From Rubrobacter sp. (GTDB taxonomy: Bacteria; Actinomycetota; Rubrobacteria; Rubrobacterales; Rubrobacteraceae), in the NCBI GenBank assembly GCA_013695475.1, contig JACDAJ010000088.1:1-34711 (forward strand): a DNA stretch of 34,711 bases. Reading direction: 5' to 3'. Position numbers and translations under genes: made by a program. The notes under the pieces were generated by a model. The model was not told the DNA's origin and did no database searches. It was given only the letters and a program-made list of their open reading frames with translations. Shown here piece by piece: positions 1 through 34,711 of the stretch. How positions within the stretch are numbered: the stretch's first letter is position 1; each line of letters starts with the position of its first letter.

Positions 1-279
1 GCGCTTTATCCGTGTCCGCTCACTTATTGGGAGATCGGACTTCGTTTGAAGGACAAAGTGAAGCCGGACGATTCGCACCCGTTCAAAAACTGGATCGAAT
101 TTTACGCCGACCCGGAGGTCGGGAACATAAACCGCGAGTTCGCCGCTCGCATAGACCGCCTCGCCGAGCGGGCCGGAAAGGACGAGCTTCTCCGCATGGA
201 GGATCACTTCATGACGAGTTGCCGGATGGAGTACATGTTTTGGGGAATGGCGTACTCGCTCGAAGACTGGCCGATATAA
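1..279 (+). CDS. tenA: TenA/thiaminase II family protein, C-terminal part
   Basis: The frame is open from base 1, so this is the 3' end of a gene that starts outside the window; 92 residues are visible. The piece begins with ALYPCPLTYWEIG, matching the TenA segment that carries the active-site cysteine (LPC-x-x-x-YWEIG type). It ends with MEYMFWGMAYSLEDWP, the hallmark C-terminal helix of TenA, whose Glu (in EYMFWGMAY) is a catalytic residue. TenA proteins hydrolyse aminopyrimidines for thiamin salvage or act as thiaminase II in the cytosol. The stop is TAA at 277-279. No other thiamin gene is visible downstream. Family assignment is confident; the exact substrate cannot be told from this part. 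Confidence 0.85.
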   Translation, partial: ALYPCPLTYWEIGLRLKDKVKPDDSHPFKNWIEFYADPEVGNINREFAARIDRLAERAGKDELLRMEDHFMTSCRMEYMFWGMAYSLEDWPI

Positions 280-704
280 GCGGTTCGCAAAGTGAACCGC
301 GCTTGTCAGCATTTCAGCGCGCTTCGCTCGTCAGCTTGCCAGCTTAAAGAAAGCGCGGATTCTCGACTCCCTCTCTTCGCATGCTCATGCGGAATCCGGG
401 CAATGATCCCGCACCTTTATTTATGCGGGAGTCGGGAAAGGCAAAGCGGCGGGATGTTCGCCGCCGAAGCCTCGCGCCGAATTCCGCGACAATTTGCCGG
501 GCGGAGAGGCGAAAGTGTCTGGGAAGGGGCGGTCGAGAACACCCCGACTCCCAAAGCCTCCTCTCGCATCACCGAAGAGCCTGTCGGATGGGAAGGCGAA
601 AGTTTGCGGGAAGCGCGAGTCGCGGACGACCCGACTCCCGGTCTTCCTGTTTCTCTCCGGCCTCGTTGGGGAACTTATGGAGTTCTTTGGCAACGGATAT
701 TTTC
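280..704. other. Gene-free stretch with imperfect direct repeats
   Basis: No convincing gene. The stretch contains an imperfect direct repeat of about 45 nt, at about 508-552 and 595-639. Both copies start GGCGAAAGT, share a GGGAAG core and end in CCGACTCCC. Around 426-437 it also has the motif CGGGAGTCGGGAA, which recurs in other intergenic gaps of this window (near 4850, 24563 and 31900). The long open frames through this region in both strands look like GC-rich chance frames. The promoter of the next gene should lie near the 3' end, but I see no clear -35/-10 pair. Confidence 0.5.
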
Positions 705-717
705 GGAGGAAAATTTT

Positions 718-1731
718 ATGAAGGCGTGGGAGATTCAGGGCGATTTCGGAATCGAGAATTTGAACTCCGTCGAGAAAGATGAACCGGAGCCGGGCTTCGG
801 GGAGGTTGTCGTCGGGGTTCGGGCGTGTTCTTTGAATTTCCGCGACTATCAAGTTGTGATGGGGCAATACGACCCGAAGATGCCTTTGCCTCGAGTTCCT
901 TTCTCCGACGGCGCGGGGGAGGTTCTCGCGGTCGGGGACGGGGTCGGGAAGTTCTCCGTCGGGGATCGGGTCGCGGGTGCGTTCATGCAAAACTGGATCG
1001 CGGGCGACGTCTCCCCGGACGCCGCCGCCTCCGCGCTCGGTGGAGCCATTGACGGGATGCTCTCCGAGAAGGTCGTCCTCGCGGAGCATGGCCTTGTCCG
1101 AGTCCCGGATCACCTTTCCTTCGAGGAGGCGGCGACGCTTCCGTGCGCGGCGGTCACGGCGTGGAATGGCCTCGTCGAAAAGGGCGGACTCAAAGCGGGC
1201 GACACCGTCCTCGCGCTCGGGACGGGCGGGGTCTCGGTATTCGCGCTCCAGATTGCGAACATGTTCGGGGCGAGGACGATCGTGACTTCTTCGAGCGATG
1301 AGAAGCTCGGCCGGGCGAGGAGCCTCGGCGCTTCGGATGGCGTGAACTATTCGGAGAACCCGGACTGGGAGAAACGAGTCCTCGAACTCACGGATGGGCG
1401 GGGTGTGGATCACGTCGTCGAGGTTGGCGGGCCGGACACTTTGACGAAGTCGCTCGCCGCCGTCCGGATGGGCGGGAACATCGCCATGATCGGGGTTCTC
1501 ACCGGGGCGAAGGGCGAGATCCCGACGGCCGCCATCCTTCGGAAAAGCGTCCGCGTGCAGGGAATTTATGTCGGCTCGCGTGAGATGTTCGAGAACATGA
1601 ACCGGGCGATTTCCCTCCACGAGATGAGGCCCGTCGTGGATCGGACGTTTCCTTTCGAGGAGTCGCGGGAGGCGTTGCGGCACATGGAAGGCGCGTCGCA
1701 CTTCGGGAAGATCACGATTCAAGTCGCGTAG
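718..1731 (+). CDS. Zinc-independent MDR alcohol dehydrogenase / quinone oxidoreductase family
   Basis: Encodes 337 residues of the medium-chain dehydrogenase/reductase superfamily. The N-terminal GroES-like domain (about 1-125) has ACSLNFRDYQVVMGQY and the conserved PFSDGAGEVLAVGDGV segment. The Rossmann domain has the nucleotide-binding run LALGTGGVSVFALQIA. The catalytic-zinc signature GHE is absent, so it is probably a zinc-independent NAD(P)H-dependent reductase of the quinone oxidoreductase type acting in the cytosol. I chose ATG 718 because GGAGGA at 705-710 gives ideal spacing and because homologues start MKAW. The open frame runs much further upstream but through repeat-rich non-coding sequence. 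The substrate is not predictable. It ends 99 nt before the next start. Confidence 0.85.
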   Translation: MKAWEIQGDFGIENLNSVEKDEPEPGFGEVVVGVRACSLNFRDYQVVMGQYDPKMPLPRVPFSDGAGEVLAVGDGVGKFSVGDRVAGAFMQNWIAGDVSPDAAASALGGAIDGMLSEKVVLAEHGLVRVPDHLSFEEAATLPCAAVTAWNGLVEKGGLKAGDTVLALGTGGVSVFALQIANMFGARTIVTSSSDEKLGRARSLGASDGVNYSENPDWEKRVLELTDGRGVDHVVEVGGPDTLTKSLAAVRMGGNIAMIGVLTGAKGEIPTAAILRKSVRVQGIYVGSREMFENMNRAISLHEMRPVVDRTFPFEESREALRHMEGASHFGKITIQVA

Positions 1732-1830
1732 TTCGAACCGTCGCTCGAGCATGCCGCTGTCGGCGCCGCCGGACGGCTTTATCGGCTCGTGTGTCATCCC
1801 ACAGTACTTTATGCGAGAACGAGGAGGAAC

Positions 1831-3432
1831 GTGTCCGAAGCGTCGAAAAAACATCTCTGGTGGCAAAAGGGCGTGGTTTACCAAATATACCCGCGCTCGT
1901 TCATGGACTCGAACGCCGACGGGATCGGAGATCTCCCCGGCATAACCACGAAGCTCGAATACGTGGCGCATCTCGGAGTGGACGCCGTGTGGCTCTCGCC
2001 CATCTTCTCCTCCCCGATGGCCGATTTCGGATACGACGTGTCGGACTATACGGGCATCCACCCGATGTTCGGAACCCTCGAAGACTTCGATGCGTTCGTC
2101 GAAAAAGCCCACGGCCTCGGTCTCAAAGTCATCCTCGATTATGTGCCGAACCACACCTCCGACGAGCATCCGTGGTTCGTCGAGTCGCGCTCCTCGAAAG
2201 TCAATCCGAAGCGGGATTGGTATGTGTGGCGGGACGCGAAACCGGACGGCTCCGTGCCGAACAATTGGCTGAGCGAGTTCGGCGGCCCGGCGTGGTCGTG
2301 GGACGAAAAAACGGGGCAATATTATTATCGGGCGTACCACGAGAAACAGCCGGATCTGAATTGGCGGAACCCCGAGGTGCGCGAGGCGATGGTGGACGTG
2401 CTTCGTTTCTGGATGGATCGGGGCGTGGACGGCTTCCGGGTGGACGCAGTGAACCATCTCGCCGAGGACGAATCTTTCCGCGACGACCCGCCGAACCCGG
2501 ATTGGGACGGGAAGGACTCGCGCCACGTCTATCACAGGCAAATCCCGATCCACACATCGAACCTCCCCGAGACCCACGAGGCGGTCGCGGACATGCGCCG
2601 AACCCTCGACTCGCACGGCGGCGCCGAGCGGCTCCTCATCGGTGAGGTGTATCTCTCTGGCGAGGAACTCATGGCATATTACGGCGTGGCGAACGACGGC
2701 TTCCACATGCCGACGAACATGGAGCTTGTTCGAGCCGCGTGGGATGCCCGGAAAATATCCGCGTACATCGAAGCATACGAGGCCGCGCTCCCCGAAGGCG
2801 CGTGGCCGAACTGGGTCGTCGGCAACCACGACAATCCCCGGATAGCGAGCCGCGTCGGAAAGGGACAAGCCCGAGTCGCCGCCATGCTCCTCCTCACGCT
2901 CCGAGGCACGCCGACGATTTATTACGGCGACGAGATCGGCATGACCGACGGAGACGTCCCACCCGAACTCGAACGGGACCCCGTGGCAAAGTCCGTCCCC
3001 GGCTTCGGACGCGACCCCGAACGAACCCCGATGCAATGGAACGCGACCGAAAAAAACGCCGGGTTCTCCGACTCCGAACCGTGGCTCCCCGTCCCGGAAG
3101 GAGACTTCGCCACCGTCGAGGCGCAGCGCGGAGACTCGTATTCCATGCTCGCGCTCCACCGAAAACTTCTCGCGCTTCGCCGCGCGGAGGATGCCCTCTC
3201 GGTCGGCTCGTATTCCCCGTCCGAGGTTCGGGACGACCTTCTCTCATATATCCGCGGGCATGATGGGCGGCGCCTCCTCGTCGCGCTCAATTTCGGGGAG
3301 AAGGACGTGGATCTCGACGTTCCATTTCGCGGGCGGATTTCCTTGTCCACGCACCTCGACCGTGAGGGGGAGGAGGTTTCGGACAGCGTGTCGCTCCGTC
3401 CGAACGAGGGTGTCGTCGTGGAGGAAAGTTAG
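1831..3432 (+). CDS. GH13 alpha-glucosidase (oligo-1,6-glucosidase type)
   Basis: 533-residue cytosolic enzyme, close to the usual size for this family. The N-terminus WWQKGVVYQIYPRSF is the standard opening of the (beta/alpha)8 barrel. All GH13 regions are present: VPNHTS (about 105-110), GFRVDAVNHL with nucleophile Asp205, LIGEVYL with acid/base Glu272, and GNHDNPR with the third Asp334. The C-terminal beta domain has the conserved TPMQWN motif. It should hydrolyse alpha-glucosidic bonds of short maltose-, isomaltose- or trehalose-type sugars; the exact bond is not decidable by eye. GTG 1831 was chosen because GAGGAGGA (1821-1828) sits just upstream; an earlier in-frame ATG at 1789 lacks such a site. 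No signal peptide and no transporter neighbour. Confidence 0.9.
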   Translation: MSEASKKHLWWQKGVVYQIYPRSFMDSNADGIGDLPGITTKLEYVAHLGVDAVWLSPIFSSPMADFGYDVSDYTGIHPMFGTLEDFDAFVEKAHGLGLKVILDYVPNHTSDEHPWFVESRSSKVNPKRDWYVWRDAKPDGSVPNNWLSEFGGPAWSWDEKTGQYYYRAYHEKQPDLNWRNPEVREAMVDVLRFWMDRGVDGFRVDAVNHLAEDESFRDDPPNPDWDGKDSRHVYHRQIPIHTSNLPETHEAVADMRRTLDSHGGAERLLIGEVYLSGEELMAYYGVANDGFHMPTNMELVRAAWDARKISAYIEAYEAALPEGAWPNWVVGNHDNPRIASRVGKGQARVAAMLLLTLRGTPTIYYGDEIGMTDGDVPPELERDPVAKSVPGFGRDPERTPMQWNATEKNAGFSDSEPWLPVPEGDFATVEAQRGDSYSMLALHRKLLALRRAEDALSVGSYSPSEVRDDLLSYIRGHDGRRLLVALNFGEKDVDLDVPFRGRISLSTHLDREGEEVSDSVSLRPNEGVVVEES

Positions 3433-3458
3433 CGTCGAAGCCGCCCTCGAAACCCGCT

Positions 3459-3989
3459 TTAATTGAGAAGAAAGATCCCCGCATTCAAAAACGCCGCGAA
3501 CGTCGCCCACGCGAGATACGGCGCGAGCAGCCACCCCGCCACCCGGCTGACTTTCATAAACGCGACGATGGTGAGCGATATCGCCACCCAAAGAACCGAT
3601 ATTTCGACAAGCCCCAATCCCGGCGCTTCCATCCCGAAGAAAACGACGCTCCATATGAGGTTGAGGAAAAGCTGCGCCCCGAAAAGAACGAGCGCGGGCC
3701 GCACGTTCGTCCGGCCTTTTCTTCGCCACACGAGCCACCCGGACACGGCCATCGCCGCATAAAGAATCGTCCACACCGGCCCGAACAACCAACTCGGCGG
3801 CGTGAAGAACGGCTTGGCGAGCGTGTCTTACCATTCGCCCGGCGCGACCTGTGGCCCGGTGAACAAACCTCCGACGCCCGCCGCCGCGAAACACGCCGCG
3901 AGAAATAACACGAACGCCACCACCGAACGCCCCGTCCCTCCGACGCCGACCCGACGCCCGATACTTTCCATCATCGCCCCGCTTTCCAT
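3459..3989 (-). pseudogene. tspO: TspO/MBR family membrane protein interrupted by an in-frame stop
   Basis: Reading the minus strand from ATG 3989 (alternatives 3974 and 3971) gives a typical TspO N-terminus with a first membrane helix (VVAFVLFLAACFAAAGVGG). It runs to GEW, then TAA at 3828-3830, then DTLAKPFFTPPSWLFGPVW in the same frame, on to FLLN at 3461. TspO proteins normally read WY..L.KP at this spot, so the stop replaces the conserved Tyr and is one base from TAT or TAC. The downstream part is intact: five-helix TspO fold, WTILYAAMAV, NLIWSVVFFG, PYLAWATFAAFLN. TspO binds porphyrins and heme intermediates in the membrane. This is either a recent nonsense mutation or a base-call error. 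The 109-residue 3' part alone would lack helix 1. Confidence 0.75.
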
Positions 3990-4097
3990 AAACGTTTAAC
4001 TCGCTTAAATACTTTTCCCGGAGGGGCGTTCTCTAAAACCGGGCGCATCGGGGTATGAATGGCCTTTGGAAAAGCGGGCGATATACGGAGGCGAAAC

Positions 4098-4742
4098 ATG
4101 AAGGTACTCGTAGCCGGAGCGGCTGGGAAAATAGGGAAGCGTCTCGTGCGCCGACTCGTCGAGCGGGGCCACGATGTTCGGGGCATGGCTCGAAAAGACG
4201 AGCAACTCGAGGAACTCGAAGGCATGGGCGCGGAGCCTTTCCGCCTCGACCTCGAAAGCGACGCGGATGAAAAGGTGGGCGAGGCAGCGCGGGGCTGCGA
4301 CGCCATCGTCTTCACCGCCGGAGCCGGGCCGGGAAGCGGAGCCGCCCGAAAAGAGACGATGGACTATGGCGGAGTCGTCAAGCTCATCGAGGCGGCTGAC
4401 AAGGAGAATGTCCGGCGGTATGTCATCGTGAGTTCGATGGGATACGCCGACCCCGGCGGCCGGGGCGAGATGGAGCAATATCTCCTCGCCAAACTCAAGG
4501 CCGACGTCGCCGTGCAAACCAGCGACCTCGAATACACTGTCATACGCCCCGGACGCCTCACCGACGATGACGACGCCGGAAACATAGACGCCGCCCCGCA
4601 ACTCGGGCGGTACGGCGAAACGCCGCGCGAAGCCGTCGCCGCCGCCATCGTCGAGTCTCTCGAACTTGAGAATACGAAACGCCGCGCCATCGAGATACTC
4701 TCCGGCGAGAAGCCGGTACGGGACGCGCTCGCGGAAATTTAG
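4098..4742 (+). CDS. NAD(P)H-binding SDR-like protein (YwnB/NmrA-like)
   Basis: 214 residues of the atypical SDR family. The N-terminal MKVLVAGAAGKIGKRLVRRL has the GxxGxxG dinucleotide-binding loop. VIVSSMGYADP follows strand 5, and YLLAKLKADVAVQTS-LEYTVIRPGRL is the usual substrate-side segment of YwnB/YhfK-type proteins. These act in the cytosol as NAD(P)-binding reductases or regulators of unknown substrate. ATG 4098 is preceded by CGGAGG (4086-4091), so the longer in-frame ATG at 4059 is less likely. It is divergent from the broken tspO and convergent with the next gene. Confidence 0.85.
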   Translation: MKVLVAGAAGKIGKRLVRRLVERGHDVRGMARKDEQLEELEGMGAEPFRLDLESDADEKVGEAARGCDAIVFTAGAGPGSGAARKETMDYGGVVKLIEAADKENVRRYVIVSSMGYADPGGRGEMEQYLLAKLKADVAVQTSDLEYTVIRPGRLTDDDDAGNIDAAPQLGRYGETPREAVAAAIVESLELENTKRRAIEILSGEKPVRDALAEI

Positions 4743-4968
4743 CGGCCACGCCTTCGGCTTCGCCGCGCACGCGCTTCGCTTCGCGTTTGTCGGCCAGCCA
4801 GCTTGCCATACGGGATCCGGGTGAATGGTTCCATGCTCGGCGAGTTCGGGAGTCGGGAGCCGCTCGCTCCGTATCCGGCTTTGCCGCATCCGGCTTCGCT
4901 CGTTTCGGGATTGGGGAGTCGGGGAGAGGCGAACACGGTTTTCGGGAAGTGATTAACCGGACTCCTTG
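4743..4968. repeat. Gene-free convergent gap with repeated short motifs
   Basis: Gap between two convergent genes. It contains runs of GCTTCGC-type simple sequence (about 4745-4800) and two copies of a GGGAGTCGGGGAG-like motif (about 4850-4862 and 4913-4927) that also occurs in other gaps of the window. No gene and no clear T-tailed terminator seen. Confidence 0.4.
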
Positions 4969-6039
4969 TCATTCGTCCGCAAGCTCGGCTTCGAGTCCGA
5001 GGAAGTCTCCGTATCTTCGGAGGACGTTGTCGAGGGATGATCTCTCGTCGGGGTCGAGTTTGCGGAAGAGGTCGAGTGAGACGACGGCCCTTCGGGCCGA
5101 GAGCTTGCGTTTCCACATGCCGACGATCTCCCCGTCCGAGAACACGGTCGCCATGAGGCCGTTGAAGGTTCTCTCCGAGTATTCCGGTTTCAGGAAGTCG
5201 CGGCGGTCTGTGTAGCCGACCATGTACTCGTCCACGAACGGCAGCAACATCGCACCGGACGGTGTGATCTGCGGCGGATCGTCGGCCGGCGCGAACCACA
5301 GCGTCCTGTCTGCTTCCTCCCATTTCTCGAGCATGGACGAGATGCTGTCCATCGCGACTCGGCAGTCGGCGACGGTCAGTCCCGTCCACCACGCGAAGTC
5401 GTGGAGAGTGGCGGGGCCGTGGCTCCGGAAGTACCTCCCGGCGATCTCCGCGAGAGCCTCGCCGCGGTCGAGGCTTCTTTGCTCCGGCGCCCACTCGTCG
5501 AGGAGGACGATGGTCGGCTGTTTTCCCTCCCGAGGCCCGAAGCAGAGGAAACCTTCCTGCGCGAGATGGCAGAGGATGTGGTATCCACGCTGGCCTTTCG
5601 TGGAGACCCTCCTCGATTCGAGATGGCTCATGAGCTCCGGGCGGGGCATCGCCCCTCCACCTTCGAGGACGGCATATATCTCGCTTCGCGCATGGTCGAA
5701 CGCACTCTCATCGAGGTCGAGTTCTCTGTAACGCGACGCGCTTCGGGCGATTATTCTCGGTGTCATGAGGCCGAGCATCCACCTCGCGTCCTCCGCCGGT
5801 ACGTAGTGGATGGTCCCCCGCATCGGCCATGTGCGGAGTATTTTCCCTTCGTCCACCGCCCGTTCCATCTCCGTCTCGGTCGAGCCGGGGATTCTCACTC
5901 CCAATGCCCACAAAGACGGCAGGAGATCCTGCGCCTGTACCGCCCCGAACCACCTCACTATTTCATCCGGCCGCATCGCCCCGGGATGCGCGAGAAGCTG
6001 GTTTTCGAGCCGCCGCCGAACTATGTTCGAGTCCGTCAA
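4969..6039 (-). CDS. Winged-helix DNA-binding protein, AlkZ-like (HTH_42) glycosylase family
   Basis: 356 residues. The N-terminal LTDSNIVRRRLENQLL and the motif FGAVQAQDLLPSLWALG are typical of the HTH_42 family, whose characterised members AlkZ and AlkX/YcaQ unhook interstrand crosslinks or remove alkylated bases. The catalytic QxQ motif of AlkZ-type enzymes is visible as QAQ. Further family landmarks are TWPMRGTIHYV, GPATLHDFAWWTGL and LLPFVDEYMVGYTDR near the C-terminus. I chose TTG 6039 because AAGGAGAAGG ends a few bases before it and the protein then starts like its relatives. The GTG at 6090 overlaps its own possible ribosome site. The DNA-repair role is inferred from the family. Confidence 0.8.
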   Translation of the reverse strand: MTDSNIVRRRLENQLLAHPGAMRPDEIVRWFGAVQAQDLLPSLWALGVRIPGSTETEMERAVDEGKILRTWPMRGTIHYVPAEDARWMLGLMTPRIIARSASRYRELDLDESAFDHARSEIYAVLEGGGAMPRPELMSHLESRRVSTKGQRGYHILCHLAQEGFLCFGPREGKQPTIVLLDEWAPEQRSLDRGEALAEIAGRYFRSHGPATLHDFAWWTGLTVADCRVAMDSISSMLEKWEEADRTLWFAPADDPPQITPSGAMLLPFVDEYMVGYTDRRDFLKPEYSERTFNGLMATVFSDGEIVGMWKRKLSARRAVVSLDLFRKLDPDERSSLDNVLRRYGDFLGLEAELADE

Positions 6040-6116
6040 AATCCCTTCTCCTTCCACCAATGATTGTACGCGCCGAATCCATCCCCGCACCTCCGAAATC
6101 TCTCATGGAAATTGTC

Positions 6117-6150
6117 ATATTGCCATAGTACACTCGTCGAGTTGCAATAT
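6117..6150. promoter_or_regulatory. Inverted repeats in the divergent promoter gap
   Basis: ATATTGC (6117-6123) and GCAATAT (6144-6150) form a perfect 7-bp dyad with a 20-nt spacer. A second palindrome, ACTCGTCGAGT (6132-6142), lies inside it. The site is between the divergent AlkZ-like gene and the EamA exporter, so it could be an operator for either. No regulator gene is adjacent. Inference only. Confidence 0.35.
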
Positions 6151-6175
6151 TGACTGAGCAAAGAAAGGCGCGGGT

Positions 6176-7081
6176 TTGGAGCAGGTTCGTTCGAGGTTTT
6201 GGCGGGGTTTCGGGGAGGTTCGGAGCATTGCGGCTTCGGTTCCGCCGACGGGGCTTGTCGTACTCGGGGTCGGGTGTTTCCAGTTCGGGGCGGCTCTCGC
6301 CAAAGGGCTTTTCGAGGATGTGGGGCCGGGTGGCACGGTGTTTTTGCGGGTGGCGTTCGCCGCGCTCATTCTCCTCGTCATGTGGCGCCCGAGCTTCCGG
6401 GGGTATTCGTGGCGGGAGTATGGAGTGGCGGCGATATTCGGGCTTGCGCTCGCGGCTATGAACTTCGCTTTTTATTCGTCGCTCGAGCGGATACCGCTCG
6501 GCGTGGCCGTGACGTTGGAATTCACCGGGCCGCTCGCGGTCGCGGTCATGGGGAGTCGGAAGCTCCTCGACATGGTGTGGGTGGTTCTCGCGGCGGGTGG
6601 GATTCTTCTCCTCGCGCCGCTCGGGGTGCTTGGCGGCCTCGACCTGGATCCCGCGGGGGTCGCGCTCGCTCTCCTCGCCGGATGTTTCTGGGCCTCATAC
6701 ATCATCCTCAGCGCGAAGACCGGGGGCATCTTCCCCGGCGGAACCGGACTCACCCTCGCCATGTGCATCGGAGCCGTCGCGCTATTGCCGATAGGAATTT
6801 CACAAGGCGGGCTTTCCCTCCTCGACCCGAAAGCGCTTTTGATCGGGGCCGCGGTCGCATTGCTTTCCTCCGCGATCCCATATTCCCTCGAAATGGAAGC
6901 ATTGCGGAAGCTCCCGACCCGCGTCTTCGGCGTGCTCATGAGTTTGGAACCCGCCGTTGCCGCGCTCGTGGGGTTCATCGTGCTAAGCGAGGCATTGGAG
7001 CCGCGGGCGATACTTGCGATATTCCTCGTCACGGTCGCGGCGGTTGGGGCATCGCGATTCGCGTCGCGGGATTCTCCATGA
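6176..7081 (+). CDS. EamA/DMT family exporter, RhtA-like
   Basis: 301 residues with about ten hydrophobic segments in two homologous halves, the standard drug/metabolite transporter layout. Matches to the RhtA (threonine/homoserine exporter) branch include ERIPLGVAVTLEFTGPLAVA in the first half and SSAIPYSLEMEALRKLPTRVFGVLMSLEPAVAAL in the second. It probably exports an amino acid or related small metabolite across the inner membrane; the window also encodes threonine synthesis, but far away. The start is TTG 6176, with GAAAGG about ten bases before it; no good ATG exists before the first membrane segment. Confidence 0.85.
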   Translation: MEQVRSRFWRGFGEVRSIAASVPPTGLVVLGVGCFQFGAALAKGLFEDVGPGGTVFLRVAFAALILLVMWRPSFRGYSWREYGVAAIFGLALAAMNFAFYSSLERIPLGVAVTLEFTGPLAVAVMGSRKLLDMVWVVLAAGGILLLAPLGVLGGLDLDPAGVALALLAGCFWASYIILSAKTGGIFPGGTGLTLAMCIGAVALLPIGISQGGLSLLDPKALLIGAAVALLSSAIPYSLEMEALRKLPTRVFGVLMSLEPAVAALVGFIVLSEALEPRAILAIFLVTVAAVGASRFASRDSP

Positions 7082-7139
7082 AAAACCGCGGATGTTTCAA
7101 AGACGGGTTTCAGCTCGCGTGAGATAATGGAGGGTAATT

Positions 7140-7430
7140 ATGGAGACTTCGCAGACCGAGATAAGTCGAGATCTCATGGAAGCCGTGCGGCGCGTGGCCT
7201 CCTCCCAGGGACGCTCCGAGCGGGAAATCTTGGATGATGCGGTGCGTGGCTATATAGTCGCGGTCGAGGGTGGAGATAAAAGCGGAAATCCGCGCAGCGT
7301 CAAAGAAGCGCGCGCTCTCCTCGCCCGCATGTCTTCGCGGCTCGGAGACCTCGACGAGGACGAGGCGATGGAGATAGCTTTGCGGGAGCAGCGAGCCTTC
7401 AGGCGCGAGCGCGCCGGGGAGAAACCGTAA
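7140..7430 (+). CDS. Putative RHH-type antitoxin of a PIN toxin pair
   Basis: 96 residues. The N-terminal TEISRDLMEAVRRVASSQGRS followed by EREILDDAVRGYI looks like a ribbon-helix-helix DNA-binding domain. The charged C-terminus (RALLARMSSR...RREQRAF-type) would be the toxin-binding tail. It is followed immediately by a PIN-domain protein, the usual antitoxin-toxin order, so it probably neutralises the toxin and represses the pair. ATG 7140 has GGAGGG at 7129-7134 and a GATAAT-like -10 at 7122-7127. The stop TAA (7428-7430) overlaps the position where the toxin start codon is expected. Confidence 0.75.
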   Translation: METSQTEISRDLMEAVRRVASSQGRSEREILDDAVRGYIVAVEGGDKSGNPRSVKEARALLARMSSRLGDLDEDEAMEIALREQRAFRRERAGEKP

Positions 7431-7438
7431 AGGCCGTC

Positions 7439-7828
7439 GTGGACCCCAACGTTCTCGTCAGCGGGGCAATCTCCGCCAAAGGAGCGCCGCGAGAGATTCT
7501 CCACCGATGGCTGGATGGCGAGTTCGAGATGGTCGTCTCCACCGATCTCCTCTACGAGCTTGAGACTGTGCTTCTCCGAGACTGGTTCCGCCGAAAGCTC
7601 ATCGTATCCGAAGTACTCCGCTACGTGATGCTCCTCAGCGACCGTGCGACCGTCCTGCCGCAACCCGAAGGCTCGAGCATCGAAAGCATTCCGGACCCCG
7701 ACGACCATTATCTAGCCCATCTCGCCGAGGCGGCCAGCGTGGATCACTTGGTGAGCGGAGATGGTGATCTACCCGCCGCCACCTCTCCCCGCGCGTTCGT
7801 GGAGTTATTGAAAGACCCCCGCCGATAG
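7439..7828 (+). CDS. PIN-domain toxin (COG1569 type), start codon apparently damaged
   Basis: 129 residues from GTG 7439. Acidic residues of the PIN ribonuclease active site are visible: Asp in VVDPNVLVSG, Glu in YELETVL, Asp in DPDDHYLAHL and SGDGDL. The family normally starts with a beta strand such as MKAVVDTNVL. Here the matching codons are GTA AAG GCC GTC GTG GAC, with GTA at 7427-7429, and GGGGAGA (7416-7422) is ideally placed for a start at 7427. GTA is not a normal start codon, so the original GTG of a GTGA overlap seems to have become GTAA. Starting at GTG 7439 removes the first strand and lacks a well-spaced ribosome site. The toxin may be weakly made or inactive. Confidence 0.75.
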   Translation: MDPNVLVSGAISAKGAPREILHRWLDGEFEMVVSTDLLYELETVLLRDWFRRKLIVSEVLRYVMLLSDRATVLPQPEGSSIESIPDPDDHYLAHLAEAASVDHLVSGDGDLPAATSPRAFVELLKDPRR

Positions 7829-7865
7829 ACCCGGTCGCATCCGGGAATCGCTCGCCATCCCTCCA

Positions 7866-9611
7866 CTACTTCCGCCACTCCCCGGAAACCATCGCCTCCA
7901 CCTCGACCGGAACCTTTTCGAGGAGATCCTCTCCCGCTTTGACCATCGCGGACTTCATCTTCTCGGAGACCTCTTCGGCGAGGTCTTCGCGGCATTCGAC
8001 TACGAACTCGTCGTGGATGGTGTTTATGAGCCTCGCGTCGAGGTCGAGGAGTTCTTCGTGGATGTATATGAGCGCGAGCTTGGCGATGTCGGCCGACGAT
8101 CCCTGAATGGGGTAATTCATCGCCTCGCGCCGCAGCGAGCCTCGCTCCCGGTTCGACAGCCCCGAGGTCGCCCGGAATTTTCTGACGCGGTTCGCGAGCG
8201 TGCGGAGCGTTCCGTCTTTTATGGCTTTGTCCGCCGTCTCGTTCAGGAATTTTTGGACTTTCGGGTAGTTCGCGAAGTATTCGTCTATGAGCTTCCGGGC
8301 GTGATCCTCATCCTCGCCAAGCTGCGCGGACAAGCTCTTCGCCCCGCGCCCGTACATGAGGCCGAAGTTGATCCGCTTCGCGTCCGTGCGCTGCTCCTTC
8401 GTCACGTCGCCGAGCGGGACGCCGAACATCGTCGAGGCGGTGAGGCGGTGGAGATCCTCACCCTCGTTGAAAGCCCGCACGAACTCCGGGTCTTCCGACA
8501 CCTCGGCGAGAATCCGAAGCTCGATCTGCGAATAATCCGCGATGACGAGGATATTCCCTTCCTCCGCCACGAAGCAGCTTCGGAACTCGTCCTCGTGCGG
8601 TATTTGCTGGACGTTCGGGTTCGTGCATGCGAGCCGCCCCGTAGGCACGCGGCATTGCAAGAAGTTCGGGTGGATGCGCCCGGTCTTTTCGTGGATGAAC
8701 TTCGGGTATGTCTCCAAATACGTGCCGAGCCTTTTCTGGAGTTCGCGGTATGCGAGGAGGTCTTTCGCGGCGGGGTGGTCCACTTTCAGGAGCGTCCATA
8801 CCTTCGTGTCCGGGAGATCCACGCCGAGCGATTTGAATGCGTCCGTAATCTGCTTCGGACTGTTCAAATTCAATCTCGGCCCGAGACCTTCGAGCGGAAG
8901 AATTCCTTCGGGCTGCGGAAAATGCGCTTCGAGCTTTTCGGCGGCCTCGTCGCGCCGGACGCGGACGACTTTTTCGAGTTCCCCCCACTTTTCGACGTCG
9001 AGCTGGATCCCGGCAAGCTCCATCTCCGCGAGCGGCCCGACCGCCCCGAACTCGATGAGCGCGACGCGCGAAAGATCCTCTTCTTCGAGCCGCTTTTTGA
9101 GTTCCCGGTGAAGCGGCAATAATATCTCCGCGTCCTTCGCGGCGTACTCGAGTTGCCGCGAAGACAACGCCCCGCTCCAGTCCGACTTTTGCTCGTCCTT
9201 TTCCACCTCCACATCGAGGAAGCGTTCGGCGAGGGCGTCGAGGGAATACGACGCTCCATGGTCTCCGCCGGAGAGAACCTGCGCCGCGAGCATCGTGTCG
9301 AAGACGGGGGCGACCCGCATCCCATGCTGCGAAAACAGGAAGGAAAGGTCGAACTTCGCGTTCTGGAAAACCTTCACCGGCCCGTCTTCGAGGACTTCTT
9401 TCAAAGGCGAGATATCCGTCTCGAACACGTCGAAGATGAAGGTTTCGTCGCCCGTCGCGATTTGCAAAAGGCGCATCGAGTCGTCGCGGGGGGAGAGGCC
9501 GGTGCCTTCGATGTCCGCCCCGAGGGCATCGCATTTTCGTATCGCCTCGACGGCTTCGGCGAGGTCTTCGGGGGCGGAGACGAGCCGATAATTCGTGGTC
9601 TTTTCCTCCAT
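7866..9611 (-). CDS. Pol I family DNA polymerase with 3'-5' exonuclease, no 5' nuclease domain
   Basis: 581 residues, versus about 900 for full Pol I. Residues 8-170 form a DEDDy exonuclease with Asp33/Glu35 in ADIEGTGL, Asp88 in NAKFDLSFL and Tyr156/Asp160 in YAAKDAEIL, so proofreading should be active. Residues about 190-581 form the family A polymerase: motif A VIADYSQIELRI (Asp359), O-helix R408-TDAK-RINFGLMYG (Lys412, Phe416), motif C TIHDEFVVE (His533-Asp-Glu). The 5'-3' flap nuclease domain is absent, and the protein begins directly at the exonuclease. The start is ATG 9611 without a ribosome site; TAGAAT at 9618-9623 puts the transcript start at the ATG, so the mRNA is probably leaderless. 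It may be a repair polymerase next to a standard PolA elsewhere. Confidence 0.9.
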   Translation of the reverse strand: MEEKTTNYRLVSAPEDLAEAVEAIRKCDALGADIEGTGLSPRDDSMRLLQIATGDETFIFDVFETDISPLKEVLEDGPVKVFQNAKFDLSFLFSQHGMRVAPVFDTMLAAQVLSGGDHGASYSLDALAERFLDVEVEKDEQKSDWSGALSSRQLEYAAKDAEILLPLHRELKKRLEEEDLSRVALIEFGAVGPLAEMELAGIQLDVEKWGELEKVVRVRRDEAAEKLEAHFPQPEGILPLEGLGPRLNLNSPKQITDAFKSLGVDLPDTKVWTLLKVDHPAAKDLLAYRELQKRLGTYLETYPKFIHEKTGRIHPNFLQCRVPTGRLACTNPNVQQIPHEDEFRSCFVAEEGNILVIADYSQIELRILAEVSEDPEFVRAFNEGEDLHRLTASTMFGVPLGDVTKEQRTDAKRINFGLMYGRGAKSLSAQLGEDEDHARKLIDEYFANYPKVQKFLNETADKAIKDGTLRTLANRVRKFRATSGLSNRERGSLRREAMNYPIQGSSADIAKLALIYIHEELLDLDARLINTIHDEFVVECREDLAEEVSEKMKSAMVKAGEDLLEKVPVEVEAMVSGEWRK

Positions 9612-9617
9612 CCGACG

Positions 9618-9623
9618 ATTCTA
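9618..9623 (-). promoter_or_regulatory. -10 box (TAGAAT) for a leaderless transcript
   Basis: TAGAAT on the minus strand, followed by 6 nt and then the ATG of the Pol I-like gene. No clear -35 element. Confidence 0.55.
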
Positions 9624-9644
9624 GCGCGGTTTGCCGGGGAGCGA

Positions 9645-9658
9645 GTGTCCGCTGACAC
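9645..9658. promoter_or_regulatory. Inverted repeat GTGTC-N4-GACAC in a divergent promoter
   Basis: A perfect 5-bp dyad with a 4-nt spacer lies midway between the -10 boxes of the divergent polymerase and protease genes. It is a possible operator for both. No regulator can be named. Confidence 0.3.
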
Positions 9659-9680
9659 GGGGTGGACTTTCGGCCGATGG

Positions 9681-9686
9681 TAAAAT
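9681..9686 (+). promoter_or_regulatory. -10 box (TAAAAT) for a nearly leaderless transcript
   Basis: TAAAAT lies 8 nt before the ATG at 9695, and no ribosome site is visible between them. Confidence 0.5.
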
Positions 9687-9694
9687 CCTGTGAA

Positions 9695-10816
9695 ATGGGA
9701 AACTCATTCAAAATAGGCCGCGCTTTCGACATTGACGTGAAGGTTCATTGGACGTTTTTTTTGCTCCTTCTTTTCTTCGGGTTCCTCGCCTACCGGCAAA
9801 CTGGGGAGGCGACGGCGGCTCTCATAACCTCGGGTGTCATACTCGCGCTGTTTTTCTGCGTGCTTCTCCACGAGTATGGACACTCACTCATGGCGCAGCG
9901 CCTCGGCATCGAAATCCAGGACATCACTTTGCTCCCCATCGGCGGCCTCGCCCGGATGAAGTCCATGCCCGAGAGGCCGATGGACGAGGTGAAAATCGCC
10001 ATCGCCGGGCCGCTCGTGAACGTGGTTTTGGCTCCGATGTTTTTCGGGGTCGCGCTCCTTCTCGGGGGGAGCTTGTCCGGCGGTGTGAACCTCATCTCCG
10101 GCGTGGATTCCTTCGGGCAATTCTTCGCGTATCTCGCGCTCATAAACGTCGTTCTCGCGGTTTTCAACCTCATACCCGCGTTTCCGATGGACGGGGGAAG
10201 GGTGCTTCGCGGCCTCCTCGCCGCGCGCTTCGGGCCGATCCGGGCGACCGACATCGCCGCGGCGGTCGGACAGGCGGCGGCGGTCGGGTTTTTCATCGTC
10301 GGCCTCCTCATAAACCCGCTCCTCGCACTCGTCGCCGTCTTCATTTTCTTCGGGGCGAGCGGCGAAGCGCAGATGGTCCGCCAACGCGAGACGATGCGCG
10401 GCCTCAATGTCCGCGACGTCATGGGTACGAAAAGAAGGACGGAGACGGTGACGCCGTGGCACACTTTCGGACAGGTTCTCGATGCGGTGATCCACGGTTA
10501 TCAGGATGACTTTCCGGTCGTGGACGACGAAGGGAAACTGGTGGGGTTGATAACGAGGTCTGAGATCATGGCCGCCGCCCACTCGCCGGAGAGATTCATG
10601 AACGTGAGGGATTTGATGAAGACGGACTTCCCGACCATATCCCCCGAAGCCGACCTCTTCACCGAGGGGAACAAGATGATGCAGGAAAGCGGCCTCCGGG
10701 CAATCCCCGTCGTCGAGAACGGCGAGCTCGCCGGGATGCTCACGTACGAGGACATCGGACAGGCGAACCTCCTCAACGACATCCGAAAACAACAAAGTTC
10801 TTCGTGGAGAAGATGA
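9695..10816 (+). CDS. Site-2 protease family (M50) membrane metalloprotease with two CBS domains
   Basis: 373 residues. Membrane segments around 18-33, 43-60, 103-125, 144-163 and 190-222. The zinc motif HEYGH (His59, Glu60, His63) lies in the second helix, and the third ligand Asp166 is in NLIPAFPMDGGRVLR, the LDG-type motif of rhomboid-unrelated S2P proteases. Residues about 240-297 and 303-360 are two CBS domains (VRDVM...DDFPVVDDEGKLVGLITRSEI and VRDLM...LRAIPVVENGELAGMLTYEDI), which usually bind adenine nucleotides and would tie protease activity to energy state. It should cut membrane-spanning substrates such as anti-sigma factors. The start is ATG 9695; no Shine-Dalgarno, probably leaderless. 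Its stop is within a few bases of the next start. Confidence 0.9.
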   Translation: MGNSFKIGRAFDIDVKVHWTFFLLLLFFGFLAYRQTGEATAALITSGVILALFFCVLLHEYGHSLMAQRLGIEIQDITLLPIGGLARMKSMPERPMDEVKIAIAGPLVNVVLAPMFFGVALLLGGSLSGGVNLISGVDSFGQFFAYLALINVVLAVFNLIPAFPMDGGRVLRGLLAARFGPIRATDIAAAVGQAAAVGFFIVGLLINPLLALVAVFIFFGASGEAQMVRQRETMRGLNVRDVMGTKRRTETVTPWHTFGQVLDAVIHGYQDDFPVVDDEGKLVGLITRSEIMAAAHSPERFMNVRDLMKTDFPTISPEADLFTEGNKMMQESGLRAIPVVENGELAGMLTYEDIGQANLLNDIRKQQSSSWRR

Positions 10817-10818
10817 AT

Positions 10819-11760
10819 ATGCGAGTCGCCTCACTCCTCCCGAGCGCGACCGAGATGGTCTATTTCGCCGCTGGAGACTCCGATTCCCTCGTCGGCGTGA
10901 CGCATGAATGCGACTTCCCGAGGGGCGTCGAAAACCTCCCCAAACTCACCGCCTCGAAAATAGACCATCACACGATGACGAGCTCCGAGATTGACGAGGC
11001 GGTCGGTCGTCTCTCCGACGCGGGGAGCATATACGCGCTCGACGCGAGGCTCCTCGAAGAGCTTTCGCCCGACCTCGTCGTGACGCAAGGACTTTGCGAA
11101 GTATGCGCCGTCTCCGAGAGCGTGGTGGAGCGGGCGGCGTCGGAGATGTCCGTTCGCCCCGACATCCTCTCTTTGAACCCGACCTCGCTCGAGGGGGTCC
11201 TCGAAGACACGATCCACGTCGGAGAAGCTCTCGGGCGCGGCGACGAAACCCGCCGGAAAGTCTCCGGTTTGCGGGAAAGGCTCTCTCGCGTGGAGGAGGC
11301 CGTGTCGAGTCTTCCGCGTTTGCGGGTCGGGTGCATCGAGTGGCTCGATCCGCCGTTCTCCGCCGGGCATTGGGTGCCGGAGATGGTGCGGATCGCCGGA
11401 GGCGAAGACCTTTTCGCCGGGTCGGGCGAGCCGTCTCGCCGCATGACGTGGGAAGAAATCACGGAAGCCTCTCCCGACGTCCTCGTCCTCACGCCGTGCG
11501 GCTTCGATGTGGAGCGGACGATGGGGGAGGTCCACATCCTCGCCGGAAAGCCCGGATGGAGGGAAATGCCCGCCGTGAAAAACGGTCGCGTGTGGGCCGC
11601 GGACGCGAACTCGTATTTCAGCCGCCCCGCTCCGAGGCTCGTCGAGGGGGTCGAGATACTCGCCCACATCCTCCACCCGGACGCTTTCCCCGAAGCTCCG
11701 GATCCGAGGGACGCGCTCCGTCTCACGCCGGAGCTGATGGAAGGGTTCGTCCGCCGATAA
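10819..11760 (+). CDS. BtuF-like cobalamin-binding protein without signal peptide
   Basis: 313 residues starting MRVASLLPSATEMVYFAAG, the classic opening of the BtuF/cobalamin-binding periplasmic-binding-protein fold, followed by LVGVTHECDFP, PDLVVTQGLCEVCAV and RVGCIEWLDPPFSAGHWVPEM. There is no signal peptide or lipobox, so it is a cytosolic member of the family, often annotated cobalamin-binding protein; its biochemical role is not settled. ATG 10819 was chosen because GGAGAAG (10805-10811) is 7 nt upstream. ATG 10813 overlaps the protease stop as ATGA and is possible. The near-overlap suggests cotranscription with the S2P gene. Confidence 0.85.
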   Translation: MRVASLLPSATEMVYFAAGDSDSLVGVTHECDFPRGVENLPKLTASKIDHHTMTSSEIDEAVGRLSDAGSIYALDARLLEELSPDLVVTQGLCEVCAVSESVVERAASEMSVRPDILSLNPTSLEGVLEDTIHVGEALGRGDETRRKVSGLRERLSRVEEAVSSLPRLRVGCIEWLDPPFSAGHWVPEMVRIAGGEDLFAGSGEPSRRMTWEEITEASPDVLVLTPCGFDVERTMGEVHILAGKPGWREMPAVKNGRVWAADANSYFSRPAPRLVEGVEILAHILHPDAFPEAPDPRDALRLTPELMEGFVRR

Positions 11761-11785
11761 TCCGTCTTCCACGAGGGCGGGAGTC

Positions 11786-11802
11786 GAGCGCGATTCGCGC
11801 TC
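11786..11802. terminator. Palindrome between convergent genes, possible bidirectional terminator
   Basis: GAGCGCGA-T-TCGCGCTC is a perfect 8-bp dyad placed between the convergent BtuF-like gene and aroG. It has no T-run on either side, so it is a weak terminator candidate. Confidence 0.35.
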
Positions 11803-11866
11803 TCCGGACTTTCGCTCTCGCGGGCGACGAAACCACGCCGGGCGGAGGCTTCGTGGGCGATCCGGG

Positions 11867-12952
11867 TTATGAAGCCGACGGCGTCGAACGCCTCCGGCGA
11901 ACCGCCTCCGCGAGTTTGCGGAGAACCGGGACGGTCATCTCCCATCCCATGCACGAGTCGGTGATGCTTTGCCCGTATACGAGGTCTTTCGGGTCTTCGA
12001 GTTTTTGGGCGCCGTCCACGAGGAAGCTCTCGAGCATGACACCGAAGATGCCGCTCTCTCCGTCCGCGAGTTGTTCGGCGATGTCGCTCGCCACCTTCGG
12101 CTGGTTTTTGTAGTCTTTGCCGCTGTTCGCGTGGCTCGCGTCTATCATGAGGCGCGGGGGGAGGTTCGCGCCCCGGAGGCCGTCGAGGGTGTTTCGGATG
12201 TTTTCGGCGTCGTAGTTCGGGCCGTTCTTTCCGCCTCGGAGGATGACGTGGCAGTCGGGGTTTCCTTTGGTGGTGACGATCCCGGCGAGTCCTTGCTCGG
12301 TGACGCCGAGGAAACTGTGAGGGTGGATCGAAGCCCCCACGGCGTCGAGGGCGATTTGTACGCCGCCCCCGGTTCCGTTTTTGAAGCCGACGGGCATCGA
12401 GAGGCCGGAGGCGAGTTGACGGTGAACCTGGCTCTCCGTCGTCCTCGCCCCGATGGCCGCCCACGTCAGGGAGTCGGCGACGAACTGGGGGGAGATCGGG
12501 TCGAGGAACTCCGTCCCGGTGGGCATCCCCATCCCGGCGAGGTCGAGGAGGAGCCTCCGCGCCAAATTCAGCCCCTCGTTCACGTCGAAGCTGTCGTCGA
12601 GGCGGGGATCGTTTATGAGACCCTTCCATCCCACCGTCGTGCGGGGCTTCTCGAAATACACCCGCATGACTATGAGGAGGTCGTCGGAGAGTTCGTCTTT
12701 GAGTTCCTTCAAACGTCCGGCGTAGTCGAGGGCGGCTTCGGGGTCATGGACGGAGCACGGGCCGACGACGACCATGAGGCGGGTGTCGGATCCGGTGAGG
12801 ATGTTCGTGACTTCGTCTCGGGCGCGGCAAATATATCCGGCGTCCTCGTCGGGGAGTGGGAGTTGCTCGAGGAGGATGGCCGGGGGGATCATGGGCCGTA
12901 TCCTGTCTATGCGGAGGTCCCGCGTGTCCGTCGCCTTTTTCGATGTTTCCAT
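11867..12952 (-). CDS. aroG: 3-deoxy-7-phosphoheptulonate (DAHP) synthase, class I (AroG/F/H type)
   Basis: 361 residues, the normal size for type I-alpha DAHP synthase. It condenses phosphoenolpyruvate and erythrose 4-phosphate in the first step of aromatic amino acid synthesis. Family landmarks are VVVGPCSVHDPEAAL, VMRVYFEKPRTTVGWKGLINDP, MPTGTEFLDPISPQF, GARTTESQVHRQLASGLSMP, VGFKNGTGG and MIDASHANSGKD, which carry the substrate and metal ligands (Cys in GPCS, the His, Glu and Asp residues). The N-terminal extension is the part that usually binds feedback inhibitors. I chose ATG 12952 with AGGGAGA ending 6 nt before; an in-frame TTG at 12967 is inside the attenuator U-tract. It is preceded by a leader peptide and terminator (separate entries). 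Confidence 0.93.
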   Translation of the reverse strand: METSKKATDTRDLRIDRIRPMIPPAILLEQLPLPDEDAGYICRARDEVTNILTGSDTRLMVVVGPCSVHDPEAALDYAGRLKELKDELSDDLLIVMRVYFEKPRTTVGWKGLINDPRLDDSFDVNEGLNLARRLLLDLAGMGMPTGTEFLDPISPQFVADSLTWAAIGARTTESQVHRQLASGLSMPVGFKNGTGGGVQIALDAVGASIHPHSFLGVTEQGLAGIVTTKGNPDCHVILRGGKNGPNYDAENIRNTLDGLRGANLPPRLMIDASHANSGKDYKNQPKVASDIAEQLADGESGIFGVMLESFLVDGAQKLEDPKDLVYGQSITDSCMGWEMTVPVLRKLAEAVRRRRSTPSAS

Positions 12953-12965
12953 AATTTCTCCCTTC

Positions 12966-12996
12966 AAAAGAAAAAGCAGAGGCTCCCGCCCCTGCT
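12966..12996 (-). terminator. Intrinsic terminator in the aroG leader (attenuator)
   Basis: On the minus strand AGCAGGGGC (12996-12988), loop GGGA, GCCTCTGCT (12983-12975) form a 9-bp stem with one G-T pair, followed directly by TTTTTCTTTT. The structure ends 13 nt before the aroG ATG. No minus-strand structural gene lies upstream, so it can only act inside the aroG leader. Directly 5' of it is TTCGCGGGGC (13006-12997), an exact complement of GCCCCGCGAA (13072-13063) inside the leader ORF just after the aromatic codons. CGCCCC of that segment could also pair with GGGGCG of the terminator 5' arm. Confidence 0.75.
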
Positions 12997-13024
12997 GCCC
13001 CGCGAATGGTTTGTCCGACCGACG

Positions 13025-13111
13025 CTACTTCGTCGCTTGCCACCGAGCGTCCGGCCCGACCCTTCGCGGGGCGAACCGATAATAAAATCGCTCGTGGAAG
13101 TTCGTCTTCAC
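13025..13111 (-). CDS. Leader peptide of aroG with Phe/Tyr control codons
   Basis: A 28-residue ORF begins at GTG and ends in TAG. Its residues 5-13 read F-H-E-R-F-Y-Y-R-F, with codons TTC, TTT TAT TAT and TTC, and Trp occurs at position 24. The promoter -10 box TACGCT ends 6 nt before the GTG, so the transcript would start at the GTG itself (leaderless). The aromatic cluster lies immediately before a segment that can pair with sequence next to an intrinsic terminator upstream of DAHP synthase. This fits ribosome-mediated attenuation by phenylalanine and tyrosine. A longer in-frame ATG start exists at 13168, but it lies upstream of the proposed promoter. Inferred; no homologue search was possible. 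Confidence 0.65.
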   Translation of the reverse strand: MKTNFHERFYYRFAPRRVGPDARWQATK

Positions 13112-13117
13112 GACATA

Positions 13118-13146
13118 AGCGTAGCCGGACGGCAACCGAGCGTCAA
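13118..13146 (-). promoter_or_regulatory. Promoter of the aroG leader (TTGACG-17-TACGCT)
   Basis: Minus-strand -35 TTGACG at 13146-13141, 17-nt spacer, -10 TACGCT at 13123-13118. The predicted transcript start falls on the GTG at 13111. Confidence 0.65.
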
Positions 13147-13214
13147 GGGTCCGCTTCGCTCGCCGCATTTCAACAAAGACAAAAAGACGGCTCGCTGAAA
13201 TGTTGACTCGCAAT

Positions 13215-13220
13215 TAGAAT
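13215..13220 (+). promoter_or_regulatory. -10 box (TAGAAT) for the methyltransferase, leaderless
   Basis: TAGAAT is followed by TCCCCC and then ATG 13227. It is the same 6-nt spacing as at the Pol I-like and radical SAM genes. No ribosome site is visible. Confidence 0.55.
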
Positions 13221-13226
13221 TCCCCC

Positions 13227-14042
13227 ATGAACCTCGGCGAACTCGACACGTATGGCGAACCGGGAGCCGTCGTGTACCTCGCCGACTGCCTCGACCTCAT
13301 GCGGCTCATGCCGCCCGAGAGCGCCGACGCCGTCTTCGCCGACCCGCCGTATCGTCTCTCCACCGGGGGCGTCACGGTGAGGAGCGGGGAGGTCGTGTCG
13401 GTGGACAAAGGCGTGTGGGATCGCTCGCTCGGGAGCTTCGAGAGGGATCACGAATTCAACGTGCGGTGGATTTCAGCCGCGAGGCGCGTCTTCAAACCCG
13501 GCGGCGCGTTGTGGGTGTCCGGGACGCACCACATTATTTTCAGCCTCGGGTTCGCGCTCCAAACCTCGGGCTTCCGCGTCATAAACTCCATCGCGTGGCA
13601 AAAGCCCGACCCGGTCCCGAACGCGATGCACACCGCCTTCACCCACTCGCACGAGACGATCATATACGCGAGCAAAGGGAAAAATGCGCGCCACACTTTC
13701 AATTACGACCTCATAAACAGCCCGAATTCGTCGTCGCAAATATCCTCCGTGTGGCGCATCCCCACCGTCCCGCGCCGCGAGAAACGCCACGGACGCCATC
13801 CCACCCAAAAACCACTCCGCCTTGTCCGGCGCGCGCTTCTCGCCTCCACGAAAGAAGGCGACCTCATCCTCGATCCGTTCGTCGGCTCCGGAACCACCGC
13901 CGTCGCCGCGAAGGAATTGAACCGCTTCTTCGTCGGGGCCGAAAAGGAGCGGGAATACGCCGAACTCGCCGAGAAGCGCATACGAGCCGCCGAGAGGGGA
14001 AGCATTCTCCGCGACATCGCCGAGGCATACCCGCTCGCATGA
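13227..14042 (+). CDS. Orphan beta-class DNA N6-adenine methyltransferase
   Basis: 271 residues. Motif IV DPPY (39-42) comes before the AdoMet motif I, LDPFVGSGTT (215-224), which is the beta-class order; DPPY points to adenine-N6 methylation. HPTQKPLRL (191-199) is the conserved lead-in to motif I. The stretch after DPPY (LSTGGVT...VSVDKGVWD) resembles the DpnA/MboII-type enzymes that can act on single- or double-stranded DNA. No restriction endonuclease or specificity subunit is next to it, so it seems to be a solitary modification enzyme, perhaps for regulation or phage protection. The recognition site cannot be predicted from the sequence. Start ATG 13227, leaderless. Confidence 0.88.
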   Translation: MNLGELDTYGEPGAVVYLADCLDLMRLMPPESADAVFADPPYRLSTGGVTVRSGEVVSVDKGVWDRSLGSFERDHEFNVRWISAARRVFKPGGALWVSGTHHIIFSLGFALQTSGFRVINSIAWQKPDPVPNAMHTAFTHSHETIIYASKGKNARHTFNYDLINSPNSSSQISSVWRIPTVPRREKRHGRHPTQKPLRLVRRALLASTKEGDLILDPFVGSGTTAVAAKELNRFFVGAEKEREYAELAEKRIRAAERGSILRDIAEAYPLA

Positions 14043-14134
14043 GTAAATGCGAATCACTGACGAAGCATCCGAGGCGGCTTTTCGGCCGCGTCGTATGGCG
14101 GGGGTCCGGGGATTCCATGCGGCGCGAAGCTCGC

Positions 14135-14147
14135 AGTCAAATTGACT
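14135..14147. promoter_or_regulatory. Palindrome AGTCAAATTGACT just before a start codon
   Basis: A perfect 6-bp dyad around a central A ends 3 nt before ATG 14151. It is a possible operator or RNA hairpin. TTGACTC also occurs in the methyltransferase/aroG divergent gap (about 13203-13209). Confidence 0.3.
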
Positions 14148-14150
14148 CCC

Positions 14151-14642
14151 ATGCCCGATAGTTCGCCCGCCATAGTCGTCATCGCCGACACGCACATTCC
14201 CCGGAGGGCGAAGGCTTTGCCCGAAACTCTCCTCCCGCATCTCGGGCGCGCCGACCTCGTCATCCACGCCGGGGATCTCATGGATGCGTCCCTCCTCGAT
14301 GAACTCGAAAGCCATGCCCCCACGCTCGCCGTGCGTGGAAACCTCGATCCCCCGGACGAAAGGTTGCCGGAGGTTCGGGAGTTCGAGTTCGGAGGCGTCC
14401 GAATCGCCGTGATCCACGATTCCGGCCCGAAGCGTGGTCGCCGGAACCGCATGAAGCTCCGCTTCCCCGAAGCCCGCGTCGTCGTCTTCGGCCACTCCCA
14501 CATCCCACTCCTCGAAGACGACGGAGAGCTTCTCCTCCTCAATCCCGGAAGCCCCACCGACAAACGCCGCGAGCCGGAATACACGTTCGCGGTTCTCCGC
14601 GTCAAAGGGGGAGAGGCGAGCGCGGAGATCGCGTCGCTTTGA
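14151..14642 (+). CDS. YfcE/MJ0936-family metallophosphoesterase
   Basis: 163 residues, typical for this family. Metal-binding motifs in order: VVIADTHIPRR (Asp, His), VIHAGDLMD, LAVRGNLDPPD (Asn), VIHDSGP, VFGHSHIPLLE and LNPGSPT. The family consists of cytosolic Mn-dependent phosphodiesterases with activity on model substrates; the physiological substrate is unknown. ATG 14151 was chosen; the TTG at 14142 lies inside a palindrome. No strong ribosome site is visible. It lies downstream of the methyltransferase in the same direction, 108 nt away. Confidence 0.88.
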   Translation: MPDSSPAIVVIADTHIPRRAKALPETLLPHLGRADLVIHAGDLMDASLLDELESHAPTLAVRGNLDPPDERLPEVREFEFGGVRIAVIHDSGPKRGRRNRMKLRFPEARVVVFGHSHIPLLEDDGELLLLNPGSPTDKRREPEYTFAVLRVKGGEASAEIASL

Positions 14643-14894
14643 AAGAATGTGGCGCCGAGCCGGGCGACGCCTCACTCTCCGCGCCGTGTCCGTCCGGTCG
14701 GACTTCGTGAGGCGACTCGGTGAGTCGTCCGGGCGAACAGCGTTCCATCGGAACGACTCGCCGACGAAGCGGATCGTGGGTGCGAGGCGAACGCCGATTT
14801 CTTCGCCCGGATCCGGCACGAGCCGGGGAAAGCCGCGAACCATTGTCCGCACCCCCGCGGCGATTCCACTCCTCCGAGCGAAGCCCCGACTCGC

Positions 14895-15590
14895 TCAAGG
14901 AAGCGAGCGTCCGAGCTTTTCGAGGTGCGCCCGAGCCGCCCGTCCGGCATACGGGCGCATCTCCGGCGGAACCTCCGAATACGCGAGCGCGACGACCTCC
15001 TCGACCGTCTCCGCGCCCGATTCGAGCGCCTTTATGACCATCGCCTCGCGCTCCTCGCGGTGCGAGACATACTCCTCGATCTTCGCCCCGGCGTCCGCGA
15101 CCTCCGGCCCGTGTCCCGGAAGAATGCGGGACGGGGAGAGGTTTCGCACCCGGCGGAGCGACTCCATATAATCCGCGAGATCCCCCTCCGGCGGGGCGAC
15201 CATGATGCTCCCCTCCCCGGCGATGAGGTCGCCCGAAAACAACGTTCCGCTCCCCTCGTGGAAGAAACACACATGGTCGGGCGCGTGTCCCGGCGTATGA
15301 ACCGCGACGAGGCCGGAGAACTCGTCGCCGTCTGCGATGCCGTCTCCGAAAGCGAGGACGGAAACCCCCGTCATCTCTGCGAGGCGAGTCGCTCCGGAGG
15401 CGTGGTCCGGATGCCGATGAGTGAGAAGTATGGTCTCGATGGCGGACGCCGCCGCGACCTCCGAGAGATGCGCCTCGTCGTCCGGGCCGGGGTCTATGGC
15501 GACGCCCCCGAAAACATACGTGTTCGTCCCGGAAAGAGTGAGCGGGCCGGGGTTCGGAGCGGTGATTTTCGTGAGGTTCGAGCCAGTCAT
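14895..15590 (-). CDS. MBL-fold metallo-hydrolase (LACTB2/glyoxalase II-like)
   Basis: 231 residues. The zinc motif THRHPDH (57-63) is the metallo-beta-lactamase HxHxDH signature. Further ligands are in VHTPGHAPDHVCF, LFSGDLIAG (Asp) and ILPGHGPEV (His). The N-terminal NPGPLTLSGTNTYVFG and the C-terminal winged-helix tail (VEEVVALAYSEVPPEMRPYAGRAARAHLEKLG) are typical of the LACTB2 group, whose members are hydrolases or endoribonucleases of RNA. It is probably a soluble hydrolase; the substrate is undetermined. The gap of 252 nt towards the phosphoesterase contains no gene that I recognise. Confidence 0.87.
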   Translation of the reverse strand: MTGSNLTKITAPNPGPLTLSGTNTYVFGGVAIDPGPDDEAHLSEVAAASAIETILLTHRHPDHASGATRLAEMTGVSVLAFGDGIADGDEFSGLVAVHTPGHAPDHVCFFHEGSGTLFSGDLIAGEGSIMVAPPEGDLADYMESLRRVRNLSPSRILPGHGPEVADAGAKIEEYVSHREEREAMVIKALESGAETVEEVVALAYSEVPPEMRPYAGRAARAHLEKLGRSLP

Positions 15591-15639
15591 CCCGACACGC
15601 CCGTATTCTCCACGTTCTTCCTTTCCATGAAACCCCGCA

Positions 15640-16983
15640 TCACTCCGGCCCTTCCGAACCCGCCGGATATTCCCGGAGCGGCGGGCGATCCTCTTTCCAC
15701 GCTTCGAGGATCGGGGCGACGATCCGCCATGATTCCTCGGCCTCGTCGCCCCGCACGAAGAACGTCGGGTCGCCTCGCAAAGCCCGGAGTAAAAGCGTCG
15801 CGTATGCCGGGAGTTTTTGCTCCTCGAACTCCGCGGCCATTTCCGCCCGAGCGAGGCCGCCGCCGTCCTTCGCCGCGTTCACGGAGAGTCCGACCGCCCC
15901 GCCATCGAACGGTATCGTGAGGACGTTCGGGTCGCCGTTCGAGGATTCGCCGTCCTCGAAGAGTGAATTTTGGGAGGCTTTGAAATGGACTCGGATTTCC
16001 TGGCGATTCTCCGCCATCGCCTTCCCGGTTCGGAGGAGGAGCGGAACGCCACGCCACCGCTCGTTTTCTATGTGGAGGGTCGCCTCGGCGAAAGTCTCGG
16101 TGTTCCGAGACGGCTCCACGCCCTCCTCCTCGGAATAAGCCGGAACCTTCCGGCCCTCGATCTCCCCGGACGAATACCTCGCCCGAACCGTGTTTTCCTC
16201 CACCTCCTCCGACGGCATCTTTTTTATGGCTCGGAGGAGTTCGAGCTTTTTGTCCCGGAAAGGCTCCGGCTCCGTCGAGGATGGCTCCTCCATCGCGAGC
16301 ATGCACAAAGTTTGGAGGAGGTGATTTTGGATGAGGTCTTTCAATGCCCCCGCGTCGTCGTAGTACGAGGCTCGGCCTTCGAGCGCGAGCGTCTCGTCCC
16401 ACACGATCTCGACCCGCTCGATGTGTTCCCGGCTCCACACCGCCCCGAATACGCGGTTCGCGAATCGGAGGGCGAGAACATCGCGGAGAGCCTTCATCCC
16501 GAGGAAGTGGTCCGCCCGGAAAACAGCCTCCTCGTCGAAGAGGCTGTGGAGGAGTTCGTTGAGTTCCCTCGCCGACGAAAGGTCTTCCCCGAAAGGCTTC
16601 TCGACGACGACACGGCTCCCCCCCGGCATCCCGGAGAGGGCTTCGACAACGGGCGGGAATATCCCAGGCGGTAGCGAGAGATACGCGAGGGTCGGCTCGT
16701 CCGAGCCGCCGAGGAACTCCGACATCGCCCCCTCGTCCGTGATGTCCGCATCGCTGAAACGGAGGCTCCCGAGAAAATCCCGGCGGGACTTTTCGTCCAC
16801 GTCGCCCGCGTGTTCTTCGAGGTGTTCACCGACGAACTTCCGGAACGCCTCGTCGTCCCAGTCGCGGCGGGCGAACCCCGTCGCCTCGAAGCCTTCGGGG
16901 AGGAGTTTCGCTTCGTGGAGGCTCGCGAGGGCGGGGAGGACGTATCTCGTTGCGAGATCCCCCGCCGCCCCGAGGAGGAGCAT
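15640..16983 (-). CDS. zwf: Glucose-6-phosphate 1-dehydrogenase family protein with altered phosphate-binding residues
   Basis: 447 residues from ATG 16983. The upstream extension of the frame runs into the divergent leaderless promoter, so a longer start is unlikely. Family landmarks: GAAGDLATRYVLPAL (NADP fold), VVVEKPFGEDL (128-135), RADHFLGMK, YYDDAGALKDLIQNHLLQ and LLLRTGKAM. The catalytic dyad is kept (Asp158 in RADHF, His221 in QNHLLQ). Several residues that contact the sugar phosphate in Leuconostoc G6PD differ: Lys21 is Thr12, Tyr179 is Phe160, Lys182 is Met163. The protein is also somewhat shorter than the usual 480-510 residues. It may be a G6PD with relaxed binding or a dehydrogenase for a related substrate. 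No gnd or opcA adjacent. Confidence 0.8.
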   Translation of the reverse strand: MLLLGAAGDLATRYVLPALASLHEAKLLPEGFEATGFARRDWDDEAFRKFVGEHLEEHAGDVDEKSRRDFLGSLRFSDADITDEGAMSEFLGGSDEPTLAYLSLPPGIFPPVVEALSGMPGGSRVVVEKPFGEDLSSARELNELLHSLFDEEAVFRADHFLGMKALRDVLALRFANRVFGAVWSREHIERVEIVWDETLALEGRASYYDDAGALKDLIQNHLLQTLCMLAMEEPSSTEPEPFRDKKLELLRAIKKMPSEEVEENTVRARYSSGEIEGRKVPAYSEEEGVEPSRNTETFAEATLHIENERWRGVPLLLRTGKAMAENRQEIRVHFKASQNSLFEDGESSNGDPNVLTIPFDGGAVGLSVNAAKDGGGLARAEMAAEFEEQKLPAYATLLLRALRGDPTFFVRGDEAEESWRIVAPILEAWKEDRPPLREYPAGSEGPE

Positions 16984-17090
16984 GCGCCGAATTTCTGTTT
17001 CCTTGCCGATGTCGGGTCCTTTCTCGTGGCTGGCGACTATATACCCGCTCGCCCCCGACAAAAGACGTTTTGAAAGACGGGCGCGGATCG

Positions 17091-17096
17091 TAGAAT
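17091..17096 (+). promoter_or_regulatory. -10 box (TAGAAT) for the radical SAM gene, leaderless
   Basis: TAGAAT is followed by CCCAGG and then GTG 17103. A weak -35 (TTGAAA at 17070-17075) is 15 nt upstream. Confidence 0.55.
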
Positions 17097-17102
17097 CCCA
17101 GG

Positions 17103-19232
17103 GTGGACAAATCGAGCGATCCAAACAACAAAAACACCTCGAACATCACCGGGCGCGGCGCGGCGCACAATCCGAAGAACCGCTTCGAGAAGATCGAAAT
17201 CGAGCCGGACTTCGACCAACTCGACCACCTCGTCGAGTCCGACGAAGAATCGAAGCCGGAGACGATATATCTCCGCGACCATTCGCGCTCCATAATCACG
17301 ACGAACGACAGTCCCGACGTCGGTTTCGACGCGAGCATAAACCCGTATCGGGGATGCTCTCATGGATGCGTTTATTGTATGGATGGAGATACGCTCATTC
17401 TCATGGGGGACGGTCGCACGAAGCCCCTCAAAGAGCTTCGAGTCGAGGATGAAATATTTGGAACCGTCGTGCGCGGACGGTATCGTCGGTACGTCAAAAC
17501 GGAAGTGCTCGCGCATTGGAAAACCAAAAAGGAGGCGTATCGGGTCACACTCGGTGACGGAACCTCCGTCGTGGCGAGTGGCGATCATCGTTTCTTGACG
17601 GAACGGGGATGGAAGTACGTGGTCGGCACCGGATGTGGATTCGGACAGAGGCCGCATTTGACGACGAATAATAAACTCATGGGTGTCGGTCAGTTGTTTT
17701 CACCGCCGGAGGAAGATAAAAGCTACAAGCTCGGGTATCTTTGCGGTGTCATTCGTGGCGACGGACACATCGGGACGTATTCTTATAAAAGAAATGGCCG
17801 AGCTGGTTTGAGTGAGGTGCATCGTTCCGCGCTTTGTGACCGGGAGGCTTTGGAAAGAGCATCAAAATATCTTCTCGAACTCGATGTGAAAACACAGAGC
17901 TTTGTTTTTCAGAAGGCACTTGCGGGGAGAAGAGATGTTCACGCGATCCGCACTTCTTCGCGTAGTGGCGTGGAGCGTGTGGTCGAGATAGCCACTTTCC
18001 CATCCTCTCCTTCAGAAAGCTGGCGTAAAGGATTTCTGGCCGGTATCTTCGATGCGGAGGGCAGCCACCTTGCCAATGCGCTTCGCATTTCGAACACAGA
18101 TACGGATATAGTCGAGCGTATCGTGGAGTCTTTGAGGCGCTTTGGTTTCCGGTTCATCCTTGAAGTTTCGAGCAAGGGGCGAAGCCGACCGATGAAAGTG
18201 GTGCGGATATGCGGCGGTTTGAAAGAACATCTCCGTTTCTTCCACTCCACGAACCCCGCCATCTCCCGGAAAAGGAACATCGAGGGCATCGCAATCAAGA
18301 GTGATGCCGACCTTCGCGTAGAAAGTGTCGAACCCCTCGAAGAACGAACCCTTTACGACATCACGACCGGGACGGGAGACTTCATCGCGAACGGGGTGGT
18401 GAGCCACAATTGCTTCGCCCGCCCGAACCACGAATATCTCGGTTTCTCGGCGGGCCTCGATTTCGAGACGAGGATCATGGTGAAGGAGGATGCCCCGGAA
18501 CTCCTCCGCAAAGAGCTTTCGTCCAAAAAGTGGAAGCCCCGAACCCTCGCCATGAGCGTCGCCACCGACGCATACCAGCCGATAGAAAAGAAGCTCGAGA
18601 TAACGCGCCGTTGCCTCGAAGTTTTGGCGGAGTTCCGGAACCCCGTCGCCGTCGTGACGAAGAATTATCTGGTCGCAAGGGACATAGATTTGCTTTCGGA
18701 GCTTGCGAAATATAACGCGGCCTCGGTGATGGTTTCGCTCACGACGCTCGACGACGATTTGCGTCGAAGAATGGAGCCTCGTACTTCGTCGCCGTCGCGC
18801 CGTCTCGCGGCTATCGAGAAATTGTCGGACACCGAGGTTCCGGTCGGGGTGATGGCCGCGCCCGTAATTCCCGGCCTCACCGACCACGAGCTTCCGAAGC
18901 TCCTCGAAGCGGCGGCGAACGCCGGAGCCACTTCCGCCGGGTACACGATGCTCCGGCTTCCGTACGCCGTCGCGCCGCTGTTCGAGGACTGGCTCGTTCG
19001 GAATTATCCGGATCGGAGAGAGAAAATACTCGGCCGCATCCGGGAGATACGCGGCGGAAAACTGAACGACCCTCGCTTCGGCTCGCGGATGAAAGGCGAG
19101 GGGTTCTTCGCCGAACACGTCTCGAAGCTCTTCGCGGTGAGCGTCCGAAAGGCCGGGATAAACAGAAAACACGCCCCGCTCTCGGCGGCTTCGTTCCGGA
19201 TTCCCGAAGGGCAGCCTTCCCTCTTCGACTGA
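17103..19232 (+). CDS. Rv2578c-family radical SAM protein containing an intein
   Basis: 709 codons; 364 residues remain after removal of the 345-residue intein (92-436). The host protein reads SINPYRGCSHGCVY then CFARPNHEYLGF. C85-x3-C89-x2-C is the radical SAM [4Fe-4S] motif, completed by Cys437 after splicing. The rest is typical of the SplB-like/Rv2578c group: MSVATDAYQPIEKKLEITRRCLE, VAVVTKNYLVARDIDLL, VMVSLTTLDDDLRRRMEPRTSSP and GVMAAPVIPGLTDHEL. These proteins use AdoMet to generate radicals; the substrate of this group is unknown. The start is GTG 17103, 6 nt after TAGAAT, with no ribosome site (leaderless). It ends in front of a strong hairpin and is divergent from zwf. Confidence 0.9.
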   Translation: MDKSSDPNNKNTSNITGRGAAHNPKNRFEKIEIEPDFDQLDHLVESDEESKPETIYLRDHSRSIITTNDSPDVGFDASINPYRGCSHGCVYCMDGDTLILMGDGRTKPLKELRVEDEIFGTVVRGRYRRYVKTEVLAHWKTKKEAYRVTLGDGTSVVASGDHRFLTERGWKYVVGTGCGFGQRPHLTTNNKLMGVGQLFSPPEEDKSYKLGYLCGVIRGDGHIGTYSYKRNGRAGLSEVHRSALCDREALERASKYLLELDVKTQSFVFQKALAGRRDVHAIRTSSRSGVERVVEIATFPSSPSESWRKGFLAGIFDAEGSHLANALRISNTDTDIVERIVESLRRFGFRFILEVSSKGRSRPMKVVRICGGLKEHLRFFHSTNPAISRKRNIEGIAIKSDADLRVESVEPLEERTLYDITTGTGDFIANGVVSHNCFARPNHEYLGFSAGLDFETRIMVKEDAPELLRKELSSKKWKPRTLAMSVATDAYQPIEKKLEITRRCLEVLAEFRNPVAVVTKNYLVARDIDLLSELAKYNAASVMVSLTTLDDDLRRRMEPRTSSPSRRLAAIEKLSDTEVPVGVMAAPVIPGLTDHELPKLLEAAANAGATSAGYTMLRLPYAVAPLFEDWLVRNYPDRREKILGRIREIRGGKLNDPRFGSRMKGEGFFAEHVSKLFAVSVRKAGINRKHAPLSAASFRIPEGQPSLFD
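17376..18410 (+). other. Intein with LAGLIDADG homing endonuclease, in the radical SAM cluster motif
   Basis: 345 residues from Cys92 to Asn436 of the precursor. Block A begins CMDGDTLILMGDGRTKPLKE. Block B has VVASGDHRFLTERGW, with Ser where Thr of TxxH is usual. Two endonuclease motifs follow: LGYLCGVIRGDGHIG (about 210-224) and GFLAGIFDAEGSH (about 310-322). Block F/G is LYDITTGTGDFIANGVVSHN followed by Cys437 as +1 nucleophile. All splicing residues are present (Cys1, His-Asn end, Cys+1). The endonuclease acid residues (Asp in RGDG, Asp/Glu in FDAEG) are kept, so it may still be mobile. The DNA is visibly richer in A and T than the flanking extein, which suggests horizontal arrival. Confidence 0.93.
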
Positions 19233-19234
19233 TA

Positions 19235-19270
19235 GCGGGTTTCGTGGGGGTCATCCCTCACGAAACCCGC
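19235..19270 (+). terminator. Strong hairpin after the radical SAM gene
   Basis: GCGGGTTTCGTGGGGG (19235-19250) pairs with TCCCTCACGAAACCCGC around a TCAT loop, giving 12 perfect pairs plus four inner pairs (one wobble). It begins 2 nt after the stop codon. There is no T-run, so it may be a factor-assisted terminator or an mRNA-stabilising hairpin. Confidence 0.6.
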
Positions 19271-19299
19271 GCACGCGCTTCGCTTGTCAGCGCCTCGGC

Positions 19300-19353
19300 A
19301 AAATCCTCTCTCCGACGCGCCGTCGCTCCGATTTATTTGAGGGCGAGGATTTT
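19300..19353. repeat. Inverted repeat AAAATCCTC / GAGGATTTT
   Basis: Perfect 9-bp arms at 19300-19308 and 19345-19353 around a 36-nt loop, in the gap before the glycosidase-like gene. Function unknown. Confidence 0.4.
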
Positions 19354-19468
19354 CTGGAGAATCGCGAAAAATAGTTCGTTTGAGTGATGCGCGGCGGTTT
19401 GCGTGGGGGTATGCTTTTCGTTGTCGCGGTTGCGGCAAGCCGTTGTTTGGTTCGTCGGGGAGAGGCTC

Positions 19469-21002
19469 ATGCCGAAGGTGGAAGACATATATGAAGGGGT
19501 TCATGGGGAGGCTTCGCGTCGTTTGCTCGGGCGCGGGGAGTTTCTCCGGCTCGCGCTCGGGGCGGGGGCGGGGATGGCTTTGTCCGGCTCGCTCGGCGCT
19601 TTCGGGGCGGGCGGCGCGCGGGCGGCGGACATGCTCGGCGGGGAGTTCCCGATCGGGGCGTGGTGGCCGCCTCCGCCGAATCAAACGACGGTCGAGCGAT
19701 ACCGTGAGATAAAGGACGCGGGCTTCAATTTCGTGATCGGGGGAAACGGCGTCGCCAACGACGTGAACAACGCGAAAGCCCTCGAAGCGGCCGCCGGGAA
19801 TGACGTCCGCCTCGTCCTCACCGACTATGATCTCCACCAAAGGATACGCGGCGTCTCGGGCGCGCGGGCCGCCCAAAGCGCGGCGGACGGGGCCGGGGGG
19901 TTCGAGCGGAAGCCCGATGCGTTCGCTTCTCGCCGAGGACGAGCTTCGAGTCATGGGGGAAGGTGCTTTCGACGGGAGCCGGATCGCAAGCTCCGCCGAT
20001 CTGCGGGAGGAGATCCGGCAAAGGGTCATAGCCCTCCTCGACGCTCATGGAGGCTCGCCCGCGCTCTCGGGCGTGAACCTTTACGACGAGCCGGGGGCGG
20101 GACTGTTCGGGAACGTGTCTTTCGCGAAGTCCGTCCTCTCGGCGAGGGCGGTCGGGCTTCTCCCGTATGTGAACACGCCGCCTTCCCACGCCGCGCCGAG
20201 CATGCTCGGTGTCCGGGACTATCCGACATACCTCGCCCGGTACATGGCGGAGATCCAGCCTCCGGTCCTCTCCTTCGACCATTATCCATTGCTCGCCGGA
20301 AGGGCCATAACCCGCGACTATTTCCATAATTGGTCGCTTATAAGGCGGCATTCACTCCGGACGGGCGTGCCTTCGTGGGTCTTCATACAAAGCGTGGACT
20401 TCGACGGGAGAAACGTCGGCCTCGCTCCGCGCCGCCGTCCGAGCCGGGCCGACCTTCTCTGGCAGATCAATGTTTCGCTGGCTTACGGTGCGAAGGGCGT
20501 GCAGTATTTCACTTATTGGACACCCGAGAATGGCGCGGCGGGCTTCGGCCAGGCTTTGATCTCGAAATCCGGAACCCGCACTCCGCTTTACGGCCACGCC
20601 CAAAGCGTGAATTCCTATCTCCGCTCGATGGGGAAGGCTCTCCTCCCCCTCCGCTCCGACGACATCGTCCACGCGAGGGCGAAGCCGCTTTTCGGCGCGG
20701 CCCCCTTCCGGCCCGACGCCTTCGCGAGGTCGGTCGCCGGAGGCCCGGTCATACTCGGATGGTTCCGAAAGCCCGGCGCGGGGGCGAAAGTCCGATACCT
20801 CCTCGTCGTGAACGCATCCGCCTTCGCCACGGCCACCTCGACCATCACGATGTCGCCGCACGTGGCGGGGATCTTCAATTACGCCGTCGCCGATGAACGG
20901 TTCGTCCCCGTGCGAAGGCCGCCCCGCCAGACCGGGCCGAGGAGGATCACATTCCGGCTCGGCCCCGGAGAAGCGAGGCTTTTCAGACTACGCCGGAGGT
21001 GA
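19469..21002 (+). pseudogene. Secreted glycoside-hydrolase-like TIM-barrel protein, frameshifted
   Basis: The reading frame from ATG 19469 (GGGGAGAGG just before it) is coding up to about 19895. Sensible protein then continues in the next frame to TGA 21002. The shift is in or beside a run of six G (19895-19900). Removing one G joins ADGAG to GSSGSPMRSLLAEDELRV. The joined protein is about 510 residues. Its N-terminus SRRLLGRGEFLRLALGAGAG followed by Ala-rich sequence to ARA looks like a Tat-type signal. The body has GEFPIGAWWPPPP, YREIKDAGFNFVIGG, GVNLYDEPGAGLFG (possible acid/base Glu), VLSFDHYPLL and KGVQYFTYWTPE (possible nucleophile). This resembles GH5/GH42-like barrels, but I cannot assign a family. 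True mutation, phase variation or sequencing error are all possible. Confidence 0.7.
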
Positions 21003-21005
21003 AAA

Positions 21006-22601
21006 CTAACTCCTCGCCCGAACTTCCTTCGCCTCCCTCTCCGCCGCCGATGCCCTCGCCCCGTATTCGAGGCCGTCCACGAGCGCTTGCCAACTTGCCT
21101 CGATGATGTTCTCCCCGACCCCGACCGCGCCCCACATCCGCTTCCCGTCCGTCGAGTCTATGAGGACGCGGGTCGTCGCCGCCGTCGCCCGATGCTCGTC
21201 GAGTATCCGCACTTTGTAGTTCGAGAGGTGAATGTCGGCAAGCTCCGGATAATGCTTCCCGATCGCCGCCCGAAGCGCTCTATCCAGCGCATTGACCGGC
21301 CCGTTCCCCTCCGCCGTCGAGATGACCCGCTCCCCTTTCACAAGCAACTTTATAGTCGCCTCGACAGTGGTTTCTCCACCCGCCCTTTTTTCGGAGATTA
21401 TGCGGAAACTCTCGAGATCGAAGAGCGGACGCGCCTCCCCGGTCGTCCTCTCGATAAGCAGCGCGAACGAAGCGTCCGCCGCTTCATAATGGTATCCCTC
21501 ATGCTCTTTCTGCTTCATCGCCATGAGTATGGCAGTCGTGTCCCCGGCCTCGATGCCAAGCTCCTCCGCCTTCGCGAGTATCGAGTTTTTGCCGGACAAC
21601 TCCCCGACGGGCGTCCGCCTTTCGTTGCCGATGCTTTCCGGCTCGACGTGCTCATATGTCTTTGGATCCTTGGAAATTCCGTCCACATGAAGCCCGCCTT
21701 TATGCGCGAACGCGCTCCTCCCCACAAACGGACGATGCCCGTCCGGCGTCAAATTCATAAGCTCCGAAACATAGTTCGAGACCTCGGTGAGCTTTTTGAG
21801 CTGCCCGTCCCCGACGACCTCATGCCCCATTTTTAGCTGCAAATTGGAGATGACGGTGACGAGGTCGCAATTCCCGCACCGCTCCCCGACGCCGTTCATC
21901 GTTCCTTGAACGTGGGTCGCCCCGGCCTCGATCGCCACGAGCGCGTTCGCCACTCCGCACCCCGAATCATTGTGCGTGTGGATGCCGACCTTGACATTCG
22001 GATCCGAGGAGAATTCTTCGACCGTCCGGGCCACGATCTCGCGCAGCCTCGTCGGGAGCGTCCCGCCATTCGTGTCGCAAAGCACGAGCGTGGATGCTCC
22101 GGCCTCCGCCGCCGCCCGAAGCACCGCGAGCGAATGCTCCTCGTCGTCCTCGAAGCCGTCGAAATAATGCTCCGCGTCGAAGATGACTTCTTTTCCGGCG
22201 TTTGCCAGATACGCGACGGTGTCTTTGATCGACTCGATGTTCTCCCCCGGCGTCGTCCGAAGGACTTTTTCGACATGCATTTTCCAGCTTTTCGCCACGA
22301 TGCACGCGACGGGGGCGGAGAGGCTCGGGAGCAAAGTCACCGCCGGGTCGTCCTCGGCGCGGCTGTTCGGACGTCGCGCCCGGGTGAATGCGACGAGCTT
22401 CGCATGTTCGAGTTCGCCCGCGTCGAAGCCTTCGAAGAACTCGAGATCCTTCGGGTTCGAGGCCGGGAATCCCGCCTCGATGTAATGTACCCCGAGCGCG
22501 TCGAGTTCGCGGGCTATGCGGGCTTTGTCCTCCGAGGTGAGGCTCACGCCCTCGCGCTGTGTGCCGTCCCGAAGCGTCGTGTCGAAGAGTTTTATGGTCA
22601 T
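21006..22601 (-). CDS. cimA: (R)-citramalate synthase
   Basis: 531 residues. It condenses pyruvate and acetyl-CoA to citramalate, which LeuCD and LeuB convert to 2-oxobutyrate for isoleucine. The N-terminal HMGL-like barrel shows [44 protein letters not shown] and GIHTHNDSGCGVAN with metal-binding residues. The middle has GVGERCGNCDL and FAHKGGLHVDGI, and the C-terminal LeuA allosteric domain extends from about 390. The TQREGVS variant and long insert mark it as CimA rather than LeuA. ATG 22601 lies 2 nt after the leuB stop with GGAAGGAG inside the leuB end, so the two are translationally linked. It probably gives the threonine-independent isoleucine route. Confidence 0.92.
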   Translation of the reverse strand: MTIKLFDTTLRDGTQREGVSLTSEDKARIARELDALGVHYIEAGFPASNPKDLEFFEGFDAGELEHAKLVAFTRARRPNSRAEDDPAVTLLPSLSAPVACIVAKSWKMHVEKVLRTTPGENIESIKDTVAYLANAGKEVIFDAEHYFDGFEDDEEHSLAVLRAAAEAGASTLVLCDTNGGTLPTRLREIVARTVEEFSSDPNVKVGIHTHNDSGCGVANALVAIEAGATHVQGTMNGVGERCGNCDLVTVISNLQLKMGHEVVGDGQLKKLTEVSNYVSELMNLTPDGHRPFVGRSAFAHKGGLHVDGISKDPKTYEHVEPESIGNERRTPVGELSGKNSILAKAEELGIEAGDTTAILMAMKQKEHEGYHYEAADASFALLIERTTGEARPLFDLESFRIISEKRAGGETTVEATIKLLVKGERVISTAEGNGPVNALDRALRAAIGKHYPELADIHLSNYKVRILDEHRATAATTRVLIDSTDGKRMWGAVGVGENIIEASWQALVDGLEYGARASAAEREAKEVRARS

Positions 22602-22603
22602 CT

Positions 22604-23674
22604 TTATGCCACTCCTTCCCCCGCCGCGACCCATTGGCTCACGGCTTTCGTTATTTCCTGTGTCGTCTTTTCTCCGCCGAGATCCCGCCCGAGGAACTTC
22701 GCCTCCATCGCCGCCGAAACTCCCTGTTCGATGGCTCCGGCGATGTCCGGCCTCCCGAGGCCGTGGCGGAACATCATCGCCGCCGAAAGGATCGTCGCAT
22801 ATGGATTGGCGATCCCCTTCCCCGCGATGTCCGGCGCGCTTCCATGCACCGGCTCGAAGATGCCCGGCGAACCCGGCTCCCCGAGCGACGCCGAAGCGAG
22901 CATCCCCATCGAACCCGGCAAAACGGCGGCCTCGTCGGAGAGCATGTCCCCGAACAAATTATCCGTGACTATGACATCGAAGCGTTTCGGGTTCGTTATG
23001 AGGTGCATCGCCGTCGAGTCGGCGAGCGCGTGGTCGAGTTCGATGTCGGGATATTCCTCCGCACCGACCTCCGCGACGACCTTCCGCCACATTCTCCCGG
23101 TCGCCATGACGTTCGCTTTGTCCACCGAAGTCACGCGCTTCTTCCTTCGCCTCGCCGCGTCGAAGGCGACACGGGCCACACGCACGACTTCGTCCTTCGT
23201 ATACACACTTTGGTCGCTCGCGTACTCGAATCCCTCGACCTTCTCGCCGAAGTACGCGCCCCCGGTCAGTTCGCGCACGATGAGGACATCCACGCCGGAG
23301 ACGATCTCTCTTTTCAGCGGCGACCAGTCAATGAGCGCTGGTATCGCCGCGACCGGACGCAAATTTGCGAAAGTCCCGAGTGATTTCCGGAGCGAGAGAA
23401 GCCCCGCCTCCGGGCGTATTTCCCCGCCGTCGAACTCGGGGTCGCCGACCGCTCCGAGAAGCACCGCGTCCGAGGCTTTCGCCCGTTCGAGCGTTTCGTC
23501 GGACACCGGATTCCCTTCCTCGCGTATGGCCGCCGCCCCGACTTTTCGCTCCTCGCAATCGAGCGATACGCCGAAGTGCTTCGCCGCCGCGTCCATGACG
23601 GTTTTCGCCGCCCCGACGACCTCCGGCCCGATGCCGTCTCCGGGAAGCAATAGTATGTCGAATGAGTTTGCCAT
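22604..23674 (-). CDS. leuB: 3-isopropylmalate dehydrogenase
   Basis: 356 residues, the normal length. It oxidatively decarboxylates 3-isopropylmalate in leucine synthesis and, with CimA, methylmalate in isoleucine synthesis. Landmarks: LLPGDGIGPEVV, VLLGAVGDPEFD, LRPVAAIPALIDWSPLK, VDVLIVRELTGGAYFG, SVDKANVM, DIELDHALADSTAMHLI, DVIVTDNLFGDMLSDEAAVLPGSMGMLASAS (Mg ligands) and EPVHGSAPDIAGKGIANPYA. ATG 23674 has GAGGAG about 8 nt upstream. It is followed by cimA after 2 nt. Upstream is an inverted-repeat element that separates it from the HExxH gene. Confidence 0.95.
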   Translation of the reverse strand: MANSFDILLLPGDGIGPEVVGAAKTVMDAAAKHFGVSLDCEERKVGAAAIREEGNPVSDETLERAKASDAVLLGAVGDPEFDGGEIRPEAGLLSLRKSLGTFANLRPVAAIPALIDWSPLKREIVSGVDVLIVRELTGGAYFGEKVEGFEYASDQSVYTKDEVVRVARVAFDAARRRKKRVTSVDKANVMATGRMWRKVVAEVGAEEYPDIELDHALADSTAMHLITNPKRFDVIVTDNLFGDMLSDEAAVLPGSMGMLASASLGEPGSPGIFEPVHGSAPDIAGKGIANPYATILSAAMMFRHGLGRPDIAGAIEQGVSAAMEAKFLGRDLGGEKTTQEITKAVSQWVAAGEGVA

Positions 23675-23702
23675 GTTTGTACTCCTCGCTGGTTTTTAGT
23701 TG

Positions 23703-23806
23703 GTCGCTTTGCTGTTTGGTTATCGGTTACGGGTTATTGGTTTTGTTTTTGCCAACAACCATTAACCACCAACCAACAACCGGAGCGGAGCCGAAGGCGG
23801 AGCGAC
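23703..23806. repeat. Intergenic inverted-repeat element, copy 1
   Basis: Outer arms GTCGCT (23703-23708) and AGCGAC (23801-23806). Inside are GGTTATTGG-type repeats (23732-23740) facing CCAACAACC-type repeats (23752-23760 and after), with one mismatch. The element ends exactly at the stop codon of the HExxH gene. A near relative lies at 24576-24664. Confidence 0.6.
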
Positions 23807-24562
23807 TCAAAACTCCTCCCGCATTTCCAGCCACGCTCCGCTGCCGGAACCGAGAGCTTCCGCGAGCATCGCCGCCGCCCGCTTCTCGCCGACGATGTTT
23901 TCCTCGCGCCATAGTTTGTGGACGAGCCGATTCAAGAAATCCTCTCCGAACTCTTCGACGGCGGCGTTTCCGAGCGAGAGGAGTAAATTCTGGAATGCCA
24001 TTTGCCCCTCCGCCGTCGCCGGACTCCGGAAGGTGCGAGCCGTGAAGTCGGGCCGGTCTATTTTTTCGAGATGGCTTTCGAGTGGGAGTCCTTCCCGTCT
24101 CGCCACCGCCGCCGAGGCCGCTTGCGGGATGAACTCGCGCAGCCACGCGGGCGTTTTCACGACCGGGTTTCGGAGAAGGAAAGCGTGCGCGAGTTCGTGC
24201 CACACCATGAGCGGAAGCGTCGCCTCGGTGCGCGGTCGAATCGCCGGAGAGAGTTTTTCGGGGAACACGAGCGTCGGCGGCTCCGTCGAGCGCGTGAAAT
24301 ACGGGAGGCCCGGCGGATACGGATGCTCACTCTCGCGGGGAGCTTTCTCCCATTCATCCTCCGCGACGACGACCGCCCGAAGCTCCGGTGCCGCAGAGAC
24401 GACGCGCCGAGTCGCCTCCGACTTGAAAATCTCCGTCAATGCCGAGATGCCCGCATCGAGATAACGACGTATCTCCGACGCGAGGCTCGAAAGCTCCGGC
24501 GCGTGAAAAACGGGAACCGCGCCATCGAGCTTTTCGTACACCGAATTATCCACGAAACTCAC
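23807..24562 (-). CDS. Uncharacterised protein with HExxH metallopeptidase motif
   Basis: 251 residues. I do not recognise the family. LPLMVWHELAHAFLLRNP contains HExxH (His122, Glu123, His126) in a predicted helix, typical of zincin peptidases. The third ligand is not clear; downstream acidic residues in LREFIPQAASAAVA are candidates, as in gluzincin-like basic secretory or DUF proteins. No signal peptide or membrane segment. The start is uncertain: GTG 24562 and GTG 24553 are in frame and neither has a good ribosome site. It sits between leuA and leuB, flanked on both sides by related inverted-repeat elements, and has no obvious link to leucine synthesis, so it looks like an insertion into the operon. 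Confidence 0.65.
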   Translation of the reverse strand: MSFVDNSVYEKLDGAVPVFHAPELSSLASEIRRYLDAGISALTEIFKSEATRRVVSAAPELRAVVVAEDEWEKAPRESEHPYPPGLPYFTRSTEPPTLVFPEKLSPAIRPRTEATLPLMVWHELAHAFLLRNPVVKTPAWLREFIPQAASAAVARREGLPLESHLEKIDRPDFTARTFRSPATAEGQMAFQNLLLSLGNAAVEEFGEDFLNRLVHKLWREENIVGEKRAAAMLAEALGSGSGAWLEMREEF

Positions 24563-24575
24563 CGGGAGTCGGGAA

Positions 24576-24664
24576 GGTCGCTTCGCTCGGGTTGTTGGTT
24601 ATTGGTTTTCGGTTTTTAGCCAATAGCCAATAACCAACAACCAATAACCGGGAGCGAAGCGACC
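24576..24664. repeat. Nested perfect inverted-repeat element, copy 2
   Basis: Outer arms GGTCGCTTCGCTC (24576-24588) and GAGCGAAGCGACC (24652-24664) match over 13 bp. Inner arms GTTGTTGGTTATTGG (24591-24605) and CCAATAACCAACAAC (24627-24641) match over 15 bp. The motif CGGGAGTCGGGAA adjoins it at 24563. The element ends directly at the leuA stop codon, so it could act as a transcription terminator or processing hairpin, or be a small mobile repeat. Confidence 0.75.
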
Positions 24665-26197
24665 TCACGGAGTTACCTGCGGAGCCTTGATCGCCCCCGA
24701 CAAATACACGTTGACCGCCCGCACATATGCCCGCGCCGCCGCGTCCACGACATCCTGCGAAAGTCCGCGCCCCGCATACTCATTCCCCTCGAATTCGACT
24801 TGAACGCGAACCTCGCCGAGCGCGTCCTTGCCGCCGGAGACCGCGTCAATTCGGAAGTCCGTGAGACGGCCCTTTATGCTCGTCGCCGCGTCAATGGCTT
24901 TGAAGACCGCGTCCACCGGGCCTTCGCCCTCCGCCTCGGCCTCGTATGTCCCGTTCTCGGCGTGCGAGATGGTGACGGCCGCGCGGCTTTGGCGGCCTGT
25001 CGCGGCGACGACCCGGAACGAGTCGAGGACGAATTTTCCCTCGAAGGAGCCGACCTCGTCGGCGGCTATGGCTTCGAGATCCGATGCCGTGACGCTTTTT
25101 TTATTGTCCGCGAGTTCTTTGAAACGAACGAACGCCCGCTTCAAAGTTTCGCCTTCGAGGGTGTATCCGAGTTCTTCGAGGGCCTCTTTCAGCGCGTGGC
25201 GACCGGAGTGTTTTCCGAGGAAGATGTTCGAGCCTTCGAGGCCGATGTCCTCCTTCGTCATGATCTCGAACGTCCGGCGGTCTTTGAGAACTCCGTCTTG
25301 ATGGATGCCGGACTCATGCAAAAATGCGTTCCGGCCGACGATGGCTTTGTTCGGGGGGACTTCGTAGCCGGTGATGTTCGAGATCATGCGGCTCGTGTTC
25401 GCGATCTGCGTCGTGTCCACCCCAACCTCGGTGTCATAGAAATCCCCGCGAGTGCGAAGCGCCATCACGACCTCCTCGAGCGAGGCGTTCCCGGCCCGCT
25501 CCCCGATGCCGTTTATCGCGACCTCGACTTGCCGGGCGCCGACCTCGACTCCGGCGAGCGAGTTCGCCACCGCCATTCCGAGGTCGTCGTGGCAATGCAC
25601 CGAGAGAATGGTGTCCGTGAGTCCCGGCACACGCTCCATGAGTTCTTCGAGGAAATTCTTGAATTCCACCGGGGTCGTATATCCGACGGTGTCGGCGATA
25701 TTCACAACGTCCGCCCCGGCCTCGACCGCCGCCGCGACGATCTCGGAGAGGTATCCGATGTCCGTCCGGGTCGCGTCCATCGGGGAGAACTCGACCTCGG
25801 GGGCGAAGCTCTTCGAGAGGCGGACTCCTTCGCGCGCCCATTCGAGGACGTCCTTTTTGTTCGAGCGCATTTGGTGTTCGATATGCAAATCCGAGGTTCC
25901 GACGAAGGTGTGGATGCGCGGGCGGTCGGCCCATTTCACGGCCTCCCACGCCCGTTCGATGTCTTCGGGGTATACGCGGGCGAGTCCGGCGATGGTCGGG
26001 CCGCGTACCTCGGAGGCGATTCGGGACACCGATTCGAAGTCTCCTTCGGAGGTGATCGGGAACCCCGCCTCGATGACGTCCACCTTGAGGCGGGCGAGCT
26101 GGTGGGCGATTTCTACTTTTTCTTCCACCGAAAGTGAAATGCCGGGGGACTGTTCTCCGTCGCGGAGGGTGGTGTCGAAAATCTGGACGTAACCCAT
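24665..26197 (-). CDS. leuA: 2-isopropylmalate synthase
   Basis: 510 residues. It condenses 2-oxoisovalerate and acetyl-CoA, the committed step of leucine synthesis. Landmarks: [92 protein letters not shown] (metal site), [23 protein letters not shown] and [15 protein letters not shown]. The C-terminal third is the regulatory LeuA allosteric domain that binds leucine. ATG 26197 is preceded by AGGAAGGATGAGAG. It is separated from ilvE by a 192-nt structured leader with a candidate leader peptide. Downstream is a nested inverted repeat and the HExxH gene. Confidence 0.95.
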
Positions 26198-26236
26198 ATG
26201 TCTCTCATCCTTCCTGCGTGCTTTGGCGCGAATCCG

Positions 26237-26334
26237 AAAAAATAGGGGGTAATCGGTGGCCCGGTGCGTCCCGGCGCGTGTCTCAGCGGCCGGGACGGAT
26301 AATTCGCCCGTGAAGGGCTCGCCCGGAGGCCACC
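26237..26334 (-). promoter_or_regulatory. Structured RNA leader of leuA
   Basis: The transcript folds into GGTGGCC (26334-26328) with GGCCACC (26261-26255). This closes over a GCCC-TTCAC-GGGC hairpin and GTCCCGGC (26296-26289) paired with GCCGGGAC (26275-26268). A run of six T follows at 26242-26237, about 12 nt after the outer stem. The stop codon of the leader ORF is in the loop of the 8-bp hairpin. It lacks a recognisable T-box core or specifier domain. Confidence 0.55.
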
Positions 26335-26369
26335 TTCGCTAGTCGTAGGATGTTGTGTGAGAGACTCAA
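26283..26369 (-). CDS. Candidate leader peptide of leuA
   Basis: A 28-residue ORF from TTG 26369 to TGA 26283. Residues 7-10 read I-L-R-L with codons ATC CTA CGA CTA; CTA is an uncommon Leu codon in the genes around. Further branched-chain codons are L3, V13, L19 and I23-I24. AAAGG is 4-5 nt before the TTG, and TAAGAT (26384-26379) lies 9 nt before it as a possible -10. The ORF runs into the hairpins described above. The alternative GTG at 26333 would give a 16-residue peptide. The function is inferred from position and codon content. Confidence 0.45.
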   Translation of the reverse strand: MSLSHNILRLAKVASGRALHGRIIRPGR

Positions 26370-26389
26370 ACTGCCTTTATCTTAACCGC

Positions 26390-27346
26390 TTATCCGGCCA
26401 TCCGCTCGGCGACCTCGATCGGGTGCGTCCATGAGTCGTATTTGTCCCACTCGCCGCGAGCCGCCCTGAAATACAATTCCTGAAGATTCTCGGCGACCTC
26501 GCCGACCGTTCCGGCCCCGATCTTCCGGTCGTCTATCTCGACGACGGGTGCGATCTGGAACCCCGTCCCGGTGAGGAAAACCTCGTCGGAGGCGTACAAT
26601 TCCGTCCGCCCGATGTCCCGCTCCTCGGTTTCGAGGCCGAGTTCCTCTTTCGCCATCTCCATAACCGCGTCGCGCGTGATGCCTTCGAGAATATCGGCGG
26701 TCGGGGGCGGAGTGAGGAGCTTGCCTTTCCGGAGGAGGAATATATTCGCCGCGCTCGCCTCGGAGACGAATCCTTCTTGCGTGAGGAATATAGCCTCGTC
26801 GTACCCGGCCTTGTGGGCCGCGTCCACCGCGAGGGCCGTATTCAAATACGACCCCGTCAGCTTCGCCCGGGCCGGTATTGAATTATCCGGCGTCCTTCGC
26901 CACGAGGAAACCGCGCACCGAAGCCCGGTCAATTCGACATAATCCCCCATCGGAGCCGTGAAAATAGAAAGCGTCGCCGGATGCTCGAGTTTCACGCCGA
27001 TGGAGGTCGCCGATTTATACGCGAGCGGACGAACATACGTGTCCTCGCGGGGCGCGTTCCTTTTCAGGATGTCGAGCGTGATGTCGCAAAGCTCCTCGAC
27101 GGAGAGGCCGAGTTCGATGTTCAAAACGTTGCACGACTTCTCGAATCGCTCGTAATGCTCGCGCATTTTGAGAACTTGCAAAGTCCCTTTGTTCTCGTTC
27201 CAGTACGCCCGGATGCCTTCGAAGACACCGGTGCCGTAATTCAGCGCGTGGGTGGCGGGGGAGAGTCGTATGTCCCCGACCTTCATCATCTCGCCGTCGT
27301 GATAACTCCACTCGGAGTCGGAAACGGTGAATGCCTTTCTCGTCAT
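26390..27346 (-). CDS. ilvE: Branched-chain amino acid aminotransferase
   Basis: 318 residues of PLP fold type IV. It transfers the amino group from glutamate to the 2-oxo acids of valine, leucine and isoleucine. Landmarks: THALNYGTGVFEGIRAY, YVRPLAYKS, ARAKLTGSYLNTALA with the PLP lysine at 162, DEAIFLTQEGFVSEASAANIFLL, GITRDAVMEMA and DEVFLTGTGFQIAPVVEID. ATG 27346 is 12 nt after the ilvC stop, with GGAGG between, so it is in the ilvBNCE operon. The 3' side is the leuA leader. Confidence 0.95.
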   Translation of the reverse strand: MTRKAFTVSDSEWSYHDGEMMKVGDIRLSPATHALNYGTGVFEGIRAYWNENKGTLQVLKMREHYERFEKSCNVLNIELGLSVEELCDITLDILKRNAPREDTYVRPLAYKSATSIGVKLEHPATLSIFTAPMGDYVELTGLRCAVSSWRRTPDNSIPARAKLTGSYLNTALAVDAAHKAGYDEAIFLTQEGFVSEASAANIFLLRKGKLLTPPPTADILEGITRDAVMEMAKEELGLETEERDIGRTELYASDEVFLTGTGFQIAPVVEIDDRKIGAGTVGEVAENLQELYFRAARGEWDKYDSWTHPIEVAERMAG

Positions 27347-27358
27347 GGCGTTGCCTCC

Positions 27359-28366
27359 TTACTTTTGCGCGGGCGACGACTCGACGCCCTCCGCCGCGAG
27401 GGCGCGGAGTTGTTGCCCGACCTTCTCGACGTGCGACTCGGCTCCCCGGCGGCGCATCGCGAGGAAGCTCGACCCGCCCGCCTTGTTCTCGAGTACCCAC
27501 TCCGTCGCGAACTTCCCGCTCTGAATATCCGTGAGAATGCCGCGCATCCGCTCCTTCACGCCCTCGTCAATGAGCTTCGGGCCGCCCGTATAGTCGCCGT
27601 ACTCCGCCGTGTTCGAGATCGAATACCGCATCTCCGCGAGGCCGCCCTCATAAATAAGGTCCACGATGAGTTTCAATTCGTTCACGCACTCATAATAAGC
27701 AAGCTCCGGCTGATACCCCGCCTCGACAAGCGTCTCGAAGCCTGCGGTCAAAAGCGCGGAGAGCCCGCCGCAAAGCACAGCTTGCTCGCCGAAGAGATCC
27801 GTCTCGGTCTCTTCGGCGAAGGTCGTTTCGAGGACTCCGGCTCGGCCGCTCCCGATCCCTTTCGCATACGAGAGGATGAGATCGCGTGCCTGCCCGCCCC
27901 CGTCGTTCTCGACGGCGAACAGCGAGGGCATTCCCTTCCCTTCGACATACAGTCTCCGGAGGACGTGTCCCGGCCCTTTCGGGGCGACGAGGCCGAGATC
28001 CACGTTGTCGGGAACCACGATCTGATTGAAATGAATATTGAAACCGTGTGCGAAAAGCACGAGCATCCCGTCCGAGAGGTTCGGCTTCACTTCCTCCTCA
28101 TAAACCGTCGGCTGCCGCTCGTCCGGGATCGTGAACATCACGACGTCGGCCCACTTCGTCGCGTCGGAGACGGACATGACTTCGAGACCCTCGGCCTCGG
28201 CTTTTTGTTTGCTCGACGAGCCTTCATAAAGTCCGACGGCGACCTCCACGCCGGACTCGTGCAAATTCAGCGCGTGGGCGTGACCCTGGCTCCCGAAACC
28301 GAGAACGGCGACTTTCTTCGCCTGGATTTCGTTTCCGATGTCCCCTTCACGATATACCCGTGCCAT
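27359..28366 (-). CDS. ilvC: Ketol-acid reductoisomerase (class I)
   Basis: 335 residues, the short class I form. It isomerises and reduces acetolactate and acetohydroxybutyrate with NAD(P)H and Mg. Landmarks: [21 protein letters not shown], the loop [17 protein letters not shown] that sets cofactor choice, [87 protein letters not shown] and [13 protein letters not shown], containing the metal-binding Asp and Glu residues. In the cofactor loop Tyr replaces the usual Arg, so NADH use should be considered. ATG 28366 has a GGGGAAAA-type ribosome site. It lies 57 nt after ilvN in the same operon. Confidence 0.95.
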
Positions 28367-28423
28367 ATTATTTTCCCCTTCCGTTGTGGATTTTCGTTCC
28401 CCGCATAGCGCGTCGCCACACCG

Positions 28424-28672
28424 TCAATTTCCCGGCTCCCACACCTCATGCACGTCTTCGAGAAGTTCGAGGAGCGACATATACCTTCGCGCCGTCTCGT
28501 GCGGGCAGTCGAGGCGAATCGTCGCCTTCGTTTCTTCTTCGCCCATGTTCACTTCGAGGTTTTTGACGGGCATGCGCTTGTTTTGGAGCGTCATGAGGAA
28601 GCGGTTGAGGGCGTATATCCCGCCCGCCATCTTCGCTTCGATGGCGATGGCTGTTCCCGTCGTCTCAGGCAT
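28424..28672 (-). CDS. ilvN: Acetolactate synthase small subunit, short ACT-domain form
   Basis: 82 residues forming one ACT domain (TGTAIAIEAKMAGGIYALNRFLMTL, then KNLEVNMGEEETKATIRLDC). It is about half the length of usual IlvN/IlvH (160-170) and similar to enterobacterial IlvM (about 87). It should bind the large subunit and activate it; without the second domain its valine control may differ. ATG 28672 lies inside the end of ilvB (8-nt overlap), which is strong evidence for translational coupling and for its identity. Followed by ilvC. Confidence 0.85.
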   Translation of the reverse strand: MPETTGTAIAIEAKMAGGIYALNRFLMTLQNKRMPVKNLEVNMGEEETKATIRLDCPHETARRYMSLLELLEDVHEVWEPGN

Positions 28673-30410
28673 GTTCTTCGATCATCTCGGAGACGCTCAT
28701 GCCCGAGGGGATCATGGGATACACGTTCGCCTCGGAGTCAATGTGGAAGTCCACGATGGCGAACCCCTCCGTCTCGTTCGCCCACTTCACCGCCTCCTCG
28801 ATGTCGCCGCCCGGATGGATCGTCTTCCCGGCGAGTCCATACGCAGCCGCGAAGATTTCATAGTCCGGCCCGGTCATCGGGGTCGAGGAATAGCGGCGGT
28901 TGTGGAAGAATTGCTGCCACTGGCGAACCATCCCGAGGTATCCATTATTCAGGATGGCGACCTTTATATTCAGCCCCATGTCCCGGATCGTGGCGAGTTC
29001 TTGAATGTTCATCTGGATGCCGCCATCCCCCGCGACGACCCACACCGGCTCGTCGGGGTACGCGAGCGCGACCCCCATCGCCGCCGGGAGCGCGAAGCCC
29101 ATCGTCCCGAGGCCGCCCGAGGTTATGTGGCTGTTTTTCTTCGTGAATTTGAAGAATTGCGCCGACCACATTTGATGTTGTCCGACATCGGTGACGAGCC
29201 GGACTTCATCGCCCGCGATTTCTTTGATGGCGTCCATTATCCGGATCGGGCCGTATTCGGGACGGGCGGTTTCCTCGTGCATCTTCTCTGATTCCTGGCT
29301 TTTCTTTATCTCCTCCCGCCAGCTCGCGCAGTTGTCCTCGACGGAATCGAGATGTCCGAGGATGCCGCGCATCGCAGCCTTCGCGTCGGCGGTGATGCCG
29401 ACCGTCGGCTTGACGACTTTTCCGAGTTCGGAGGGATCGATGTCAATGTGGATGACCTTCGCGTTCGGGGCGAATTTGCTCGCGTTTCCGGTGATGCGGT
29501 CATCGAAGCGCATCCCGACCGCGAAGAGGAGGTCGCATTTGTCTATGGCGCGGTTCACGCTCGCCTGCCCGTGCATCCCCGGCCATCCGATATACAAAGG
29601 ATGGTCGTTCGAAATGGCGGAGAGTCCGAGAAGCGTCGTCACCACCGGGGTTCCGGTCTTCTCGGCGAGGCGGACGAGTTCGAGTTCCGCGCCCGCCAAA
29701 GTGACGCCGTGTCCGGCGAGTATGATCGGCTTTTTCGCTTTTTTGAGAAGGAGCGCGGCAGCTTCGAGGCCCGGACTGGCGATGGGTGGCACGGCTTCTT
29801 TGAGGCGGCGGTATCCGTTGTCGTTGCAAGCCGCGAATTGGACGTCCTTCGGAACGTCAACGAGGACGGGCCCGGGGCGACCGGAGCGGGCGATCTCGAA
29901 CGCCCGGCGTATCGTCGGATAAAGCTCGTCCGGATCCTCGACGAGGAACGAATGTTTGGTAAATGGCAACGCCATCCCCATGACGTTCGTTTCTTGAAAG
30001 GAGTCCATCCCCATCGCGGGCCGCCCGACTTGCCCGGTTATGGCGACCATCGGAACCGAGTCCATCATCGCGGTGGCGAGTCCGGTTACGAGGTTCGTGG
30101 CTCCGGGGCCGCTCGTCGCGATGCACACTCCGACTTCCCCGGTCGCCCTCGCGTATCCGTCCGCCGCATGCGCCGCCGCTTGTTCGTGGCGGGTGAGGAC
30201 GTGTTTTAGCGGGTAATCCGGCAGGGCGTCGTAGAAAGGCATGATGGCTCCGCCGGGGTATCCGAAGAGGTGTTCGATGCCTTCGTCGAGGAGGGCTTCG
30301 CACATCGCCTCGCTGCCGATGCGGGGTTTGTATTCGATGGCGGGGTGGTTGTCGAAATTGTCGAAGTTGTCGAACGAGTCGAAGTCGGCCTTGTGTGCGG
30401 TGTTCTCCAC
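28665..30410 (-). CDS. ilvB: Acetolactate synthase large subunit
   Basis: 581 residues. ThDP- and FAD-dependent enzyme that makes acetolactate and acetohydroxybutyrate. Landmarks: GIEHLFGYPGGAIMPFYDAL, LTRHEQAAAHAADGYARATG with the catalytic Glu, ATSGPGATNLVTGLATAMMDS, GQVGRPAMGMDSFQE, GTPVVTTLLG and the ThDP motif VAGDGGIQMNIQELATI...AILNNGYLGMVRQWQ. I chose GTG 30410 with GGAAGG ten bases before it; the in-frame TTG at 30434 lies in the attenuator U-rich tract. The N-terminus carries an odd F-D-N repeat encoded by tandem 9-bp units. First gene of ilvBNCE, behind a candidate attenuator. Confidence 0.94.
   Translation of the reverse strand: MENTAHKADFDSFDNFDNFDNHPAIEYKPRIGSEAMCEALLDEGIEHLFGYPGGAIMPFYDALPDYPLKHVLTRHEQAAAHAADGYARATGEVGVCIATSGPGATNLVTGLATAMMDSVPMVAITGQVGRPAMGMDSFQETNVMGMALPFTKHSFLVEDPDELYPTIRRAFEIARSGRPGPVLVDVPKDVQFAACNDNGYRRLKEAVPPIASPGLEAAALLLKKAKKPIILAGHGVTLAGAELELVRLAEKTGTPVVTTLLGLSAISNDHPLYIGWPGMHGQASVNRAIDKCDLLFAVGMRFDDRITGNASKFAPNAKVIHIDIDPSELGKVVKPTVGITADAKAAMRGILGHLDSVEDNCASWREEIKKSQESEKMHEETARPEYGPIRIMDAIKEIAGDEVRLVTDVGQHQMWSAQFFKFTKKNSHITSGGLGTMGFALPAAMGVALAYPDEPVWVVAGDGGIQMNIQELATIRDMGLNIKVAILNNGYLGMVRQWQQFFHNRRYSSTPMTGPDYEIFAAAYGLAGKTIHPGGDIEEAVKWANETEGFAIVDFHIDSEANVYPMIPSGMSVSEMIEEHA
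30348..30383 (-). repeat. Tandem 9-bp repeat coding F-D-N/S units at the IlvB N-terminus
   Basis: On the plus strand GTTGTCGAA, ATTGTCGAA, GTTGTCGAA, CGAGTCGAA follow each other. They encode D-S-F-D-N-F-D-N-F-D-N before the conserved enzyme core. Unit number could vary between strains. Confidence 0.7.
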
Positions 30411-30432
30411 GATGTTCCATCCTTCCAAAGTC

Positions 30433-30481
30433 AAAAGTAAAAAGAAGAGCCTTTGCCGGAGGAACTTTATGTCCCCAGGCT
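30433..30481 (-). terminator. Terminator-like hairpin before ilvB (attenuator candidate)
   Basis: AGCCT (30481-30477) and AGGCT (30452-30448) enclose a partly self-complementary interior (GGGGAC facing GTTCCTCC). They are followed by a U-rich tract, CTTCTTTTTACTTTT, at 30446-30433. It lies directly between the leader ORF stop and ilvB. The stem is weaker than in the aroG case. Confidence 0.5.
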
Positions 30482-30646
30482 TTAGGCGGACCGGATGTCG
30501 CCGTCCCGGCCCGCCCTACTAATTATTAGTAGTCGGGACTGCGGTACGGCGACGCTGGATACTCGTGGGTGAACGTGGGGAGTCAGGAGGCGGGCGGAGA
30601 CGCGCTGTGAGGCTTCGATCTGTCCGTTGTCGGAAACTCCGTTCAA
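30482..30646 (-). CDS. Candidate leader peptide of ilvBNC with Leu-Leu-Ile-Ile codons
   Basis: A 54-codon ORF from TTG 30646 (GAGG upstream) to TAA 30482. Residues 38-44 read R-L-L-I-I-S-R, with codons CTA CTA ATA ATT. These fall inside the palindrome CTACTAATTATTAGTAG (30516-30532), which would fold into a strong RNA hairpin extended by GTCCCG/CGGGAC. Several Val codons precede it. Translation through this hairpin would report leucine and isoleucine supply, and a terminator-like hairpin follows. The true start may be further downstream, as the first 30 residues look unremarkable. Not comparable by search here. Confidence 0.55.
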   Translation of the reverse strand: MNGVSDNGQIEASQRVSARLLTPHVHPRVSSVAVPQSRLLIISRAGRDGDIRSA

Positions 30647-30688
30647 GAGTCTTCGTATCCTCGCATGACTCGCTTACAAGTGGCTTGA

Positions 30689-30717
30689 AGGTTAAACGCC
30701 GATTCTCCGCATGTCAA
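30689..30717 (-). promoter_or_regulatory. Promoter of the ilvB leader (TTGACA-17-TAACCT)
   Basis: Consensus -35 TTGACA at 30717-30712, a 17-nt spacer and TAACCT at 30694-30689. The transcript would start near 30682, giving a leader of about 270 nt before ilvB. The rest of the gap to thrB (30718-30933) shows no gene. Confidence 0.65.
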
Positions 30718-30933
30718 CCCGATTTTGGTTCGTGTGTATGTTTTTCGCACCTAGATCGGAGGATTTTGTTGTCCGTGTGTATCAATCGGAGCGAAGGAGT
30801 CAGGAGAAAAGTGGCCGGAACTCGGATTGGAGGGGGAAATTTCAATCGCCCGGCCACAGACATAAGTTAGCAAAGTGAGTCTTCCGGCGAATCATCCATT
30901 CGGAGGATATTCGGTGCGCCGAAAGTATGATTC

Positions 30934-31866
30934 TCACGCGACTGGCTCGGGGAGGCGAGCGGCGACTTCGCCCGGCGGCTCGACCCTCGCGCCCGCGAGA
31001 TCCACATCGAGTGCATACGCCTTCACTTCCGTCCCTCGCTCCTCGAAAGCATGTTTCATGGAAGCGGCAATTCCTTCGGCCTTCCCCTCCGGCGAGAACG
31101 CGAGAACCGTCGGCCCCGAACCCGAGAGGCACGCGCCATACGCCCCGTTTTCCAAAGCCGCCTCGATGACTTCTTCGAGGCCGGGAATGAGATGCGCCCG
31201 GTATGGCTGATGGAGCCGATCTTGCATGGCCACCCGGAGAAGCTCGTATTCCCCCGTCGCAAGCGCGCCGAGGAGAAGCCCCGACCGACCCACGTTGAAA
31301 ACCGCGTCGCGGTGCGGGACGGACTCGGGGAGGGCGTGCCTCGCCGAACTCGTCGAGACGGTGAAATCCGGGACGACGACGGCGGCGGAGAGGTTCTTCG
31401 GCTCGAGGCGGACGCTTTTTATTCCCTCCGGCGTGAGCGTGCCGATGATGAGGCCGCCGAGGAGCGCGGGGGCGGCGTTGTCCGGGTGGCCGTCGAGGTC
31501 GCACACGAGATTGAGGAGATCCGGGGCCGCCATCGCCCGCCCGAGAAGGTCGTTCGCCGCGACCGCCCCGCCGACGAGGGCCGCCGCCGAACCCCCGAGG
31601 CCGCGAGCCACCGGAATACTATTTTCCTGAATCAAATGGAAGTTCACGTTCGGCTCCCCGATGAACTCCGCCACGAACTTCGCCGCCCGGTATGCGGGAT
31701 GCTCCGGCCCTTCCGGGATGAGGTGCGAGCCTTCGCCGCGAACTTCGACGAGAGGTTCCGGGGCGCGTTCCAAACTGATCCTCATCGAGAGCGAGAGGGC
31801 GAGTCCCACCGCGTCGAAGCCCGGCCCGAGGTTCGCGGAGGTCGCCGGAACGCGGACGGAGATCAC
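30934..31866 (-). CDS. thrB: Homoserine kinase
   Basis: 310 residues of the GHMP kinase family. It phosphorylates homoserine with ATP for threonine synthesis. Landmarks: VRVPATSANLGPGFDAVGLAL at the N-terminus, the ATP loop PVARGLGGSAAALVGG and the C-terminal AYGACLSGSGPTVLAF. The start GTG 31866 overlaps the stop of a preceding open frame as GTGA; GGAG lies 14 nt upstream, so initiation may depend on coupling. It is downstream of thrC with a 451-nt interval that contains intergenic repeats. Confidence 0.93.
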   Translation of the reverse strand: MISVRVPATSANLGPGFDAVGLALSLSMRISLERAPEPLVEVRGEGSHLIPEGPEHPAYRAAKFVAEFIGEPNVNFHLIQENSIPVARGLGGSAAALVGGAVAANDLLGRAMAAPDLLNLVCDLDGHPDNAAPALLGGLIIGTLTPEGIKSVRLEPKNLSAAVVVPDFTVSTSSARHALPESVPHRDAVFNVGRSGLLLGALATGEYELLRVAMQDRLHQPYRAHLIPGLEEVIEAALENGAYGACLSGSGPTVLAFSPEGKAEGIAASMKHAFEERGTEVKAYALDVDLAGARVEPPGEVAARLPEPVA

Positions 31867-32321
31867 GGTCGTTCCGCTCCGGGGAGTGGGGAGTGGGAAG
31901 TGGGGAGTCGGGAAAACGGCTCCGCGAAGCGAGCGTCGGTGGACGTTTCGCGAAGGGGTGTGGCGATGAGAGGCTCGACGCGCTCCGCAGCTTCCCGCTC
32001 CTGCCGACGATGGAGCCGTTCGCTCGCATTCGGCGTGGGGGGGATGGATCGCGCGGTCGGTCGGTTCGATCCCCGTCCGCGCGGGAGCCGGGGAGCGTCG
32101 AGCGTCGGTTCCCGATCCTCGATTCTCATCTCCCGCGTCGGCTCCGAACTCATGCCGCGTTTTGGCGGATGGTTCGCGCCTTCGACGGTGGCGCGTGGGT
32201 TGCTCCGCTCCACGAAATCACGAGCCGCTTCGTCGTTTTGCGGGATTGTTTGTGGGATCGGGAAATCGCCATCCGCGCGAATGGCGAAAGTTACGAAGCG
32301 TTCGCCCGGCTCCCGCATCAC
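31863..32321 (-). CDS. Open frame filling the thrC-thrB gap exactly; doubtful gene
   Basis: 152 codons that start at GTG/ATG overlapping the thrC stop (GTGATG) and end with a TGA overlapping the thrB GTG (GTGA). I recognise no domain. The first 50 residues (REPGERFVTFAIRADGDFPIPQ...) look somewhat protein-like. The rest is rich in Arg, Pro and Ser and includes the GGGGAGTGGGGAGT-type intergenic repeat near 31877-31915. Codon use (CCA, CAA, ACA) differs from neighbours. It could be a chance frame kept open because it couples thrC to thrB. Otherwise this 451-nt stretch holds only the repeats. Confidence 0.3.
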   Translation of the reverse strand: MMREPGERFVTFAIRADGDFPIPQTIPQNDEAARDFVERSNPRATVEGANHPPKRGMSSEPTREMRIEDREPTLDAPRLPRGRGSNRPTARSIPPTPNASERLHRRQEREAAERVEPLIATPLRETSTDARFAEPFSRLPTSHSPLPGAERP

Positions 32322-33391
32322 GCCGAACTCTCCATCCGCCCCGCCACCGCCTCGAACGTCGCCGGGATCGGCTCCGGCAACTTCACCCGACTCAAAATCG
32401 TGTCCGGGTCTTTCAGCCCATGCCCGGTGAGTACGGCCACAACGGTTCCCGACGGCCCGCGATTTTCTCTCGCCAGTTTCAATAATCCGGCGACCCCCGC
32501 CGCCGAAGCGGGTTCACAGAAAACGCCTTCCATGCTCGCGAGGAGAGATTGCGCCTCCAAAATCTCATCGTCGGAGACGCTCTCTATTTTTCCGCCCGAT
32601 TCCTTCGCGGCCTCCATCGCGCCTTCCCGGCTCGCCGGAGCGCCGATGCGGATCGCGCTCGCCACCGTCTCCGGCTCTTCGATGTCATGGCCGAGGACGA
32701 GCGGCGCGGAACCCTCCGCCTGGAAACCGAGCATCTTCGGAACGGCGTCGGAGCGCCCGGCCTCTTTCCATTCCGAGAAGCCTTTCCAATACGCCGTAAT
32801 ATTTCCGGCGTTTCCGACCGGGATGGCGAGGGTGTCAGGCGGCTTCCCGAGTTCCTCGCACACTTCGAAGGCGGCGGTTTTCTGGCCTTCGATGCGGTCG
32901 GGGTTCACCGAGTTCACGAGCGCGACCCCTTCGAGGTTCTCGATGGCTTTTTGCGACAATTTCAAAGCCGCGTCAAAGTTGCCTTCGATCTGAATAATAT
33001 CCGCCCCGTGCGCGAGAAATTGAACGGCTTTCCCGAGTGCGATCTTCCCGACCGGAACCACCACGAAGCATTTCATCTTCGCCCGCGCCGCATACGCCGA
33101 CGCGGAGGCCGCCGTGTTCCCCGTCGAGGCGCACACGCACGCGACGTTCCCATCCGCCACAGCCCGGCTCATAGCGACCGTCATACCGCGGTCTTTGAAA
33201 GAAGCCGTCGGATTGAGTCCCTCGAACTTCAAAAACAGTCGCGCCCCGATCCTCTCGGAGATCGCCTTCGCCTCGATGAGCGGCGTGGAGCCTTCGCCGA
33301 TGGTGGTTATGGCGGAGTCGGGGATTTCGGGGAGAAAGCGGCGGTATCGGTGGATGACGCCGTGTTTCGATGTTTGCGCGGAGGTGTTCAA
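32318..33391 (-). CDS. thrC: Threonine synthase
   Basis: 357 residues of PLP fold type II. It converts O-phosphohomoserine to threonine. Landmarks: TTIGEGSTPLIEA, LFLKFEGLNPTASFKDRGM with the PLP lysine at 66, CASTGNTAASASAYAARA, FVVVPVGKIALGKAVQ, SVNPDRIEGQKTAAFEV, IPVGNAGNITAYWKGF (phosphate-binding loop) and CEPASAAGVAGLL. The start is TTG 33391 with AAAGG 7 nt before. It is preceded by a short leader ORF and a strong hairpin. First gene of the thrC-thrB pair. Confidence 0.94.
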   Translation of the reverse strand: MNTSAQTSKHGVIHRYRRFLPEIPDSAITTIGEGSTPLIEAKAISERIGARLFLKFEGLNPTASFKDRGMTVAMSRAVADGNVACVCASTGNTAASASAYAARAKMKCFVVVPVGKIALGKAVQFLAHGADIIQIEGNFDAALKLSQKAIENLEGVALVNSVNPDRIEGQKTAAFEVCEELGKPPDTLAIPVGNAGNITAYWKGFSEWKEAGRSDAVPKMLGFQAEGSAPLVLGHDIEEPETVASAIRIGAPASREGAMEAAKESGGKIESVSDDEILEAQSLLASMEGVFCEPASAAGVAGLLKLARENRGPSGTVVAVLTGHGLKDPDTILSRVKLPEPIPATFEAVAGRMESSA

Positions 33392-33432
33392 ATCATGCCT
33401 TTCTTCGACGGAGATTGCCGGGGTTCACAGTT

Positions 33433-33463
33433 CCGGGGGATTTTCAGCGAAGACATCCCCCGG
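33433..33463 (-). promoter_or_regulatory. Leader hairpin before thrC
   Basis: CCGGGGGAT (33463-33455) and ATCCCCCGG (33441-33433) form a perfect 9-bp stem with a 13-nt loop that contains the leader stop codon. GCCGGGG of the 5' arm can alternatively pair with CCCCGGC at about 33423-33417. There is no T-run, so any control would be at translation or by another mechanism. Confidence 0.5.
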
Positions 33464-33512
33464 CGCGAATAGTTCGGGCGGCGCGAAGAGCGGCATGGAA
33501 ATCGAAAACCAT
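33444..33512 (-). CDS. Candidate leader peptide of thrCB with Thr-Ile codons
   Basis: A 22-residue ORF from ATG 33512 to TGA 33444. Residues 13-16 read R-T-I-R (CGA ACT ATT CGC), directly followed by codons that form the 5' arm of the hairpin. TAATTT (33527-33522), 9 nt before the ATG, and TTGCAT (33551-33546) make a possible promoter with an 18-nt spacer, giving an almost leaderless start. Thr and Ile are the classic control amino acids of thr operons. With only two control codons this is the weakest of the four leaders. Confidence 0.4.
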   Translation of the reverse strand: MVFDFHAALRAARTIRAGGCLR

Positions 33513-33790
33513 AGTGCGGTCAAATTAGCACGAAGGCGGCTCGTGATGCAAGAAAGAGCCGCCGAACGCACCCGGATCCCACTCGGCGCATGCGACGATG
33601 CCAGCCTCGAAGCCGCCGAACGCTTCCTCCGCGAAAAAGGGTTTGGCTGTGGGCGGGACTGCCGGAACCCGGTCGGTGGAATCGGTCTGGCTCCGAGTTC
33701 GGCGGCGGCTCGCGGAGTCTGGAAATCCCACCGAAAAACTGACAAGCTGACAGGCTGAAATGCGGCAAGCCAAACATCGAGGTGCCGAAC
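33513..33790. other. Gap between thrC leader and rfbB
   Basis: No convincing gene. A plus-strand frame from ATG 33546 (MQERAAERTRIPLG...) stays open for about 70 codons but has no domain or ribosome site and looks like chance. The sequence CTGACAAGCTGACAGGCTG near 33740 is a short direct repeat. Confidence 0.4.
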
Positions 33791-34711
33791 GTGAGCAAAA
33801 AAACCATCCTCGCAACCGGGGGCGCCGGGTTCATCGGCGGGAACTTCGTACTCATGGCGACCGGGCGTTTCCGGGTCGTCAACCTCGATGCTCTCACGTA
33901 TGCGGGGAACCTCGACACGCTCGAAAGTTTGAAGAATGATCCCGACCATACTTTCGTCCACGGCGACATCGGGGATCGGGAACTCGTCGGGAGGCTCCTC
34001 GCCGAGCATCGTCCGGGGGCGATCGTAAACTTCGCCGCCGAGACGCACGTTGACCGCTCCATAGACGGCCCGAAGGATTTCATCCACACGAACGTCGTCG
34101 CCACCCTCGAACTCCTCGAAGCCGCCCTCGAATACTGGCGGAGCCTCGAAGGCGAGGAGAGAGAAAGTTTCCGTTTCCTCCACGTTTCCACGGATGAGGT
34201 GTACGGTGCCCTCGGGGAGGAGGGGTTTTTCACGGAGGAGAGTCCGTATCGCCCGAACTCACCTTATGCGGCGTCGAAGGCGGCTTCGGACCATCTCGTT
34301 CGAGCATACCATCACACATATGGGCTTCCGGTTTTGACCACGAATTGCTCGAACAATTACGGGCCGTATCAGTTTCCCGAAAAGCTCGTGCCGCTCGTCA
34401 TTTCCGCGGCTTTGGCTGGGAAGGCGCTTCCGGTTTACGGCGATGGAAAGCAAGTTCGGGACTGGCTCCACGTCGGGGATCACTGCCGCGCCATCCTCCG
34501 CGTCCTCGCCGCCGGACGAGTCGGCGAGGTATACAACGTCGGCGGCCGCAACGAAAAGACGAACCTCGAAACCGTGAAGACGATCTGCCGCCTCCTCGAC
34601 GGGATGGTTCCGGCGTCGCCCCACGCGCCGCACGAAAACCTCATGACCTTCGTCGCCGACCGTCCCGGCCACGACCGGAGGTACGCCATTGACGCGGGCA
34701 AAATGGAGCGC
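33791..34711 (+). CDS. rfbB: dTDP-glucose 4,6-dehydratase, 5' part
   Basis: The frame is open from GTG 33791 to the end of the window (307 codons visible of about 330), so the 3' end is missing. It converts dTDP-glucose to dTDP-4-keto-6-deoxyglucose on the dTDP-rhamnose route in the cytosol. Landmarks: ILATGGAGFIGGNFV (NAD fold), VVNLDALTYAGNLDTL, VNFAAETHVDRSIDGP, FLHVSTDEVYGALGEEGFF with catalytic Thr-Asp-Glu, the YAASK motif (SPYAASKAASDHLV), TNCSNNYGPYQFPEKLVPL and YGDGKQVRDWLHVGDHC. GAGGTG lies 6 nt before the GTG. It probably begins a sugar nucleotide cluster to the right. Confidence 0.93.
   Translation, partial: MSKKTILATGGAGFIGGNFVLMATGRFRVVNLDALTYAGNLDTLESLKNDPDHTFVHGDIGDRELVGRLLAEHRPGAIVNFAAETHVDRSIDGPKDFIHTNVVATLELLEAALEYWRSLEGEERESFRFLHVSTDEVYGALGEEGFFTEESPYRPNSPYAASKAASDHLVRAYHHTYGLPVLTTNCSNNYGPYQFPEKLVPLVISAALAGKALPVYGDGKQVRDWLHVGDHCRAILRVLAAGRVGEVYNVGGRNEKTNLETVKTICRLLDGMVPASPHAPHENLMTFVADRPGHDRRYAIDAGKMER

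Follow-up and report, generated by a model that had tools for sequence, protein, structure and literature searches.

A predicted tyrosine/phenylalanine attenuator with a leaderless leader peptide precedes the DAHP synthase gene aroG in Rubrobacter

The DNA analysed here, called the window, is a stretch of 34,711 nucleotides from a Rubrobacter genome, and the features at and around its aroG gene are collected in Table 1. A first-pass annotation, made from the sequence letters, had described the promoter, the 28-residue open reading frame, a pair of complementary 10-nt segments (strand 1 and strand 2) and the 9-bp terminator, and we recovered all of them base for base. The 6 nt TATGTC separate the end of the -10 box (13118) from the GTG start codon of the leader (13111). 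Strand 1 begins directly 3' of codon F13, which places it 9 nt from the first base of the Y11 codon, and the end of the U-tract (12966) is followed after 13 nt by the ATG of aroG (12952). The earlier statement that no upstream gene could own the terminator also held, since the upstream neighbour is divergent. A similar arrangement, with a divergent methyltransferase neighbour, was seen upstream of aroG in the loci L002 and L003.

Table 1. Features of the aroG region, with positions in the window
Feature	Positions	Strand	Details
Promoter TTGACG-17-TACGCT	13118..13146	(-)	boxes 13146-13141 and 13123-13118, 17-nt spacer
Leader peptide ORF	13025..13111	(-)	28 aa, GTG start, VKTNFHERFYYRFAPRRVGPDARWQATK; homologous leaders in relatives
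Control codons F9-Y10-Y11-R12-F13	13073..13087	(-)	aromatic run kept in relatives
Strand 1 of switch helix	13063..13072	(-)	GCCCCGCGAA; complement of strand 2
Strand 2 of switch helix	12997..13006	(-)	TTCGCGGGGC; exact 10-nt complement of strand 1, zero gap to terminator
Intrinsic terminator hairpin	12975..12996	(-)	9 bp, AGCAGGGGC-GGGA-GCCTCTGCT
Terminator U-tract	12966..12974	(-)	TTTTCTTTT
aroG ribosome-binding site	12964-12958	(-)	AAGGGAG
aroG, DAHP synthase of AroFGH type	11867..12952	(-)	361 aa; TIGR00034 5e-156; PF00793
Divergent neighbour, CcrM-like / adenine methyltransferase-like gene	13227-14042	(+)	match below curated cut-off

The aroG product is probably a second, regulated isoenzyme, because the genome also holds a 270-aa PF00793 protein (contig C139) and no type II DAHP synthase was found in it. 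A protein similar to the 270-aa one occurs in most genomes of the class. In one relative (L005:1285-2592), the DAHP synthase, of the AroFGH type, has a ferredoxin-like domain at its N-terminus (PF18152, E 2.7e-7); this domain is known as the regulatory part of DAHP synthases of the other type (I-beta). By eye, L004 and L013-L016 have N-terminal sequence resembling this region.

We compared the elements upstream of aroG with what chance would produce. The folding energy of the leader RNA is -69.8 kcal/mol (z = -4.6), and none of 200 shuffled sequences was as stable. A perfect Watson-Crick helix of at least 10 bp that abuts the terminator arose in only 3 of 4000 shuffles (0.075%). With the intergenic region shuffled, 1.1% of the sequences had a short ORF with at least four aromatic codons out of five. 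The consensus promoter scan misses TTGACG-17-TACGCT, which has 8 of 12 matches and falls under its cut-off; the promoter boxes are nonetheless conserved in relatives. An Rfam search of the leader gave nothing above the gathering score, so that no Rfam family matches it.

A search of the entire window for a promoter, a leaderless short ORF and a terminator in combination returned this single site. Another aromatic short ORF, at 29125 (MWLFFF...), is antisense to ilvB and lies within that gene; it has neither promoter nor terminator and was set aside as a chance occurrence. About 290 nt (30428-30716, reverse strand) separate a promoter-like site, TTGACA-17-TAACCT, from ilvB; this stretch has a U-rich end, no Rfam match and a fold marginally better than shuffles, and is possibly an uncharacterised ilvB leader.

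The class was sampled with 40 genomes, all from one family, and aroG of the AroFGH type was present in 16 of them. Leader, helix and terminator occur together in 8 of the 16 (G000, G001, G010, G011, G002, G014, G022 and G039). Three more (G015, G023 and G035; loci L014, L015 and L016) have a promoter and a terminator-like hairpin with no aromatic leader, and in the remaining five (G005, G017, G009, G020 and G025) all three elements are absent and aroG lies downstream of other genes. The first-pass annotation had regarded relatives with aroG but no leader as evidence against attenuation; such relatives do exist, in the 5 of 16 and, as regards the aromatic leader, in the 3 others, whereas half of the aroG loci keep the arrangement. 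In the tree of aroG, loci that lack a leader are scattered over separate groups, one of them adjoining the group of the window itself, which suggests that the absences are losses. In L014, L015 (reverse strand) and L016, a TTGACG...TAnnnT promoter and the terminator-like hairpin lie some 250-350 nt before the aroG match, and a short hairpin, CGGGG-CCCCG, takes the place of the aromatic leader.

Where the leader is present, its peptide diverges and the aromatic run persists (VKINFHERFYYRF..., VSKSFYERFYYRS..., MRAGGYISVRYPYRS..., MNVRFYYFIRR... and MEQGAIFGRTYGGRYYYRC...), the kept runs being FYY, YYY, YPY or FYYF. Relatives do not conserve the Trp codon (W24), and tryptophan is therefore not a likely signal as judged from these leaders. 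The promoters of L002, L003, L004 and L013, and by eye that of L005, read TTGACN or TTTACG, a 17-nt spacer and TAnnnT, and the start codon follows after 6-8 nt. Because TAnnnT stands 6-8 nt before every start codon tested (for L005 the distance was read by eye), leaderless translation looks conserved.

The pairing of strand 1 with strand 2 is also maintained. All ten pairs are formed in each of five leaders (50 of 50 cells; L001, which is the window itself, L003, L004, L005 and L013), three pairs have changes on both sides, and the covariation score was equalled by 2 of 500 shuffles. The set is small, at five sequences, but the control with slid registers was clean, none of them coming near the true register. 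Pairs were counted on extracted strands; a MAFFT alignment of the full leaders misplaced strand 2 of L004 and L005. The strands were picked by hand for complementarity, hence the paired percentage alone is weak evidence, and the exact position of the strands relative to the terminator in each leader is stronger evidence. Strand 1 encodes an ALRRGGP-like peptide end, which is conserved for that reason. Conserved aromatic codons and compensatory changes in the helix are what the first-pass annotation had expected a comparison of upstream regions to reveal if the attenuator was genuine.

An automatic search with a pattern of aromatic codons, strand 1, strand 2 and terminator found the arrangement before aroG-type genes elsewhere in the phylum, in Mycobacterium colombiense (RAYWRFIVAPGG), Dietzia (RAYWRFMWAPGG), Catellatospora (MYWRFTLALGG) and several further genomes; manual reading revealed the matching layout in Streptomyces sp. 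150FB (NRWYWRYEPAPGG). The genome G323, which belongs to the phylum of the window, Actinomycetota, shares its leader and terminator with M. colombiense (L125 and L089). Across the actinobacterial aroG-type leaders, strand 2 ends 0-3 nt from the terminator, and the chance of an abutting helix was mostly at or below 0.02 per sequence, with weaker values for L005 and L113. Counted from the first base of the final aromatic codon, the distance to strand 1 is 8-9 nt in 11 leaders out of 16, and 2, 3, 3, 5 and 13 nt in the other five. Given the size of the ribosome footprint, a ribosome with its A-site codon 8-9 nt upstream would cover the first part of strand 1. The comparison of leader sequences thus shows strand 1 at a place that would be masked if a ribosome halted at the final aromatic codons.

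Amycolatopsis marina (L091) and the locus L019 have a related yet different layout, and the pairing partner in L019 overlaps the terminator. Outside the phylum, aromatic short ORFs followed by terminators were seen before aroG in Xanthomonas (L037 and L056), Burkholderia (L074 and L083) and Burkholderiales (L093), with runs that include SFYFWYYGF and KFYFYFFWY. These proteobacterial short ORFs are probably part of independent aromatic attenuators.

Taken together, the aromatic run, the compensated helix, the abutting terminator and the start spacing, all conserved in relatives, strengthen the earlier proposal that Tyr and Phe codons of the leader control aroG, and we consider it very probable that the gene is under ribosome-mediated transcription attenuation by the supply of tyrosine and phenylalanine. 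We infer that the transcript is leaderless at the leader and that the amino acids sensed are Tyr and Phe. Transcription would begin at the GTG or just upstream of it, and a ribosome would load onto the bare 5' end. If charged tRNA-Tyr and tRNA-Phe were plentiful, the ribosome would clear the FYYRF codons, strand 1 would pair with strand 2, and the adjoining terminator would end transcription. If either amino acid was scarce, the ribosome would stall on the aromatic codons and its front edge would mask strand 1, leaving strand 2 unpaired, so that more polymerases would continue into aroG. Loss of the helix would, on this model, lower termination.

A refinement of the attenuation model, rather than an alternative to it, is that each leader is tuned to a single amino acid, set by which codon sits about 8-9 nt before strand 1: Tyr in the family of the window and Phe in mycobacteria and Corynebacterium. 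The codon at 8-9 nt is Tyr in L001, L003, L004 and L013 and Phe in the YWRF leaders, and aroF expression in C. glutamicum is reported to go up under Phe limitation and to be unresponsive to Tyr (PMC11802643). However, L001 and L002 carry an extra Phe codon directly before strand 1, and in L005 a Phe codon stands at 13 nt. We hold this tuning to be plausible but somewhat short of an even chance. Tyr may be the main signal in the family of the window, because the codon at the commonest distance there is a Tyr codon.

The exact antiterminator pairing had been left unsettled by the first-pass annotation, and RNA folding found none either. In the model, a ribosome was set in turn at every aromatic codon and at the stop codon, and the RNA left free was folded. 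The terminator was preferred in every state; the margin was 5-12 kcal/mol for the window and for L002, from its sister genome, and 3-19 kcal/mol for other leaders. With a ribosome on F13 before the 3' arm of the terminator is made, the 5' arm became somewhat less open (from 1.0 to 3.7 kcal/mol in the window and from 3.6 to 6.2 kcal/mol in L002), an effect that did not appear in L003 and L013. Neither constrained folding nor a comparison of local folds with shuffles, over 16 leaders, gave an antiterminator exclusive with the terminator.

Three candidate pairings were examined and rejected. Strand 2 with the end of the terminator 5' arm and the loop was plausible in L002, and the local folds were no better than shuffles over the 16 leaders. 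A 2:4 pairing of strand 2 with the terminator 3' arm, considered because strand 2 resembles the 5' arm, did not reach the strength of the terminator and did not hold generally across the wider set. Strand 2 extended into the U-tract appeared in some folds and was not common to the leaders.

Either the antiterminator is kinetic and short, or the helix acts through its position beside the terminator. In a specific form of the latter, there would be no overlapping antiterminator at all, and the ribosome-controlled abutting helix would set the efficiency of the terminator by stacking or timing and not by competition; we regard this form as rather unlikely.

The preference for the terminator at all modelled ribosome positions would also be consistent with a plain constitutive terminator that stands after the promoter and does no more than damp aroG, the leader ORF being incidental and sensing nothing. 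L014, L015 and L016 indeed lack an aromatic leader but have a promoter and a terminator-like hairpin. This explanation is highly improbable, as the aromatic run, the start position and the pairing of strand 1 with strand 2 are kept across diverged leaders. That the leader instead controls translation of aroG, for example through access to its ribosome-binding site a few bases beyond the U-tract, is scarcely credible in view of the classic U-tract on the hairpin, the conserved helix that stops short of that site, and the greater distance of the terminator from the start codon in L004-L007 and L013.

Attenuation of aroG as proposed here resembles that of pheA/pheL and trpL of E. coli, in which control codons, alternative RNA pairing and a terminator precede a biosynthetic gene. 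The control codons and the terminator are shared with the window, whereas the E. coli leaders differ in two respects: they carry a ribosome-binding site, and their 2:3 antiterminator overlaps the terminator. The aroR transcript of C. glutamicum is reportedly leaderless.

In the same phylum as the window, the C. glutamicum aroR leader has consecutive Phe/Tyr codons, Phe-Tyr-Phe, before the DAHP synthase gene aroF (Neshat et al. 2014, as cited in PMC11802643; the leader is also listed in PMC4046766). It differs from the window in lineage, in its codons (FYF versus FYYRF) and in the codon at the usual distance, which is Tyr and not Phe in the window. In actinobacteria, the leader peptides of other amino acid genes frequently start without an untranslated leader (PMC8079986); those of trp, ilvB and leu have short, mostly leaderless control peptides, several with a terminator (PMC1262725, PMC8079986), and serve amino acids other than those of the aroG leader. 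In the actinobacterial trp leaders, antiterminator and terminator have bases in common, whereas no such antiterminator was found for the aroG leader of the window. A comparative survey of 2005 described other amino acid pathway genes as being without conserved upstream structures (PMC1262725), and this was the only paper returned by a literature search on leader-peptide attenuation in Rubrobacter; no description of an aromatic leader attenuator in that lineage was found.

There is a good comparative case, drawn from sequence, that the attenuator is real, ordinary in kind and new for the Rubrobacter lineage. It poses the puzzle of how loss of a helix beside the terminator would allow polymerase to pass. 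In several families of the phylum, a predicted leaderless aromatic leader and a terminator-abutting helix precede the gene for DAHP synthase, and a control device studied in Corynebacterium would thereby extend to a deep actinobacterial lineage.
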